This document shows positions 1 through 64,000 of a stretch of DNA of 64,000 bases, in pieces. The notes beneath the pieces were generated by a model. The model did not search any database and was not told where the DNA came from. It saw only the letters and a program-made list of their open reading frames with translations. The DNA is from Haloarcula rubra. GTDB taxonomy: Archaea; Halobacteriota; Halobacteria; Halobacteriales; Haloarculaceae. The first letter of the stretch is position 1. The number at the start of each line of letters is the position of its first letter. The stretch is from contig NZ_RKLR01000013.1 in assembly GCF_019599465.1 (NCBI RefSeq), positions 1 to 64,000 of the forward strand. Reading direction: 5' to 3'. The translations under genes were made by a program, and so were the position numbers.

Positions 1-71
1 GTGCGCTCATTCTCCCAAACGTCTTCATTGTCCTCGTTCAACGTCTCGCTGAGGAGGTCTGCGAGTTGCAT
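1..71 (-). CDS. Partial hypothetical protein (N-terminus only)
   Basis: An ATG at 71-69 opens a frame that runs off the left edge. It encodes a very acidic start, MQLADLLSETLNEDNEDVWE, typical of haloarchaeal cytoplasmic proteins. Only 23 codons are visible, so no family can be named. It could also be a fortuitous open frame. The neighbouring DNA to about 350 is AT-richer and carries no other convincing gene. Confidence 0.35.
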   Translation of the reverse strand, partial: MQLADLLSETLNEDNEDVWENER

Positions 72-350
72 GAGCACTTCTCGCTACGGCCTCCTCGCTT
101 CTCAAACTCGCTCAACTAGACAGTGCCCCGTTACGAGTGTTGTTATGATATTGAAATGATTATATTAGGACGTATCGGCTCGTCTTCTCGGGGCTGACGC
201 GGCGGATACGGGTGAGCGGTGCTGTCTGTCGCCTGCCGGCGTCGAGATAGCCACCGGTTTCGGATACGTACTAGTGGTGTATAATTGCATATCGTGCGAT
301 GGAAGTCCTAGCCGACGAGCCTTATGTATCAGAACCGGTGACTGTCGGGT

Positions 351-527
351 ATGTCGACTACTGAGACGTGGAACGACCCGAACCGATGTCCGTTCTGTGA
401 CGAGGTACTCGCCTCGCCGGGTGCGGGGTTCGTAGCGCACATCGAATCTCGGTCCGAGTGTGCGGACGCCTTCGGCCGGTGGCGCGACCGTATCGGCGAC
501 GACGTCGCGGGTGGCTGGAGCGGGTGA
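351..527 (+). CDS. Small zinc-binding protein, 58 aa
   Basis: A 58-residue protein with Cys13-x2-Cys16, His30 and Cys37, a CCHC arrangement that suggests one structural zinc. It belongs to the many haloarchaeal micro-proteins with CPxC motifs; the partner is unknown. A TATA-like stretch (CTTATGTATC, 321-330) lies about 25 nt before the ATG, which would give a leaderless transcript, usual in haloarchaea. The acidic tail and lack of hydrophobic segments suggest a cytosolic location. Function cannot be assigned. Confidence 0.7.
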   Translation: MSTTETWNDPNRCPFCDEVLASPGAGFVAHIESRSECADAFGRWRDRIGDDVAGGWSG

Positions 528-582
528 CCCTCCCACCGACGGAACCGACAGCGGAAAGACCGTCGGTCGCTAACGGCCGCAC

Positions 583-924
583 ATGACAGAGGCCGACGAG
601 CCGGTCGACCCCAGCGAGGTCGGCGAGCAAGACGCGCCGCCGGTCGAGGAGAAGCCGTACAAGATAATCTTCGAGGCCAACAAGTGCTTCGGCGCGGGGA
701 AGTGTGCCGAGGTGTCGACGAACTGGTCGCTGGACCTCGACACCGGCATCGCCAAGCCGAAGACGTACTTCTTCGGCGAAGCGGAACTCGACCACAACGT
801 GAAGGCGGCGGAGGTGTGCCCGGCGAAGAAGGACCGCGGGGTCATCCACGTCGTCGACCGGCGAACCGACGAGGAGATCGCCCCCGACCCCGACGGCGAC
901 GGCACGCTCTCGGTCGACTGGTAA
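583..924 (+). CDS. Ferredoxin, 3-cysteine type
   Basis: This 113-residue acidic protein has Cys35-x5-Cys41 (KCFGAGKC) and Cys79 in a CP motif. That is the pattern of small 3Fe-4S or 4Fe-4S ferredoxins related to those serving cytochrome P450s. It is a one-cluster protein, unlike the 2Fe-2S ferredoxin abundant in haloarchaea. The first 24 residues and the C-terminal tail are acidic, low-complexity extensions. It probably carries electrons to an unknown partner, since no oxidoreductase gene is adjacent. It ends just before tRNA-Leu. Confidence 0.75.
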   Translation: MTEADEPVDPSEVGEQDAPPVEEKPYKIIFEANKCFGAGKCAEVSTNWSLDLDTGIAKPKTYFFGEAELDHNVKAAEVCPAKKDRGVIHVVDRRTDEEIAPDPDGDGTLSVDW

Positions 925-964
925 CCGAAACCCGTTTTCCCCCTGAGTGTGGAGAGGTGCATAC

Positions 965-1049
965 GCGAGGGTCGCCTAGCCTGGCCAATGGCGGTGGGCT
1001 TAAGACCCGCTCCCGTAGGGGTCCATGGGTTCGAATCCCATCCCTCGCA
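965..1049 (+). tRNA. tRNA-Leu (anticodon TAA)
   Basis: The 7-bp acceptor stem GCGAGGG pairs with CCCTCGC (1042-1048), followed by discriminator A at 1049. The anticodon loop CTTAAGA (999-1005) gives anticodon TAA at 1001-1003. There is a long variable arm (class II tRNA) and a T-arm with GGTTCGAATCC. No intron is present and CCA is not encoded, as is normal in archaea. It reads UUA/UUG leucine codons, rare in GC-rich haloarchaeal genes. Confidence 0.95.
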
Positions 1050-1178
1050 CTTTCCGACTCGCCAGAACACGTAGCCGCAGTGCTCGCAGTCGTAGGCGGC
1101 GACACGGCCGACGATGTGTCTCGTGCCAGCCTCGACGATACGACGCGTTTTTCCTGTCGAGACGGCTAGAGAGGGACG

Positions 1179-1691
1179 ATGACTGACGTGCCAGCAGACG
1201 TCGAGAAGGTCTTCGGTGACCGCGAGGGGTTCGTCGCCAGCGGCGACGGCTACGCGTTGGAGACGACGCGGTTCGACGGTCGAGTGACGGCGACCGAGGG
1301 CGAGGCGTGGCGGACGGACTACGAGGTGACGGTTCGGGCCCCGTCGTTACAGGCCGCGACGGCCGACGAGGTGGGGCCGGCCGTCGTCGACGGGTGGTTC
1401 GAGACCTTCGAGCGGCGCCTCGAGGACGTGCCGAAGTCGACCCGCGTGGCCGTCGAGTTGGACGAGTACACCGTCGAACGTGACGGCGAGGACGTGGTCG
1501 TCACGTACCGCTACAGCCTCGGCGGCGAACGGGAGGCCGCCGACGCGGCGAAGGCGTTCGTCGAGTACGTCGAAGGGACGTACGTCGAGGGCATCGTTCC
1601 CGGCTACGACTACGTCGGTACCGTCGCAGACCTGATGGACTCGGCGAGCACCGGCGGGAGCGAGGGGACGCGCGGCGGCACGCCGCTGTAG
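1179..1691 (+). CDS. Conserved haloarchaeal hypothetical protein (DUF5813-like)
   Basis: A 170-residue soluble acidic protein with no signal peptide or membrane segment. The architecture looks like a single alpha/beta domain ending in a Gly/Ser/Thr-rich tail. From memory it resembles the haloarchaeal family annotated as DUF5813; that assignment is unverified. It converges with the GTP cyclohydrolase gene, with 7 bp between the stop codons. No catalytic motif is evident. Confidence 0.75.
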   Translation: MTDVPADVEKVFGDREGFVASGDGYALETTRFDGRVTATEGEAWRTDYEVTVRAPSLQAATADEVGPAVVDGWFETFERRLEDVPKSTRVAVELDEYTVERDGEDVVVTYRYSLGGEREAADAAKAFVEYVEGTYVEGIVPGYDYVGTVADLMDSASTGGSEGTRGGTPL

Positions 1692-1698
1692 GCAGGAG

Positions 1699-2460
1699 TC
1701 ACAGGTTCATCTCGACGGCAGTTCCGGCCTCGCGACAGGTTTCGAGGGCGTGTTTGGCGGCCATGCCCGCGCCCTGTGCGGTGCGGTCCCGGCCGACGCC
1801 CACCTTCAACTCGACGCCGACGGCGTCCTCGACGTGGTCGATGGCGTCGGCGTACTCCTCGGCGTCCATCTTCGGGCAGACGGCGATGACGTTGTCGCCG
1901 CCGACGAAGAAGGAGAGACCGTCGTGGGCCCGACGCATGTACTGCATGAGTTCGGCGTAGCCCTGCTCTATCTCGATGAACGTATCGAACTCGTTGAGTT
2001 GGTCGGTGTACTTCTCGGTCGCGTTGTCGACGTCGAAGTGCGCGAGTTGGACGTCCTGTCCCGTGCGTTCGACCTCTGGGAGGGGGTCGCCGCGGAGCAC
2101 TTCGGTCCGCTCGGCGTCCTGTGCGGAGCCCTCGTCCTGTAACTGCGAGGTGGCCGTTTCCAGCGCCTCGGCGGGCGACCCGTCGACGGCCACGCTCATG
2201 CTGATCGTCACGGGGTACCGGTTGCGCACCGACTCCTGAATCAGCGAGTGGTCGGCCATCGAGAGGCCGTTGGTGACCGCGATCATGTTGTCGAACCGCG
2301 AGAAGAACACGTACCCCTCGCGGTTGCCGACGAGTTGCGAGAGGTCGGCGTACAGTCGTGACTGCAGGGTCTGGAGGTCGACTTCGCGCCGCGGCGACGG
2401 CGTCACCGTCCACGGCCCGTAGTTGTCTATCTGCAGTAACGTGACTTGCGTGTGTGTCAC
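1699..2460 (-). CDS. gch3: GTP cyclohydrolase III
   Basis: This 253-residue protein matches GTP cyclohydrolase III (IIa), which converts GTP to 2-amino-5-formylamino-6-ribosylamino-4-pyrimidinone 5'-phosphate, the first step of archaeal riboflavin and F420 deazaflavin synthesis. The family start QVTLLQIDNYGPWTVTP and the later FFVGGDNVIAV motif are present. The fold has two related ferredoxin-like halves, and both GGDN-like nucleotide sites are recognisable. It starts at GTG 2460. The product feeds the pathway that also uses CofG/CofH, encoded elsewhere in this window. Confidence 0.93.
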   Translation of the reverse strand: MTHTQVTLLQIDNYGPWTVTPSPRREVDLQTLQSRLYADLSQLVGNREGYVFFSRFDNMIAVTNGLSMADHSLIQESVRNRYPVTISMSVAVDGSPAEALETATSQLQDEGSAQDAERTEVLRGDPLPEVERTGQDVQLAHFDVDNATEKYTDQLNEFDTFIEIEQGYAELMQYMRRAHDGLSFFVGGDNVIAVCPKMDAEEYADAIDHVEDAVGVELKVGVGRDRTAQGAGMAAKHALETCREAGTAVEMNL

Positions 2461-2523
2461 TACCGACTGCTTGTAGGTAGGGCTATTCGACTGTTTGGAT
2501 TTCCCGCGAAGACTGCCGGAGAG

Positions 2524-2754
2524 TCAGTCCATCGCGATGTACGTCTGGGTGCTCTCGACGCCGGAGATCTCCTGTATGTGGGTGGCGGCGACGTCCTTGA
2601 CTTCGGCCGGCGTCGCCACGTCGACTTTCGCGATGAGGTCGACGTCGCCGGCGACGATGTGAGCCTCCACGACCCCGTCGATAGCCTCGATTTCGTTCTT
2701 CAGTCTGTCCGCGTCGCCAGTGTGAGCTTTGACCATGACGTAAGCAGTAACCAT
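2524..2754 (-). CDS. Stand-alone Lrp/AsnC ligand-binding (RAM) domain protein
   Basis: A 76-residue protein consisting only of the Lrp/AsnC effector-binding fold, with no helix-turn-helix. The typical core with EAHIVAGDVDLIAKV is present. Such proteins oligomerise and bind amino acids. The gene begins 2 nt after the stop of the TrkA-like gene, so the two are co-transcribed and the protein may act as sensor for that protein. A paralogue of the same length lies on the opposite strand at 3600-3830. Confidence 0.85.
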   Translation of the reverse strand: MVTAYVMVKAHTGDADRLKNEIEAIDGVVEAHIVAGDVDLIAKVDVATPAEVKDVAATHIQEISGVESTQTYIAMD

Positions 2755-2756
2755 CG

Positions 2757-3443
2757 TTAGGCACCTCCGAGTGCAGTCGCGTGGCCGCTCTCGCCGACGA
2801 CGATAGAGCGGACGTCGGCGAGCGTGTCGAAGTCGGCGAGGACGACCACGTGGTCGCCCAGTTCGAGCGTCTCGTCGGGGTCGGGAATCGTCAGCGCCGA
2901 CTCGCCTTTCCCGTGGGCCATCAGTTTGGCGTTGGCCGGCAGTTCCAGTTCGGAGAGCGAGTAGCCGTTCATCGGCGAGGACTCGGTGATAGTGAACTCC
3001 ACGAGTTGGAGGTTCTGGGCGATGTCCGCGACGGCGCGGATGTTCCCGCCGAGGAGGGCGTTCTTCGCGGCGATGGCACCGAGCCGTTCGGGGTAGATGA
3101 CCTCGTCGACTTCCGAGGCGTAGCGGCGGTATATCTCCTCGCGGTAGTCCTCGTCGATGCGCATCACCGTCCGACAGCCGTGTTCTTTCCCGATCATGCA
3201 GGCGACGAAGTTGTCGTTGAGGTCGCCGGTCAGCGCGCCCAGTGCGTCGGCGGCGTCGAGGTCGGCCCCGTCGAGGATGGTCTCGATGGCGCCGTCGCCC
3301 TCGATGACCTCGAAGCCGGCGGTACGCGCTCGCTCGACAGCGCCCTCGTCCTGTTCGATGAGGACGACGTCGTGCCCGCTCTCTTGCAACACGCGTGCGG
3401 TCCGGAGACCGACGCGTCCTGCACCCACGATAACAAATCGCAT
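2757..3443 (-). CDS. trkA: TrkA/RCK potassium-transport regulatory protein
   Basis: A 228-residue cytosolic protein with an N-terminal RCK_N Rossmann domain (GAGRVG at residues 7-12, acidic residue after strand 2) and a C-terminal RCK_C domain from about residue 140. It has the length of a single TrkA unit. It gates a K+ uptake channel (TrkH/KtrB type) in response to nucleotides; no such channel gene is in the window. ATG 3443 was chosen because the Rossmann strand begins immediately after it. Co-transcribed with the downstream RAM-domain gene. Confidence 0.88.
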   Translation of the reverse strand: MRFVIVGAGRVGLRTARVLQESGHDVVLIEQDEGAVERARTAGFEVIEGDGAIETILDGADLDAADALGALTGDLNDNFVACMIGKEHGCRTVMRIDEDYREEIYRRYASEVDEVIYPERLGAIAAKNALLGGNIRAVADIAQNLQLVEFTITESSPMNGYSLSELELPANAKLMAHGKGESALTIPDPDETLELGDHVVVLADFDTLADVRSIVVGESGHATALGGA

Positions 3444-3599
3444 GTGATGCCGTACGCAACGGGAGTGAATAAAAGTATCCCGCCGGACCACCGGCGTTCG
3501 GGGAGTCGGTCTCGGACACGCCGGGCCCACGAGGCCCCGGAGCGCTCCCGTTGGTCGGTCGCGCGAAACTTTTTGAGGTATGGTACCGCATAGCACTGT

Positions 3600-3830
3600 A
3601 TGGTCAGCGCGTTCATCATGATAAAGACCGTCGCGGGCAAGTCCGACGAACTGCTCTCGGCGGTCACGGAGTCCGAGGGAATCACCGAGGCCCACATCGT
3701 CGCCGGCCAGTACGACATCATCGCGGAGGCCACCGGCCCCGAAGTGTACGACGTGATGCAGTCGGTCGCGACGCGGGTCCGTAATCTGGAGGGCGTGGCG
3801 GACACGCGGACGTACATCTGTCTAGAGTGA
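3600..3830 (+). CDS. Stand-alone Lrp/AsnC ligand-binding (RAM) domain protein, second copy
   Basis: A 76-residue RAM-domain protein with the conserved TEAHIVAGQYDIIAE core. It is clearly paralogous to the protein at 2524-2754: same length, same MV(S/T)A(F/Y) start, similar Thr-Tyr-Ile ending. It is transcribed divergently from the TrkA gene, and the 156-bp gap (3444-3599) should hold both promoters. It lacks a DNA-binding domain, so it probably partners another protein or senses an amino acid. Confidence 0.85.
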   Translation: MVSAFIMIKTVAGKSDELLSAVTESEGITEAHIVAGQYDIIAEATGPEVYDVMQSVATRVRNLEGVADTRTYICLE

Positions 3831-3873
3831 CCGATTCCGACACGGCAAAGAGCGTCGCCACCCTAGGTCGGGT

Positions 3874-4191
3874 ATGGTCAGCGTCGTCGGTCTCGTCGGA
3901 CTGGTCGTCATCGTGCTGGTGAACAGCGCCGTGGCGGCACTCGTGACGCGCTTCTTCCGCGTCCGCATGAACACGCGGTGGGGCGGTGCGCTCTACTCGG
4001 TGCTGTTCGGGGCGTTCGCGCTGTTGCTCCTCTCGGTCCTCCTGTCTGTACCCGTCGGCCCGTTCGTCACGCTGGGGACGGTGACGTTCCTCACACTGGG
4101 CGTCGTGTTGCCACTGGTCGTCGGGATGACCTTCGACTACGTCTGGATGCCCTCGCCCGACGAGATCGACCTCCCGACGTCGACGAACTAG
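3874..4191 (+). CDS. Small integral membrane protein, 105 aa
   Basis: The protein has about three hydrophobic segments (residues ~3-22, ~38-60, ~65-88) and a short acidic C-terminal tail. There is no recognisable catalytic motif. The N-terminal segment is probably a membrane anchor, not a cleaved signal. Its TAG stop shares the CTAG at 4188-4191 with the stop of the opposite-strand thymidylate kinase gene. Conserved unknown; function not assigned. Confidence 0.7.
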
Positions 4192-4784
4192 TCGCGCCGG
4201 TCGAGAATCGCCGACCGGACGCGGTCGTACACGGTGTCCGGGGCCGCCGTCGCGTCGACCCGGACGAATCGCTCGGGGTCGGCCGCGACGAGTCGCTCGT
4301 AGTTCTCGCCGACCTCGGCCAGATACTCGGCCGTCTCGAACTTGTTGGTGGCACCGCTCCGACGGGCCGCCGTCTCGGGGTCGACGTCGAGGTACACCGT
4401 CAGGTCCGGCGGGCGAGTCCACGGCGCGTGGACCTCCCGGACGTAGTCGAGTGGGTCCTCGAAGTGGTCGGACGCGGCGAGGGTCGCGCCCTGATAGGCG
4501 TACCGCGAGTCCGAGTAGCGGTCCGAGACGACGAGGCGGCCGTCGTCGAGGGCCGGCCGGACGGTGTCGGCGAGGTGGGCGGCGTGGTCGGCCGTGTAGA
4601 GAAACAGTTCCGCCAGCGAGTCCGCCTCGTCGTCGTCGATAGAGCGCTGGACGGCCTCGCCGTACCAGCTATCGGTCGGTTCGCGCGTGAACGTGGCGTC
4701 TCCCGGCAGGGCGTCGTCGGTCCGGAGTCGCTCCCAGACCGTCGTCTTGCCGCTGCCGTCGAGGCCTTCGAGCGTGACGAGCAT
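4188..4784 (-). CDS. tmk: Thymidylate kinase
   Basis: This 198-residue protein carries the P-loop GLDGSGKTT at residues 7-15, the SDRY motif of the dTMP-binding/LID region and an Arg-rich lid. It phosphorylates dTMP to dTDP in pyrimidine deoxynucleotide synthesis. Length matches the family. ATG 4784 is chosen because the P-loop strand (MLVTLEG) starts at once. Convergent with the small membrane protein gene, with overlapping stop codons. Confidence 0.92.
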
Positions 4785-4914
4785 ATCCGACCGTCGGTGC
4801 CGGGGTACGTAAGCACCCCGGAGCGCCGTCCGGTCGATTCTGAACGGGTCGACGGGCGGAAATCCAAACCAGTTGCGCCTTACCTTTACGGTGATTGGCG
4901 GCGACGGAACGGGT

Positions 4915-5817
4915 ATGGACGTACTTGTGGTCGGCGGGACCGGCTTCATCGGACAGTATCTGTGTCGGGAACTCGACGACCGAGGCCACGAGGTCACCGC
5001 ACTTGCACGGAACCCTCACGACGCCGACCTACCGACGGGCGTGATCCGGAAGGAAGGCGACGTGACCGACTACGACAGCATCGAAGGTGCCTTCGAGGGG
5101 CAGGACGCCGTCGTCTTCCTCCCGGCGCTCTCACCACTGTTCAAGCCCGACGGCGGCAACGAGATGCACGAGGTGGTCCACCTCGGCGGGACCGAGAACT
5201 GCGTGCGGGCCGCCGAGGAACACGGCGTCGAGCGGTTCCTCCAGATGAGCGCGCTGGGTGCGGACCCGAACGGGCCGACACACTACCTCCGCGCGAAGGG
5301 GAAGGCCGAGCAGGTGGTCGAGGGGTCCGACCTCGACTGGGTCGTCTTCCGCCCGTCTATCGTCTTCGGCGAGGGCGACGAGTTCGCCTACTTCACCAAG
5401 CGACTCAAACAGATATTCGCCCCCGGCGTCCCCGTGTATCCGCTGCCCGGTGGCGGCGAGAAGGCCCACTTCCAGCTCATCTGGGTCGAGGACCTCGTCC
5501 CGATGCTCGCCGACGCACTGGAGGACGACGAGCACGTCGGCGAGATATACGAGGTCGGCGGCCCGGAGACGCTGAGCCTCAAGGCGGCGACCGAACTCGT
5601 CTTCGAGGCCGAGGGGAAGTCCATCACCATCGTGCCGCTGCCGATGGGGTTGGCCAAAGTCGGTCTTCCGGTACTGGGGGCGCTCGGCTTCCCGATGGGG
5701 AGCGACCAGTACGAGGGACTGGACTTCGACAACACCCCCCGCGACAACGACGTCGGCGTCTTCGGCGTCGACCCCGAGTCCATGCGGACCTACGGGGACT
5801 ATCTCGGCGTCGAGTAG
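4915..5817 (+). CDS. NDUFA9-like NAD(P)-binding reductase (atypical SDR)
   Basis: A 300-residue Rossmann protein with GGTGFIG at residues 7-13, typical of atypical short-chain dehydrogenases related to the complex I accessory subunit NDUFA9. The catalytic Tyr-x3-Lys is modified (YLRAKGKAE). Haloarchaeal homologues are annotated as complex I NDUFA9-family proteins, but substrate and any link to respiration are unproven. ATG 4915 is preferred over an upstream TTG because the dinucleotide-binding strand starts there. A T-run follows the stop. Confidence 0.82.
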
Positions 5818-5831
5818 CGACCCAAACGCCG

Positions 5832-5837
5832 TTTTTT
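5832..5837 (+). terminator. T-run terminator after the reductase gene
   Basis: Six consecutive T residues follow CGCCG about 14 nt after the stop at 5817. Archaeal RNA polymerase terminates at such U-tracts without needing a hairpin. Confidence 0.45.
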
Positions 5838-5987
5838 CAGACCTAATAGCGGATTGACTCGGACAGGCGTACGCCCGGAACCGCTCGAAACCGGACTGTC
5901 CGGGACGGAACGGGGATAATGCCTCCCTAACATCAGGATATTTTTGTTTCTGATACGGACTTTCATCGGTGAGATTTGGGCAAAAAA

Positions 5988-6026
5988 CTTATACGCGCAA
6001 TCCTACTTAGGCCTTTTAAGCGGAGG
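5988..6026 (+). promoter_or_regulatory. cetZ promoter and ribosome-binding site
   Basis: A TATA-like CTTATAC (5988-5994) follows an A-tract, and GGAGG lies at 6022-6026, 9 nt before the ATG at 6036. With the usual 25-27 nt TATA-to-start spacing, the transcript would begin near 6018 and carry a short leader with a genuine Shine-Dalgarno site. That is less common than leaderless starts in haloarchaea. Confidence 0.5.
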
Positions 6027-6035
6027 ACCATATTC

Positions 6036-7217
6036 ATGAAACTCGCGATGATCGGCTTCGGGCAGGCCGGCGGCAAAATCGTGGACAAGTTCCTCGAGTA
6101 CGACCAGAACACGAACTCGGGAATCGTCCGCTCGGCCGTCGCTGTCAACACAGCGAAGGCAGACCTGCTCGGACTAGAACACATACCGGAGGAGAATCGA
6201 GTGCTCATCGGCCAGGCCCGCGTCAAGGGCCACGGCGTGGGCGCGGACAACGAACTCGGCGCGGAAATCGCCGAAGAGGACATCGACGAGATACAGGGAG
6301 CCATCGACAACATCCCCGTCCACGAGGTGGACGCGTTCCTCGTCGTCGCCGGCCTCGGCGGTGGGACCGGGTCCGGTGGCTCGCCGGTCATCGCGAAACA
6401 TCTCAAGCGCATCTACACCGAACCCGTCTACGGACTCGGCGTCCTGCCCGGGAGCGACGAAGGTGGCATCTACACGCTGAACGCCGCCCGCTCGTTCCAG
6501 ACGTTCGTCCGTGAGGTGGACAACCTCATGGTGTTCGACAACGACGCCTGGCGGAAGACCGGGGAGTCGGTCGAGGGTGGCTACGACCACATCAACGAGG
6601 AGATAGTCCGTCGGTTCGGCGTCCTCTTCGGCGCCGGGGAAGTCGAGGCCGGCGACAACATCGCCGAGAGCGTCGTCGACTCCTCCGAGATCATCAACAC
6701 GCTCGACGGCGGCGGCGTCTCGACGGTCGGGTACGCCTCCGAGGACGTCGAAGTCTCCTCGGGTGGCGGCGGCCTCCTCTCCCGGTTCAAGGGCGACGAC
6801 GGCGGCGACGAGGGGATGGACACCGCCAACACGACCAACCGCATCACGTCGCTCGTCCGGAAGGCCGCACTCGGCCGCCTGACGCTCCCCTGCGAGATCG
6901 AGGGTGCCGAGCGCGCCCTCCTCGTGATGGCCGGCCCGCCCGAACACCTCAACCGCAAAGGTATCGAGCGCGGCCGCAAGTGGCTGGAGGAGCAGACCGG
7001 GTCCATGGAGGTCCGCGGTGGGGACTACCCGACCAACGCGCCGAAGGTCGCCGCCTCTATCCTGCTGGCGGGCGTCCACAACGTCCCGCGCATCAAGGAG
7101 CTTCAGCAGGTCGCCATCGAAGCGCAGGACAACATCGACGACATCAGGAAACAAAGCGAAGATAACTTAGAGGACTTGGTTGAAGACGATGAGGATGAAC
7201 TCGATCCGCTCTTCTAA
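6036..7217 (+). CDS. cetZ: CetZ tubulin-like cytoskeletal GTPase (CetZ1-like)
   Basis: This 393-residue protein has the tubulin/FtsZ GTP-binding signature GGGTGSG at residues 108-114 and the CetZ-type start MKLAMIGFGQAGGKIVD. CetZ proteins polymerise with GTP and control cell shape and motility in haloarchaea. The sequence is close to what I recall of CetZ1, the conserved orthologue. A Gly-rich, acidic insertion sits around residues 240-270, and the C-terminus is an acidic tail. The next gene, for a membrane protein, overlaps its 3' end by 29 nt. Confidence 0.95.
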   Translation: MKLAMIGFGQAGGKIVDKFLEYDQNTNSGIVRSAVAVNTAKADLLGLEHIPEENRVLIGQARVKGHGVGADNELGAEIAEEDIDEIQGAIDNIPVHEVDAFLVVAGLGGGTGSGGSPVIAKHLKRIYTEPVYGLGVLPGSDEGGIYTLNAARSFQTFVREVDNLMVFDNDAWRKTGESVEGGYDHINEEIVRRFGVLFGAGEVEAGDNIAESVVDSSEIINTLDGGGVSTVGYASEDVEVSSGGGGLLSRFKGDDGGDEGMDTANTTNRITSLVRKAALGRLTLPCEIEGAERALLVMAGPPEHLNRKGIERGRKWLEEQTGSMEVRGGDYPTNAPKVAASILLAGVHNVPRIKELQQVAIEAQDNIDDIRKQSEDNLEDLVEDDEDELDPLF

Positions 7218-7971
7218 GGGCATCGTAACCGTCCTCTGTGTGGTCGGCTTGCTCGCCGTCGCCGGGACGGCCAGCGCCTTCACCGTCTCTGCAGAGGGCG
7301 TACCGTCCGAATCAGGCGTCGGCGACGAGGTGACGGTCACCTACACCGTCGACGACCCCTTCACCGGGACGTCGAACGAGTGGACGCTCGCGGGCGAGAC
7401 GGAACTGGAGAACGTTAGCTGGACCGTGACGGTCCTCCGTGCCGGCAGTCAGGTCAGCCAACAGACCTACGGCGACCAGTCGTTCAGTCAAGACCTCGAC
7501 ATCGACAACAACGGCGATCAGGTCCGGGTCGAACTCACCGGGACGACGCCAGCCGTCGAGAACTACACGTACCAGCCAGAAGAGCAGTACGTCGTCGCCA
7601 GCCTCACGCGAGTGAGCGGGAGCAACGAAGAGGAGTTCCAGAACAGCACGGCCCACCACTACACCGCCGACAGCCGTGAAGCGCGACAGGCCATCGACAG
7701 CGCACAGGCGGCTATCGACGCCGCCGGCGGCAACAGTGACGCCGAGCAACTGGTCGACAGCGCCGTCTCCTCCTACGAGAACGGCAACTTCGAGAACGCC
7801 GTCAACCTCGCGAATCAGGCCCGGAACACGGCCCAGCAGGCCCAGCAGAGCCAGCAGACGACCCAGACGCTGCTGCTGGCCGGCGGCGGACTCGTCGTCC
7901 TCCTCCTGCTCGCGGGCGGCGGTTACTACATCTACACGCAGACCCAAGGCGACGACTACAGCAAACTGTAA
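7189..7971 (+). CDS. Exported single-pass membrane protein overlapping cetZ
   Basis: A 260-residue protein with an N-terminal signal peptide (hydrophobic core ending near GTASAF), a Thr/Asn-rich extracellular beta domain with several N-x-T/S sites, an Ala/Gln-rich helical stalk (about residues 165-220) and a C-terminal transmembrane segment with a short cytoplasmic tail. ATG 7189 is chosen, with ATG 7195 possible. The gene overlaps cetZ by 29 nt and shares TAATG with cofC, so it is co-translated with both. It could anchor or sense at the envelope; no known family recognised. Confidence 0.78.
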
Positions 7972-8576
7972 TGCGAACCGTCGTCCCCGTCTCGGGGAGC
8001 GACCCCAAAACCCGGCTTTCGCCCGTTCTCGGTCCCGACGAGCGGCGCGCGTTCACCGAGGCGATGCTGGCGGATGTCCTCGACGCACTCGACGGCGCCG
8101 GCCACAGTCCCGACGTCGTCTCGACCGGGCCGGTCGAGTGTGACGCGCCCGTGACCGTCGACGACCGGGGCCTCGACGCACTCGTCAACGACCTGCTCGC
8201 AGAGGGGCCGCTGGCGGTGGTGATGGCCGACCTCCCGCTTCTCACCGCCGACGCCGTCGAGCGCCTGTTCGCGCCCGCGGCCGACGTGGTGCTGGCGCCG
8301 GGACTCGGCGGCGGGACCAACGCGTTCGTCTGCCGGCACCCGGAGTTCCGCGTCGACTACCACGGGGCGTCGATTCGGGACCACCGGCGCATCGCCGACG
8401 ACGTGGGCGCGAGTCTCGCAGAGGTCGACTCGCGGGTGCTGGCGACGGATATCGACGAACCGGCCGACCTCGCGGAGGTCCTCCTGCACGGCGACGGGCG
8501 GGCCGCCGACTGGCTCACCGACGCCGGGTTCGAGTTGTCGTTCGACGACGGCCGCGTCGGCGTCGCCCGTGAGTGA
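7971..8576 (+). CDS. cofC: 2-phospho-L-lactate guanylyltransferase
   Basis: A 201-residue nucleotidyltransferase with the CofC start [17 protein letters not shown] and the MADLPLL metal-binding motif. It activates 2-phospholactate (or phosphoenolpyruvate) with GTP for coenzyme F420 assembly. It overlaps the preceding gene by one base (TAATG) and is followed 33 nt later by cofG, so F420 genes are clustered here. Length fits the haloarchaeal family. Confidence 0.92.
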
Positions 8577-8609
8577 ACCCTTTTGGTCGTCCGGCACAGA
8601 CCGGCGGAC

Positions 8610-9716
8610 GTGATTCCCGGGGCCGAGGCGTACGACGTCGACGTGACCATCGACGACGCGGCGATAGAGCGCCTGTTGTCGGTGACGCCGGCCGACGTGG
8701 AGAGCGCCGACGCACTCTCCTACTGTCGGAACGTGTTCGTCCCGCTGACGACCGCCTGTCGGTACACCTGTACCTACTGCACCTACTACGACCCGCCGGG
8801 GCAGGCAGACCTCATGACGCCCGAGGAGATACGCGAGACGTGCCAGCGAGGCGCCGAGGCCGGGTGCACGGAGGCGCTGTTCACGTTCGGCGACGACCCC
8901 GACGACCGCTACACAGCGATGTACGACCGGCTGGCCGAGCTGGGTCACGAGACCATCCACGAGTACCTCCGCGAGGCCTGCGAGATAGCGCTCGAGGAGG
9001 GACTGCTCCCGCACGCCAACCCCGGCGACCAGACCCGCGAGCAGATGGCGACGGTCGCCGACCTGAACGCCTCGATGGGCGTGATGCTGGAGACGACCGC
9101 GGACGTGCAGGCCCACGGCGGCCCGCGGGCGAAGAACCCCGGCCAGCGACTGGCGACCATCCGCACCGCCGGGGAACTCGGCGTTCCGTTCACGACGGGC
9201 ATCCTCGTCGGCCTCGGCGAGGACTGGCGGGACCGCGCCGAGAGTATCCTCGCTATCCGCGAGATGCACGACCGCTACGGCCACGTCCAGGAGGTCATCG
9301 TCCAACCGGTCGTGGAGAACGAGCGCTGGCAGAACGGGTCGCCCGACCTCGCGACGATGCGCCGCGTGACCGCGATGGCGCGGGCGGGCCTCCCGGAGGA
9401 CGTGTCCGTACAGGTGCCGCCAAACCTCGCCCCGGCCCGGGACCTGACCGACTGCGGCATCGACGACCTCGGCGGCGTCTCGCCGGTGACTGTCGACCAC
9501 ATCAACCCGGAGTACGAGTGGCCGGCCCTGCAGGAACTGCGGGCCGTCGCCGACAGCGCCGGAGTGCCACTCGCCGAACGCCTCCCGGTGTACGAGCGGT
9601 ACGCCGACGCGGAGTGGCTCTCGCCGGAGATTCGCGACGCCATCCGCGCCGACACGCCCGCCGGTGAGCGCTTCCGGTCCGTGCTCGAACGGGGCGAGAA
9701 CCCCGTGCAGACGTGA
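8610..9716 (+). CDS. cofG: FO synthase subunit 1 (radical SAM)
   Basis: This 368-residue radical SAM enzyme has Cys50-x3-Cys54-x2-Cys57 (CRYTCTYC) for the 4Fe-4S cluster. With CofH it builds the deazaflavin FO from a riboflavin precursor and tyrosine. GTG 8610 is chosen because the family start IPGAEAYDVDVTID follows it; the frame is open a little further upstream without a good start. It lies in the same direction as cofC, while cofH converges from the other side. Confidence 0.93.
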   Translation: MIPGAEAYDVDVTIDDAAIERLLSVTPADVESADALSYCRNVFVPLTTACRYTCTYCTYYDPPGQADLMTPEEIRETCQRGAEAGCTEALFTFGDDPDDRYTAMYDRLAELGHETIHEYLREACEIALEEGLLPHANPGDQTREQMATVADLNASMGVMLETTADVQAHGGPRAKNPGQRLATIRTAGELGVPFTTGILVGLGEDWRDRAESILAIREMHDRYGHVQEVIVQPVVENERWQNGSPDLATMRRVTAMARAGLPEDVSVQVPPNLAPARDLTDCGIDDLGGVSPVTVDHINPEYEWPALQELRAVADSAGVPLAERLPVYERYADAEWLSPEIRDAIRADTPAGERFRSVLERGENPVQT

Positions 9717-9772
9717 GGACGGCGGCGACGTTCCGGTTCGGAGACATCGCTCAGCGACACGGACCGAGTACC

Positions 9773-9800
9773 ACCTAGACGGCTAGGTTCTAGATATATA
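9773..9800. other. CTAG-rich palindromes between convergent cofG and cofH
   Basis: ACCTAG (9773-9778) and CTAGGT (9783-9788) form a 6-bp inverted repeat around ACGG. TCTAGA (9789-9794) follows directly, then an AT-run to 9800. Three CTAG tetranucleotides fall within 18 bp. The element sits between two convergent genes and could mark termination. The rest of the 219-bp gap shows no gene. Confidence 0.35.
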
Positions 9801-9935
9801 CCCCCTCGAACGCTTATTTGATACCGTCCGGGGCGTGCCTCTGACAGCCAACCCGGGCAACGACGTCGTCTCGGGGCGGCCGAGGACGTGGTCACCCCGA
9901 TTTTACGACGGAGACATCTACTGGGGAGCGACGTC

Positions 9936-11285
9936 TCAGTCCAACAGCGGCGTCCCGTCGGCCCTCGGTCCGAGTTCCGGCCCGACCACGTCGGCGTCCG
10001 GGTCGACGACGCGGCGCTGTCGGTAGTCGGTCGACCGTTCGACCGGTGTCCGTCCGATGGCGGTAATCATGTCCGAGTACTCGCGGACGGAACGGAACTC
10101 GCCGTAGCCGCCGCCGGCGCGTTTCGTTATCTCCTCAGAGAGGATGGTCCCCATGAAGTCGTCGGCGCCGCAGGTCAGCATCTTCAGGCCGTGAGCGTCG
10201 CCGTACTTGACCCACGAGGACTGGACGTGGTCGACGTTGTCGAGAAACAGCCGCGAGACGGCGATCATCAGTTCGTCCTCGTCGCGGCTGGCGCCGCCCG
10301 AGACCATGTCGCGGTCGTACAGCGGCGTCTCCTCGTGGACGAACGACAGCGGGACGAACTCCGTGATAGCCCCGGTCCGGTCCTGGAGGTCCCGGACCTT
10401 CTGGAGGTGCTGGACCCGGTGTTTCGCGTTCTCGACGTGGCCGTACATGATGGTCGCCGTCATGTCGAGGCCGACGTTCGCGGCGGCTTCCATCGCTTCG
10501 AGCCACTCGCCGCTGTCTATCTTTCCGGGGCAGATGACGTCCCGAACCTCGTCGACGAGAATCTCCGCCGCCGTCCCGGGGACGCTGTCGAGGCCCGCGT
10601 CTTGCAGGCGCTCGAACACCTCCTCGTAGGTCCAGTCGGTCCCCCGGCGAGCGTGATACGCCTCCTCTGGGGTCATCGAGTGGACGTGGACGCCGTCGAC
10701 GCTCATCGCCCGCAACTGCTCGCAGTAGGTGCCCGGGTCGACGTCGTACTCGCTCGCCGGGCGGTAGTTCAGGTCGCCGCGCTCGCTGGCGTCCATAATC
10801 TCCAGATGCTCGCTGTCGAGCGCCAGCGCCGGGTGGAGCCCGGAGACGGACGTGACCTCGTAGATGCCACGGTCGACGGCGTCCCGGACGACGTCACGCG
10901 ATTCCTCGGGCGTCTTGGTGAACCCGCCGTGGTCGTCCTGATAGCTGCTGCGGAACTGCTCGGAGCGGTCCTTGAAGTTACAGAACAGACAGCCGGTGTT
11001 GCAGGCCGTCGTGACGTTGTTGTTGAGGTTGGCGACGAACGTCACCTCGTCACCGACCACCTCGGCCCGTCGGCGGTCGGCGGCCTCTAGGACCAGTTCT
11101 TTCCGTCGGCGGTCGATGCCCTCGTGGTCGGTGCCGGTGGTGACGAGTTCGACGCCGTCGGCGACGGAGAGGCGGTGTCCGTCGCGGGCCTTCGCGAGTG
11201 CGTTCTCGAAGGACTGGTCGGTCACCGGCCGGTGGGCGAAGTCGAACTCGCCGGCGGGGTCCGCGGCGTCGAAAGCGTCCGGCAT
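9936..11285 (-). CDS. cofH: FO synthase subunit 2 (radical SAM)
   Basis: A 449-residue radical SAM enzyme with Cys95-x3-Cys99-x2-Cys102 (CNTGCLFC) and the CofH-type YGHVE motif. CofH makes the tyrosine-derived intermediate that joins the pyrimidine in FO synthesis, the redox-active part of F420. Length is at the upper end of the family because of an acidic N-terminal extension of about 40 residues. It converges on cofG across a 219-bp gap. Confidence 0.93.
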   Translation of the reverse strand: MPDAFDAADPAGEFDFAHRPVTDQSFENALAKARDGHRLSVADGVELVTTGTDHEGIDRRRKELVLEAADRRRAEVVGDEVTFVANLNNNVTTACNTGCLFCNFKDRSEQFRSSYQDDHGGFTKTPEESRDVVRDAVDRGIYEVTSVSGLHPALALDSEHLEIMDASERGDLNYRPASEYDVDPGTYCEQLRAMSVDGVHVHSMTPEEAYHARRGTDWTYEEVFERLQDAGLDSVPGTAAEILVDEVRDVICPGKIDSGEWLEAMEAAANVGLDMTATIMYGHVENAKHRVQHLQKVRDLQDRTGAITEFVPLSFVHEETPLYDRDMVSGGASRDEDELMIAVSRLFLDNVDHVQSSWVKYGDAHGLKMLTCGADDFMGTILSEEITKRAGGGYGEFRSVREYSDMITAIGRTPVERSTDYRQRRVVDPDADVVGPELGPRADGTPLLD

Positions 11286-11360
11286 TGCTCGTTCGAACGG
11301 GAACGACGGCCAAAAACGTGTGGGTGTCTGCGGACGGCGCGGTCCCCCGCCGGCGGCGGA

Positions 11361-12380
11361 CTACCCCGACGGGAGGACGCCGGTGACTGCACCGACAGTC
11401 TCGGCGACCACCCACGCGACGAACGTGACGTACGCCGCCAGCAGTCCGTACGACTCCGCGGTGCTCAGCGAGAGGTCGGTCCGCAGGGCGGTGAAGAGGA
11501 GGATGGTCGCCAGCGTGAGGACGCCGAACATCGGGACGGCCATCTCGAAGTCGACGGTCCACGCGCCGACGAGGAGTACGCCCATCGGAATAGCGACGAG
11601 CAGGTCGAACGTGTTCGAACCGAGGACGTTCGCCAGCGAGGTGACGCCGCGGTTCTGGCGGGCGGCGCGGACGCTGACGAGTGTATCGGGGAGGCTGGTC
11701 GCCCCGGCGAGGACGGTGACGCCCAGCAGGAACTCGTCGGCGCCGACCGTCTCGCCGATGACCGACACCGAGTGGACGAGGTTCTCGACGGCGACGAGGA
11801 TGACCGCGAGGCCGGCCATCAACAAGAGCCACTGTCGCCCGACGGCGACGTCGGCGGCCTCGCTCCCGTCGCTCTCGAAGTCGGCCGTGTCCTGATACTG
11901 GATGAAGACGTAGAGCCCGTACAGCGCGAGCGGTATGGCCGCCAGCGGGCGGGTGACCGCCCCCGAGAGCGGCGCCTCGCCGGGGTAGTAGATGACCGCG
12001 AGCGCGAAGGTGATGAGGAGGACGGAGACGGCCAGCATGTAGAACTGCGCCTCCTTGTAGACGAGCGTCCGGTTGGACTCGATGTCGTCGTCGGTGGCGA
12101 TGCCCGCGACGGCGGGAATCACGAGAACGTTGAAGATGGCCGACCCGACGATGGCGCCGACGCCCAGCGGCATCGACCCGTCGAGCGCCGCGAACACGAC
12201 GGTCGCGAGTTCCGGGAAACTGGACCCGACGGCGACGAGTATCGCCCCCTGCACCACGTCCGGCAGGCCGTAGTGGGCCGCCAGCCGTTCGCTCGCCGTC
12301 TCCAGCCACTCGCTACCCTTCCATATCGCCACCGTCGCCGCGACGACGACGCCGACCGCGACCAGCAGATTCCCGGCCAT
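11361..12380 (-). CDS. Calcium/sodium antiporter family membrane protein
   Basis: A 339-residue protein with about ten transmembrane segments and the two alpha-repeats of the CaCA superfamily: GSSFPELATV in the first half and GATSLPDTLVS with GSNTFDLLVA in the second. These acidic and polar residues form the ion-binding site. It probably exchanges Na+ (or H+) for Ca2+ across the cell membrane. ATG 12380 is preferred over an upstream frame extension because the first hydrophobic segment starts there. Confidence 0.9.
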   Translation of the reverse strand: MAGNLLVAVGVVVAATVAIWKGSEWLETASERLAAHYGLPDVVQGAILVAVGSSFPELATVVFAALDGSMPLGVGAIVGSAIFNVLVIPAVAGIATDDDIESNRTLVYKEAQFYMLAVSVLLITFALAVIYYPGEAPLSGAVTRPLAAIPLALYGLYVFIQYQDTADFESDGSEAADVAVGRQWLLLMAGLAVILVAVENLVHSVSVIGETVGADEFLLGVTVLAGATSLPDTLVSVRAARQNRGVTSLANVLGSNTFDLLVAIPMGVLLVGAWTVDFEMAVPMFGVLTLATILLFTALRTDLSLSTAESYGLLAAYVTFVAWVVAETVGAVTGVLPSG

Positions 12381-12464
12381 GTGGTCGTGGATGACCGGGC
12401 GACGGCAAAGTGGTTGTCCTCTCACGGTTCGAACCGCTAGCAGCCCCTCCGAGTCTCACAAGTG

Positions 12465-12470
12465 TTTAAG
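12465..12470 (+). promoter_or_regulatory. Possible nadE TATA box
   Basis: TTTAAG at 12465-12470 lies in the gap between the divergent antiporter and nadE genes. It is about 65 nt before the nadE ATG, so a leader of roughly 40 nt would result. No strong alternative TATA is closer. Weak evidence. Confidence 0.3.
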
Positions 12471-12532
12471 GACTAGTCGTATATGCCGCCGTTCGTCAGG
12501 TCTCCACGTAGGAGCGATACAGACGTACACCA

Positions 12533-13414
12533 ATGACGAATCAGATGCAGTCTCCAGACAGTTTCGTGCAGTCCCCCTCCGACGACGTGGCCGAAGTCGA
12601 GTCGGCCGTCGTCTCCTTTCTCCGGGAGCGCGTCCGGGCCGCCGACGCTGACGGCGTCGTCGTCGCGATGAGCGGCGGCCTCGACTCGACGGTGACGGCC
12701 ACGCTCGCCGCCGAAGCGCTCGGCCCGAAGCGCGTCCTCGGGCTCGCGATGCCCTGCCACAAGACGGACGCCACCGCGGCGATGGAGGCCGAAACCGTCG
12801 CGGACCAGCTCGGCATCGCGTTCCAGCGAGTCCACCTCCGTCCGTTGCTCCACCAGTTCGACCACGACGTCGTCCCCAGCCTCGACCCCGGCGAGACGGA
12901 CGGGTCGGTGCCGACCGACGACCGCGCGCTCGGCAACGCCGTCGCCCGGTTCCGAATGACCTGTGCGTACTACGCCGCCAACCGGACGAACCGCCTCGTC
13001 GTGGGCACCGCCAACCGGTCGGAACTCCTGCTGGGGTACGTCACGAAGTTCGGCGACGGCGGTGCCGACCTGTTCCCCCTCGGCGACCTCTACAAGACGG
13101 AGGTCCGGGCGCTCGGTCGCCACCTCGGCCTGCCCGACGCCATCGTCGAGCGGACGCCGACCGCCGGCTTCCGGGCGGGCCAGACCGACGCCGACGACCT
13201 CGGTGCGACCTACGACGTCGTCGACTCGGTGCTGTGGCGCGTCGTCGAGCAGGGCGACCCGGTCGACAGCGTGGCCGACTCGCTCGGCGTCGAGACGGCG
13301 ACGGCGAGCCGACTCGTCTCGATGTGTTCGGAGACGGCCCACAAACGGGCGATGCCGCCGACGCCGGGACTCGGTGAGCGGCCCCGGCGGCCCACGGACT
13401 CCGACCCGGCGTGA
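12533..13414 (+). CDS. nadE: NAD+ synthase (ammonia-dependent type)
   Basis: This 293-residue protein has the PP-loop SGGLDST at residues 47-53 and the NAD synthetase segments [19 protein letters not shown] and LGDLYKTEV. It amidates nicotinic acid adenine dinucleotide to NAD+. There is no glutaminase domain, so ammonia is the likely nitrogen donor. The C-terminal 25 residues are a Pro/Arg-rich haloarchaeal extension. A tandem repeat begins immediately after the stop codon. Confidence 0.93.
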
Positions 13415-13515
13415 CCTGCCGCGGAGGCACTCTGACGCCGCGGCTCGGTTGCCTGCCGCGGAGACTCTCAGACGCCGCGGCTCGGTTGCCTGCCGCGGAG
13501 ACTGTTCGCGCCGAG
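13415..13515 (+). repeat. 37-bp tandem repeat, about 2.7 copies
   Basis: Two full 37-bp units (13415-13451, 13452-13488) start CCTGCCGCGGAG and end GCCGCGGCTCGGTTG. A third, partial unit runs 13489-13515. Each unit contains GCCGCGG twice, so hairpins can form. The array starts directly after the nadE stop and ends about 40 bp before purC. The units differ at only a few positions, pointing to recent duplication or slippage. Confidence 0.8.
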
Positions 13516-13553
13516 TGAGAAACGTCTTTGTCCCCGCCCGCAAAGCGCCGGCA

Positions 13554-14588
13554 ATGACGAGCGTCAAGGAGTTCCGTATCGACGAGGCGGCGACGGCCAC
13601 CGACCTCGGCCGCGGCGCGTTCGTGTTCACGGACGACTACTCGGTGTTCGACTGGGGGAAGATGCCCGACCAGATTCCCGACAAGGGGGCGTCGCTGTGT
13701 ACGATGGGCGCGTTCAACTTCCAGCTGTTGGAGGAGAACCACATCCCGACGCACTACGAGGGCGTTCGGGTCGCCGACCACGACGAGGTACTGGACCTCG
13801 GCGAGGCGCTCTCGACGGGCCACACGCCGGCGGAGATGGTCATCTCGCTGACGCAGGTGCCGGACCTGCCGTTCGCGGACGGCGAGTACGACTACGAGGC
13901 CTACCACGCCGAGGCCGGGCAGAACTACCTGATTCCGCTCGAAATCGTCTTCCGGAACCGCGTGCCCGTCGGGTCGTCGCTCCGCAAGCGCACCGACCCC
14001 GCGGACCACGGCCTCGACTTCGAGACGTGGCCGGACGAGGCGGTCGATCTGGACCAGCCAATCGTCGAGTTCTCCACGAAGTACGAGGAACAGGACAGCT
14101 ACCTCGACCGCGCAGAGGCCGACCGCATCGCCGGTGCCGCCAGTATCGACCAGCTAGAGGAACTGGCGCTCGCGGTCAACCACGTCGTCACCGACCAGGC
14201 GGCCGACGCCGACCTCGTCCACGAGGACGGGAAGATCGAGTGTCTCTACCACGAGGGACAGATTCACGTCGCCGACGTCGTCGGCACGTTCGACGAGAAC
14301 CGCTTCTCCTACGACGGTCAGCAGGTCTCGAAAGAGGTCATCCGCCAGTACCACAAGCGCACCCAACCCGAGTGGGTCGAGGCCGTCGCCGAGGCCAAAC
14401 AGCAGGCCACCGAGCAGGGCGTCGCCGACTGGAAGTCGCTGTGTGACGTCTCGCCTGAACCGCTCGACGAGTCGGTCGTCATGGCCGCCCGGGACCTCTA
14501 CTGTGCCGGGACCAACGCCTACGTCGGCGGCGACGTCTTCGACGCCCCCTCGCTGTCGGCCGCCGTCGACGCCGTCCGGGACCTGTAG
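13554..14588 (+). CDS. purC: Phosphoribosylaminoimidazole-succinocarboxamide synthase
   Basis: A 344-residue SAICAR synthetase, the longer archaeal form. The N-terminal [21 protein letters not shown] region and the central [11 protein letters not shown] match the ATP- and CAIR-binding regions of PurC. It joins aspartate to CAIR in purine synthesis. ATG 13554 starts the family N-terminus. purS and purQ lie elsewhere in the window (about 30 kb), so purine genes are scattered. Confidence 0.92.
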
Positions 14589-14607
14589 CGAGTTCGACAC
14601 CCGGGTC

Positions 14608-15333
14608 TCAGTCGTCGAGTCGCACGTCCACGTCGGTCACCGCCACCGTCGTCTCGTCGGTCGTCAGCACACAGGAGACCGTGTCGCCGGCCGCGGGCGT
14701 ACAACTCACCTGTGGCCGGCTATCGAGGTACCGACCCCACGCCTCGTGGCGCGGCGAGGTCACGTTGAGGTAGACGGTGTCGCCTGCCGTCCCGGTCTGT
14801 GCGACTGTCGTCTCGTTGCGGGTCGTCCGGACGCTGGCGGTAGTCTGGCCGCCGACAGACGTCGCCGCCACCGGTCGTGTCCGGACGACGTGAAGCCGTG
14901 CGTAGTCGGCCGTGACGAGCAGTCGCGGCGGTCTGGCCATCACCTGTCCGTCCCGGTCCGCGCGGATGACGGCCCCGTTCGCGTAGACGACCCGCGTCCC
15001 ACTCTTGGCGTCCAGCACGAGCGGACGGGTCTCGACCGTCTTCCGGACCCCGTCGGCCGGGACGTGGACCTCGAACGTCACGTCCTCCCCGACCGACAGC
15101 GAGACGCCGTCGAGTTTCACCGTCGTCGTGCGACTCGGGACGCCCTCGCCGGCGACGTCGTCGACGTTGGCCGCCAGCACCTCGAACGACCGGACGCCGT
15201 TGGTGACTCGTTCCTCGTCGCGCACGTCCTCGAGGGCCGCGAATCCGCCGACGCTGACGAGACCGACCATCACGAGGACGGTGCCGAAGATGACGACGAA
15301 CCCGACGGTCGTGCTCTGAGCGCGGTCGGTCAC
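14608..15333 (-). CDS. Pseudopilin-like protein 5 of pil operon (DUF7289-like)
   Basis: A 241-residue protein beginning MTDRAQSTTVGFVVIFGT: basic residues, a small residue plus Gln/Ser and about 20 hydrophobic residues, as in archaeal class III (PibD-cleaved) pilin signals. The remainder is a predicted extracellular beta domain with two Cys near the C-terminus. It starts at GTG 15333 and overlaps the previous gene by GTGA. It is the last gene of the minus-strand pil operon. The DUF number is from memory. Confidence 0.72.
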   Translation of the reverse strand: MTDRAQSTTVGFVVIFGTVLVMVGLVSVGGFAALEDVRDEERVTNGVRSFEVLAANVDDVAGEGVPSRTTTVKLDGVSLSVGEDVTFEVHVPADGVRKTVETRPLVLDAKSGTRVVYANGAVIRADRDGQVMARPPRLLVTADYARLHVVRTRPVAATSVGGQTTASVRTTRNETTVAQTGTAGDTVYLNVTSPRHEAWGRYLDSRPQVSCTPAAGDTVSCVLTTDETTVAVTDVDVRLDD

Positions 15334-15788
15334 GCGTCCACCTCCAGCGTGTCGGCCCCCTCGTCGTAGGTCACGACGACCGGGCCACCGTCGACGGTCG
15401 TCTCCGCGATTGCGGTGCCGGTCTTGAGGTGGACTGCGACGGAGGTGTCGGCCACGTCGCTCACGAGGACGATACGGTACCGGTAGAACGCGCCCGTATC
15501 CGCTCGCTCGTCGATACTGAGGCGGTACTGCCCGTTCGCGACTCGGTCGGGGAGAGCGGCCCGCACCGTGACCGCCTCGGGTGCGTCGGCCGCCCGGGCC
15601 ATGCTGTCCGCCGAGGTCAACGCCGAGGCGAGGCGGTTCCCGAGGACGGACAACTCAGAGTGGACCGCTTTACTGCGCTCGTCCTCGACGAGCGAGACGG
15701 ATACCGAGAGCAGGGTGACGACGAGCAACAGTGTGATGCCGAGCGTCAGGACGTACCCGACGGCCGTCGAGGCGCCGCGGTCATGCAT
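15330..15788 (-). CDS. Pseudopilin-like protein 4 of pil operon (DUF7266-like)
   Basis: A 152-residue protein starting MHDRGASTAVGYVLTLGIT, then about 20 hydrophobic residues: the same basic-G/A-polar-hydrophobic N-terminus as its neighbours. The extracellular part is short and beta-rich. ATG 15788 is chosen; a GTG and an ATG lie 6-9 nt further upstream in frame. It overlaps the upstream gene by 8 nt and the downstream one by 4 nt. Probably a minor pilin or part of a pilus-tip complex; family name unverified. Confidence 0.7.
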   Translation of the reverse strand: MHDRGASTAVGYVLTLGITLLLVVTLLSVSVSLVEDERSKAVHSELSVLGNRLASALTSADSMARAADAPEAVTVRAALPDRVANGQYRLSIDERADTGAFYRYRIVLVSDVADTSVAVHLKTGTAIAETTVDGGPVVVTYDEGADTLEVDA

Positions 15789-16749
15789 CGGCATCACCCG
15801 CCAGCACCGTCGTCTCGGTGACGTACTCGGTCGTCGGCGTCTCGTAGGTCACTCGAATCGACACACTGTAGATGCGCTCGGTCACGTGCGGGTCGCCGCT
15901 GCCCGCCGTCCCGTAGTCGCTGTCATCGACGAAAGGTCGAGACCGGTCGACGATCATGGAGTAGTTGCCGGCGGCGTTCGAGCCCCAGTAGTAGGCGACG
16001 TCGTAGGAACTCCCGACGGCGTCGAAGCCCGCGACCTGCGGACAGTCGGTCCCTTCGACGGACCCGTTCGAGAGGTCGACGACGGCGTAGCCGTCGGCCC
16101 CCGCCGAGACGGAACACGCGGGCAGTAGCGACCCACTCGTGTCCTGCACCCTCACGACCACGTCGCCGCCCTCCCGGTAGACGAACAGTCGCCAGACGTC
16201 GGCCCCGTCGGCCACGTCGAGGTGGAACACGCGGTCCTCGTGCAACGTGGTCGCGTTGGTGTCGTCCGGCGAGGCGACGAGTGCGCTCTCCGAGACGTTC
16301 AGTCGGGCGTCGCGGGTGCCGGAGACGCCGCTGGCGAGCGTCCAGTTGTCGGCCCCGGACACGTTCGTCATCGGGCGCGTCGCGTTGGCCTGTAGGATTC
16401 GGGTCCCCTCGGTCGTCCCGGTGACCGAGACGGTCGCTCGCGCCCCGCGCCGGGCCGCGTAGCCGTCGGCCTGTTCGCTCCAGTCGGCGACGCCCTCGTC
16501 TAGTTCGGTCTGGAGCGTCGTGTAGCTGGTGTCGTTGTGGCGGTTGACGTACGCGAGCGTCCCGTCCGCCCCCTCGGCGGCCGCGTCGGCGAACGCGACG
16601 GCGTCTCCGCCGTCGGCGTCGTGGCTCGCGACCATCGTCTGGGAGTACGCCGACGCGTTCAGCGCCAGCGCGAGCACCACGAACAGGACGGCGATGCCGA
16701 ACGTCGTCACGAGCAACACCTGTCCGCGGTCACCCCGCTCGCGTCGCAT
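15781..16749 (-). CDS. Pseudopilin-like protein 3 of pil operon (DUF7261-like)
   Basis: A 322-residue protein with an RGQ motif just before the hydrophobic segment (residues ~9-30). A large secreted domain follows with several N-x-S/T sequons and a Cys pair in the C-terminal third. It starts at ATG 16749, sharing one base (TGATG) with the preceding gene. The architecture suits an extracellular minor pilin exported by the PilB/PilC machine encoded upstream. Family number recalled, not checked. Confidence 0.72.
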   Translation of the reverse strand: MRRERGDRGQVLLVTTFGIAVLFVVLALALNASAYSQTMVASHDADGGDAVAFADAAAEGADGTLAYVNRHNDTSYTTLQTELDEGVADWSEQADGYAARRGARATVSVTGTTEGTRILQANATRPMTNVSGADNWTLASGVSGTRDARLNVSESALVASPDDTNATTLHEDRVFHLDVADGADVWRLFVYREGGDVVVRVQDTSGSLLPACSVSAGADGYAVVDLSNGSVEGTDCPQVAGFDAVGSSYDVAYYWGSNAAGNYSMIVDRSRPFVDDSDYGTAGSGDPHVTERIYSVSIRVTYETPTTEYVTETTVLAGDADA

Positions 16750-17342
16750 CAGGTCGACCACAGGACCACCTCCACCCGGACCACGTTGTAGACGCCGCTG
16801 TTCGGGGCGCTGTCCGGTATGTAGAGCGACGCGTTCGCCAGCGTCTGCTCGGTCGGCGTCTCCGCGGCCGTGTAGCGAACGTCGTCGTCGTAGAGCGTGA
16901 GGAACGCGGCGACGCTGACGGCGTCGTCGCTGGGGGTCCCACTGTCGACGACCGCTCTCGTCTCCGTCGCGCCCGACGCGTCGCGATACTGGACGTCGAC
17001 GTTGTAGGCCACGCCGTCGGCGCCGACGCTCCGGTCGAGACGGTCGCCGAAGTCGGTCGGGAGCGTGCCGTTGGCGTAGGCCGACTCGTACGGTTCGAGG
17101 CCGTGGAACGTCCCCGTCGCGTCGTTCCAGTACAGCACCGTCCGGCGGAGCGACCCGTCCTCGACGGCGGCGTCTAGCACGCCGCTCCCGACGCGTTCGA
17201 GTTGCTGCTGCTGGGACTCGCTGGCCGTACTCGCGGTCTGTGGCGTCACGGCCGTCGACTGGAGCGCGAAGACGACGGCGCCGAGGAGGAGGAGTGCAGC
17301 GACGAACGCTTCCAGCGTGTACGCCTGTCCACGGGTCGACAT
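16749..17342 (-). CDS. Pseudopilin-like protein 2 of pil operon (DUF7288-like)
   Basis: A 197-residue protein starting MSTRGQAYTLEAFVAALLLL, a short basic leader with RGQ followed by a hydrophobic helix, then a Gln-rich turn and an extracellular domain. The Glu soon after RGQ recalls the conserved Glu5 of bacterial type IV pilins. ATG 17342 lies 2 nt after the stop of the upstream gene. Part of the continuous pil operon. Confidence 0.72.
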   Translation of the reverse strand: MSTRGQAYTLEAFVAALLLLGAVVFALQSTAVTPQTASTASESQQQQLERVGSGVLDAAVEDGSLRRTVLYWNDATGTFHGLEPYESAYANGTLPTDFGDRLDRSVGADGVAYNVDVQYRDASGATETRAVVDSGTPSDDAVSVAAFLTLYDDDVRYTAAETPTEQTLANASLYIPDSAPNSGVYNVVRVEVVLWST

Positions 17343-17344
17343 CG

Positions 17345-17872
17345 TCACCACACCTCCACTCGTAACGTCGCCGCCGTGCCGTCGAGCGAGACGTGCCGCC
17401 GTGCCGTGGCGACGGACGCGTCGCCGGTGTGGGGCGGGGGTCCGACCGCCAGCGGTGACCCGCCGCTCGAACACGGCACGACGGTCCCGCCGTCGGCACA
17501 CAGTACCTCTCGGGTCGCGTCGCCGGCGACGTCCCGCCGGAGCGTCACGTTCACGCCGTAGCGCTCGCCGACACCGACCTGATCGGTGAGCGTCGCGCTC
17601 GTGTCGAAGGTGGCACAGGGGTTGGCACCGCTCTGGTTGAAGAACCAGAAGGCACAGGTCGAGAGCGTCGTCGTCCCGGGGTCCCCGAGGTGCAACTCGA
17701 CGAGTTGGGTCCCCACCCTGTCCGCGACCAGCGCCGTCTCCTGACCCCCGTCGGTCGGCGTGAGCAGGTCCGGGACGAACAGGAGGACGAACCCGACGAC
17801 GACGAAGAACACCGCCATCCCCGTCAGGAAGTCGATGGGCATCTGCCCCCGCGTCGACGATGCTGGCGCCAT
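17345..17872 (-). CDS. Pseudopilin-like protein 1 of pil operon (DUF7287-like)
   Basis: A 175-residue protein with RGQMPIDF just before a hydrophobic helix (about residues 12-35). The extracellular part has four Cys residues, which could form disulfides in the oxidising exterior. It begins 1 nt after the pilC stop. First of five consecutive genes sharing the RGQ-like leader, so it is probably processed by the prepilin peptidase. Confidence 0.72.
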   Translation of the reverse strand: MAPASSTRGQMPIDFLTGMAVFFVVVGFVLLFVPDLLTPTDGGQETALVADRVGTQLVELHLGDPGTTTLSTCAFWFFNQSGANPCATFDTSATLTDQVGVGERYGVNVTLRRDVAGDATREVLCADGGTVVPCSSGGSPLAVGPPPHTGDASVATARRHVSLDGTAATLRVEVW

Positions 17873-17873
17873 C

Positions 17874-19907
17874 TCACCCCACCACCATCCAGACGGCGAG
17901 CGAAATCGTCAGGAGGACCACGACGAACTTCGCGCCGCCGCGCAGGGTCGCCTCGCGCAGATACCCCGCGATGAGCCCCGCGGAGACGGCCTGTATCGTC
18001 ACCGCGTGGAAGAACATCAGCGAGAGCAGGTCGGCGTCGACCCCGGCCAGCGACATCCCGCCGCCGGTCCGGGCCGTCTGGTCGGCGCCGAACTCCGCCA
18101 TGACGTCGATGAACTGCACTTTCAGCAACGCCATCACGCCCAGCAGGGTGACGTACGTCATCAGGACGATGGCGACCTGCATCAGCGTCCGCGACCGACG
18201 TTCCCGCGCCAGGTCGTCCTGCACCTCGCTCGCCTTCGCGGCCGTCGACAGCACCTCGGAGATGTGACTGGACGCCTCCTGGGCCTTCGTGACGAGTTTC
18301 ACCGTCCGCGCGAGTCGCGGAATCCGGTACTTGTTGTTGAACTCGATGAGCGACTCCTTGAGACTCATCCCGTAGTTGACCTTCCGGTAGATGACTCGGA
18401 ACTCGTCGGCGAGTTTGTCCGAGGACGTCTCCGAGACGGTCTTGATAGATTCGAGCGTCGTCGCGCCGGTGTCGTTGACCGTCGAGAGTTTCAGGAGGGT
18501 GTCCGAGAGGGACCCGAGCAGTGCGCGACGGGAGCGGCGGTCCCACTCGTGGAACACCGCGAGCGGCGTCACGACGAGGAACAGCGGCACGTAGCAGTAG
18601 ACGAACGTCGCCCACACCGGTCGTGCGACGACGCCGTCCCACGACACCGGGACGGCCCCGGAGAGGGCCGCCGCGCCGACCAGCGAGACGGAGGCCGGCA
18701 CGGAGAGGGCGAGGGTGTACAGCGGGTTGTCCCGGAAGAACAGGTGCGGGTTCCGCAACAGGTCGACCGTCTCCTGAAGCCCCTTCTTGCGTTCGATGCG
18801 GTCGAAGATGTGGTAGGTGCCGCTGAAGGCGGTGATGAACCCGAGGTCACGGAGGCCACGTCGACCCTGCGTCTCGAGCCACGCACTCTGCTCGCGCGGT
18901 CGGATGACCCCGTCGCCGAACTCGTCTTGCTTGACCGTCGTGACGAGGACGAGGAAGGCGGCGGCGATGAGCGGAATCAGCCCGTAGACGGTGACGTACA
19001 GCAGTAGCTCCGAGGCGTTCCCGAGCATGTTCATGATGACGAGGATGATGACGAGCAGCAAGGGGAACAGCGACAGCGTGATGTACATCTCCCCGAGGAG
19101 TTCGAGGACGTCGAGCGTCTGTTCCTGCTCCTGTTTGGCCGCTCGCATGTACTTGTGCTTCTTGTTGTCGAGGAACGAGGTCATGTCACCGCCGCTGTTG
19201 ATGACCGCGAGCATGTCGACGAGGAACTCCCGGAGTTCGTCGCTCGGTGTCTGTTCTAGCTGGTGTCGAATCGCCGTCCGGTAGTCGGTGTCCAGCGAGT
19301 TCGTCTCCCTGACGATGGCCTGGAACTCCTGTGATACCTCCCCGTAGGTGTCCTCGGCCTTCGCCATCGCCTCCAGCAGTTCGAGTTGGCTGAGGCCACC
19401 GATGGAGAGGGCGTACATGAACGACACCGAGTCAGAGAGGAGCATGTTTATCTCCCGACGGCGGGCGCTCGCACGCGAGTACGGAATCGCGAGAAGGCCT
19501 CCGAAGCCGAGTCCGAACCCGAGGCCGCCGAGGACGAAGCCGAGGACGACGACGACGAACGGCACGCGGAGCGTCCGGACGAGCGTGACGAGCGTGCTGT
19601 TCTCCGGGAGCGGGACGCCCAGTAAGGGGCCGGACAGGAAGCCGATAGTGGCGAGCAGGTAGCCGAGGGCGATACCGACGAACCAGAGAGCGACCCCCGT
19701 GACGAGACCGACACCGACGGCTCGCGAGAGGTACATCTCGACGGTCACGGGCATCCGCGCCTCGGCGAGTTTCCGCTCTACGGTCGTGACGAACTGGTCG
19801 TCGTCTTCGAACACGTAGTCGTAGACCGGGTAGAACGCGTTCCCGAGTCTGTCCGCGCCCCCCTCGAGCGTGCGGACCGTCGGGTGGTCGCCGGTCTCGG
19901 TACTCAT
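17874..19907 (-). CDS. pilC: Type IV pilus platform protein (T2SS F / PilC family)
   Basis: A 677-residue polytopic membrane protein with two T2SSF domains (about residues 150-290 and 440-590) separated and flanked by hydrophobic clusters. It is the inner-membrane platform through which the ATPase drives pilin assembly. Its length and double domain fit archaeal PilC/TadC-type proteins. It directly abuts the P1-like gene: the TAG at 19908-19910 is followed at once by the ATG at 19907, implying tight translational coupling. Confidence 0.9.
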   Translation of the reverse strand: MSTETGDHPTVRTLEGGADRLGNAFYPVYDYVFEDDDQFVTTVERKLAEARMPVTVEMYLSRAVGVGLVTGVALWFVGIALGYLLATIGFLSGPLLGVPLPENSTLVTLVRTLRVPFVVVVLGFVLGGLGFGLGFGGLLAIPYSRASARRREINMLLSDSVSFMYALSIGGLSQLELLEAMAKAEDTYGEVSQEFQAIVRETNSLDTDYRTAIRHQLEQTPSDELREFLVDMLAVINSGGDMTSFLDNKKHKYMRAAKQEQEQTLDVLELLGEMYITLSLFPLLLVIILVIMNMLGNASELLLYVTVYGLIPLIAAAFLVLVTTVKQDEFGDGVIRPREQSAWLETQGRRGLRDLGFITAFSGTYHIFDRIERKKGLQETVDLLRNPHLFFRDNPLYTLALSVPASVSLVGAAALSGAVPVSWDGVVARPVWATFVYCYVPLFLVVTPLAVFHEWDRRSRRALLGSLSDTLLKLSTVNDTGATTLESIKTVSETSSDKLADEFRVIYRKVNYGMSLKESLIEFNNKYRIPRLARTVKLVTKAQEASSHISEVLSTAAKASEVQDDLARERRSRTLMQVAIVLMTYVTLLGVMALLKVQFIDVMAEFGADQTARTGGGMSLAGVDADLLSLMFFHAVTIQAVSAGLIAGYLREATLRGGAKFVVVLLTISLAVWMVVG

Positions 19908-20303
19908 CTATGCCCCCGTCTCGTCGTCTGAGTCCGTGTCCTCGCCGGCGTCGAGCGATCGCTCGTCGTCCGACGTCTCCCCGACAGCGTCCGCTGGTCC
20001 GGGCCCCTCGTCGTCGTCGAACAGGGTATCGAGCGACCCGCTATCCGAGGGGCCGTCGTCCACGGCGGCGGGTTCGAGGTCCGTGTCGTCGCCGTCGTCG
20101 GGCACCGCGAGTGCGGCCTCGCCCGCCGGCATAGTCTCGGCTTTCGTCGCGGCGAGGTCGACGTCTTCGAGTGCGGCCACGATGGCTTTCACTCGGGATT
20201 CGGTGACCTCCTCGCCCGCGGACTCGAGGACAGCCGTGAGGTTCGATTCGTCGATCTCCGCGCCGGTCTCGTGCAGGATGAGTGCTGCGTAAACGTATTC
20301 CAT
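19908..20303 (-). CDS. Ribosomal stalk protein P1 (L12)-like paralogue
   Basis: A 131-residue protein whose first ~57 residues ([26 protein letters not shown]) closely match the N-terminal dimerisation and P0-binding domain of archaeal ribosomal protein P1 (L12E). The Ala-rich hinge is replaced by an Asp/Ser-rich acidic region. The canonical C-terminal GLGELFG-type factor-binding tail is absent or reduced to an internal [11 protein letters not shown]. No P0, L1 or L11 genes are nearby. The gene lies 6 nt after pilB and 0 nt before pilC. It probably has a non-ribosomal or bridging role; the resemblance is seen, the role inferred. Confidence 0.8.
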
Positions 20304-20309
20304 GGTGTA

Positions 20310-22925
20310 TCACTCCGTGTCGCCGTCGGTCCGTTCGTCGCCCTGTTCCACGACCACGGGGTCGGCAAGGGGGGCCGTCCCCATCCCGTCGGCCGCCAGC
20401 CCGCTCCGTATCTCGGCGCCCTTCGCCCGCGCGTGTTCCGGCAGTGCGTCCATCAGCGAGAACGCGTCGCGGTCGCGGTACTCCTCGAAGAGTGTCCCGT
20501 CGGCGGTGTCGAGAATCTCTCTGGCCGCCTGTCGCGTCTCTGGGTCCGGGTCCGGTCGCGGGACGACCGCTTCCTTCTCCGGGTCGATGTCTATCTCGAC
20601 GCTCTCCATCTCCCGGAGGTCCGAGAGGCTCTCGCCGAGTTCCCCCCGGGCCAGCAGTGCGAGAATCGCCTCGGGGTCGTTGATGAACGCCTGCAGCGTC
20701 GCGGCGACCTCCGCGTAGTCGTTGAGGTCGCTGTCGACGAGGTACGCCAGCACGACCTTCCGCTTGAACAGTTCCGTCTGGAGGCGGTCGTGGTCCCACC
20801 CCCTGTCGAACTGTATCTCCTGGAGCGTGTTCGAGCGACCGAGTTGCAGGAACTCGTCGCTCTCGGGTTGCCACTCGAAGATGTCGCGGATGTTTATCTC
20901 GTCGTTCTCGGCGTCGTAGTGGTTGACCTCGGTTATCGTCTTGTTCCGCCGGACCTTGCGGCCCTGCACCCGGGTCTGGGTCTGAATCGAGACGAGGTCG
21001 AGGCCGGTGAACATCGTCTTCGAGACGTTGATGGGGTCCGTCGTGAACCGCTTCAGCACCTCGCCGACGGAGTCGGCGTGGAACGTCGTCAGCGTCGTGT
21101 GCCCCGTCGACATGATCTGGAACAGCGTGCGGCCCTCCTCGCCGCGGACCTCGCCCATGACGATGAACTCCGGCCGCTGGCGGAGCGCCGCTTCCAGCAG
21201 GTCGAACTCGTCGACGTCGCCCACGTCGTCCTCGCCGAAGGAGGGGCGGGTGACGCTGGCGACCCAGTTGCGCTGTGGCAACTCGACCTCGCGGGTGTCC
21301 TCGATGGAGACTATCTTCGAGTTCGAGGGGATGAACAGCGAGACGGCGTTCAGACTCGTCGTCTTCCCGGACGCCGTCCCACCGGCGAAGATGAGGCTCC
21401 GGTTGTTCTCGATGGCGAGCCAGAGGAACGCCATCTCCTCCAGCGAGAACGTGTTCCAGTTGATGAGGTCGATGGGGGTGAACGGGACGTCCTTGAACTG
21501 CCGAATCGTGTAGTTGGTCCCGTGGTCCGAGACCTCCCGACCCAGCGTCAACTGGGCGCGAGAGCCGTCCGGCAGCGTCGCGTCGACCTGCGGTCGCCGC
21601 TTCGAGATGCCCTTCCCCGAGCGCTGTGCGAGTTTGACGACGAAGTTGTCCAGTCCCGTCTCGTCGTGGCTGACGTTCGTGATGACGTTCTCGTACTCCG
21701 TGTGGTAGACGAAGACCGGCGAGTCGTAGCCGTCACAGGAGATGTCCTCGACGTTGACGTCGTGCTTGATGGCGTCGATGCGCTCGTAGCCGAGGAAGTC
21801 GCGCTGGAGTTCGTACAGGAGGCGCTCGACCTGTGCCTCCGTCAGCGTCCCGGCGTCCTCCTCGATGACCGCCGGTTCGGGTCGGGCCGCGAGACCCTGT
21901 AGCTCCCGATCGGAGCGCTCCACGGCCTCGCCGATGTCGAACAGGTCCTTGAACTGCCCGACGACGCTGTCGTCTCGGACGCCGTCGCGGAGGTCGTACT
22001 GGTCCAAGAGCCGGAGCGTCTCCGAGCGGATGACGTCGGCTCTGTCGGCCTCGCTGCCGTCGATGAGGGCGTCCTCGTCGGAGTACTTCACCGCCGTCCT
22101 GAGGCGGCCGGTCAGGTACTCCTTGACCCGCGCCTCGATGTCGTTCATGTACGGTTCGACGACGGTGTACTTCTTCTCGTTCTCCTTGATGGAGTGGAAG
22201 ACGACGACGCAGGCGTAGGGTTTGTTCACCCAGTAGCGCTCCACCTCGACGAAGTGACGCTTCTTCTCCATCGGGACCGCCTTCTCCAGGTCGTAGCGGT
22301 TGGCGAGCGTCGTCAGCCCGTCGTGGGTCGAGAAGAAGCTGTCCTCGTCGATCTCGGGGTTGACGTTGACCGTGCGCCGGTCGACGATGTCGTCGACGGC
22401 CGCGGCGAAGTCGCTGGCCCGCGTGAGACGGTCCTCCATCTCCTCGGGCGGGAAGCCGAGGAACGATTCCGGGTCGAACGGCTCGGCGGTCCCGTCGCCG
22501 TCGCTCGGCGGGTGGCCGTCCTCGTCGTAGTGGTACTCCCACTTGAAGTGTTCCCACGTGTACGCGTCTTTCGTGACCGGCGTGGCCGCTATCCACTCGG
22601 CGTACTGGTCGTAGAGCCGGTTTGCGTTCGCCTTCGCGTGGCCGACGCGTGCGGGGAACTCGTCCGGGTGACACCCGAGGTACGTCGCGGGCGAGAACTC
22701 TGTCGCCGCCCAGTCTCGCGTCCGGACGGGCGCATCGTCGGTCGTCTTCCTACCGAAGGCCCCGAGGACGCCGCCGTCGTCGTCGGACTGCTCCGTCTCG
22801 ACGATTCGCTCGACGTCCGCGCTGTACCCCATCTCGGCCAGCAGGTCGTCCCACGTGTACGTGCCGACCGCGACCGGGCGGTCCCGCTGGTCGTCGTCCG
22901 TGGGCGGTCCGGACGCGGACGTCAC
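20310..22925 (-). CDS. pilB: Type IV pilus assembly ATPase (T2SS E / PilB family)
   Basis: An 871-residue cytosolic hexameric ATPase. The Walker A GGTASGKTT is at about residues 515-523, followed by an Asp box (SIEDTREVEL), Walker B (FIVMGEVRGEEG) and a His box with STGHTTLTTFHAD. A long N-terminal region of about 400 residues is acidic and archaeal-specific. It powers pilus extension together with PilC. GTG 22925 is the likely start; a 19-codon frame overlaps it by GTGA and may be a leader. Confidence 0.92.
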   Translation of the reverse strand: MTSASGPPTDDDQRDRPVAVGTYTWDDLLAEMGYSADVERIVETEQSDDDGGVLGAFGRKTTDDAPVRTRDWAATEFSPATYLGCHPDEFPARVGHAKANANRLYDQYAEWIAATPVTKDAYTWEHFKWEYHYDEDGHPPSDGDGTAEPFDPESFLGFPPEEMEDRLTRASDFAAAVDDIVDRRTVNVNPEIDEDSFFSTHDGLTTLANRYDLEKAVPMEKKRHFVEVERYWVNKPYACVVVFHSIKENEKKYTVVEPYMNDIEARVKEYLTGRLRTAVKYSDEDALIDGSEADRADVIRSETLRLLDQYDLRDGVRDDSVVGQFKDLFDIGEAVERSDRELQGLAARPEPAVIEEDAGTLTEAQVERLLYELQRDFLGYERIDAIKHDVNVEDISCDGYDSPVFVYHTEYENVITNVSHDETGLDNFVVKLAQRSGKGISKRRPQVDATLPDGSRAQLTLGREVSDHGTNYTIRQFKDVPFTPIDLINWNTFSLEEMAFLWLAIENNRSLIFAGGTASGKTTSLNAVSLFIPSNSKIVSIEDTREVELPQRNWVASVTRPSFGEDDVGDVDEFDLLEAALRQRPEFIVMGEVRGEEGRTLFQIMSTGHTTLTTFHADSVGEVLKRFTTDPINVSKTMFTGLDLVSIQTQTRVQGRKVRRNKTITEVNHYDAENDEINIRDIFEWQPESDEFLQLGRSNTLQEIQFDRGWDHDRLQTELFKRKVVLAYLVDSDLNDYAEVAATLQAFINDPEAILALLARGELGESLSDLREMESVEIDIDPEKEAVVPRPDPDPETRQAAREILDTADGTLFEEYRDRDAFSLMDALPEHARAKGAEIRSGLAADGMGTAPLADPVVVEQGDERTDGDTE

Positions 22926-22981
22926 GGACCGTCACCCCGCCGTTGCGAGTCCCCACCGTTCGGATTGCTGTGTTCACTCAT
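22922..22981 (-). CDS. Possible 19-aa leader peptide coupled to pilB
   Basis: ATG 22981 opens a 19-codon frame (MSEHSNPNGGDSQRRGDGP, then TGA). Its stop overlaps the pilB GTG start by four bases. The ATG is 36 nt from the palindromic TATA region, so it is the first start on the expected transcript. It may be a coupled leader peptide. Alternatively the true pilB N-terminus begins here and a frameshift or sequence error intervenes. Confidence 0.35.
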   Translation of the reverse strand: MSEHSNPNGGDSQRRGDGP

Positions 22982-23366
22982 TGTAGTCCCGACACACTGC
23001 CCTCGGCGCCGTCGGCCACCGATAAATCGGTGCCTGACCCGGCGACGCCGGAGCGCGTGTGGCTGGGTATCACCACACACCTACACGGTGTTGGTAATGT
23101 GTGGTTTACCTGAAATTATAGACGGTATACCGCTGCTACGACCACGTCCGGGACGGCGGCCCACAGACCCACGTGTGGGAGTAGCGGGCATATACGCCAG
23201 TATCCGACGTGAGAACGAGACGTGACGAGCGAAGGCACCACGTTATCTCGGCGTCGAGCGGAACGACACCCGAATGATAGAAAACCAATACGAAATCACA
23301 GGGCAGACGAGATGGACGAGCAGTAAGCGACTACTGTACCGAGCGGCGACCGACAGAAAGTATCAG
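22982..23366. other. Intergenic region upstream of pil operon
   Basis: This 385-bp stretch holds no supported gene. Besides the TATA palindrome it contains an inverted repeat CCACACA...TGTGTGG (23073-23104) around an imperfect ACACGGTGT core, and CCCACA...TGTGGG (23160-23179). The right part, towards the RecA-fold gene, is AT-richer. The repeated CACA/TGTG arms suggest several binding sites for one regulator. Confidence 0.4.
23017..23032 (-). promoter_or_regulatory. pil operon promoter: TATA box inside a perfect palindrome
   Basis: CACCGAT and ATCGGTG are 7-bp inverted arms around AA, a 16-bp palindrome. On the minus strand it centres on GATTTATC, the only TATA-like sequence close upstream of the pil operon. 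The predicted start of transcription lies 25-27 nt downstream, near 22998, just before ATG 22981. A repressor bound here would block TBP. Confidence 0.5.
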
Positions 23367-23990
23367 TCAAGCTATATCTCGGCTGGTGTCGATGGCGACT
23401 TCCTGCGTCAGTTCGAGTTTCACCGTCTCGTCGAACGGCGCACCGCCCCGGAACTTCGGCACGATGAGGCGGTTCTCGATACTCTCGCCCCGGACCTCCG
23501 TCGAGAGCTCGAAGATGATGTCGGCGAGGTACTCGGTGACGTCGCGCTGGACGGGGACCTGCCGACCGTCGAGGCCGTGCATGACCGCGAAGCTATCTTT
23601 CTCGGCGAGTTCGTCGCGGACGTCGTTGAGGAAGTGGAGGTACTCCTGGGTGTTCCCCGTTTCGAGCATGTCGACCGTGTCGACGACGATAGTCGACTGG
23701 GCCGGACTGTCGCGGATGACCTGATACGTCTCTTTCAGCGGGCGCTCGCCGATAGCGTACAGGTCCGTGGTGTCGAGCGTCCCGCCGGCGTTCCGCATCG
23801 CGGTCCCGACCGCCCGCTTCGACCGTGCCGTGGTGAGATAGGCTGTCCGCCGCGGGGTGGTCAGCTCGTAGAGGAACTGTTCGGACTGGCTCGCCGGGTC
23901 CGCAGAGAGGAGCGCGAGGCTCCCCGGCGGGACGCCGCCGTTCAGTTTCCGGTCCAACACGTCGATGCCCGTCCGGAGGACACGCGTCAT
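23367..23990 (-). CDS. RecA-fold (RAD55/KaiC-like) protein with degenerate P-loop
   Basis: A 207-residue protein resembling haloarchaeal RAD55/KaiC-type ATPases. It has the start TGIDVLDRKLNGGVPPGSL and a Walker B-like STIVVDTVDML. The Walker A position reads LSADPASQSE, without the GK(S/T) lysine, so nucleotide hydrolysis is doubtful. It lies between the pil operon (same strand) and the pilin gene, which suggests a regulatory role in piliation. Partners unknown. Confidence 0.78.
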   Translation of the reverse strand: MTRVLRTGIDVLDRKLNGGVPPGSLALLSADPASQSEQFLYELTTPRRTAYLTTARSKRAVGTAMRNAGGTLDTTDLYAIGERPLKETYQVIRDSPAQSTIVVDTVDMLETGNTQEYLHFLNDVRDELAEKDSFAVMHGLDGRQVPVQRDVTEYLADIIFELSTEVRGESIENRLIVPKFRGGAPFDETVKLELTQEVAIDTSRDIA

Positions 23991-24437
23991 CGTCCACCCC
24001 GCTGGTCGTCACGCACTCGCTCGCACACCCGTGCGCGAGGTCCGTCACTGCTTGGTCGGTCAGTACTGTGTGGTCCCATCGATATGGGCCCTTTCGACAG
24101 TACACACGTTGTTACAGCCCCCATACGACCGACGTGGCGCGGGAAGAAACCGGCTACTACCGTAAACGGTTCTGAACAGTAGTTGAACGTTTCAGGCACA
24201 TCTATCAGAGTAACGAGGTATTTATCGAATAACAATATCCCACTGAGCGGTTGGATGAGGTGCAGCGATGGTCGAGAGTGCAAGGGAGTCGGCGCGGTGG
24301 GGAGATACGACGGCATCCGCTGGCCCGCGACGCCGCGGGCGGGACGGGTGTGCGGCCGTCGAGGACACCAGTGTCGGGCGGCGTGACGTGTCGACGCGAC
24401 TGCCGAACCGTACTCGGGAACCATCCACCACAGAACC
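23991..24437. other. Divergent intergenic region before pilA
   Basis: No supported gene in 447 bp. Near the RecA-fold gene, GTACTGT (24063-24069) and ACAGTAC (24097-24103) enclose a second inverted repeat, CCCAT-CGAT-ATGGG (24075-24088). An AT-rich patch at about 24170-24245 includes GGTATTTATCG, the best TATA candidate for pilA. It is about 215 nt before the pilA ATG, so pilA may have a long leader. Confidence 0.4.
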
Positions 24438-24854
24438 ATGCAACTACGAAACCTCAAAGCACTGTTCGCAGACGACGACGCGGTCTCACCGGTCATCGGC
24501 GTCGTGCTGATGGTCGCGATTACGGTCATCCTCGCAGCCGTCATCGGGTCGTTCGTGCTCGGGCTGGGCAGCTCGACGAGCGCGACGCCGCAGGCGAGTT
24601 TCACGTTCGACTACGATAGCGGAAACGTGACTATCGCCCACGACGGCGGTGACACCCTCAGCAAGGCAAACCTAAAAATTACGGACAGCAACAGTGACGA
24701 CCTTTCGATATCGGGGGCTGCGCCCTCGGAGATATCGGCAGGCGACGAGCTCGTGTCGAGCGGCACCTACGACTCGGGCGAGACCATCAAGGTCGTCTAC
24801 AACTCGCCGAACAGCGACAAGAGCGCGGTCCTCGCCACGTCGACGGCACCGTGA
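24438..24854 (+). CDS. pilA: Type IV pilin (PilA family)
   Basis: A 138-residue archaeal type IV pilin. The N-terminus has the classic class III signal [25 protein letters not shown], cut here short: prepilin peptidase cleaves before the SPVIG hydrophobic stretch, which forms the pilus core helix. The exposed domain is Ser/Thr/Asp-rich and beta-like. It is the major structural candidate for the machine encoded by pilB and pilC on the other strand. Confidence 0.92.
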
Positions 24855-24981
24855 CCGCGCACGCACAGACATAACACCAAACTGCGGTCCCGGTCCCCGT
24901 CTGGCGTTCGGTATCCGTCGTCGGTGACGGATAACTCCGGGCACAGGGGACGACGACACACGGGACACGACGAGACACACA

Positions 24982-26763
24982 ATGAACGCAGACACGACCC
25001 GACGAACCGAGGAGACGGGCACTACGACCAGCGGTCGCCGGACGACCGCACGCGGCCAGTCGGAGGTCATCGCCGTCGTCCTGTTGCTGGTCGTCGTCGT
25101 TCTGAGCCTGTCCGTCCTCGTCGCGAGCGGGACGACGGCCATCGTCGAGACGCGCGACAGAGCGGAGATAGGCGCCGCCGAACACGCGTTCGCGGCGTTC
25201 GATACCGACGTGAGCGCCGTCGCGTTCGGCCAGTCCCGCGCGAGTACCGATCTGGGCCTGCGTGCCAACGACGGCGAGGTACGGTACCACGACACCGGGT
25301 GGGTTCGCGTCGTGGTCGACAACGAGACGAGCGCCGAGGCCGTCGTCGTGAACGAGTCGCTCGGGACGGTGCAGTACAGGCAGGGCGAGACGACCATCGC
25401 GTCACAGGGTGGCGGCGTCTGGCGGCGTGACGGCGACGGGTCGGTGATGCTTTCTCGGCCCGAGTTCCACTACCGAGACCGAACCTTGACGCTCCCACTC
25501 GTCTCCATGGACGGAGAGACGGGGCTATCGAGCCGACTCGACAGCCGGCCCGACGGCGCGCCGGTCCAGCGGTACCCGAACCGGACGCTCGGGTTCTCGA
25601 ACCCGCCCGACAGCGGGTCGGTGACGGTGACGGTCCAGAGCGAGTACTACGACGCGTGGGGTCGCCACTTCGAGGCCGAGACCGACGCCATCGTGAGCTA
25701 CGACCACGCGAACGAGCGCGTGACCGTCACGTTCGTCGTCTTGCCGGGCCACACCACCTTCGACGCTGGCATCATCGCGACGTCGAGTACGGGTGAACTG
25801 GCCGTCGCGGGGACCGGCGCCTACGTGAACAGCTACGACTCCGCCGACGGGAACTACTCGCAGACTCGCTCGGCGGACGGGCTGATACAGTCGGCTGGCG
25901 ACGTCACGGCGTCGGGGAACTCGCTCGTCGACGGCGACGTCAACTCAGGGGGGACGATCGAACTGCAGGGCAGTACGACCATCAACGGAAGCGTCTACTG
26001 GACGAAGGTCCCCGAACCGGACAGCACCAAAGTATCGGGCGAGGTGAGTTCTAGCAACGGCGTACAGTCGGTGAATCCCATCGACACGTTCGTCGCGACG
26101 TACGCCCAGCGTGTCAGAGACCGGAACGACAACGACCGGACGTCGGCCATCAGCGACGAGCAACTCACGATAACGGGGTCGTCCGCCGAACTCGACGCGG
26201 GTCGGTACTACGTCCACAACGTCACGCTGGACGGCGAGTCCATGACGCTGAACACCACCGACGGCGACGTGACGGTGGTCGTTCGCGACTACGTGAAACT
26301 GGAACAGGGCGGGAATCTCACCGTCGAGGGCGACGGCATCGCTCGTCTCGTCGTCGCCGGCGAGAACGACACGACCGTCTCGCCGACGGGGCTCGGGAGC
26401 AAAGCTGTCAACTTCCACGTCGGCAAGGGCAGCGCCGTCCACGTTCCCGGCGAAGACTCGCGGCACCTCAGAGTGTACGGCAACCGGTCGTTCAACGCGA
26501 CTATCGCCGGTTCGAACAGCAACCGGGCGAGTTTCGACGGCCTCGTCTACGCGCCGGCGGGCACCGACGGGAGCGGCTACGTCTACATCAAACAGGGCGA
26601 CCTGTACGGCCTCGCCGTGACCGGTAACCTCACCGTCGGCCAGTACGGCGCCGCCCACTACGACTACGGGCTCAAGGGCAAGACCCGGATACGCTCGCCG
26701 TTCTCGGAGCTAGAGCAACTGTACGTCACAGTCCACCGAGTGCGAATCGAGTCTGGGAGCTAA
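24982..26763 (+). CDS. Large pseudopilin-like secreted protein (DUF7289/DUF7305-like)
   Basis: A 593-residue protein with a 24-residue basic leader ending ARGQ, a hydrophobic helix (about residues 27-50), and a long extracellular region with many N-x-S/T sequons. The second half (from about residue 270) has repeated short beta strands with Gly/Asn turns, like polymer-forming (bactofilin-like) or right-handed solenoid domains. It follows pilA by 127 nt. It may decorate the pilus or be a secreted cargo. Domain names are from memory. Confidence 0.75.
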   Translation: MNADTTRRTEETGTTTSGRRTTARGQSEVIAVVLLLVVVVLSLSVLVASGTTAIVETRDRAEIGAAEHAFAAFDTDVSAVAFGQSRASTDLGLRANDGEVRYHDTGWVRVVVDNETSAEAVVVNESLGTVQYRQGETTIASQGGGVWRRDGDGSVMLSRPEFHYRDRTLTLPLVSMDGETGLSSRLDSRPDGAPVQRYPNRTLGFSNPPDSGSVTVTVQSEYYDAWGRHFEAETDAIVSYDHANERVTVTFVVLPGHTTFDAGIIATSSTGELAVAGTGAYVNSYDSADGNYSQTRSADGLIQSAGDVTASGNSLVDGDVNSGGTIELQGSTTINGSVYWTKVPEPDSTKVSGEVSSSNGVQSVNPIDTFVATYAQRVRDRNDNDRTSAISDEQLTITGSSAELDAGRYYVHNVTLDGESMTLNTTDGDVTVVVRDYVKLEQGGNLTVEGDGIARLVVAGENDTTVSPTGLGSKAVNFHVGKGSAVHVPGEDSRHLRVYGNRSFNATIAGSNSNRASFDGLVYAPAGTDGSGYVYIKQGDLYGLAVTGNLTVGQYGAAHYDYGLKGKTRIRSPFSELEQLYVTVHRVRIESGS

Positions 26764-26767
26764 CACG

Positions 26768-26908
26768 ATGGGACGAACACGTATCTCGACACGACGGACG
26801 GCATCGACCCGCCCCGACGGGCGTCGAGACAGCGCAGTCGACCACGCGGGCCGTCGTCGGTCCGCTCGCGGGACGGACAGTCGCGGACGGTGGAGGGACG
26901 ACCGATGA
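26768..26908 (+). CDS. Possible Arg-rich 46-aa protein
   Basis: ATG 26768 lies 4 nt after the stop of the large pseudopilin-like gene. The frame encodes 46 residues, about one third Arg, and ends in a TGA overlapping the next ATG (ATGA at 26905-26908). The spacing looks like an operon. The strongly basic composition is unusual for a haloarchaeal protein and could simply reflect an out-of-frame GC-rich stretch. Confidence 0.3.
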   Translation: MGRTRISTRRTASTRPDGRRDSAVDHAGRRRSARGTDSRGRWRDDR

Positions 26909-27081
26909 CCGTCGTGGAGCGGTTGGTCGCGTACGTCGCGTTCGGTGGGTCGTCGTGTCCCCGGTGTGGCGACACGTCGACGGTGGTCCACGAGTGCTGT
27001 CGCTGTGGGACCTCGGTCGACGCACACGTAGAACGGTGCCCTCGCTGCGCGTCCGTCGACATCGCTCGCTACGAGATTTGA
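26905..27081 (+). CDS. Double zinc-ribbon micro-protein, 58 aa
   Basis: A 58-residue protein with CPRC (Cys18, Cys21), a central ECCRC cluster (Cys31, 32, 34) and CPRC (Cys45, Cys48). This is enough for one or two zinc sites in the style of small haloarchaeal rubredoxin-like ribbons. ATG 26905 overlaps the stop of the preceding small frame. An in-frame GTG at 26890 would add five residues. Function unknown; probably cytosolic. Confidence 0.7.
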   Translation: MTVVERLVAYVAFGGSSCPRCGDTSTVVHECCRCGTSVDAHVERCPRCASVDIARYEI

Positions 27082-27154
27082 GCACGACGGAGAGTCGCGC
27101 CTGCGAACGGGTGGGGAAGAATCCGGCACGCGCTCCCGCGCGGTCGGCTACGTC

Positions 27155-28129
27155 TCAGTCGTCTGCCTCGGCCCCCGGTTCGTCACCGGCGACGAACTCG
27201 CCGAGGCCGTCGATGGGGCGGTCCGGGTTCTCGTCGTCGAGCGTCTCCGGCGCGCCCAGTTGGACCTCGGTCTCCTCGGGGTCCCGGAGCTTCGTCCGGC
27301 CGCGGTGGACCGTCACCTCGTCGTTCAGGTGGAGTTTGATGGCCTCGATGAGCGCCTCCGCCTCCAGCGGCTGGCCGAGTTCCTGCAGTTCCTCCTCGGT
27401 GGCGTCGTCGGGGACGTTGAACGCTCGCTGGGTGATGATGGGGCCCTGGTCTAAGTCGGTCGTCACGTAGTGGCCGGTGACGCCGGCGATACGGACCCCC
27501 TCCTCGATGGCCTGCATGTACGCCGAGGCACCGGGGAACGCGGGCAGGAGGCTCGGGTGGACGTTGATGATGCGGCTCTCGTAGCGGAAGACGACGTCCG
27601 GCGAGAGGATGCGCATGTAGCGGGCCAGCGCGATGAGGTCGGCGTCGTACTCCGCGAGCAGTTCGAGAAGTCGCTCCTCGTCGGGCGTGCCCTTCTCGTC
27701 GCCGATGTCGTGGAAGGGGACGTCGTACTTCCGGGCCAGCGGTTCGAGGTCGTCGTGGTTGCCGATGACCACCTCGATGTCCGCGCCGAGGTCGCCGTTG
27801 GCCCACGCCTCGAACAGGGCTTCGAGGCAGTGGGACTCCTTCGTGACGAGGACGGCGATGGACTGGGTCTCGCGGTCGGCGGGGAACCGGACCTGTAGGT
27901 CGACGCCCAACTCGTCGCCGAGTTCGGTGAGGTCTTCCCGGAGTTTCTCCTCCGTCGTCACCATCTCGGCGGTGTCGACGTGCATCGTCATCCGGAAGAC
28001 GCCGTCGCGGACCGCCTGGTCCAGGTCCTCTATGTTGATGCCGCGCTCGAACAGCAGGGACGTGACCTCGGCGATGAGTCCCGTGTCGTCGTCACCGACG
28101 ACGGTAATCTCGGTGAGACCGTGGGTCAT
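27155..28129 (-). CDS. purU: Formyltetrahydrofolate deformylase
   Basis: A 324-residue protein with an N-terminal ACT domain (about residues 1-85) followed by a formyl-transferase domain. The active-site motifs are IGNHDDL, the His of INVHPSLLPAFPG, and GVTGHYVTTDLDQGPII with its Asp. PurU hydrolyses 10-formyl-THF to formate and THF, balancing one-carbon units for purine synthesis. An acidic C-terminal extension of about 35 residues is haloarchaeal. ATG 28129 begins the ACT domain. Confidence 0.9.
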   Translation of the reverse strand: MTHGLTEITVVGDDDTGLIAEVTSLLFERGINIEDLDQAVRDGVFRMTMHVDTAEMVTTEEKLREDLTELGDELGVDLQVRFPADRETQSIAVLVTKESHCLEALFEAWANGDLGADIEVVIGNHDDLEPLARKYDVPFHDIGDEKGTPDEERLLELLAEYDADLIALARYMRILSPDVVFRYESRIINVHPSLLPAFPGASAYMQAIEEGVRIAGVTGHYVTTDLDQGPIITQRAFNVPDDATEEELQELGQPLEAEALIEAIKLHLNDEVTVHRGRTKLRDPEETEVQLGAPETLDDENPDRPIDGLGEFVAGDEPGAEADD

Positions 28130-28254
28130 ACCTGCCACCTCCGGCGGATACAGGGGTTCATTGGCGTCCAGTTCGGCAGGGGCGATGCAAAAGCCTTCGT
28201 TTTCCGCCCTCCAACGGCGGTATAGCTTAGTTGTTGGGGCCACAGGGTGGGCAC

Positions 28255-29136
28255 GTGAGAGGTACGTTGGCGACTGTGGTCTGTGCCGACGCCGACGACG
28301 AGCGTCGGTCGGCAACGGTGACAGCGCTCGAATCGGCCGGTTTCGACGTGCTGGCGGCGTCGTCCGTCTCGGCCGTCGAGGCCGCGCTCGACGACGACGT
28401 CGACTGTGTCGTGACCGCGTTCAGGTTCCCCGACGGCGACGGGTTCGACGTGGTGGGGACCGTCCGCGACCGACGTCCGGACTGCGCCTGTGTCTTCTTC
28501 ACCTCTGCGTCGCCCTCGGAGTTGCCCCGTGGCGGCCGGGACCAGATCGTGGAGTACGTCCCGCAGTCGGTCCCGGACGCCCGCGACCGACTCGTCGACG
28601 TCGTCGAGGGGGCCACCGCCGAGGCGACGCAGGCGGCCTACCCGCTCCCCGAGAACGAGACCGAGCGACTGGCGGCGGTCCGGGCGTACGACGTGGCCGA
28701 ACTGTCCGCCGAGGCGACGTTCGAGCGCCTGACGGCGCTGATGACGACGCACTTCGACATCGACGTCGCCTTCGTCGGTCTGGTCGACGAACACGAGGAG
28801 CGGTTCGTCGCCTGTACGGGGGCCAACTGGCGAACGCTGGCGCGGGAAGACAGCATCTGTACCCACACCATCCTCACCGACGAGGAGATGGTCGTCGAGG
28901 ACACCCACGAGGACCCCCGTTTTGCCGAAGTCGACCGGCTGGACGAACTGAACATCCGGTCGTACGCCGGCGCTCGCATCACCGACGAGGAGGGGAACGC
29001 GCTGGGCGCGGTCTGCTGTATCGACGACGAACCGCGCTCGTACACGCGGGCAGAACTGGACGACCTCCGGCGGTTCGCCGACGAGGTCGAAGAACAACTC
29101 CTGTTGCGCCGTCGACTCGGCGGCGGAGGTGAGTGA
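28255..29136 (+). CDS. Pseudo-receiver plus GAF domain signalling protein
   Basis: A 293-residue protein with two domains. Residues ~6-110 have a response-regulator fold (ADADDER acidic pocket, FRFPDGDGFD), but the phosphoacceptor Asp is replaced by Ala (VVTAFRF). Residues ~150-290 form a GAF domain (FVGLVDEHEERFVACTG, GAVCCIDDEPR). GTG 28255 is chosen. It overlaps the next gene by 8 nt, so the two act together. It is likely phosphorylation-independent and may sense a small ligand or redox state through the Cys pair. Confidence 0.78.
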   Translation: MRGTLATVVCADADDERRSATVTALESAGFDVLAASSVSAVEAALDDDVDCVVTAFRFPDGDGFDVVGTVRDRRPDCACVFFTSASPSELPRGGRDQIVEYVPQSVPDARDRLVDVVEGATAEATQAAYPLPENETERLAAVRAYDVAELSAEATFERLTALMTTHFDIDVAFVGLVDEHEERFVACTGANWRTLAREDSICTHTILTDEEMVVEDTHEDPRFAEVDRLDELNIRSYAGARITDEEGNALGAVCCIDDEPRSYTRAELDDLRRFADEVEEQLLLRRRLGGGGE

Positions 29137-29794
29137 GGTGTCGTTACAGGGGGACACGGTCTACGAGTTCGAGCGCCTGCCGCTGGAACCGGTGGCGACG
29201 GGGACGAACCTGCTCGTGACGGGGCCGACGCTTGGTGGGACCCGAGAGTTGCTCCTCCGCCTCTTGCTCGGCGACGACGCCGTCCTCGTCATCACGGCCG
29301 ACACGAGCGCTCGCGAGACGCTGGCGGACTACGAGCGAGTCGGCGGCGAGGGCCCCAGCGAACGAGTCCGCGTCGTCGACTGCTCGCAGGACGACGACGC
29401 CGACCTCGGCGAGTTCGTCTCGGCCGTCGGGTCCCCCGGAGACCTCACCGGCATCGGTATCGAGTACGCCGGGCAGTACGAGTCCGTCTACGCCCGCGGG
29501 TACGACACGGCCCGGACGGGCATCTACACGCTGACACCGCTCCTCGTCTACAACGACGACGTTCGGCCGGTGTTTCGCTTCGTCAACACCGTCACCAGTC
29601 GCATCCGGACCGCCGACGGACTGGGCGTGTGTGCCATCGACCCCGACGCCCACGAGGACCGAGTCCTCGGGAGTATCGCCCAGTCGTTCGACGGCCGCGT
29701 CGAGGTGCGCGATACCGACGACGGCGTCGAAATCCGGGTACGGGGGCTGCCCGACCAGCCACGCGAGTGGACGGCGGTGCCCGCGCTCCGATAA
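29129..29794 (+). CDS. RecA-fold protein with degenerate P-loop, coupled to GAF protein
   Basis: A 221-residue protein related to the haloarchaeal RAD55-like/DUF7504 proteins, often found with HTR-type signalling. The Walker A position reads GPTLGGTRE, lacking the conserved Lys. A strand-loop with LVYNDD and RFVNTVTSRI occupies the Walker B region. GTG 29129 overlaps the stop of the GAF protein gene. It may be the output or docking partner of that pseudo-receiver. DUF identity unverified. Confidence 0.72.
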   Translation: MSEVSLQGDTVYEFERLPLEPVATGTNLLVTGPTLGGTRELLLRLLLGDDAVLVITADTSARETLADYERVGGEGPSERVRVVDCSQDDDADLGEFVSAVGSPGDLTGIGIEYAGQYESVYARGYDTARTGIYTLTPLLVYNDDVRPVFRFVNTVTSRIRTADGLGVCAIDPDAHEDRVLGSIAQSFDGRVEVRDTDDGVEIRVRGLPDQPREWTAVPALR

Positions 29795-29832
29795 CACAAG
29801 CGTTTTCTCCGCCCCCCGCCCGGCTCTCAGTA

Positions 29833-30087
29833 ATGACTGCCTTCACCGCGACCGTCACCGTTCGCCTCAAGCGGGGCGTCCTGGACCCCGAGGCCGAGAC
29901 TACCCAGCGGCAACTCGAACGCCTCGGCTTCGACCTCGACGACCTGCGGTCGGCCGACCGGTTCGAGATCGACCTCGACGCCGACGGGGCCGACGAGGCC
30001 GCCGAACGCGCCGAGGAGATGGCCGAACGCCTCCTCGCGAACCCGACCATCCACGACTACGACGTGGAGGTCGCCGAACGGGAATGA
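29833..30087 (+). CDS. purS: FGAM synthase subunit PurS
   Basis: An 84-residue protein of the PurS family (TVRLKRGVLDPEA start, acidic helix, VxNPTIHDYDV end). It bridges PurQ and PurL in formylglycinamidine ribonucleotide synthase. It lies 49 nt upstream of purQ in the same direction, as in many archaea. purL is not in the window. Confidence 0.92.
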   Translation: MTAFTATVTVRLKRGVLDPEAETTQRQLERLGFDLDDLRSADRFEIDLDADGADEAAERAEEMAERLLANPTIHDYDVEVAERE

Positions 30088-30136
30088 TAGCCGTCACACT
30101 GACGCCGATGCTCGGTTCCCACACGGGGTGGTCACT

Positions 30137-30814
30137 GTGACCATCGCCGTCATCCAGTTCGGCGGGTCGAACTGCGACCGCGACTCCGTGCGCGCCCTCG
30201 AGACGCTGGGCTTCGACGCCGAACTCGTCTGGCACGAGGACGGTCTGCCCGACGACGTCGACGGCATCATGCTCCCCGGTGGGTTCTCCTACGGTGACTA
30301 TCTCCGGGCCGGCGCGATGGCCGCTCGCTCGCCCATCATGGAGGAGGTGCGGGAGGCCGCCGCCGACGGGACGCCGGTGCTGGGCGTCTGCAACGGCGCC
30401 CAAATCGGCTGTGAGTCCTCGCTCACCCCCGGCGTGTTCACCACTAACGAGAGCGCCCGCTTCCAGTGTGAACACGTCCACCTCCGCGTCGAGAACGCCG
30501 ACACGCCGTGGACCCGCCACTACGAGGAGGGCGACGTCGTCGAACTCCCCATCGCCCACGGCGAAGGGCGCTACGAGATTACCGACGAGCGACTCGACGA
30601 ACTCGAAGCCGAGGACCGAATCATCTTCAAGTACTGCGACGCCGAGGGCAACGTCACGCCCGAAGCGAACCCCAACGGGTCGAAACACGCCGTCGCGGGT
30701 GTCACCGGTGACTCGGACCACGTCGCCGTGATGATGCCCCACCCCGAGCGGGCGTCGCTCGACGATTTGGGCCGCACCGACGGCAAGCCCGTCCTGCAGG
30801 GCTTCGCCGACTAA
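30137..30814 (+). CDS. purQ: FGAM synthase glutaminase subunit PurQ
   Basis: A 225-residue class I glutamine amidotransferase. The nucleophile Cys lies in GVCNGAQIGCE, and the catalytic His-x-Glu in MMPHPERA. It supplies ammonia to PurL. GTG 30137 gives the family start TIAVIQFGGSNCDRD; a GTG at 30128 would add three residues. It follows purS closely. Confidence 0.93.
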   Translation: MTIAVIQFGGSNCDRDSVRALETLGFDAELVWHEDGLPDDVDGIMLPGGFSYGDYLRAGAMAARSPIMEEVREAAADGTPVLGVCNGAQIGCESSLTPGVFTTNESARFQCEHVHLRVENADTPWTRHYEEGDVVELPIAHGEGRYEITDERLDELEAEDRIIFKYCDAEGNVTPEANPNGSKHAVAGVTGDSDHVAVMMPHPERASLDDLGRTDGKPVLQGFAD

Positions 30815-31173
30815 CCGCAGGCTATCGTCGTTCCCGTTCTCGTGAGTGCGGTCCGGCCGTCTGTTTCTATCGCGACGCCGTCGCGCTGGTCGTCGCAGTC
30901 GAACTGGTCCCGATAGAGTGACTTCGTGCTGTGGCCGCTCGCTGTCGTCACTCTCGGTCGGTAACAACCCCCTCTGTCCGGTCGCTACGGGAGTGTGGTC
31001 CAAAGGGGATAGGATGGGGCCAGTGGAGCGTGTGACATGTTCCGCGGCCCCTACGAATCAATATAGCCCCCGATGGTAAAAACGCCAGCCTACCGGAGTG
31101 AAAGTGAAACCGGCCGTCTCGAGGACTGGGAACAGTCACCACACTCATCTTCTGCCGACACCTACCCGACAGT
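30815..31173. other. Intergenic region after purQ
   Basis: About 360 bp without a supported gene. A TATA-like CAATATAG sits near 31060-31068, about 105 nt before the next gene's ATG. CCGG-flanked short direct repeats (GTGAAAGTGAAA, near 31098) lie between. I see no tRNA, long repeat or conserved RNA fold. Confidence 0.4.
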
Positions 31174-31473
31174 ATGAGCACGGACGACACCACCGCCGCC
31201 GACGAGTCGGTCCGAGTATGGCTGGTCGAACGGACTTACTCCGACGACGAGCAGAACCTCATCGTCCTCACCTACGCCACCCCGGACGGCCAGCGGGACT
31301 TCCGCAAAGAGCGGGCGCTGACCTCCTACACCGGCGACCACCGGGAGACGCCCGTCTCGATGGCCGTCGACCCGGACAACCTCGGGCGCGTCGACGACGC
31401 CGAGACGCGAGACCGCTACGCTGGCGAAGTCGAACGGATGCAGGCGAAACACGACCCGGACGACGTGCTCTGA
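31174..31473 (+). CDS. Conserved hypothetical protein, 99 aa
   Basis: A small, soluble, acidic protein. A central stretch with WLVERTYSDDEQNLIVLTYAT looks like a beta-hairpin domain, and the C-terminus is helical and charged. No metal or catalytic motif is visible. It stands alone, with its own upstream gap of 360 bp. Probably a haloarchaeal lineage-specific family; I do not recognise it. Confidence 0.68.
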   Translation: MSTDDTTAADESVRVWLVERTYSDDEQNLIVLTYATPDGQRDFRKERALTSYTGDHRETPVSMAVDPDNLGRVDDAETRDRYAGEVERMQAKHDPDDVL

Positions 31474-31508
31474 CACGCCGGTCCGTCCTGCCGTCCCAAC
31501 CCCGCAGT

Positions 31509-31871
31509 CTACGCGGCGCTCTCGCGACGCCACAGCGAGACGTACACGGCGGCAGTGGCGAGCAGTCCGACGCCGACGGCCACCTCGACGGTGAACAGCG
31601 ACCGGCCGACGTTCACGTACGAGAGCGCGAGTACCAGCAACACCGCCGGCCCGAACGCGGCGTAGGCGAACAGCAGACGGCGACGCTCCGGCGGCAGGTC
31701 CGCGAGTTCGAGCGCCACCGCCATGAGCGTCCCGAGGCCGGCGAGGAGTCCGAGGGGGAGCGCGACGAGCGCGGAGAACTCGACGTTCACGAGTTCGATG
31801 ATGGTCACAGTCACTAACAGGAAGGTCGTGACCGCCCCACCGACCGCAGCGAGCGATGTCCGGTAGTCCAC
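31509..31871 (-). CDS. Small membrane protein, 120 aa
   Basis: About four hydrophobic segments with short loops, starting at GTG 31871 (MDYRTSLAAVGGAVTTFLLV). An Arg-rich loop (PPERRRLL) separates the second and third segments. The frame is open further upstream, but that part is basic and resembles a shadow, so the GTG was preferred. Function unknown. It lies 50 nt downstream of the RaSEA gene on the same strand and may be cotranscribed. Confidence 0.6.
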   Translation of the reverse strand: MDYRTSLAAVGGAVTTFLLVTVTIIELVNVEFSALVALPLGLLAGLGTLMAVALELADLPPERRRLLFAYAAFGPAVLLVLALSYVNVGRSLFTVEVAVGVGLLATAAVYVSLWRRESAA

Positions 31872-31921
31872 GTGGACTGGTTGGGCGAAATCCGGTATAA
31901 ACGTACGTGAAAGCGGGACGA

Positions 31922-32998
31922 TTACCGCGCCAGCGGCATCGAGTAACTGGTCTCGCGTTCGATGACGGCCTCGTAGGTGGCTTCGCACTCGCAGTCGACT
32001 TGCTCGAAGACGCTCGGGTCCTGTCGCAGGTCGAAGTCCTTGATGGCTCGCTGGACCCGGTCGTCGCACTCACCGCAGTTGTGCGGGCCGCGGTCGCTGC
32101 CGTGGCCGACGGGGTCAGAGACGACGATGACGTCCTCGTCGGCGGTCGACTCGAGCACTGCGGCGACCGACCAGAGCCACGGCGGGCGGTAGCCGCCGTC
32201 GTGGTACAGTTCCTCGACCATCGTGTACCGCTGGACGTTACAGGGGTTCATCGAGACGGTGTGACAGCCGTCGACGGCGGCACACTTCCTGACGGAGCGC
32301 TTCATGTCCGCGACGGCCTCGCTCTCCGAGAGGAACGGCGGCTTCATCAGGAGGTAGGCCTTGACGCCGGCACCCGCGTCCCGTGCCGCGGCACAGGCCT
32401 CTTCGAAGTCCGCGAAGTCGAAGTACTTGTTCACGCAGTCGTGGCGCACGCGGTCGGTCGCCGTCTCTAGCCCGACGGCCACGTCCGTCTCTAGTCCGGC
32501 GTCGACGAAATCCGCGACGCGGTCCTCCTGGACGAAGTCCGGCAAGGACTCGACGACGATGCGCTCGCGGTCGGCGAACGTGTCGGCGATGGCCTGCCGC
32601 GTCTCGGCGGGGACTTCACGCTCGTCGAGGAAACTCCCGGAGGTGTAAATCTTGATGAGGCCGCTCTGCTCGTCGGCCTCCTCGGCCTCGTGGTCGAGAC
32701 AGTGCCGAATCTGTGCCATCAGGTCCTCGTGGGCGACGCTGCCGCCCTCGACGGACTCGGCGACGTACCCGCACATCGTACACCCGCCGGCGCGGGCCCA
32801 CCGACAGCCGCCGGTGTTGAGGATGATGGTCAGGCTCTGGTAGACGCCGTCGGGCGTGTTGTCCTCGTCTAGCCAGACGCGCGTGGGTTCACGGGGGTCG
32901 TACGTCGAGTCGTTGCGCGACCGGATATCGCGCATCACCGAATTGTGGGCGTCCATGCCCTTGCCCTGCTCGTAGACGTCGGGACTGGGCTTGCTCAT
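31922..32998 (-). CDS. Archaeosine synthase radical SAM subunit (RaSEA)
   Basis: A 358-residue Elp3-like radical SAM enzyme with the cluster motif CRWARAGGCTMC and KIYTSGSFLDEREV. This matches RaSEA, which with ArcS converts the lysine-preQ0 adduct at tRNA position 15 to archaeosine. A Cys-rich C-terminal section (GPHNCGECD, CECE) may bind zinc. ATG 32998 is chosen. arcS and tgtA follow within 10 kb on the same strand. Confidence 0.88.
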   Translation of the reverse strand: MSKPSPDVYEQGKGMDAHNSVMRDIRSRNDSTYDPREPTRVWLDEDNTPDGVYQSLTIILNTGGCRWARAGGCTMCGYVAESVEGGSVAHEDLMAQIRHCLDHEAEEADEQSGLIKIYTSGSFLDEREVPAETRQAIADTFADRERIVVESLPDFVQEDRVADFVDAGLETDVAVGLETATDRVRHDCVNKYFDFADFEEACAAARDAGAGVKAYLLMKPPFLSESEAVADMKRSVRKCAAVDGCHTVSMNPCNVQRYTMVEELYHDGGYRPPWLWSVAAVLESTADEDVIVVSDPVGHGSDRGPHNCGECDDRVQRAIKDFDLRQDPSVFEQVDCECEATYEAVIERETSYSMPLAR

Positions 32999-33036
32999 TA
33001 CGCCGCTTTTGCCGACGGGTGCGTATATCGCCTTCG

Positions 33037-33420
33037 TTAGGCCTCGCGAGCGATGCGGTCGCGCACCGCCAACCATCCCACGCCGGCGAGGCCGGCGCCG
33101 ACGGCGTTGGCGAGGAAGTCCGCACCGCTCGTGTCACGGGTCGCGACCAACCCTTGCAGGAACTCGATGCCGGCGCCGTAGCCGACGGCGAGAGTCGCGA
33201 GAGCGGCGACGACGGCGACAGTCCGGGTTCGCCGCCCCCACGCGAGGAGCGTCGTCAGCACCCCGTAGCTCCCGGCGTGGACCCACTTGTCGAGTGCGAC
33301 GCCGAGCAGTGTCGGCACCGCGTCCGCGCCGCTCTCGGGCACCGGCACGAGCGACGTGACGAGTAACAGGCCGGCGAACGCGACGGCGGGCGCGTACCGA
33401 CGGAACCGCGACGGGTCCAT
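33037..33420 (-). CDS. VanZ-like membrane protein
   Basis: A 127-residue protein with four predicted transmembrane segments and the VanZ-like pattern DKWVHAGSYGVLTTLLAW followed by GAGIEFLQ and SGADFLANAVGA. VanZ proteins are small membrane proteins of uncertain function, linked in bacteria to glycopeptide tolerance; in haloarchaea the role is unknown. ATG 33420 directly precedes the basic N-terminus. Confidence 0.78.
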   Translation of the reverse strand: MDPSRFRRYAPAVAFAGLLLVTSLVPVPESGADAVPTLLGVALDKWVHAGSYGVLTTLLAWGRRTRTVAVVAALATLAVGYGAGIEFLQGLVATRDTSGADFLANAVGAGLAGVGWLAVRDRIAREA

Positions 33421-33460
33421 ACGCGTCGTTCGTCGCGTCCGCCGATAAGTCACGCGGTGC

Positions 33461-33836
33461 TCAGGCGACGCCGAAGACGAGCGCCAGCGCCCGGAGTCCC
33501 ACGAGGACGCCGACGGTGCCGGCCACACCGTACATCGCCGCCCGGTTCCGGTACCGGGTCGCCGCCGTCGACAGCGACCCCACGGCGATGTGGACGTCCT
33601 CGCCGAGGACGAGTCCGTCGTCGGTCTCCCGGACGGTCCCCGCGACGGCGACGTGGTCGTCCGGCGCGACGACCGACTCCGCGTACCGGCGGGGTTTGTC
33701 TCTGTGGTCGCGTTCCACCTCCGGCGCAGGGTTCGGGAACGCCTCTGGCGGGCGCTCGTCGGCCTCTCGGACGAATCGCTCCTCGGTCGGTACCGAGAGC
33801 GTTTCCGGAGCCGCTACCCCGGTAACGTGCTACTAC
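33461..33836 (-). pseudogene. 5'-truncated membrane protein remnant (E3-ligase/GIDE-like C-terminus)
   Basis: The frame is open from just after a TAG at about 33837 to the stop at 33461, yet has no ATG or GTG until GTG 33718. Codons upstream of that GTG (SVPTEERFVREADERPPEAF) look like real protein. The product, AESVVAPDDHVAVAGTVRET and a C-terminal hydrophobic segment, resembles the end of haloarchaeal GIDE/E3-ubiquitin-ligase-like membrane proteins of some 250-300 residues. The missing 5' part abuts the AT-richer cupredoxin gene. An 85-aa product from GTG 33718 may still be made. Confidence 0.55.
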
Positions 33837-33955
33837 TTATCCTGACACATGTTCACAATAAACACAGATAACTCGGAGGAGGATAGCCAAAACTGGATGA
33901 GAAGCAGCCCGTCTCGCCGAAACAGTGGATTGAGAAAAACTGAGAAAGAACGAAC

Positions 33956-34795
33956 ATGACTGATCGACCTTCAATCGAGGAATTGGACCTCAGTGACGCA
34001 GAGCTACTCGAAGTAATCAAAAACCACGGTATCGACCGTCGGTCCGTGATGAAGCTTCTCGGTGTCGGAACTGCAGTATCTCTTGGTACCGGTAGCGCGG
34101 TCGCAAAGCACGACGACCCGCATCCGCCGCGTATCGACTCACATTACGGCTATTCGACCCCGAACGCCGACGATATCCCGAAGAGATTGGAACCGGACCA
34201 CGTGGTCGAACTGCACGTAATCCCGCCAAACCCTCCGGAGCCGCCGATGTTCCACTTCGCGCCCAGTGGACTCTCCGTGGACCCCGGTGATATCGTCCAG
34301 TTCACATTTAAATTCCCGGACCACACGATTACGGCGTATCACCCGGCACATGGGTTCCAGCGGCGGGTTCCAGAACAGGCCCCACCGTTCTCGTCACCGG
34401 TCGTCAACGCCGGTGGAGCGTGGCTCTATCGGTTCGAGACCGAAGGCCTCTACGACATGTACTGCGGGCCACACCACGTTCTCGGTATGGCAATGCGAAT
34501 CGTCGTCGGCGACCTCAGCGGCGAGGATATCCCGGACTACGAGGGTAAGTTCGAAGCTCCATCGCCGCTGTTGGCACCGTTCAGTAAGGAATTTCTCGAA
34601 CACGAACTCCATGATTTCACTGCGTTCATTGATGGAGACAACGAAGGCTGTAAATGGGTATGGCTGACCCCGAAAGAAATCCTCGATACGGACGCGCTCG
34701 ACCCAGAGAACATACAGGCGGATGATGGAAAAGTGTCGTTCGACGAGGTTCTCGCGGACATCAATCGTGCCGACGTCACTCACGAACACGACTAG
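33956..34795 (+). CDS. Tat-exported cupredoxin-like copper protein
   Basis: A 279-residue protein with a Tat signal (DRRSVMKLLG, residues 28-36) placed unusually after a 27-residue acidic lead, then a plastocyanin-type domain. Candidate type 1 copper ligands are His123, Cys170, His173 and Met178 (CGPHHVLGM spacing). About 95 residues follow the cupredoxin fold. Base and codon use are AT-richer than neighbours (many ATA, TTG, AAT-type codons), suggesting acquisition. Probably extracellular electron carrier; donor and acceptor unknown. Confidence 0.82.
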   Translation: MTDRPSIEELDLSDAELLEVIKNHGIDRRSVMKLLGVGTAVSLGTGSAVAKHDDPHPPRIDSHYGYSTPNADDIPKRLEPDHVVELHVIPPNPPEPPMFHFAPSGLSVDPGDIVQFTFKFPDHTITAYHPAHGFQRRVPEQAPPFSSPVVNAGGAWLYRFETEGLYDMYCGPHHVLGMAMRIVVGDLSGEDIPDYEGKFEAPSPLLAPFSKEFLEHELHDFTAFIDGDNEGCKWVWLTPKEILDTDALDPENIQADDGKVSFDEVLADINRADVTHEHD

Positions 34796-34853
34796 GTCGT
34801 GAGGGCAATCGAGACGGGTCTGCTACCTTTCGATTTTTGCTGCGCGGGTGGCC

Positions 34854-36641
34854 CTACCGCTCTTCGACGTGGCGCATCTGGACGGCGATGCCCCGCGTCG
34901 AGGACTGCATCTCAGAGCCGTGCATCTCCGCGCGACCGACGCCGAAGGCGGCGTCGCCCCGCACGACGACTTCGTCGCCGACGCGGATGTCGTCGCTGGC
35001 GTCGACGATGCCCGGCGCGAGCACCGACCCGTGAGGGACGAACGGCTCTATCTCGACGGTCTTCGTCGGGACGGCGCTCTCGACCCAGCGGCGTGCGCCC
35101 GCGAGCGTCATCGAGAGGACGCCGTACTGCTGGGCCAGCGCCGCCAGTTGCTCGCCGTCTTCGTCGTCGGCCCGTAGCTGTGGGTACCGACCCTGCGTGC
35201 CGATGTCGGGGAACAACTCGTCGCCGGCACCGGCGCCGAACTGGTAGTCGGCGACGGCCCGAATCGTGTTGGCCTCGCGGGTGGACTTCTGGTAGGTGTC
35301 CCACCCCTCCAGTTCGGCCGCGAGGTTACCGAGCGAGTCGGCCGTCGTCGGGTGGTCCGTGACGGTGTACGTGAAGTCCAGTCCGAGCGAGTCCTCGACG
35401 CGTTCGCAGATGTCGCGGTACCCCTCGCCGGGGACGTGCGCGATGATGTCGGGGTAGTCGGCGTCGGCGAGGTAGCGTTCGAGCACCTGCGAGACGAACT
35501 CTATCTCGTTGGCAGTCCAGCGGCCGGTCACCACGGAGTCGTAGTGCTGGGCGGGGTAGGTGAGTTCGAGTTCCTGCGGAACGACGCCGATGGGCGACGT
35601 CATCGACAGCATGTGGGCGCGCCAGTGGACGGCGTCGTGGTACTGCTTGTGGCTCTGGGAGTCGCTGTAGGGCTTGCGGGCCGAGCAGGGGACGATGACC
35701 AGCGGCCGGTCGTCGAACCGCGGGACGTAGCGGTCGGTGACGCGCTCGGCGAAGCGCTGAATCTCGACGCGGCGGATGGAGTCCTCGCTCGCCGCCGAGA
35801 GTTGGGCGCGGCGGATGAGCGGCGTGCGCTGTTCGACGTATCCGTACTGCTGGTCCAGTCGGCGGAACGTCGCCGTCAGCCAGTTGTCCTGTCGGGCCTG
35901 CCCCTCGACGTAGTCACGCAGACGGCCGTCGCGGATGCGGCGGCGGACCCGACGGAGTTCGGCGGCGAGGGCGTTGACGTTGTGTTCGACGCAGTCCTCG
36001 CGCGTGAACGCCTCGCGCGGCGTCTGACAGGCCGGACACGAGCAGGGGAGTTCGTCTAAGTCTTCGAGGAAGTACGCCTCGTCCGTCGTGAGGTAGCGAC
36101 CCTCGGTGCCGCGAATCACGGCCCGGTGTGGGTCGACCACGTCGGCGCCCGCGTAGACGAGCGTCGCGACGTTCCGGGGGGTGGCGACGCCCGGGAGATA
36201 GAGTGCGGTGTCGGCGGGGACGGCCTCGCGCGTCGCCGTCACGGCATCGACGAACGCCGAGGCGTGGCCGACGTAGCCCGGCGCGCCCGCGAGGACGTAC
36301 ACGTCGCTGCCGTGGTCGGTGGCGGTGTCGGGCGAGACGACGGCGCCGCTCGGGAAGTCGACGTCGGGGTAGTCGGGAGCGAACGCGTCGGCGACTTCGT
36401 CCGGCGTGCCCGCTGGCAGGCCGCGGTGGGGGAGTATCGTCACCTGCGAGTCGTCGCCCGCCGGCGTCTCCTGTGGCGTCGGCCAGCGACTGCCGGCGTC
36501 GTGGAGGAGACGGTGGACGTCTCCGGGCGTGTCGGCGTCCACGTCGTCGACCAGCGCCGGGGTCGTCACGGACTCGGCGAGGCGCAACTCGCCCAGTCGC
36601 GCGGCGCCGTCGCGCTCGTGGACCTCGAAGTAGTCGGTCAT
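34854..36641 (-). CDS. arcS: Archaeosine synthase subunit alpha
   Basis: A 595-residue TGT-like protein. A degenerate transglycosylase domain covers the first half, with the CSCPAC zinc motif near residue 215. The ArcS core PCSARKPYSDSQSHKQYH follows around residue 340, and a PUA RNA-binding domain forms the C-terminal ~80 residues. It attaches lysine to preQ0 at tRNA G15 during archaeosine synthesis. ATG 36641 gives the family start. Confidence 0.92.
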   Translation of the reverse strand: MTDYFEVHERDGAARLGELRLAESVTTPALVDDVDADTPGDVHRLLHDAGSRWPTPQETPAGDDSQVTILPHRGLPAGTPDEVADAFAPDYPDVDFPSGAVVSPDTATDHGSDVYVLAGAPGYVGHASAFVDAVTATREAVPADTALYLPGVATPRNVATLVYAGADVVDPHRAVIRGTEGRYLTTDEAYFLEDLDELPCSCPACQTPREAFTREDCVEHNVNALAAELRRVRRRIRDGRLRDYVEGQARQDNWLTATFRRLDQQYGYVEQRTPLIRRAQLSAASEDSIRRVEIQRFAERVTDRYVPRFDDRPLVIVPCSARKPYSDSQSHKQYHDAVHWRAHMLSMTSPIGVVPQELELTYPAQHYDSVVTGRWTANEIEFVSQVLERYLADADYPDIIAHVPGEGYRDICERVEDSLGLDFTYTVTDHPTTADSLGNLAAELEGWDTYQKSTREANTIRAVADYQFGAGAGDELFPDIGTQGRYPQLRADDEDGEQLAALAQQYGVLSMTLAGARRWVESAVPTKTVEIEPFVPHGSVLAPGIVDASDDIRVGDEVVVRGDAAFGVGRAEMHGSEMQSSTRGIAVQMRHVEER

Positions 36642-36732
36642 GCCACCTTCTCTGCCACGGGCGCTCAACTATCTTGCTCTTCGAGGGCCGAGACGGGCAA
36701 GGGTAATCCCCGCCGCGTCCGAAACCGTGTCC

Positions 36733-36990
36733 ATGGAGGTCACAGTGTACGGCCACCTCCGGGGAGCCACCGGCGAGAAGACGGTGCCCGTCGACTTCGA
36801 CGGCGGGACGGTTCGTGAGGCGGTGTCGGCTCTCGTCGAGGCGTACCCGCGTGCGGAGCGTCACCTCTTCGACGACGGCGCCCTCGAATCGAGCGTCCGG
36901 CTCTCTGTCGACGGGACCACGGTGGATGCCGACGACCACTGTCCGGCCGACGCCGAACTCAGCGTCCACCCGCCGATGCAGGGTGGCTGA
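36733..36990 (+). CDS. Ubiquitin-like small archaeal modifier protein (SAMP/MoaD fold)
   Basis: An 85-residue beta-grasp protein ending in Gly-Gly (PPMQGG), the group activated by an E1-like UbaA for protein conjugation or sulfur transfer. The N-terminal MEVTVYGHLRGATGEK and internal VSALVEAYP match the SAMP/MoaD family. Which SAMP it represents cannot be decided here. Its ATG is 91 nt from the divergent arcS start, so they share a promoter region. Confidence 0.88.
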   Translation: MEVTVYGHLRGATGEKTVPVDFDGGTVREAVSALVEAYPRAERHLFDDGALESSVRLSVDGTTVDADDHCPADAELSVHPPMQGG

Positions 36991-37029
36991 GCGCGACGCG
37001 GCGCACGTCGACGGCACGCACGCGGCCGA

Positions 37030-37212
37030 CTACGCTATCCGCTCGCCGCCGTCGGTGACGTCGTCCAGCGGTCGGAGGCGATACTCGCCGGACCCGGTGT
37101 GCTGTTCGAGGACGGCCCGTTCGGTGTGGGGCGGCGCCGTCACCGTCGGCGTCGTGATTATCTCTCGCTCGACGATGGCACAGAATCGCCAGTACCCGTC
37201 GGCGTCGGACAT
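37030..37212 (-). CDS. Small hypothetical protein, 60 aa
   Basis: A 60-residue soluble protein (start MSDADGYWRFCAIVEREIIT) with a Trp-Arg-Phe and a VEREI strand, resembling a tiny beta-barrel of the sort common in haloarchaea. ATG 37212 is chosen over an upstream in-frame ATG 57 nt away because the latter adds a basic, low-quality extension. It converges with the SAMP gene. No function can be assigned. Confidence 0.55.
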   Translation of the reverse strand: MSDADGYWRFCAIVEREIITTPTVTAPPHTERAVLEQHTGSGEYRLRPLDDVTDGGERIA

Positions 37213-37316
37213 GGCTAGTCGACTATCGTCCCGCGGCAGACAAAAGCGTGCGGTGTGGTCACGTGGCACGTCCCGGGAGCCGTGGGGTTTTGCCCCTCGG
37301 ACGGTAACGCCCCGGC

Positions 37317-37574
37317 ATGGTCGGGTCCCGAACCGTGACGGCCGTCGTCGGCCTCGTCGTGAGCCTCCTCGTCACTGTGGCGCTCTGGTGGTACTTCGAT
37401 AGCCTGTTCGTCTTCCTGTTCCTCCCGTTCGTCCCGTTCCTCTTCCGGGGGTTGGGCGACGACGAACCGACTGTCGTGCAGGAGTGTCCCCACTGCGGGT
37501 TTCAGGCGACGGTGGACTCCTACGACTACTGCCCCAGAGACGGTACACGGCTGGAGCCGGCGTCGGACCGGTAG
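37317..37574 (+). CDS. Membrane-anchored zinc-ribbon protein, 85 aa
   Basis: Two hydrophobic segments (about residues 6-25 and 29-44) followed by a cytoplasmic tail with CPHC (Cys57, Cys60) and CPRDG (Cys72), a typical but three-Cys zinc ribbon. It could tether a partner to the membrane. Similar small 'TM plus ribbon' proteins are frequent in haloarchaea. Unknown function. Confidence 0.7.
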   Translation: MVGSRTVTAVVGLVVSLLVTVALWWYFDSLFVFLFLPFVPFLFRGLGDDEPTVVQECPHCGFQATVDSYDYCPRDGTRLEPASDR

Positions 37575-37623
37575 CACCCGTTCCTGACAAGCATTTATTA
37601 CGAACGCGTTGATAGGTCCGCGT

Positions 37624-38112
37624 ATGTCGGGGGTTCGAAAGGGGACCTGCGAGGACGTGCCAGCGGTCCAGCGCGTCGCTCGCCGGGCGTGGCACGGCGC
37701 CCACGACGACATCGTCGGCGCGGCCACCGTCGACGCGTTCCTCCAGCGGTACTACACGCCGTCGCGGCTGGACGACGCCGTCACGGACTCGGACCGCGTG
37801 TTTCTCGTCGCGACGGTCGACGGCGACGTGGTCGGGTTCGCCGAGGCCGGGCCGACGGAGGCCGACCGGACGTGGTCACTCGCACGCTGTTACGTCGACC
37901 CGGGGCACTGGCGCGAGGGTATCGGCACGGCGTTGCTCGACGCCATCGAGTCTGGCGTCCGGGACCGCGGCGGGCGACGCCTGCGGTTGGTCGTCATGGC
38001 CGACAACGACGACGCCGTCGCGTTCTACGAGTCGCGTGGGTTCCTCCGCGTCGACGACCACTACGACGAGTTCCTCGACGTCGACGGCTACGTCTACGCG
38101 AAGTCGCTCTAG
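37624..38112 (+). CDS. GNAT family N-acetyltransferase
   Basis: A 162-residue acetyltransferase. The acetyl-CoA pyrophosphate loop is in WREGIGTALLDAIE (about residues 99-112), and the C-terminal ADNDDAVAFYESRGFLRVD matches motif B of GNAT proteins. The substrate is unknown; the RimI-like layout suggests a small molecule or protein N-terminus. The stop overlaps the 3' end of the convergent methyltransferase gene by 4 nt. Confidence 0.85.
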   Translation: MSGVRKGTCEDVPAVQRVARRAWHGAHDDIVGAATVDAFLQRYYTPSRLDDAVTDSDRVFLVATVDGDVVGFAEAGPTEADRTWSLARCYVDPGHWREGIGTALLDAIESGVRDRGGRRLRLVVMADNDDAVAFYESRGFLRVDDHYDEFLDVDGYVYAKSL

Positions 38113-38723
38113 TCTCGGCGCTCTGCGACGAGGACGCCGACCTGTTCGGAGACCATCTCGACGGCCGTGAGTGCGTAGCCCGCGTCGGTGAAGGCATCGG
38201 CGAGGACGCCGACCGTCGCCGGGTCGTCCACCTCGGGGCTGTAGAAGGGGTCCTCTGGGTTCGGTTCGCCGAAGAACATCACGTCGCCGAGGACGATGCG
38301 GCGCGGCCCCAGTTCGGCGATGACGTCGATGGCCTCGCGCTTCTCGTCGTCGCCGAGGTGGTGCATCGCGAAGTTCGAGGTGACGATATCGACGGCGACG
38401 CCGTCGGGCACCTGCGGGTCGCGGAAGCGACCCTCGCCGAAGGTGACGTTCGCGACGCCGTCCTCGGCGGCCTTCTCGCGGGCCTGTTCGATCATCCCCT
38501 CGCTGATGTCGCGGCCGACGACCTCGCCGGCGGCGTCGGCCAGGCCGAAGGCGATAGCGCCCGTCCCGGTGCCCAAGTCGAGTACCACGTCGTCAGATTG
38601 GGGGTCGGCGTGGGCGACGACGAGGTCCGCACAGGCCCGGTACTCCGGGGAGTCCTGACTCTCGTCGTAGTCGGCGGCGTGGTCGGAGAAGCGGTCCGCG
38701 TGTTCGTCAAGCGACTTCTTCAT
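38109..38723 (-). CDS. Class I SAM-dependent methyltransferase
   Basis: A 204-residue protein with motif I VLDLGTGTGAIAFGLAD (about residues 47-63), an acidic motif II (GRDISEGM) and motif III-like VTSNFAMHHL. This type (ubiE/methyltransferase-11 like) acts on small molecules; the substrate is not deducible. ATG 38723 is taken. It overlaps the acetyltransferase gene 3' to 3'. Confidence 0.83.
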   Translation of the reverse strand: MKKSLDEHADRFSDHAADYDESQDSPEYRACADLVVAHADPQSDDVVLDLGTGTGAIAFGLADAAGEVVGRDISEGMIEQAREKAAEDGVANVTFGEGRFRDPQVPDGVAVDIVTSNFAMHHLGDDEKREAIDVIAELGPRRIVLGDVMFFGEPNPEDPFYSPEVDDPATVGVLADAFTDAGYALTAVEMVSEQVGVLVAERRD

Positions 38724-38908
38724 ACCCGCCGCTACGGGCGGTGGCGTGAAAGGCGCCGCGGATGCGGTCGGCGCCCTGAGAGGGGTGGCAGAGAGGGCAG
38801 GAACCGAGCGGGGACCGGGCGGCGAGAGGGGTGGGGCTCGGTGGAGTGGGGTCACGCGCCGGTCGCCATGTCGACGGCGCGCGTGGGAGCGTCAGCGGTC
38901 AGGGGACG

Positions 38909-39169
38909 TTACTTGCCGGACGCGCCAGCCGCGGCCTCGCTCGCGTTGGCCGCCGTGTCGGCGCCCTCACCGCCGCCCGGTGTCAGACCGCTGATGGTCT
39001 CACCGATGCCGTCCTTGGCCTCGCCGGCCGAGGGGCCGACCTCCCCGAGGATGTCGCCGACGAACTCCGGTACCTGCGCGGGCAGGTCTGCGGGCGGGCC
39101 GGCCTGCATCGCCATCCGCGCCGCGTCGTTTGCGAACGTTGCCATCGTGAGCGGGTCTGCTTCGAACAT
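38909..39169 (-). CDS. Hypothetical protein, 86 aa, Ala/Gly-rich
   Basis: A small protein whose N-terminal half forms a possible helix pair and whose C-terminal 35 residues are low-complexity Gly/Ala/Glu. No signal peptide or motif. Codon pattern looks normal for the region. Flanking gaps of 185 and 189 bp hold nothing obvious except AT-rich stretches before 39290. Not recognised. Confidence 0.55.
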   Translation of the reverse strand: MFEADPLTMATFANDAARMAMQAGPPADLPAQVPEFVGDILGEVGPSAGEAKDGIGETISGLTPGGGEGADTAANASEAAAGASGK

Positions 39170-39358
39170 CGCAACTCGGTCTTCCGGGGACAGGTGTAAA
39201 GTGGGGGGTGGCAGTGAAGGCGATTTCCGGCCGGTTTCGGGCCGACTTTACGACGTTTAACGCAGATTAAACCGGCCTAAAGCGAATCGATCAGGTCGCA
39301 GGCGCCGGGTTCCAGATTCGGACCGATTCGCCACCGAGGGCGCGCCGTGCGCGGCCGA

Positions 39359-40663
39359 CTACAGGTCGTACTGCTCGCGGACGAGGTGGTCGAGCCCCCG
39401 GTCTTCGAGGCGGTCCATCGGTGCGAGCATGGTCAACTGGACGACCCCCGGTAGCCGACCGATTTCGACGCCACCGGTGAACGTACACCGAGTGCGCACC
39501 TCGCCCTCGGTCATGTCCAGCAGCGTCCCCGCCCGGTCGAAGGCGTTCTCGGTGGCGTCGTTGACCGTCGCGCCGGAGCCGACCACCTGAATCGGCCCCA
39601 TGTCCGTCTCGACGTCGACGCCGTACTCCGCGCCGAGTGCTTCGCCGGCCTCAACGTCGTCGTCCGTGTACGGTTTGGCGATGTGCGGGAGGTCCTCGTC
39701 GTTGGGCAGGAGTATCGGCCCATCGATGTCTAGTCCCTCGATGACCTCCACCTCGAACTCGGTGTGGCCGCTGACGTCGGTGGTGTGCAAGGCCAGTTCG
39801 CCGTCGCCCTGATTGGCGTGCATGTCGCCGACGTAGATGCCGCCGCCGTCGATCTTCACCGGGCAGACGAGGATGGCCCCCTCCCGAACGGCGTTGATGT
39901 CCATGTGCCCGTCCGTTCGCTCGGCGAGTTCGTCTTCGCTGTCGAGGCCCCAGTCGTGGTCGGCGCCGATGAGGAACTGGCCGAAGTCCCCGGCGTTGTG
40001 CGAGTCCGGCAGTTCGATGGGCGGCGTCGTCCCGATGTTCCCGAGGAACGGCCGGAGGTGTCCGAGCGTCCCCGGCATCTCCGAGGGTTCGTACAATAGG
40101 ATGGGGTGCTGGCGGGAATTCTCCGGGAGCGCCATGGCCTCGTCGGCCCGTTCGGCGAGGTCGTGGGCGGCCTCGCTGTCGACCGTCAATCCCACCTCGC
40201 CGTCGTGGTCGAAGACGGCCGTGATACCGTACTCGAAGGCGAAGGAGGAGGCGTTGGCCCCACACTCCGCACACCGGATGGACTCCTCGCCGGTGCCCTC
40301 GACGACGCTCTCGGGCCACTCGGCACCGCACTCCGGGCACTTGTGGTCGACGAACGGGTCGTCACCGAAGGCGCCCTCGCGTTCGTCCATCGACCCGGTG
40401 CTGGTGGCGACGCTGGTCACCTCGATGTCGTTGATGCGGATGGCGATGGCGTCACCGACCTCTGCGCCGTCGACGCGAATCGGTTTCGTCACCTCGTGGC
40501 CACCCCGGAACTCGGGCGTAATCATCGGCCCCCAACAGGCCGGTGGCGTGTGTGTCCGCACCGTGCCGCCGTCGGCGACCGTTCCCGCCCACTCTTGCTC
40601 TGGCCCGACCAGTCCGAGCGTGTACTCGTCGACTTCGAGCTCTTTCGTGACTTGCTGTGACAT
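39359..40663 (-). CDS. Acetamidase/formamidase family hydrolase with zinc ribbon
   Basis: A 434-residue FmdA/AmdA-fold amidase, hydrolysing formamide or acetamide-type substrates to ammonia and acid. Recognisable parts are GPMITPEF near residue 47, the metal-site GDMHANQGDGE around residue 280 and a conserved C-terminal half. A zinc ribbon (CPECG...CAECG, about residues 107-136) is inserted in the N-terminal half. No urea or amide transport genes are adjacent. Substrate unproven. Confidence 0.85.
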   Translation of the reverse strand: MSQQVTKELEVDEYTLGLVGPEQEWAGTVADGGTVRTHTPPACWGPMITPEFRGGHEVTKPIRVDGAEVGDAIAIRINDIEVTSVATSTGSMDEREGAFGDDPFVDHKCPECGAEWPESVVEGTGEESIRCAECGANASSFAFEYGITAVFDHDGEVGLTVDSEAAHDLAERADEAMALPENSRQHPILLYEPSEMPGTLGHLRPFLGNIGTTPPIELPDSHNAGDFGQFLIGADHDWGLDSEDELAERTDGHMDINAVREGAILVCPVKIDGGGIYVGDMHANQGDGELALHTTDVSGHTEFEVEVIEGLDIDGPILLPNDEDLPHIAKPYTDDDVEAGEALGAEYGVDVETDMGPIQVVGSGATVNDATENAFDRAGTLLDMTEGEVRTRCTFTGGVEIGRLPGVVQLTMLAPMDRLEDRGLDHLVREQYDL

Positions 40664-40759
40664 ACCACGCTACTGTTGGGAGTCGAACAGAATAAGCGTA
40701 CGGCCCAATCGACGACCGGGTTCGCGTCGACGGCCCGGAGACGACCGTTCGCCGTCGGA

Positions 40760-40841
40760 CTCGCTACTGCTCGTCGGTTCCCTGCGGTCACCGCGTCGCT
40801 TCGAGGGCCGCTCCTCCGGTCGCGCCCCTCGCTACTGCTCG
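40760..40841 (+). repeat. 14-bp direct repeat between acetamidase and tgtA
   Basis: CTCGCTACTGCTCG occurs at 40760-40773 and again at 40828-40841 in the 235-bp gap between two minus-strand genes. The gap has GGTCGC/GCTCC-type short repeats, frequent in haloarchaeal intergenic DNA. No gene is seen. Confidence 0.5.
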
Positions 40842-40898
40842 CGGGTCGCTCCGCTCCCCGCTCGCAATCCGAGACCCCTCACTTCGTTCGGGCTCTCG

Positions 40899-42371
40899 CT
40901 AGTCCCTCGCGTGCAGGTCACGCAGTCGCACCCCGTCGGGCACCGTCTCCAGCGCCGTCGCGGGCCAGTCGTCGTGGACCAGCGTGAACTCCACGTCGGG
41001 GTGCAGGCTGACGAGACGGGCGACGCCGTCGGCGGCGGCCTCGTAGGCCGCCCGGTCGGTCCGCTCGGGCACCTCGGCGGTCAGCGGATACGTCTCCGCG
41101 AGTTCGCGGGGGTACGGACCGAACGGTGGGACGACGCCCCACGTCTCGTCGTAGCGGTCGTTCGACCCGCCCTCGGTCAGGAGCACCGAGTCGGCGTCCA
41201 GTTCGAACCGGTCCAGTCGCTCGTGGTGGCGCAGCACCTCGGGTCTGCGCGCGCTCTCGGTGGAGGTGTAGAAGAAGGCGTCCTTCGAGACGGGGTCGGT
41301 CCGTTCGAGTTGCTCGGCGTGGGAGAGCAGTGCGCGGTAGCCGTCGAGCATCGTCGGGTGCCCGCGGGCGCGAGAGTCGACCAGTTCCATGAGGTTCCCC
41401 GAACGGATGGCCTGCCGGACGGTCCGAATCTCGCCGTAGGTGACGTGGAGGTTGTGCCGGGCCAGCAGGTCCTCGCGGGTATCGTCGGCCATCGAACGAA
41501 GTCCCGCGGGGGTGTGGTCGGTACAGACCGGGCACTGACACGGGAAGTACTCGAGGTCGTCCAGCAGTTCGGTGCCCCGGACCGTGAGGTAGCGGTCGTC
41601 GCGGGCGTACAGGGCGTAGGCCGCCGAGTCGAAGAGGTCACAGCCCAGCGCCGCCGCCATCGCGAACATCATCGGGTGGCCGGCACCGAACAGGTGGACC
41701 GGTCCCGTCTCGCCGAGGCCGCGCTTGCAGGCCGCGACGACGTCCGCGAGGTCGGCGTAGCGGTACTCGTTCATCAGCGGCACGACGGCACCCAGCGGGA
41801 ACACGTCCAGCCCCGTCGATTTGGCGTCTCGCGCACCCTGCTCACGCAGGTCGGGGTACGTCGACCCCTGCACCGGCGCGGAGACGAGCATCTCGCCGGT
41901 GTCGACCGCGGTCGCTCGCTCCAGTCGCTCCTGCGTGGTCTCGAGTTCCGACTCGGCGCGTTCGCGGTCGACGTCGGGCGGCGTCGGGATGTCCACCGGC
42001 GTCCCGATGTCCGACCCGATGTCGTGCTGGAACTGGAGAATCTCCTCGGTGGTCACGTCGATGTCGCCGTACTCGGCGAGTTGGAACGACCCCGAGTCGG
42101 TCATGATGGCACCCGAGAAGTCCAGCAGGTCGTGCAGACCCCGTTCGAGGGCCGGCTCACGGAGGTCCTCGGAGCCGTGGAGGATGTAGCTGTTCGTGAT
42201 GAGAATCTCCGCGCCGAACTCGGATTCGAGCGCCGACGGGTCGACCGTCTGGACGTGGGGGTTGACCACGGGGAGGATAGTCGGCGTCTGGACCGTGACG
42301 CCGGCGCGCGGCACCTCGAGTTCGCCGAGACGGCCCGCAGCGTCGTAGGCCCGGACCTCGAAGTTCGTCAT
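40899..42371 (-). CDS. tgtA: tRNA-guanine(15) transglycosylase
   Basis: A 490-residue archaeal TGT, which swaps guanine-15 for preQ0 in tRNA, the first archaeosine step on tRNA. The catalytic Asp lies in MTDSGSFQ (about residue 92), and the zinc site is CQCPVC near residue 280. The PUA domain of longer archaeal TGTs is absent, as is usual in haloarchaea where ArcS carries it. Upstream of arcS and RaSEA on the same strand, but separated by other genes. Confidence 0.93.
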
Positions 42372-42409
42372 GAGCGTCGTCGGCGGGGCGCGCGCCTAAG
42401 GGTTGTGTT

Positions 42410-42841
42410 CTACAGGTCGGTCGGGTCCAGTCGGTCGACGAGGCCGTCGAAGTCGTCGTCGAAACTGAGGACTGCATCGATGTCGTGATGCTCAGCCTGC
42501 GCGACGAGAATGGAGTCGGTGAAACTCAGGTTCTGGTCGTCGTAGCGCTCGAACACGTCGATACCGTCTGTGAACAGCGCGTGAGACACGTGCAGAATCT
42601 CGTACACCTCCGGAAACGACCCAGTTCCACGGAGGCGTCGTCCCAGTCGATGAGCAGCCTCGATAGAGTTGCTCCGCTTGAGCGTCAGCGTGACCGCCTC
42701 GTCGTAGACGTACTCGCTGACGTAGGGCTGCCCGTGTTCGCCGTCGTACACCGTCTCCAATGCATCGCTGGCGGCTGTGTGCCGAGCCGAATCGGTGTCG
42801 TGGTCGGCGTAAAGAACACCCGTATCGACGAGGACAGTCAT
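42410..42841 (-). CDS. vapC: PIN-domain ribonuclease (VapC-like toxin)
   Basis: A 143-residue PIN domain with the acidic active site Asp6 (VDTG), Glu43 or Glu48, Asp109 (FTDS) and Asp128 (SFDDDFD). VapC toxins cleave RNA, often tRNA or rRNA, when released from the antitoxin. Its ATG overlaps the stop of the antitoxin gene by ATGA, the standard order (antitoxin first). Could instead act as a housekeeping nuclease. Confidence 0.85.
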   Translation of the reverse strand: MTVLVDTGVLYADHDTDSARHTAASDALETVYDGEHGQPYVSEYVYDEAVTLTLKRSNSIEAAHRLGRRLRGTGSFPEVYEILHVSHALFTDGIDVFERYDDQNLSFTDSILVAQAEHHDIDAVLSFDDDFDGLVDRLDPTDL

Positions 42842-43113
42842 CCGTAGAGTATATCGTCGATATCTTCTTCGTCAGTCTCGGTGCCCGAACTGAATCTACC
42901 GCGCTGCATCGCTTCTTTCTCGTCGTCAGTGAGTGGGACCGCGGACTCCCGGAACGAGTCGACGACCTCTGCCCGCGACTCGTACGCGTCGTCGATGAGC
43001 CGTGAGAGGAGTTCCTGCTGCGTGACCGTCTTGCCGGCTTTCAGCCGAATCTCGGCCTGTAGCTCTTCGAGACGGGACTTGGCGTCCTCGTCGACCTTGA
43101 CCGCTGTCGCCAT
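42838..43113 (-). CDS. vapB: Antitoxin of VapBC-like pair
   Basis: A 91-residue protein with an N-terminal ribbon-helix-helix-like segment (KVDEDAKSRLEELQAEIRLK) and a C-terminal acidic tail (DEEDIDDILYG) suitable for capping the PIN active site. It is coupled to the PIN gene by a 4-nt overlap. Autoregulation is the usual mode; no clear operator was identified upstream. Confidence 0.8.
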   Translation of the reverse strand: MATAVKVDEDAKSRLEELQAEIRLKAGKTVTQQELLSRLIDDAYESRAEVVDSFRESAVPLTDDEKEAMQRGRFSSGTETDEEDIDDILYG

Positions 43114-43156
43114 GATTACTTGGTAACTCTCTCTACCCGATAAACGTTGGTACGAG

Positions 43157-43702
43157 TCAGCGCTCGAACAGCGCGTAGTACATGATACCCACCGCCGAGC
43201 GGCCGTCCTGCAGGTCGCCGGCCTGCACGGCCTCTAGTAGCGCCTCGAACGTCGTCGTCTCGACGCGGATGGACTCGTTGAAGTCGAGGTCCTGTTCGGC
43301 CGTCGGCGTACACCCCTCGGCGAGGAAGTAGTGGAACACCGAGTCGGCGTAGCCGTTGGCCGGTTCCGCGGTGTAGAGGTGGCGCACGTCGTCGGCCTCG
43401 TAGCCCGTCTCCTCGCGGAGTTCCCGGTCGACGGCGGCCCGCGGTGCGTCGTCGTCGGCCTCCATACTCCCGGCCGGGAGCGCGCGATTGAGGCGCTTGA
43501 CCGCCTGTCGCCACTCTTCGATGACGACGACGTCGCCGTCTGCGGTAAAGGGCAGTATCACGACACTGTCGCCCTCCCGCAGGAAGTCGAAGTCCGACTC
43601 GGTCCCGTCGGGCAGTCGCACGTCCTCGTGGACGATGTCGAACCCCGGGCACGTGTAGGCCGTCTCCGTGTCGAGCGTCTCCCACGCGAGGTCGTCTGGC
43701 AT
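43157..43702 (-). CDS. NUDIX hydrolase, ADP-ribose pyrophosphatase-like
   Basis: A 181-residue NUDIX protein. The box GSMEADDD...RELREETGYE keeps the catalytic REL-x-EE-x-G, but one extra residue sits before REL and the first Glu is Asp. The preceding LPAG motif and C-terminal beta strands suggest ADP-ribose or related nucleoside diphosphates. ATG 43702 is taken; the open frame continues upstream without protein-like character. Confidence 0.85.
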   Translation of the reverse strand: MPDDLAWETLDTETAYTCPGFDIVHEDVRLPDGTESDFDFLREGDSVVILPFTADGDVVVIEEWRQAVKRLNRALPAGSMEADDDAPRAAVDRELREETGYEADDVRHLYTAEPANGYADSVFHYFLAEGCTPTAEQDLDFNESIRVETTTFEALLEAVQAGDLQDGRSAVGIMYYALFER

Positions 43703-43786
43703 GCGCGGGTCTGGGGACGGGACTGATAAACCCGTGGCGATTGCAAGCCTAGCGCGTATCCGAGCGGCCGTCGTAGTAACGACTCG

Positions 43787-43912
43787 ATGAGAACATCCTC
43801 GATAGTCCTCGTCTGTGGCGCACTCCTGTTCGCACTCCCGGTTCCCGGCACGTTCATCGCCGGCGCACTCGTGATGCTCGGCGGCGGCGTGGCCCGCTGG
43901 CTCGGGTCGTAG
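43787..43912 (+). CDS. Tiny membrane protein, 41 aa
   Basis: ATG 43787 to TAG 43912 encodes 41 residues, nearly all hydrophobic, with two helices and a Gly-rich turn (GGGVAR), starting MRTSSIVLVCGALLFALPVP. Such 40-50 residue membrane peptides are numerous in haloarchaea. Divergent from the NUDIX gene by 84 bp. Function unknown. Confidence 0.55.
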   Translation: MRTSSIVLVCGALLFALPVPGTFIAGALVMLGGGVARWLGS

Positions 43913-43979
43913 ACGGCCTCGAGCGCGGGTTCGCGAGCGGTCTTCCTCGAATATTTCGACCGGTGAGCGACGGCAGTCC

Positions 43980-46088
43980 TCAGAGTTTCTCGGCGTTCCG
44001 GGCCTGTTCCGTGCGGCGCCGTGCCTGTTCGAGGCGGCGCCCAGCGGCGTTGGCCAGCGGGTCCGGCAGGTCGTCGCTCGCCTCGGCGAGGCGGGTCGCC
44101 ACTCGCTGGAGTCGCTCGGCGACGGCGTCGAGTCGCTGGTCGGCACCGTTCCCGTCGCCGGCCCGCGCCCGTTCCGCCGCCTTCCGGGCCGACTCGGCGA
44201 CGGCGGCGAGCGCCTGCTCCAGTCCCTGCACGGCGTTCTGCGAGCCGCCGTCTTCCACCCCGTTGCGACTATCGGCGTCCGTCTGCTGGTCGCCGTCGCC
44301 GCTGCCGTCGGCCGTCTCGGCCACCTCGCCGCGGGTCTCCTCGGCGATGTCCGCGAGGAACGTCGACAGCGACGCCTTCCCCGTGTCGGGCCGCTCGATG
44401 CGGACCGACTCCTCGGCCGCCGGGTCCGGGTTCACGCGGAACGCGCCGACGGCGTCGTCGGCGTCCCGGACCTCCGTCGTGTAGGCACCGCCGTCGTGGA
44501 CGTACACCGCGTCCGCGCCGTCGAGCGGCGAGTCGTACAGTCGGCCGGCGAAGTCGTCTTCGACCGCGAGGTCGGTCAGGTCGCTGTCGGCGTCGGCCGG
44601 GTCCAGTTCGAGTTTGCGGGCGCGCTCGTTGGCGACGGTCGGTATCTCGCCGTCGACGCCGGCCAGCGTCGGCCCGCCCTCGTCGGCGACGGCCACCTGC
44701 TCACTGTGCGGGGCTGCCCCGGCGCGGTTGACCGTCAGTCGGTGGTCGCCCGCCGGCACGTCCTGTACGGCGGCGACGCCGTCGAAGGTGGGCACCGCCT
44801 CGGGGTCGCTCTCCAGCAGCGCGAACGCCTCGACGGTCGACGACTGCGTGGTCAGGCCCTCGTCCTCCGGGGCGTCGCCGCTCGGGACGGCCTCGGAGAT
44901 GCTCGCGACGATAGTGTTGATAGGGGCCGCCTCGCCGATGGCGTCGTAGCGCTCGGCGAGCGCCGCGCGGTGGTTCGGTTCGGAGATGTCCGCCGCCGGG
45001 TTCTCGTACCGTGGCTGGCCCCACGGCGCGCCCGTCGTCGTGATGTGGCCAGCGATGGCGTCCTCGCCGAACTCCGGGACGGCGAACTCGAAGCTCAACT
45101 GCGGCCCCGTGAAGTCCGTGATAGACTCTATCTCGCCGGTCGGGACGAGGTCGTACTCGACGTCGGCCTCGTCGCCGCCCTCGCGTTCGGCGTGTTTGAA
45201 CACGAGTCCCGTCGACCGGTCGGGGAGGTCCGTCGGCGGCGACGAGAGCGAGTCCAGCGAGCGCACCGTCAGGGCCTCGTCGACGAGGTCCGAACGCTCG
45301 ACGGACGGGAGGTCTGGGTGGTCGTACAGCGGAGCCCCCTCGTACTCGGGGACGACGTAGGGCAGTCGGTGACCCTCGTCACGCGGCAACCCGTAGGCGA
45401 AGGGGATGGCGGCCACGTCCTCCAGCGTCTCGATGGCGCTGTTGGTGATGTCCGCGAAGGACCCGTCCTCCGGGAGTCGCTGGAACTCGTCGGCGGAGTC
45501 GTTGACCGACAGCGCGCTGGAGTGCGAGCCCAGTTCCGAGAGGATGCGCGGCACCCCCTCCGGGTCCGGGTCGAGGAACTCGTTGTTGGGCACCTTCCGG
45601 GAGTGGGAGCTGGCGACGTACAGCTGTGGCTCGTCGGTCTCCGTGTCCACGAAGACGTGCAGCACTTCCCAGTCGTGCCAGTGGAAGTTGGTCGTGAACT
45701 GGTCGAACGCGGAGTACAGCCAGAACTGGACGACCGCCAGCGGCGAGTCCTCGTACTCGACGGCGTGGTAGAACACCGTCGGGTTCGGCGGTTGCTCGCC
45801 CGTGAACCGCTCGTGGTAGCCGTCGAAGGCGTCGAACCCGTCGACGACCGTCTCGCCGTCGCGTTCGCTCGTGTACGGTCGCGGGTCCGTCGGGAACCAC
45901 GGTTCGTTCTCGTCGAAGTACAGGGTGGGTGCGAAGCGGGTGGCGAGTTCGCTGGCACGGTCGGCGTCCACCTCGCTCGCGTCGCTGTCCTCGCCGCCTT
46001 CGAGGACCGAACAGCCGGCGACCGAGGCCGCCCCGACGCCCGCCAGCGACGCGAGGAGCGTCCGTCGGTCGAGTGTCGACTCAGACAT
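43980..46088 (-). CDS. Large Tat lipoprotein with NLP/Vps62-like domain and helical tail
   Basis: A 702-residue protein with Tat motif DRRTLL and a lipobox ending at Cys26 (SVAGC), so it is probably anchored on the outside of the membrane. Residues ~48-240 hold FAPTLYFDENEPWFP and HWHDWE (136-141), similar in layout to the HxHDWE-bearing necrosis-inducing (NLP) and Vps62 jelly-roll proteins. Beta-rich middle regions follow, then a C-terminal Ala/Glu/Arg coiled coil from about residue 620. Function unknown. Confidence 0.75.
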   Translation of the reverse strand: MSESTLDRRTLLASLAGVGAASVAGCSVLEGGEDSDASEVDADRASELATRFAPTLYFDENEPWFPTDPRPYTSERDGETVVDGFDAFDGYHERFTGEQPPNPTVFYHAVEYEDSPLAVVQFWLYSAFDQFTTNFHWHDWEVLHVFVDTETDEPQLYVASSHSRKVPNNEFLDPDPEGVPRILSELGSHSSALSVNDSADEFQRLPEDGSFADITNSAIETLEDVAAIPFAYGLPRDEGHRLPYVVPEYEGAPLYDHPDLPSVERSDLVDEALTVRSLDSLSSPPTDLPDRSTGLVFKHAEREGGDEADVEYDLVPTGEIESITDFTGPQLSFEFAVPEFGEDAIAGHITTTGAPWGQPRYENPAADISEPNHRAALAERYDAIGEAAPINTIVASISEAVPSGDAPEDEGLTTQSSTVEAFALLESDPEAVPTFDGVAAVQDVPAGDHRLTVNRAGAAPHSEQVAVADEGGPTLAGVDGEIPTVANERARKLELDPADADSDLTDLAVEDDFAGRLYDSPLDGADAVYVHDGGAYTTEVRDADDAVGAFRVNPDPAAEESVRIERPDTGKASLSTFLADIAEETRGEVAETADGSGDGDQQTDADSRNGVEDGGSQNAVQGLEQALAAVAESARKAAERARAGDGNGADQRLDAVAERLQRVATRLAEASDDLPDPLANAAGRRLEQARRRTEQARNAEKL

Positions 46089-46210
46089 CTCGTCTCTCAC
46101 CCCGTCGCACGTGCCCGTCGCCGGTGGGCGGGCAGCGCTCGTCGGTTCGACGGACCGTCTGCATCATACGGCGTCGTCGGGAGCGCGAGTGAAATGTCTT
46201 CTGGGGCCGG

Positions 46211-46807
46211 TCAGTACCGCGTGAAGCCGTCCGTGTCGAGATAGTTGTGTGCGACGGTGACGGCGTGGTCGGCGTGCAGTCGCTCGGGGCCGAGCGAGAC
46301 GCGCTCGTCGGCAGCCTCGGCCAGCAACTCGGCCTCGCTCGCCGCGAAGTCGTGGTGGTCCGAGAGGACGAACACCGGGTCTGTCGGCGGCCCGACGTCG
46401 ACGACTGGGTCGCCGTCCTCGTGGAGCTGGACGACGGTCCCGTCTCGTGCTACGTCCTCCAGCGTTCCCTCGAACCCCCGGCGAGTGAGCGAGACGCCGG
46501 GCGACGTCTCGACCGGGACGTGACCGATAGCCTCCGCGCGCTCTTCGAGCGCGTTGCGGACGAGCGCCGCCGTCGACCGCTCGTCCGGGTTGAGTCGCCG
46601 CAGGTCGCTCCCCTCGAAGGTGACGGTGTACTCGTCGGCGAGGACGAGGTGCGTGCGGACGTCCTCGCGGATGTCGTGACTCAGGAAGAAGGCGCTGTTG
46701 ACACAGCGACAGAGCACGTCTAGGCGACCGGCGGCCCCGGCGAGGTCGTCGAGCGAGAAGTCGGGCGTGGTGGGTGCGTCGTGGCCGACGACGACGAACT
46801 GGCGCAT
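46211..46807 (-). CDS. trmY: tRNA pseudouridine(54) N1-methyltransferase
   Basis: A 198-residue SPOUT-class methyltransferase. The TrmY start [14 protein letters not shown] and the knot motif [11 protein letters not shown]...[13 protein letters not shown] match the family. It makes N1-methylpseudouridine at tRNA position 54, which replaces ribothymidine in archaea. ATG 46807 is family-typical. It is single, between the lipoprotein and the deacetylase genes. Confidence 0.93.
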
Positions 46808-47060
46808 ACTCGGTGGTGACTGTCGGGGCTGTTAGGTGTGTCGAGACGGCCGGGACGACAGCGGACCACTCGAAGACGTCGGGGTGCCAGTCGTCGTTTA
46901 CAGACGACGGCGCACGGTCGGTGGACCGACACCGCTCCGGTCGGCCACCGGTAATCCGAGGTTGTCCCGTGGCTAGTTCTGATAAGTGCGCCTTTCGAAT
47001 CCGGGCTAGTGACAACGTCAGAATAACAATCAGCACGACTCCGTATACCTGCGACAGACC

Positions 47061-48395
47061 ATGACGGAGTCGAACGGGGCTTCACGACGGCTGTTTCTTC
47101 GACGAACCGGCAGTGTACTGGGTGTCGTCGGTAGCCTCTATCACACATCTGACATCGCTCGCGGACACGACGACGAGGACGAAGACGACGACCGGGAGCG
47201 GGACCGGGAACGGGACGCCGCCGTCGACGAGTTGCGAACGGCGTTCGCCAGCCCGGACCGATACGTCGACGTCGGGGACCGCGTCGACGACTTCGAAGAT
47301 CTCGACGAGTGGGATGTCGAGAACGGGTCGCTCAACGTCGAAGAGAGGGACGTCTATCAGGGCACCCAGTCGGCGCGGCTATCCCTGGAGTCCGGCGATG
47401 GCGGGACGCTCGAAATCAGTCGCGAGTTCGACGACGACCTCGACCTCTCGGACCGGTCGCTCTCGCTGGCGCTCAAACTCGAAGCGCCCGAGGTCGAGCA
47501 GTTGACCGTCACCGTCGAGGACGACGACGGCGACGAAGTGCGGATGCGCCGCCGGACCATCACGCCGACCTACGGGTGGTTCCGTCTAGACCTCGGCATC
47601 ACGGGGGTCGACGGCGACCCGGACCTCGCGGAGGTCGAGGAGATTCGGCTCAGCATGAACCAGGACTACGGACGCCCCATCGAACTGTTGGTCGACGACC
47701 TCCGCGCGACCGAACGCGGCGACGGCGGCTACGTCGTCCTGACCTTCGACGATACAGAGGCGTCCCAGTACACCCGGGCGTTCCCCGTGATGGACGAGTA
47801 CGACTTCCCCGGGTTCGCGGCCGTCAATCCCGACCGAGTGGGGGACGACGACTACCTCTCGGTCGACCAACTCCGCGACCTGCAGGACGCCGGGTGGGAG
47901 ATCGGGAGCCACACGGTCGACCACGAACGGCTCACGGAACTCGAGACCGACGCGATTCGTTCACAGGTCCGCGACGCCAAAGCGTGGCTCCTCGACAACG
48001 GGTTCGAGGACGGCGCCAGCAGTTTCGTCTATCCGTGGGGCAGCAACGACCCGCGGACGCGCGACGTCGTCGAGAACTACCACTATCTGGCGTTCACGGA
48101 CGGGAGCAACACGCACGGCCACCAACTCGGCGGGCCGCTGACCGTCGGCCGCATCTTCGCCGAGGAACGGGACCGGGTCGATGACGCAATCGAGTTGGCC
48201 GCTGAGTACGACCAGCTCGTCGTCCTCGCCTACCACGAGATCGGCGACGAGGACTGGATCAGCGAGGCAGGGTTCCGCAACCAGATGCGACGAATCGACG
48301 AGACCGACGACGTAGAGGTGGTCACCCCGTCGTACCTCCTGACCGACCTGTTCGACCCGCCGGTGTTCGAGTCCGACGACGGCCTCTTCGACTGA
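47061..48395 (+). CDS. Tat-exported polysaccharide deacetylase-like protein
   Basis: A 444-residue protein with a Tat signal (RRLFLRRTG), an extremely acidic linker (residues ~36-60), a beta-sandwich carbohydrate-binding-like domain (about 75-215) and a NodB/CE4 deacetylase domain from about residue 220. TFDDTEAS supplies the metal Asp, SHTVDHERL the His-x3-His pair, and YPWGSNDPR the second acid. Likely removes acyl groups from extracellular polysaccharide or glycans. Confidence 0.86.
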   Translation: MTESNGASRRLFLRRTGSVLGVVGSLYHTSDIARGHDDEDEDDDRERDRERDAAVDELRTAFASPDRYVDVGDRVDDFEDLDEWDVENGSLNVEERDVYQGTQSARLSLESGDGGTLEISREFDDDLDLSDRSLSLALKLEAPEVEQLTVTVEDDDGDEVRMRRRTITPTYGWFRLDLGITGVDGDPDLAEVEEIRLSMNQDYGRPIELLVDDLRATERGDGGYVVLTFDDTEASQYTRAFPVMDEYDFPGFAAVNPDRVGDDDYLSVDQLRDLQDAGWEIGSHTVDHERLTELETDAIRSQVRDAKAWLLDNGFEDGASSFVYPWGSNDPRTRDVVENYHYLAFTDGSNTHGHQLGGPLTVGRIFAEERDRVDDAIELAAEYDQLVVLAYHEIGDEDWISEAGFRNQMRRIDETDDVEVVTPSYLLTDLFDPPVFESDDGLFD

Positions 48396-48821
48396 GCGGC
48401 GAGTTTTTGTTTCCGGTCACCGGAACGTGACCGGTCCGTGTACAACAGTTTCGATGAGGGCAGGCAGATTGGCGGAGACGCCCCTCGGATTCGCGACTCG
48501 AAGGCACGCCGTCGACACAGCGACAGCAGACGTGGGGTGGCCAACGACGTCGTCGGCAGCGGTGTTCTGGCCAAGGTGCGCTTTAGCACCTGTGTCCGTG
48601 CCATACACGATGTTGGCCAGACCGACGGGTATAGTGCTACGTCGAGGGCGTGACGGAAAGTCGAAACACCGTCCCCTATCGAGGAGGAAACGTGGTGTTC
48701 GGATCCGGCGATTCCCGATACAGGTCGGTGACCGAACGATGCCCAGGAAACTCTCTGTCTGGGGATTACGCAGGTGAAGGAAAGTAGTCGAAACCGGTCC
48801 TGATGGACTGAATGGATGGTG
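48396..48821. other. Intergenic region with overlapping palindromes after the deacetylase
   Basis: A T-run (48403-48408) follows the stop and may terminate transcription. TTCCGGT-C-ACCGGAA (48411-48425) and GGTCAC-CGGAAC-GTGACC (48415-48432) overlap. The remaining ~390 bp have open frames on both strands but none with normal composition or a good start, and may be decayed coding DNA. Confidence 0.4.
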
Positions 48822-49907
48822 TTAGAGCGACAGCGACTGGTTCACCACAGCAACACCGTTCAGATTAACATTGACGAATGTCCGGCCGTCGATATTCGCG
48901 ACGTTGGATGGTTGCGTGTTCACGGAAACCGTGAGGCGGTTCTCTGGTGTAGCTGCAAGGTAGAGAGTATCACCGCCGCTAATCGTCGAGGACGTTTGCC
49001 CGAAGGCACTACCGTCGGCGAAAGAGAGACTACCAGAGATATTCGATGGGAGTGACCCGTCGCCCTCGATGTCTATGGCGACGTACTTCGGGTCATCGCC
49101 GCCGGCAGGGCGTGCGGTGAACGTGACCGCGTCTGCCCTGGCAGTCGAAAGCCACGATGGTTCCGATACAGAAGTCGAACCGACCGCCTTGGTTGCGAAC
49201 GAGAACTCTGTGTCGGTCGAGCGGTCGTTCCGAGAAAAGGTCATATCGTATTTCAGATCGACTATGCGGCCGTCTTCTGTCAGGAGAACAGTGCCACTGT
49301 AAGAGTCGATAGTGTCGATAGCCCGGCGTCGGAATCGCTCTGTCAGCGAGGCATCGTCTGCTTCGGCCCGAATCAACAGACTGCCGTTCTGTTCGACGGC
49401 GTCGGTCGGCGTATAGTTGCCTGCTTCGATATGCCGACGGAGACGGCGGATCTGTGAGACAGCATCGCGGTTGACTGTCGGATCGACAGTGAAGTGGAAC
49501 TCACCGTCGTTTGCACTCGCGAACCCGATATCTCCGTTTTTGTAGAACGACCGGTTGGACGTGTTCGAAGAGACCTGTTCCTGATGAATACTGTTCGATC
49601 CAATCTCGACCGTCGTCTGCGTGAGACGACTCCCCTCCACAGACTCCATCTCGATGGTATACTGTTCACCGAGCAACTGACGTTGGTGGCTCGTCACCAC
49701 ATCAGCCGAGACGTCATCGCCGGTTACTCCGTCGGGAAAAGAAACATCCTCCAGCGTTGGTTCGGGCGTCGCAGTCGGTGTATCGGTCGGCGTCTCTGTC
49801 GGGGTCGAGGTATCTGTATCAGTCTCGGTCGTGGAAGAATCGCTCCCACTGGAACAACCAGCGAGCAAAGACGTTCCGACAGCAGCGAGATACGTTCTAC
49901 GTTGCAT
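48822..49907 (-). CDS. Haloarchaeal lipoprotein (DUF7537-like)
   Basis: A 361-residue protein with MQRRTYLAAVGTSLLAGC: Tat-like RR and a lipobox Cys18, followed by a Thr/Pro/Glu-rich linker typical of surface lipoproteins. The body is beta-rich with many N-x-S/T sites, reminiscent of LolA/LppX-like convex folds, and I recall such proteins as DUF7537. GC content is lower than neighbours. Its TATA box lies close to the ATG. Confidence 0.78.
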   Translation of the reverse strand: MQRRTYLAAVGTSLLAGCSSGSDSSTTETDTDTSTPTETPTDTPTATPEPTLEDVSFPDGVTGDDVSADVVTSHQRQLLGEQYTIEMESVEGSRLTQTTVEIGSNSIHQEQVSSNTSNRSFYKNGDIGFASANDGEFHFTVDPTVNRDAVSQIRRLRRHIEAGNYTPTDAVEQNGSLLIRAEADDASLTERFRRRAIDTIDSYSGTVLLTEDGRIVDLKYDMTFSRNDRSTDTEFSFATKAVGSTSVSEPSWLSTARADAVTFTARPAGGDDPKYVAIDIEGDGSLPSNISGSLSFADGSAFGQTSSTISGGDTLYLAATPENRLTVSVNTQPSNVANIDGRTFVNVNLNGVAVVNQSLSL

Positions 49908-49930
49908 GCATTTTCAGGCCTCCATCCAAT

Positions 49931-49939
49931 TATATAAAA
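49931..49939 (-). promoter_or_regulatory. TATA box of the lipoprotein gene
   Basis: TATATAAAA on the plus strand (TTTTATATA on the coding strand) lies 24-32 nt before the ATG at 49907. This matches the spacing for a leaderless haloarchaeal transcript. Confidence 0.6.
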
Positions 49940-50216
49940 GCTGTTAATTACACTTATAATATAAAATATTACATACTGGTCGCGGTAGTGTCAGTCCTCT
50001 GTTTCAGCTATTACGTACGTCATGTACCTTGCCGCGTGGAAGGGAGGTGCCGTTCGAGTTTCCGACGGTTCCGGCGTCGCCATGGGTGGAATGCTGCAAT
50101 CAAATCCGTCGTATTCTTCTCCGAAAATCGAAATGCCGGACAGTCATCACTCGCTCCGTCATCCCCCAAACTCGTTCTCTTCGCACGGCTGTTCGACAGG
50201 AGCACCGAATCAACCC

Positions 50217-50378
50217 CTACTCGTAGCCCCGAAAAATATCGTCGTACCTGGACGGACTACCGTTGGGCGGTACGGTCTGTACTCCCGTCGTCGAGTGCGG
50301 GCAGCGTTGGAGTGGTTCGTCGCTATACTCGCCGCAGAAGTCGCGGATAAGCCGCTCGTTGGTGTCCAAGAGACTCAC
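50217..50378 (-). CDS. Possible 53-aa hypothetical protein
   Basis: A GTG at 50378 opens 53 codons ending at TAG 50217. The product (start MSLLDTNERLIRDFCGEYSD) has a plausible soluble composition and two Cys. There is no clear promoter, and support is only composition. It could be part of a decayed gene. Confidence 0.25.
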   Translation of the reverse strand: MSLLDTNERLIRDFCGEYSDEPLQRCPHSTTGVQTVPPNGSPSRYDDIFRGYE

Positions 50379-50441
50379 GGAGACCGCCCGTAGGGCGGCC
50401 GCTAACTGTCAGGAAACCCATAAAAGAGGGTTTGTAGGTAG

Positions 50442-50514
50442 TGGGCCGGCGCGAATTCGAATCGCGGTTACGGCCACCCGAAGGCCGAAGGATACCAGGC
50501 TACCCCACCGGCCC
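50442..50514 (-). tRNA. tRNA-Pro (anticodon CGG)
   Basis: Acceptor GGGCCGG pairs with CCGGCCC. The anticodon stem CGGCC/GGCCG encloses loop TTCGGGT, giving anticodon CGG. The T-arm CGCGA-TTCGAAT-TCGCG is canonical. 73 nt, no intron, CCA not encoded. It reads CCG proline codons. Confidence 0.95.
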
Positions 50515-50617
50515 GTGCGATAGCATCTGAAGGAAGGCGAGGGCGATTTTTAACCCTTCCGGAACGGCCGAGCGGTCGTGGGTCACCGGCACGGCCGACC
50601 CCTCGAAATGGCAGAAG

Positions 50618-50657
50618 ATATTTACCCGAGTGTAGTTACTCACGAGTTGAGTAACTA
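50618..50657 (+). promoter_or_regulatory. Palindromic promoter of the sulfoquinovose-synthase-like gene
   Basis: GATATTTA (50618-50625) is a TATA-like box. TAGTTACTCA (50633-50642) and TGAGTAACTA (50648-50657) are perfect 10-bp inverted arms with a 5-nt spacer. The second arm ends on the A of the ATG at 50657. The expected transcription start falls inside the palindrome, so it is best read as an operator for a dimeric regulator. Confidence 0.6.
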
Positions 50658-51826
50658 TGAGCATCCTCGTCACCGGGGCCGACGGCTACATCGGCTGGCC
50701 CACCGCCTTGCGCATCGCGAACCGAACCGACAACCGTGTCCTCCTCGTGGACAACTTCGCCCGCCGTGAGTGGGTCGAAGAGGTCGGCGCGACCAGCGCC
50801 ACACCGGTCGCGTCCATCGACGAGCGCATCCGCGCCGCCGAGGAGACGCTCGGCGTCTCGAACATGTCCTTCGTCGAGGGCGACCTGACCGAGCGAGCGT
50901 TCGTCGACGAACTCCTGCAGGTCCACGAACCGGAAACCATCGTCCACGCGGCCGCCCAGCCCTCCGCGCCGTACTCGCAGATCAACGGCGAGCGGGCCAA
51001 CTACACCCAGCACAACAACATGCAGGCCACGCGGAACCTGCTGTGGGGCCTCGAAGAGCACGACCTCACAGATACGCACTTCGTCGAGACGACGACGACG
51101 GGCGTCTACGGCGCGCCGGAGTTCCCCATCCCCGAGGGCGGCGCGACGATGGAGAATCAGGGCGAGGCCGACGACGTGCCCTTCCCGGCGATGGCTGGGA
51201 GCTGGTACCACCTCACGAAGTCCCACGACGCGGCCAACATGCGACTGGCCCACAAGCAGTTCGACATCCCCATCTCGGACGTGCGCACGGCCATCACCTA
51301 CGGCACCGAGACCGAGGAGACCCGGGAGGACGACCGACTGAAGACCCGCTTCGACTTCGACTACTACTTCGGGACCGTCGGCCACCGCTTCTGCGCCCAA
51401 GCCGTCGCCGGCTACCCGGTCACCGTCTACGGCAAGGGCGAACAGCGCAAACCGTTCGTCTCGCTCGAGGACGCTGTCGAAGGCCTCGCACAGCTCGCAC
51501 TCGGCGACGCCGACGACCGACCCGACGGCCTGACCGTCTACAATCAGGTCACGCGGGCCATCAGCATCGTCGAGATAGCCGAGACCATCGCCGACGTGGG
51601 GAGCGAGTTCGAGTTGGACGTGGCCGTCGAGCACTTCGAGAACCCGCGCGACGAGGACGAGACCCACAAGATGGAGATCGAGAACGAGCGCTACGACGAC
51701 CTCATCGGCGGGCAGGCTCAGACCTTCGAGGAAGGCGTCGAGGACATCTTCGAGACGCTGACGCGGTACACCGAGACCATCGAGTCCCACGAGGACCGCT
51801 TCCTGCCGGGCGTCCTAGAGGAATGA
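50657..51826 (+). CDS. UDP-sulfoquinovose synthase-like epimerase (SQD1/Agl3-like)
   Basis: A 389-residue extended SDR. It shares SQD1-specific features: VDNFARREW after strand 2, TPVASIDERI, AAQPSAPYSQ, NYTQHNNMQAT, SSWYHLTK-like SWYHLTKSHDAAN with the active Tyr and Lys, and the late YGKGEQRKPFVSLED. SQD1 builds UDP-sulfoquinovose from UDP-glucose and sulfite. In haloarchaea this could feed sulfated glycolipid or S-layer glycan synthesis. ATG 50657 overlaps the palindrome. It overlaps the next gene by ATGA. Confidence 0.87.
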   Translation: MSILVTGADGYIGWPTALRIANRTDNRVLLVDNFARREWVEEVGATSATPVASIDERIRAAEETLGVSNMSFVEGDLTERAFVDELLQVHEPETIVHAAAQPSAPYSQINGERANYTQHNNMQATRNLLWGLEEHDLTDTHFVETTTTGVYGAPEFPIPEGGATMENQGEADDVPFPAMAGSWYHLTKSHDAANMRLAHKQFDIPISDVRTAITYGTETEETREDDRLKTRFDFDYYFGTVGHRFCAQAVAGYPVTVYGKGEQRKPFVSLEDAVEGLAQLALGDADDRPDGLTVYNQVTRAISIVEIAETIADVGSEFELDVAVEHFENPRDEDETHKMEIENERYDDLIGGQAQTFEEGVEDIFETLTRYTETIESHEDRFLPGVLEE

Positions 51827-52758
51827 CGACCGACGTCCTCGTCACGGGTGGCTGTGGCTACATCGGGAGCGACCTGATTCCGCGCCTCCAGGCCGACGGC
51901 CGGGTGGGCGAGGTGGTCGTCCTCGACAGTCTCACCTCGGGGTCGCCGCGGGCCCTGATGGGTGCCGTCGACGGCAATCTGGAGTTCCGCCGCGGCGACG
52001 TCCGCGAGTACGGCGACGTCGAGAGCGCCATGCGCGGCGTCGACACCGTCGTCCACCTGGCTGCCATCACCGGCGCGTCCAGCACCCGCGACCGGCGCGA
52101 GGAGACGGTCGCGGTCAACTACGACGGCACCGAGAACGTCCTGAAGGCCGCCGGGAAGTTGGGCGTCGAGAACGTCGTCTTCGCCTCCTCGTGTAACGTC
52201 TATGGCCGGGCGACCAGCACGGACATCGACGAGACGGTCACGCCCGACCCCATCAACCCCTACGCCGAGACAAAACTCGACTCCGAGACCCTGCTGCGGG
52301 AGTACTGCGAGGAGTTCGGCATGGACGGCACCGCCCTGCGGATGGCGACGAACTTCGGCTACTCGCCGGGTGTCCGGTTCAACCTCGTCGTGAACTACTT
52401 CGTGTTCCGGGCGCTCACCGGGCGCACGCTCACCGTCTACGGCGACGGGTCGAACTGGCGGCCGTTCATCCACGTCTCCGACGCCGCCCGCGCCTACAAA
52501 CACGCCGCGCTCGAACCGGGCGAGTGGGACGAGACGGTGTACAACGTCGGGAGTTCCGACGCCAACTACCAGATTTCGGAGATAGCCGACGTCGTCGACG
52601 AGGAGGTCGGCGCCGTCGACATCACCTACCTCGAAGACGAACACCCCGGCCCCTCGTACCACGTCAATTTCGACCGACTTCGCAGAACAGGCTTCGAACC
52701 GCAGACCACCCTCCGCGAGGGGGTTCGCGACCTCGCACGGAGATTCACCGATGCCTGA
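51823..52758 (+). CDS. NAD-dependent sugar epimerase/dehydratase 1
   Basis: A 311-residue extended SDR with GGCGYIG at residues 9-15, SSCNVYG and the catalytic Tyr-x3-Lys in PYAETK. It acts on an NDP-sugar, probably by 4-epimerisation or 4,6-dehydration. Coupled by ATGA to the sulfoquinovose-synthase-like gene and overlapping the next gene by 8 nt, so three epimerases form one operon. Substrate not deducible. Confidence 0.87.
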   Translation: MTTDVLVTGGCGYIGSDLIPRLQADGRVGEVVVLDSLTSGSPRALMGAVDGNLEFRRGDVREYGDVESAMRGVDTVVHLAAITGASSTRDRREETVAVNYDGTENVLKAAGKLGVENVVFASSCNVYGRATSTDIDETVTPDPINPYAETKLDSETLLREYCEEFGMDGTALRMATNFGYSPGVRFNLVVNYFVFRALTGRTLTVYGDGSNWRPFIHVSDAARAYKHAALEPGEWDETVYNVGSSDANYQISEIADVVDEEVGAVDITYLEDEHPGPSYHVNFDRLRRTGFEPQTTLREGVRDLARRFTDA

Positions 52759-53734
52759 ACGAGACATAGACACGCCACACATCGCTATCACGGGCGCGGC
52801 CGGCTACATCGGCAGCCGCGTCCTCGTCGAACTGCAGGAACAGCACCCCGACTGGGAACTCACCGCCGTCGACAACTTCTACCGGGGCGACCTCCGGACC
52901 GTCGGCGACGTCGACGTCGACCACGTCGACATCCGGAACCGCGACCGGCTGGAGGCCGCGTTAGAGGGTGCCGACGTCGTTCTGCATCTGGCCGCGGTGT
53001 CGGGCGTCGACGACTGCGACGAGAACCCGGACCTGGCCTACGAGGTCAACGTGCAGGGGACCGAGAACGTCGCGTGGTTCTGCCGGAAGACCGGTGCGGC
53101 GCTGGCGTTCCCCTTCTCGATGGCCGTCATCGGCGACCCACAGGCGTTCCCCATCACCGTCGACCACCCGCGGGACCCCATCAACTGGTACGGCCGGACG
53201 AAACTCCTCTCGGAGCGAGCCATCGACACGTTCTCCGACGGCGCGTTCCCGGCCCACCAGTTCATGATATCGAACCTCTACGGTGGCCACGAGGTCGGCG
53301 GGGAGCGCATCTCGAAGGGGACCGTCATCAACTTCTTCCTCGGCCGGGCGCTGGCCGGCGAGACGCTGACCGTGTACGAGCCCGGCACCCAGTCGCGGAA
53401 CTTCGTCCACGTGAAGGACGTGGCGCGGGCGTACGTCCGGAGCGCGGAACGACTCGTAGAGCAGCTACAGGCCGGCGAGACCGGCGTCAAGAAGTTCGAG
53501 ATAGCCAGTGACGAGGACCCGAGCGTCCACGAAGTCGCGAGGCTCGTCCGTGACACGGCCGTCGAGTTCGGCTACGACCCCACGGTTGAACTCGTCGAGA
53601 ACCCCCGTGCCGGTGAGGAGACACTCGTCGACGACTTCCCGGTCGATACCACGGCTGCTCGCGAACATCTCGGCTGGGCCGCCGAACACGACGTGGCCTC
53701 GGTCGTTCGGGACGCACTGGCCGACACGGAGTAG
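52751..53734 (+). CDS. NAD-dependent sugar epimerase/dehydratase 2
   Basis: A 327-residue extended SDR, GAAGYIGS at residues 15-22 and active site SMAVIG / WYGRTK. The Ser sits in a non-canonical FPFSMAVIG. It is the third enzyme of the operon and presumably uses a related NDP-sugar. The C-terminal LVDDFPVDTTAARE fits sugar-nucleotide binding. It ends 62 bp before the next gene. Confidence 0.86.
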   Translation: MPERDIDTPHIAITGAAGYIGSRVLVELQEQHPDWELTAVDNFYRGDLRTVGDVDVDHVDIRNRDRLEAALEGADVVLHLAAVSGVDDCDENPDLAYEVNVQGTENVAWFCRKTGAALAFPFSMAVIGDPQAFPITVDHPRDPINWYGRTKLLSERAIDTFSDGAFPAHQFMISNLYGGHEVGGERISKGTVINFFLGRALAGETLTVYEPGTQSRNFVHVKDVARAYVRSAERLVEQLQAGETGVKKFEIASDEDPSVHEVARLVRDTAVEFGYDPTVELVENPRAGEETLVDDFPVDTTAAREHLGWAAEHDVASVVRDALADTE

Positions 53735-53796
53735 CGCCCACACGCCGCCTGCGGAAACCGCAACGACCATCTATCTGACTGCGCTCACCGGATGAC

Positions 53797-54279
53797 GTGA
53801 AGGTCCGGTACCGTGCCGTCGTCGCACTCCTGTTGCTGTCGGTCCTCGGGGCGAGTTTCGTCCACTACGAGGCCACCGAGGACCAGCGCTGGCCGTATCC
53901 CGACGCCGACGAACTGGCGGCAGATTACGACACCTACGTCGGCAAGCAGGCGTTCCTGTTCGGGGAGGTGACCGCTGTCGACGCCGACGGGGCTGCATTC
54001 ACTATCAAGGTCGAAGCTACCGGTGAGATTATCACCCTCAGCGTAAACGGTAGCGACGCCGATGTCGAACGAGGCGGGACCGTCCAGGTGTACGGGACAC
54101 TCGAACCCGACAGGACCGTCGACGCGCAGGTCGTCAGAGTGGTCAACGCGAGTACCGGGGCGCTTCTGTACAAGTACGGGGCCTCGTTAGTCGGTGTCCT
54201 CCTGTTCCTCGTCCTGTTCGCCCGGTACTGGCGCGTCGACACCGGCCGCTGGGTTCTGGAGGCGAGACGCGATGGCTGA
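53797..54279 (+). CDS. Membrane-anchored OB-fold-like protein
   Basis: A 160-residue protein with an N-terminal signal or anchor helix, an exterior domain of about 85 residues with alternating beta strands (GKQAFLFGEVTAV...VQVYGTLEPDRTVDAQVVRV) resembling an OB fold, and a C-terminal transmembrane segment. GTG 53797 is the start. Overlaps the next gene by 8 nt. Function unknown; envelope location likely. Confidence 0.7.
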   Translation: MKVRYRAVVALLLLSVLGASFVHYEATEDQRWPYPDADELAADYDTYVGKQAFLFGEVTAVDADGAAFTIKVEATGEIITLSVNGSDADVERGGTVQVYGTLEPDRTVDAQVVRVVNASTGALLYKYGASLVGVLLFLVLFARYWRVDTGRWVLEARRDG

Positions 54280-54763
54280 CCTGCTGACACACGTGCTGGT
54301 CCCGTTCGTCCTGCTGACCGTCGCCAGCTGGCGTGTCGACTGGCTGGACCGGCGCTGGGTCGTCGTCGGGATGGGTGGCGGCGCCATCCCTGATCTAGTC
54401 AAGGTCGACCTCGTGCTCGAGGCCGATAGCGTCGGCGCGATGCTCGGTGTGCCACTCTCCTACGGTTCGTTCTCGACGCTCGGCGGCGTCCTCGTCGTCG
54501 CAGCACTCATCACGCTGGCGTTCCGGCGCGACCACTGGCGGCGGGTGTACGGCCTGCTCGTCGCCGGGGGCCTGAGCGCGCTCGTCCTCGATGGCCTTCG
54601 GGTGTTCGCCGACGGCCACGCTTCGGCGTGGCTCTATCCGTTCACGAACTGGCGTCCGCCGACGCCGAGCCTCTACGTCTCCTCTGACCCTACGGTACTC
54701 GTCGTGACGCTCGCGCTCGCGATGGTCGTCCTCGTCGCCGACCGGTACCGGGAACCGTCGTAG
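54272..54763 (+). CDS. Membrane-bound metal-dependent hydrolase-like (YdjM/DUF457-like)
   Basis: A 163-residue protein with four to five hydrophobic segments. The start MADLLTHVLVPF with His, plus a GAIPDLVKVD motif and an Asp/His near LDGLRVFADGHASAW, resemble the LexA-regulated inner-membrane hydrolase family. Overlaps the OB-fold gene by 8 nt, suggesting joint function in envelope assembly. Enzymatic activity is not established. Confidence 0.72.
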   Translation: MADLLTHVLVPFVLLTVASWRVDWLDRRWVVVGMGGGAIPDLVKVDLVLEADSVGAMLGVPLSYGSFSTLGGVLVVAALITLAFRRDHWRRVYGLLVAGGLSALVLDGLRVFADGHASAWLYPFTNWRPPTPSLYVSSDPTVLVVTLALAMVVLVADRYREPS

Positions 54764-54769
54764 CCCGAC

Positions 54770-56074
54770 CTACCACGTCAGGCCTTCGTACGTAATCCCG
54801 TCACGCCGCTGGACAATCCGCCGACCATCTACCACCACGGGGTCGGCCATCGCGCCGAACTCGTCGTCGAGCGCCGCGAACTCGTCCCAGTCCGTGACGA
54901 CCACCGCACCGTGAGCGCCTTCCAACGCCTCGGCAGCGGACCCGGCGTACTCGACGTCGGGATATCGCTCACGCATGTTCTCGACGGCGACGGGGTCGTA
55001 CGCCACCACTTCGGCGCCCCGCTCTCGCAGGCCCTCGATGACCGGCACGGCGCGCGTGTTCCGGATGTCGTCGGTACCGGGCTTGAACGCCAGTCCGAGC
55101 ACGGCGACGCGCTTGCCGGCGACGTCGACGTGGTCGTCTAACAGGGAGAGCAGGCGCTCGGGTTGGGTGTCGTTCACTTCGACGGCGGCCGACAGGACCG
55201 CTGGGTCGTAACCCTCTTGGCGGGCCGCAGAGATAATTGCATCCGTATCTTTCGGAAAGCAACTCCCGCCCCAGCCGACCCCACTCCGCAGGAACTGCTC
55301 GCCGATGCGGTCGTCGAGACCGATGGCCTCGGCCACCTCGTAGGCGTCGACACCGAACTCCTTGCAGACGTTCCCGATGTCGTTGATGAGCGAGACCTTG
55401 CTCGCGAGGAAGGTGTTGTTGGCGTACTTTATCATCTCGGCCTCGGCGATACCCGTCTCCACCACGGGCACGTCGTCGTCGGCGGCCTCACGGAGGGGCG
55501 CGTAGAGAGCGCGTAACCGCTCGAACGCGCGTTCGTCGTCGGCGCCGAAGACGAGTTTGTCGGGGTTCAGGAAGTCCTCGACGGCGGTACCCTCCCGCTG
55601 GAACTCGGGGTTCGAGGCGACGAGGAAATCCTCCCCCCGTGTGAGTCCGGCGTCGGCGATGCGCGGGGCCAGTCGATCGTCGGTCGTCCGCGGGATGACC
55701 GTCGACTTCGTGACGACGAGGTGCGGGTCAGCAGCGTCGTCGGCGTCGGCGAGTGCTTCTCCGACGGACGTCGCGCCGGCCTCCATGTACTGCAGGTCGA
55801 TACTGCCGTCTTCGTTGGAGGGGGTCGGCAGGGCCAGCATCGTCAGGTCCGTCTCGCGGACGACGCCGTAGTCCGTGGTCGCGCGCAGTCGGTCGCCGCC
55901 GTGGTCGGCGACCAGGTCGTCCAGTCCCGGTTCGTGGATGGGCGACTCGCCGGCGTTGACCGCGTCGACGATAGCCTCGTCGACATCGATTGTCGTCACC
56001 TCGTGGCCCAACTCGGCGAGACAGGCCGCCACGGTCGTCCCGACGTAGCCGCTCCCGACGATGCTGACGTTCAT
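54770..56074 (-). CDS. aglM: UDP-glucose/GlcNAc 6-dehydrogenase (AglM-like)
   Basis: A 434-residue nucleotide-sugar dehydrogenase. The NAD site is GSGYVGTT (residues 7-14), and the catalytic Cys lies in GGSCFPKD, with [17 protein letters not shown] between. It oxidises a UDP-hexose to UDP-uronic acid, as AglM does for haloarchaeal N-glycans. It converges on the preceding gene, with a 6-bp gap, and is near the three epimerases. The substrate is inferred. Confidence 0.9.
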
Positions 56075-56237
56075 CGGCGGAGGGTTGGCCACCACCGCAC
56101 TTGAGAACTCGGGTCCTTCGCCGGCGTCGTTCGGCGCTCTCTTCCGCTACGGCCTCGGGGATAATCCCCCTATAACAACGCCGTGCTGTGACGCAGGCGT
56201 GACCAGTCAGGCGACTCAGGTCGCCGTTCGGACACCA

Positions 56238-57029
56238 ATGGACACTGAACGACTCGTGTCGGTCGGCGTCGCCTCTGTCGTCGTCGTCGCCATCGGCCTC
56301 TCGGCCGCGACGCTCGGTTCGTCGATGTCGACCGACCCATCGGACGCGATAGACCCGGATTACGACATGCTCCCCGTCGGTGACGACCGGGCCGGCGAGA
56401 TAGAGGACGCTGCACAGAATCTCCACGACCGCTACACGGGCAATCCAGCACCGACCGGAGAGCGGAGCGAGAACGCGAACAGGGACCCCGACGGCTCCGA
56501 TAGGCAGTCAGCCAGCGAGTCGAGTAGCGCGAACTCGGAATCGAACGCGGGGTCGGGCGGCGAGAACAACCAGCAGCAAGCGCCGAGCGAGGGCGAGGGG
56601 ACCGGCGTCGTGCCGTCGGAGTCGAACCTGCAGGCACTCCTCGTGGCGCTCCTCTCGCTGGTGGCGCTCGCGGCGCTCGTAGGCATCGCGTACCGCTACC
56701 GCGAAGAGATTATCTCGCTGTTAGGAATGATAGTGGGGGCCGAAGCCCCGCCCGACGAGGGGAACGAAACGTTGCGACCGGCACCAGAGAACGAAGTCCA
56801 GCGAGCGTGGGTAGCCCTGCTTCGACGCGCCGGTATCGTCCGACAGCGGACGAAGACGCCCCGAGACTGTGCCCGTGCGGCCGTCGAGACGGGGTTGGAC
56901 GCCGACGCGGTCCACCAGCTCCGGCGGACGTTCGAGGACGTCGAGTACGGTGGCGCGCCGCCGTCGGGCGAGCGAGAGCGGATCGCCCGGGAATCGCTCG
57001 AGACGCTGGGGGACGACGCCGATGAGTGA
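56238..57029 (+). CDS. DUF4129 domain membrane protein
   Basis: A 263-residue protein with an N-terminal membrane helix, a long Ser/Asn/Glu/Gln-rich low-complexity exterior linker, a second helix (about residues 135-155), then a cytoplasmic DUF4129 domain (TLRPAPENEVQRAWVALLRRAG, TPRDCARAAVE). DUF4129 proteins occur with transglutaminase/DUF58/MoxR gene sets. Overlaps the next gene by 8 nt. Function unclear. Confidence 0.8.
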   Translation: MDTERLVSVGVASVVVVAIGLSAATLGSSMSTDPSDAIDPDYDMLPVGDDRAGEIEDAAQNLHDRYTGNPAPTGERSENANRDPDGSDRQSASESSSANSESNAGSGGENNQQQAPSEGEGTGVVPSESNLQALLVALLSLVALAALVGIAYRYREEIISLLGMIVGAEAPPDEGNETLRPAPENEVQRAWVALLRRAGIVRQRTKTPRDCARAAVETGLDADAVHQLRRTFEDVEYGGAPPSGERERIARESLETLGDDADE

Positions 57030-57660
57030 GCGAGCGGTGACCGGCGTCCGGCGACTCGGGTGGTACCTGCTCGTGGCCGTCGGCGTCCTCGCGTTCGCGC
57101 TGGCGGTCCTCCCCGGCGGGTCGGGCCTCTTCCCGACGGAGTCGCTCATCGACCGGGTCGGCAACGAGTACTTCCTGCTGGGGATTCTCGGCGGCGTCGC
57201 CGTCGGCGTCCTCGGGTGGATGGTCGTCCGCCGAGCGAGAGAACACGTCACGCAGGCGGACCCGCCGGAACCGGAGACGGTTCGGGACGCGCCGCCGCCC
57301 GGCGCCGAGTTCGACCGGCTGGTCGAGGGCCTGCCGACGCTCTCGGCGCGTGAGGGGAGCGAAGACGCCGAGGAACTCCGCCGGCGGTTGCGGTCGACGG
57401 TGGTCGCGACGCTGATGCGCGAGGAGGACCTGAGCGAGGAGCGTGCCGAGCGGTGGGTCGCCGAGGGCGCGTGGACCGACGACCCGGTCGCCACGCGGTT
57501 CCTGGACGAGACGGCGAGCGGCCCCCCACTGAGCGAGCGCGCTCGACTCCTGCTCCGCGGTGACTCGTGGGTCCAGCACGGCGCCAGAGCGGTCGCACGC
57601 GCCCTTCTGGAGCAGACCGACGCGGCCGACGAGCGTGGGGAAGGGAGCGAGGAGGCATGA
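57022..57660 (+). CDS. Two-TM protein of DUF58 operon (DUF7269-like)
   Basis: A 212-residue protein with two N-terminal transmembrane segments (about residues 9-30 and 47-67) and a helical, charged cytoplasmic part. It overlaps the DUF4129 gene by 8 nt and the DUF58 gene by 4 nt, so all are translated together. I recall haloarchaeal DUF7269 for this position; not verified. Confidence 0.72.
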   Translation: MSERAVTGVRRLGWYLLVAVGVLAFALAVLPGGSGLFPTESLIDRVGNEYFLLGILGGVAVGVLGWMVVRRAREHVTQADPPEPETVRDAPPPGAEFDRLVEGLPTLSAREGSEDAEELRRRLRSTVVATLMREEDLSEERAERWVAEGAWTDDPVATRFLDETASGPPLSERARLLLRGDSWVQHGARAVARALLEQTDAADERGEGSEEA

Positions 57661-58928
57661 CCACGGTCCGGACGACCGGCCGCTGGCGCGGTATCGTCGC
57701 CGTCGGCCTGTTCGCCGTCGCCGTCGGCGTCCTCGCCGACCGGCCCGCAGTGTTGCTCGTCGGGGCCGTCGGCGCCGGCTACGCGGCGTATCCCCGACTG
57801 CTCGGCCCACCGTCCGTCGAGTTGGAGTTGGAGCGCCGGCTCGACGACGGCCATCCGGCACGCGGCGACCCGGTGACGGTGACGACGCGGCTGACGAACA
57901 CCGGCGACCGCACACTGACGGACGTGCGCGTCGTCGACGGCGTCCCGCCGATGCTCACCGTCGCGTCGGCCAGTCCGCGCCACGCCGCCGTGTTGCGGCC
58001 CGGCGAGACGACGGAGTACACCTACGCCGTCGAGGCCGAACACGGCCGCCACCAGTTCGACCCCGCTACCGTCGTCGTCAGGGACGTGACCGGCGGGCAC
58101 GAGGTGGAGACGACGGTGGCGACGGGCACCGAAATCGACTGCGCCGAGTCCGTCCCCTCCCTGCCGGTGCGCCAGCAGACCAACGGCCACGCCGGTCGTC
58201 TGGTCACCGACGACGGCGGGAGCGGCATCGAGTTCCACGCCGTCCGTGAGTATCGCCGTGGGGACCCGCTGGGTCGCATCGACTCGAAACGGTGGGCCCG
58301 CACCGGCGAACTCACGACCATCGAGTTCCGCGAGGAACGGCGCACCTCGGTCCTCCTGCTGGTCGACGCCCGCGAACCGGCCTACCGGTCAGCGCGCGAG
58401 GGAACGCCCAACGCCGTCGCCCACAGCCTCGCGGCCGTCGAGCGACTGCTGGCGACGCTCGACGACACCAACGACTTCGTCGGCGTGGCCGCGCTAGGCC
58501 GGGAGTTCTGCTGGGCCGCGCCCGGCGTCGGCCCGGACCACCACGCCGACCTCCGCCGACTGCTCGGGACCCACCCTGGCCTGTCGGCGACGCCGCCGGT
58601 ACCCGGGGAGGACGGCGACGTCGCTCGGCAGACGGAGATGCTCAGGAAGCGCCTCGACACCGACACGCAGGTGCTCGTCTGCTCGCCGCTGGCCGACGAC
58701 GCCATAGTACGGACCGTGCGGACCCTGGAGGCGGCGTCCCACACCACGACGGTGCTGTGTCCGGACGTGACCGCCGACCGGACGCCCGGGCAACGGCTGG
58801 CACGCACCGAGCGCGAGAACCGGATACACGCGCTCCGCGAGGCCGGCGTCCCGGTCATCGACTGGACGCCGACCGAGTCGCTGGGCACCGTGCTTCTGGG
58901 CGAGCGACGACGGCGGTGGTCGGCGTGA
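57657..58928 (+). CDS. DUF58 domain (von Willebrand-like) protein
   Basis: A 423-residue protein with two N-terminal membrane helices, a beta-sandwich (NTGDRTLTDVRVVDGVPP) and the DUF58 region FHAVREYRRGDPLGRIDSKRWARTGELTTIEF, then a vWA-like domain. Such proteins work with MoxR AAA ATPases in an unknown assembly or repair function. ATGA overlap with the preceding gene and GTGA overlap with the following. The cognate MoxR is convergent. Confidence 0.86.
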   Translation: MTTVRTTGRWRGIVAVGLFAVAVGVLADRPAVLLVGAVGAGYAAYPRLLGPPSVELELERRLDDGHPARGDPVTVTTRLTNTGDRTLTDVRVVDGVPPMLTVASASPRHAAVLRPGETTEYTYAVEAEHGRHQFDPATVVVRDVTGGHEVETTVATGTEIDCAESVPSLPVRQQTNGHAGRLVTDDGGSGIEFHAVREYRRGDPLGRIDSKRWARTGELTTIEFREERRTSVLLLVDAREPAYRSAREGTPNAVAHSLAAVERLLATLDDTNDFVGVAALGREFCWAAPGVGPDHHADLRRLLGTHPGLSATPPVPGEDGDVARQTEMLRKRLDTDTQVLVCSPLADDAIVRTVRTLEAASHTTTVLCPDVTADRTPGQRLARTERENRIHALREAGVPVIDWTPTESLGTVLLGERRRRWSA

Positions 58929-59617
58929 CTGGCGTCGACCACCGGCCCACGCCCGTCGCCAGCGCGCTGGCGATACTGCTGGCGGGCGTCTCGACGGTAC
59001 TCTTGGCGCCCGGCCCCGACCAGCGCCTGGCCGTGTTCGGGACGGTCGCGGGCGTCGCGCTCGTCGTCTTCGGCGACCGGGACGACCTGACCGGCGAGTA
59101 CCCCCCGCTGGTCGGGCAGGCGGTCGTCGCCGTCGGGGCGATAGTCGTCGTCGCGTCGCTCTCGCACGCCCTGAGCGCGGTTAACGAGTTCGGCGCACAG
59201 GCGGAACTCGTCCCGGGACTGGTCGGTATCGTGTGCGTCGGCCTCGGAACGCGGCCGCTCAGACAGCGCATCGCCCGCCGGTTCGTCTCGGCGGGGCTGG
59301 CCGCCCTCGTCGTCGGCGTCGTCCTCACCGGCATCTTCGAGCGCGCGGAGCCACCGGCACTGCTGGCGGCGACGGCCGCCGCTATCGTTGCGTGGGACCT
59401 CGCGGAACACGCTATCAGCCTCGGCGAGCAGTTGCGGGCCGACGCCCGCACCTACACCGTCGAACTCGTCCACGCCGGTGCTAGCGGCGGCTACGGGGCC
59501 GTGCTGGTCGTCGGTGCGCTGGTCCTCTACGAGAACGGGGGGACCGGAGTGCCGCTGGGTGCGCTGGCCTTGCTCCTCGCCGCCGCCGTCACTCTGATGG
59601 CTGTTCTGTATAGGTGA
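58925..59617 (+). CDS. Polytopic membrane protein of DUF58 operon (DUF7519-like)
   Basis: A 230-residue protein with about six hydrophobic segments and a charged loop (ADARTYTVELVHAG) that resembles a helix before the last pair. GTG 58925 overlaps the DUF58 stop. The 3' end overlaps the convergent MoxR gene by 29 nt. Conserved in haloarchaeal DUF58 clusters as I recall; function unknown. Confidence 0.72.
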   Translation: MTGVDHRPTPVASALAILLAGVSTVLLAPGPDQRLAVFGTVAGVALVVFGDRDDLTGEYPPLVGQAVVAVGAIVVVASLSHALSAVNEFGAQAELVPGLVGIVCVGLGTRPLRQRIARRFVSAGLAALVVGVVLTGIFERAEPPALLAATAAAIVAWDLAEHAISLGEQLRADARTYTVELVHAGASGGYGAVLVVGALVLYENGGTGVPLGALALLLAAAVTLMAVLYR

Positions 59618-60569
59618 CCGTGGGCACCTCGACGTCGTCCAGCAGGTCCGCCACGACGGCGCGCTTCTCGACGTCGTCGACGCGCGCGTCCGGCGTCAGG
59701 ACGAGGCGATGCGAGAGGACTTCCGGCGCGATGCGGGCCACGTGGTCGGGCGTGACGTAGTCCCGGCCGCGGACGACGGCGAGCGCTCTGGCCGCCTCGA
59801 ACAACCGCTGGGTCGCTCGCGGGGAGACGCCCGTCTCGACGCGCGAGTCCTCGCGGGTCGCGCGGGCCAGTCGGACGACGTACTTCCGGACCTCTTTCTC
59901 GACGTGGACCGATTCTGGTGCCTGCCGGAGTTCTGCGGGAGCCATGGAGACGGCCTCCGTCACCGACGGCGTCCGGTCGGTGCGGGCCGCACGCCGGTCG
60001 ATAATCTCCAGTTCGCCGTCCTCGTCGGGGTAGCCCAGACTCGTCTTCACGACGAAGCGGTCGACCTGTGCCTCCGGCAGCGGGAAGGTGCCGTCCTGTT
60101 CGATTGGGTTCTGGGTCGCGATGACGAAGAAGGGGTCCGGGAGGGCGTGAGTCTCCCCGTCGATGGTGACCTGCCCCTCCGCCATCGCCTCCAGCAGTGC
60201 GGCCTGCGTCTTCGGCGACGCGCGGTTTATCTCGTCGGCGAGGACGACGTTGCCGAAGATGGGGCCCTCGCGGAACTCGAACTCCTGGGTCTTCTCGTTG
60301 AAGACGTAGGTGCCGGTGACGTCGGCCGGCAGGAGGTCCGGCGTGAACTGGATGCGCGAGAACTCGAGTCCGAGCGCGTTCGCGAGCGACCGCGCGGTGA
60401 GCGTCTTGCCGGTCCCCGGCACGTCTTCCAGCAGGACGTGGCCGCGAGCGAGGAAGCCCGACAGGACGGTTTCGAGCGTCTCTCGCTCGGTGATGACCGC
60501 GCCGGAGACGGTGTCGAGGACGGTCCCGCAGTGGTCGGCGACAGCGTCGACGTCGGTGTCCGTACTCAT
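59589..60569 (-). CDS. MoxR family AAA+ ATPase
   Basis: A 326-residue AAA+ protein of MoxR/RavA type. Walker A DVPGTGKTL around residues 49-57, Walker B VVLADEINRA, sensor 1 IATQNP and the C-terminal lid (AARALAVVRGRDYVTPDHVARIAPEVL) are intact. It remodels or inserts cofactors in a partner, here probably the DUF58 protein. The gene faces the DUF58 operon, instead of leading it. ATG 60569. Confidence 0.92.
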   Translation of the reverse strand: MSTDTDVDAVADHCGTVLDTVSGAVITERETLETVLSGFLARGHVLLEDVPGTGKTLTARSLANALGLEFSRIQFTPDLLPADVTGTYVFNEKTQEFEFREGPIFGNVVLADEINRASPKTQAALLEAMAEGQVTIDGETHALPDPFFVIATQNPIEQDGTFPLPEAQVDRFVVKTSLGYPDEDGELEIIDRRAARTDRTPSVTEAVSMAPAELRQAPESVHVEKEVRKYVVRLARATREDSRVETGVSPRATQRLFEAARALAVVRGRDYVTPDHVARIAPEVLSHRLVLTPDARVDDVEKRAVVADLLDDVEVPTVTYTEQPSE

Positions 60570-60776
60570 CGAGCGGTGACAGAGGGATTGCGGGCTTAGT
60601 TATCGCCGGCCTACCGGTTCCCCTGGCGACGAGAGGGGACAGCAGTCGGGTCGGTACGAAACGGGTACTGGGAGACTGGGACGGTGGTCTGTCTGCGTGG
60701 ACGTCGACACTCCCCCTCCCAGCGCCACCGGTCGGTCTTTACACGTGAAGCACTCCACATCGAGCTATCGCGCCAC

Positions 60777-60962
60777 TCAGCTAGCGTCGAGCAATGCGCG
60801 GCTCAATTCGCTCTTCCGGTGTGCGGTCTGCAGATGTCGATAGAGCGTCTTCGGGTCGTTCTCGAAGACGCAGAGCGGACAGCGGGCCGTCCCGTCGTCG
60901 CTCGGGTCGCCGCCGTCAACGTCCTCGGTACGAGTAGCGAATGCGATTTCGTCGGTCGCCAT
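60777..60962 (-). CDS. C2H2 zinc-finger micro-protein, 61 aa
   Basis: A 61-residue protein with Cys28-x2-Cys31, His43-x4-His48 (CPLCVFENDPKTLYRHLQTAH), a single C2H2 finger with a 22-residue acidic lead. Haloarchaeal C2H2 micro-proteins are mostly uncharacterised; some bind DNA or RNA. It lies between the MoxR and halolysin genes with its own gaps of about 200 bp on each side. Confidence 0.75.
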   Translation of the reverse strand: MATDEIAFATRTEDVDGGDPSDDGTARCPLCVFENDPKTLYRHLQTAHRKSELSRALLDAS

Positions 60963-61198
60963 GATACAGTAGCCAGTATCGCTGTCGACGGTCTAACTCT
61001 TGACTGCAAGTAGCTAGACCGGATGGTTCGCGACGACACCGAGAGCGACAGTACCGGGCCGAACGCCCGTGCGTACTGGTGCGCTACACTGTCGCACTCG
61101 GATCCGAATCGACAGCCAGCACGGTCGTTCGAGGCGAACGGCGACTGGGCCGTGCGTAGTGTCGCAATGCCTAAGCTGTATGGTTGTGATTACCAAGC

Positions 61199-62980
61199 AT
61201 GGGCAAATCGAAACTATTCAGACGTGAATTGCTATACGGACTCGGCGGGGCCGGTGCCGGAGCGCTCCTCCTCGGAACGGGGACGGCGGGTGCCGTCGAC
61301 ACGGCGCGTCACATCGTCGGGACGAGTACGCCGGCCGCGACGGCCGCTGCGAAACGAAAGGCAGACTCGGTCTACCGGGTCCTCGATTTCGGCGACATCG
61401 GGCAGGCAGTCGCCGGTCGGTTCTCCACACAGGCGCTGGACGCCCTCAGACGAAACCCGAACGTGCGGTACGTCGAGGCCGACGGCAAGATGCGCGTTAT
61501 CAGCATCGACTCCAGTGACCCCGAAGTCCCGTGGGGCGTCGACCGGGTCGACGCCGAGAAGGCCCAGGCCGACGGTGCCACCGGTGACGGTGCGGACGTC
61601 TCGATACTCGACACTGGTATCGACTCGAACCACCCGGACCTCCAGGGCAACCTCGGCACGGGTAAGGCGTTCGTGAAAGCGAAAGGGCCCTACGCCGAGG
61701 CGTGGGACGACGACAACGGCCACGGGACCCACTGCGCGGGCACCGCCGACGCGGTGGACGACGGCGAAGGCGTCGTCGGCGTGAGTTCGGCGGCGACGCT
61801 GCACGCGGTGAAGGTACTCGACAAGAACGGAAGCGGGTCCTACTCCGACGTCGCCGCCGGCCTCGAGTGGGTCGCAGACCAGGGCTACGACGTCGGAAGC
61901 CTGAGTCTCGGCGGCCCGAAATCGAGCACTATCAAAGACGCCTGTCAGTACGCCTACGACAGGGGCGTCCTGCTCGTCGCCGCCGCAGGGAACGACGGCA
62001 GCGACGTCGAGGGGACGGCGCCCGCTACCTACTCGACGGTGATGGCGATAAGTGCCACCGACGACACCGACGGCTTCGCGAGTTTCTCGAACTACGGCAG
62101 CGACATCGAACTCGCCGCCCCCGGCGTCGACGTCTACTCGACGTACAATGGCGGCGGGTACGAGACGCTCTCGGGGACGTCGATGGCCTGTCCGCACGTC
62201 AGCGGCGCTGGCGGGCAGCTGATGGCACAGGGCTACGGGCACACCGAGGCCCGCACGCAACTCAACGATACGGCGGAGGACATCGGGCTGTCGGACAGTA
62301 AGCAAGGGAACGGGTTACTGGACGTCGAAGCCGCAGTGTCGGGGTCCGGGTCTAACGATGGTGCGCCGACCGTCTCGTGGGTCACGCCCGCCGACGGTGA
62401 GACGGTGTCGGGGACGATAACGGTCCAGATAGACGCCAGCGATAGCGAGGACAGCGACGACTCGCTCGACGTCACGTACACTGTCGACAGCGGCTCCGCA
62501 CGCGCGACCACGTACAACTCCACCTCGGGCTACTACGAGGACTCGTGGGACACCACGGGCGTGGCGGACGGTGACCACACCCTGACCGCCAGTGCGACGG
62601 ACTCCGCTGGCAACACGACCAGTGCGAGCATCACCGTCACGACCGACAACACCGAGAGCACCCTCGCCGTCGACGGCCTCTCGGTGAGCGAGGACAACAG
62701 CGGCGGCAGTCCACACGCCGACTTCGACGCCTCGTGGCGCGTCAGCGACTCCGACGGCGACCTCCAGACGGTCGACCTGACGCTCACCGATGCCGATACG
62801 GGCGCGACCGAAGACACGGCCAGCGTCGACGTCAGCGGGTCCGATGCCTCCGGCACGACCGGCCTGAGTGCCAAATTCGACGAGAACAACGGCCACACCT
62901 ACGAGGTCGAACTCGTCGTGACCGACGCCGCCGGCAACACCGCGTCTGCGACCGCCACCGAGGTCGAAGACGGGAGCTAG
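61199..62980 (+). CDS. Halolysin, subtilisin-like serine protease (S8)
   Basis: A 593-residue secreted protease. The Tat signal is FRRELLYGLGGAGAG, the I9-type propeptide spans about residues 33-105, and the catalytic triad is Asp138, His175 and Ser328 (GTSMACPH), with Asn265 the likely oxyanion residue. The C-terminal ~220 residues form two Ig-like domains that probably bind a surface. Active in high salt outside the cell, with auto-processing expected. ATG 61199 is the Tat-consistent start. Confidence 0.92.
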   Translation: MGKSKLFRRELLYGLGGAGAGALLLGTGTAGAVDTARHIVGTSTPAATAAAKRKADSVYRVLDFGDIGQAVAGRFSTQALDALRRNPNVRYVEADGKMRVISIDSSDPEVPWGVDRVDAEKAQADGATGDGADVSILDTGIDSNHPDLQGNLGTGKAFVKAKGPYAEAWDDDNGHGTHCAGTADAVDDGEGVVGVSSAATLHAVKVLDKNGSGSYSDVAAGLEWVADQGYDVGSLSLGGPKSSTIKDACQYAYDRGVLLVAAAGNDGSDVEGTAPATYSTVMAISATDDTDGFASFSNYGSDIELAAPGVDVYSTYNGGGYETLSGTSMACPHVSGAGGQLMAQGYGHTEARTQLNDTAEDIGLSDSKQGNGLLDVEAAVSGSGSNDGAPTVSWVTPADGETVSGTITVQIDASDSEDSDDSLDVTYTVDSGSARATTYNSTSGYYEDSWDTTGVADGDHTLTASATDSAGNTTSASITVTTDNTESTLAVDGLSVSEDNSGGSPHADFDASWRVSDSDGDLQTVDLTLTDADTGATEDTASVDVSGSDASGTTGLSAKFDENNGHTYEVELVVTDAAGNTASATATEVEDGS

Positions 62981-63049
62981 CGACTCTGGCGGACAGTGCG
63001 ATTGAAACTGGACGCACAATTCGACAGGTGAGCCGTCACCCCGCCGAAT

Positions 63050-63928
63050 TCACGAGAGCCTGCGAGCGAGCCACGACCGCGCTCGCTGTGGACGCGTGGC
63101 GACTATGACGGTCGTCTCGGCGCGCCGGCCGACTGTGCGGGCGGTCGACCCGACGACGACCCGGCGGAGTCGACCGCCACCGCCGCCACCGATGACGGTC
63201 ACGTCCCGTTCCTCGGCGGCCGCGACCAGCGTCTCGGCGACATCCTCGCCTTCCACAACGTTCGTCGTCGTGGCCACGTCTCCGACCGCGGACGCCGCCT
63301 CCGCGACGAGCGTCTCGGCCTCCTCGCGCGTCTCGTCGGAGGCGTCGGGTGCCACCACTCTGAGCACGTCGACGCGGGCCTCGTTCGCCCGAGCGATGGC
63401 GTGACACACTCCCGCCGCGAGGGCCGTGTGTGCCCCGGGTCCAGCGGGGAGGCAGATGGTCTCGACGCCGTTCGCGGTCGGGCCTATCTTCTCGACGAGG
63501 ACGTCACAGGGGGCCGAGGCGACGACGTCGTCGACGATGTGTCCCAGCACGATGTCGCTGTGGCGACGCGCGTGCCAGCCCATCAGTATCGCGTCGGCGT
63601 CGCAGTCCGTCGCCGCAGTGACGATGCCACTGGCGACGCTGTCGGCGACGACGAGGCGCCCGTCTACGTCGACGTCGGTTCCCTCGGCGACGTCGATTGC
63701 ACGGTCCAGTAGCTCGCGGCGGTCACCGCTGAACTCCTCCTTGATGACCTCGTCGCGGAACACCCAGAACGGCGACGACCGGGACTCGCCCACGACGCTG
63801 ATGACGAAGACGTCCCCGTCGCGGTCGCGGGCGATGTCGAGCGCCGTCCGCATCAGCTGCCCGATTTGGTCGGATTCAGCCACCGAGACGGCGACTCGAT
63901 AGTCGGTCGCTGTTGGGTCGGTCGCCAT
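63050..63928 (-). CDS. Tandem universal stress protein (two USP domains)
   Basis: A 292-residue protein with two UspA domains (about residues 8-150 and 155-280). The second keeps the ATP-binding GGGGGGR...GSTARTV motif. In the first the GSTA-type residues are changed (GHIVDD), so only one half may bind nucleotide. USP proteins modulate stress responses through partners. ATG 63928 is taken; the upstream 70 bp to the window end are AT-rich. Confidence 0.86.
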   Translation of the reverse strand: MATDPTATDYRVAVSVAESDQIGQLMRTALDIARDRDGDVFVISVVGESRSSPFWVFRDEVIKEEFSGDRRELLDRAIDVAEGTDVDVDGRLVVADSVASGIVTAATDCDADAILMGWHARRHSDIVLGHIVDDVVASAPCDVLVEKIGPTANGVETICLPAGPGAHTALAAGVCHAIARANEARVDVLRVVAPDASDETREEAETLVAEAASAVGDVATTTNVVEGEDVAETLVAAAEERDVTVIGGGGGGRLRRVVVGSTARTVGRRAETTVIVATRPQRARSWLARRLS

Positions 63929-64000
63929 TGTTCATTGTTAGCACTACATTGACAAAAGTATGAGCACGAATAGACGAGTCGGAGAGACGGGGCGGCGACA

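Follow-up and report, generated by a model that had tools for sequence, protein, structure and literature searches.

A ribosomal stalk P1-like gene between pilB and pilC in haloarchaeal type IV pilus loci

The pilus locus and its P1-like gene

The window, by which is meant the whole 64,000-nucleotide stretch of Haloarcula rubra DNA analysed here, holds a type IV pilus locus lying largely on the reverse strand. Its core consists of a gene for a PilB3-like, pilB-type secretion ATPase (20310..22925, reverse strand, 871 aa; T2SSE E 4e-29, PilB3_C E 2e-6) and one for a pilC-type membrane platform (17874..19907, reverse strand, 677 aa; T2SSF E 6e-28), domain matches that bear out the names both genes had been given in the preliminary description. 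Behind pilC and on the same strand come operon members encoding a pilin-like DUF7287 protein (17345..17872; PF23958 E 3e-31), a DUF7288 protein (16749..17348; PF23959 E 7e-58), a protein of about 320 aa whose start codon is uncertain (15781..16748; a 74% identical ORF lies in locus L116 and a 314-aa counterpart in Haloferax mediterranei), a DUF7266 protein (15330..15797; PF23928 E 9e-24) and a DUF7289 protein (14608..15333; PF23960 E 1e-53). A DUF7125 KaiC-like gene lies upstream of pilB (23367..23990, reverse strand; PF23442 E 2e-60), and beyond it the forward strand carries a type IV pilin (24438..24854; Pilin_N PF07790 E 2e-25) and an adjoining DUF7289/DUF7305 protein (24982..26763). Features of a PilB3-type system seen in the window are an adjacent PilB ATPase and PilC platform together with a type IV pilin and pilin-like DUF genes.

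Between the two motor genes sits an open reading frame of 131 aa with an ATG start (19908..20303, reverse strand). The gap to the pilB stop (20310) is 6 nt and the pilC start (19907) abuts the gene directly (0 nt), and the ORF coordinates agree with the placement first described. We use P1x as a label for tail-less P1 copies sited between pilB and pilC, a placement common to ten loci.

The initial reading of the N-terminus as P1-like is upheld by sequence and structure alike. The archaeal P1 profile TIGR03685 (ribo_P1_arch) matches residues 1–71 at E 5.7e-19 and 68.4 bits, a score that does not reach the curated equivalog cut-off of 100 bits; the Pfam match to PF00428 (E 1.6e-4) is under its family cut-off, and the P1 chain of PDB 3a1y is matched at E 7e-14 (phmmer). 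The top Foldseek match of the AF2 model is again 3a1y_A (E 7e-4, TM by target 0.78), and a VIA comparison of the model with this chain gives Z 8.2, P1 and P2 chains heading the VIA list (Z 7.2–8.4). These matches establish a P1-type N-terminal domain in P1x, which the profile search places inside the P1/L12E family.

Given such an N-terminus, it might be expected that P1x is the real stalk protein residing in an odd locus. A canonical P1 is, however, encoded in the same genome on another contig (G000:C35:131050-131394), where it scores 121.9 bits, above the TIGR03685 cut-off, ends in GLGELFG and adjoins P0 and L1, so that P1x indeed lies away from these genes, as had been noted at the outset. 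Among the named loci, the P0–P1 region of this genome is closest to that of Haloarcula, at 83–86% DNA identity. A second, other P1 is also found in the remaining eight P1x genomes searched. Since the genome already has its canonical P1 next to P0 and L1, P1x is not the stalk protein, a reading whose probability is practically nil and which we regard as already refuted.

Occurrence and surroundings of P1x

P1x lies between pilB and pilC at ten loci in three haloarchaeal families, with pilB–P1x spacings of −4 to 6 nt. Nine P1x genomes were identified among 392 of the order (G000, G011, G022, G024, G118, G214, G282, G308 and G438), and the tenth locus is on plasmid pHME505 of H. mediterranei, where the P1x ORF is missing from the PLSDB gene table. 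At all ten, pilB, P1x and pilC are succeeded by genes for DUF7287, DUF7288, DUF7266 and DUF7289 proteins and accompanied by the DUF7125 KaiC-like gene, and most also hold a Pilin_N pilin and a DUF7305 protein. Neither DUF7125 nor pilin genes were found in the stretches examined at the genome's own pilB3–pilC3 locus (C35) or at twenty other P1x-free pilB loci (about 5 kb upstream). The missing pilin genes at these housekeeping loci fit a published remark that in H. volcanii no pilins are encoded at the PilB3 locus (PMC4858521).

P1x is not a constant component of PilB3-type pilus systems, since the housekeeping pilB3–pilC3 loci lack it, as do two plasmid loci (L222 and L224; Halobaculum halophilum and Salinibaculum sp. 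KK48) that are self-contained and carry DUF7125 and pilin-like genes. Given that these two related loci do without it, P1x is an accessory that this pilus type does not require, and it marks a single lineage of the system and not the whole of it. On Halorubrum lacusprofundi pHLAC01 (L223), a pilB homologue breaks off immediately before the gene for an IS5-like ISHla2 transposase, and no pilC follows.

The motor proteins of the P1x loci group together. In the PilB tree the P1x rows cluster with one long-branched P1x-free row (L213), and the P1x label takes two changes, where shuffled labels average about 9, in what is a quick tree with an open fork. In the PilC tree 29 P1x-free rows form a set (SH-aLRT 92) that includes no P1x row, again with two label changes. 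The trees are compatible with a single origin of the P1x loci.

Most of the genomes surveyed, 146 in the family and 392 in the order, hold one P1. A single P1 is also the rule in about 200 genomes from elsewhere in the phylum, outside the haloarchaea, the exceptions being a few with none and one with three. Complete-tailed second copies occur in Natrialbaceae and other families (L168–L178; L225, NZ_CP100446.1:336727-337050), one of them plasmid-borne and close to genes for Hsp20 and universal stress protein, and it is possible that such copies provide an alternative ribosomal stalk. Extra copies not linked to a pil locus proved to be ordinary tailed duplicates: all 11 inspected keep the hinge and a GLG.LFG end, and five further genomes hold a second P1. 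With nine linked copies tail-less and 11 unlinked copies tailed, the association of tail loss with pil linkage has a chance of 1 in C(20,9), or 6e-6, a figure that assumes independent copies, although those from related species do not satisfy this.

The retained N-terminal domain and the altered tail

The N-terminal P1 domain, of the dimerisation and P0-binding type, spans residues 1–50 (20154..20303, reverse strand). In same-genus pairs its 50 codons give a dN/dS of about 0.25–0.31 (~0.27), indicating purifying selection, compared with 0.5–0.75 for the tail and 0.17 for PilB and PilC. Since ten loci share the placement and this domain is under purifying selection, the position of P1x is not a matter of chance. 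A P1 copy might nevertheless have entered the pil operon of an ancestor, to persist there as a passenger, functionless or kept only for translational coupling of pilC, and the fast evolution of the gene (71% identity against 92% for PilB and PilC between the two nearest genomes), the remnant of only 62 aa at L147 and the absence of P1x from related loci could all be read in this way. The lower dN/dS of the domain relative to the tail and the retention of the P1 domain across three families argue otherwise, and make a mere passenger distinctly unlikely.

The AF2 model, built on a 44-row alignment, has confident helices at residues 2–13, 19–28 and 35–56, with a pLDDT of about 90 over residues 1–45, and a disordered tail. 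A separate helix 4 (50–58) appears in the control model of a canonical P1 (L008) and not in that of P1x, a contrast between single-chain models on an alignment of mostly canonical P1; in P1/P2 this helix is part of the dimer interface (PMC4379515). Ala7 and Leu41, invariant in 117 canonical P1, are variable in P1x, and the 31–35 loop is relaxed; most other canonical invariants are kept. The varied Ala7 and Leu41 and the missing separate helix 4 are as expected if the partner of P1x has changed. In the P1 domain tree nine of the ten P1x cluster, a grouping that lacks strong support on too few columns.

The first 50 residues of P1x, being near canonical P1, would also fit continued P0 binding. 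P1x may still mount on ribosomal P0, as a homodimer or as a heterodimer with P1, its altered tail linking ribosomes to the pilus machine or making a specialised ribosome for pilus proteins. Residues 1–50 of the window copy are 74–82% identical to most canonical P1 (over BLAST segments), M1, Y3, A6, L10, E19, R37 and V42 are retained in all ten copies, and helix 3, which in eukaryotes is reported to lie towards P0 (PMC4379515), is mostly retained; eukaryotic P1/P2 are moreover known to exchange on and off ribosomes (PMC3794596). Set against this are the strict linkage to pilB–pilC, the relaxation of Ala7 and Leu41 with an altered helix 4 region, and the missing GTPase-binding end, without which a stalk would be crippled, and we consider mounting on P0 unlikely. 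That a stalk dimer exapted as a structural or regulatory part of the motor would physically couple ribosomes or translation state to pilus assembly seems more doubtful again, and a ribosome-linked role keeps some plausibility in view of how much of the P0-binding domain P1x retains.

The remainder of P1x (19911..20153, reverse strand) is an acidic tail predicted to be disordered. Alanine, proline and glycine make up 0.47 of its hinge stretch in the window copy (0.24–0.59 across P1x copies), where 117 canonical copies average 0.79, and the terminal LFG factor-binding motif stands at the C-terminus of none of the ten P1x; binding of EF1A by aP1 requires these last three residues, Leu-Phe-Gly (PMC6791870). 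The preliminary description had the hinge and GLGELFG-type tail replaced by an acidic region, of which the losses hold and the replacement does not: aspartate and glutamate account for 0.37 of the window tail and on average 0.42 of canonical tails, and because canonical tails are equally acidic, what distinguishes P1x is a reduced hinge and a missing LFG, not a gained acidic region. An internal LDTLF (residues 91–95; 20019..20033, reverse strand) is also kept, with the L..LF spacing of GLGELFG. This LDTLF/LDALF occurs in three of the four same-genus P1x (the window copy, L116 and L118) and in none of the six others, with a shuffle chance of about 0.01, and may be a relic or a shared docking motif.

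Acidic tails are also found on PilB. At many P1x-free haloarchaeal loci (L124, L126–L130, L133) PilB has a long acidic C-terminal tail of up to about 450 aa with repeated SIFG/SVFGG or L..LF motifs, those at some loci resembling the internal LDTLF of P1x, and at L145 (G214) in-frame tandem repeats are present in the adjoining PilB tail (DEPTSEAM) and P1x tail (DPAME). The idea that the P1x tail substitutes for a PilB tail was rejected, PilB tail length being unrelated to P1x presence.

Proposed role and comparison with known systems

The association of P1x with the pilus is supported by the ten syntenic loci, the grouping of PilB and PilC, the shared pilin-like genes and DUF7125, and purifying selection. 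The best reading, to which we give roughly even credence, is that P1x is a diverged paralogue of ribosomal stalk P1 now working for a haloarchaeal type IV pilus system that is duplicated and self-contained, and we judge the case finely balanced for its exaptation as a dimeric accessory of the PilB–PilC motor. P1x would be co-translated with PilB and PilC, and its N-terminal domain should still be able to form a homodimer. Such a dimer may clasp a helix of PilB, PilC or another locus protein (perhaps DUF7125) in place of the P0 spine helix, and its two disordered acidic tails could act as flexible arms that aid motor assembly or regulation.

Several observations count against an accessory of the motor. 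The ORFs of the ten loci yielded no helix resembling the P0 spine: an HMM built from 63 haloarchaeal P0 spines matched only P0 (others at E of at least 2.9). Residues or insertions specific to P1x loci were sought in PilB and PilC as marks of a binding site, a candidate that fell away with only five scattered columns in each and short N-terminal length differences. The two P1x-free self-contained loci and the 62-aa copy at L147 weigh in the same direction. In place of a motor part, P1x could regulate the operon as a dimer, acting for instance on transcription or assembly, or be a decoy titrating P1, and the model does bear a weak likeness to winged-helix dimers such as the N-termini of Fur and ArgR (VIA Z 3.5–4.4, a level usual for small helical folds). 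These scores are well under those of the P1 matches, the tail is nearly without Lys or Arg, and a site between two motor genes better suits a stoichiometric part, leaving a regulator or decoy very improbable.

The evidence suggests that a piece of the translation machine has been reused as a pilus part. The observation behind the preliminary description was right and is stronger than stated there; its proposal that a P1 domain had been recruited to a pilus motor is plausible and partly supported, in that recruitment to the pilus system is borne out by the syntenic loci, the PilB/PilC grouping and the selection on the domain. No earlier description of P1 in type IV pili, for which none was known at the outset, was found in the literature searched, which is not proof of absence, and the main text of the Makarova census mentions no ribosomal proteins (PMC4858521). 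If this reading is true, duplication of a core translation protein has been followed by loss of the end that recruits GTPases and by fixation of the copy in the operon of a secretion-type motor. Archaeal type IV pili would then have in P1x a new component that is defined and open to testing, with a cultivated host in H. mediterranei, and it raises the question of how a stalk dimer gains another helix as its partner, or whether there is coupling between ribosomes and pili.

P1x shares with archaeal stalk P1 (L12E, aP1; TIGR03685, 3a1y) an N-terminal helical domain of the dimerisation type and an acidic, disordered C-terminal half, and differs from it in its reduced hinge, in the lack of a terminal GLxxLFG and, in the model, of a separate helix 4, in its distance from P0 and in being a second copy in the genome. 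The extra tailed P1 copies of Natrialbaceae and other families are, like P1x, paralogues additional to canonical P1, but they keep the hinge and GLG.LFG end and are unlinked to a pilB–pilC locus. The haloarchaeal PilB3–PilC3 motor, clade 2 in the census (Makarova et al. 2016, PMC4858521), has the same PilB3-like ATPase and T2SSF platform in closely related sequences, whereas the locus described here places P1x between the two genes and brings its own pilin-like genes and DUF7125.
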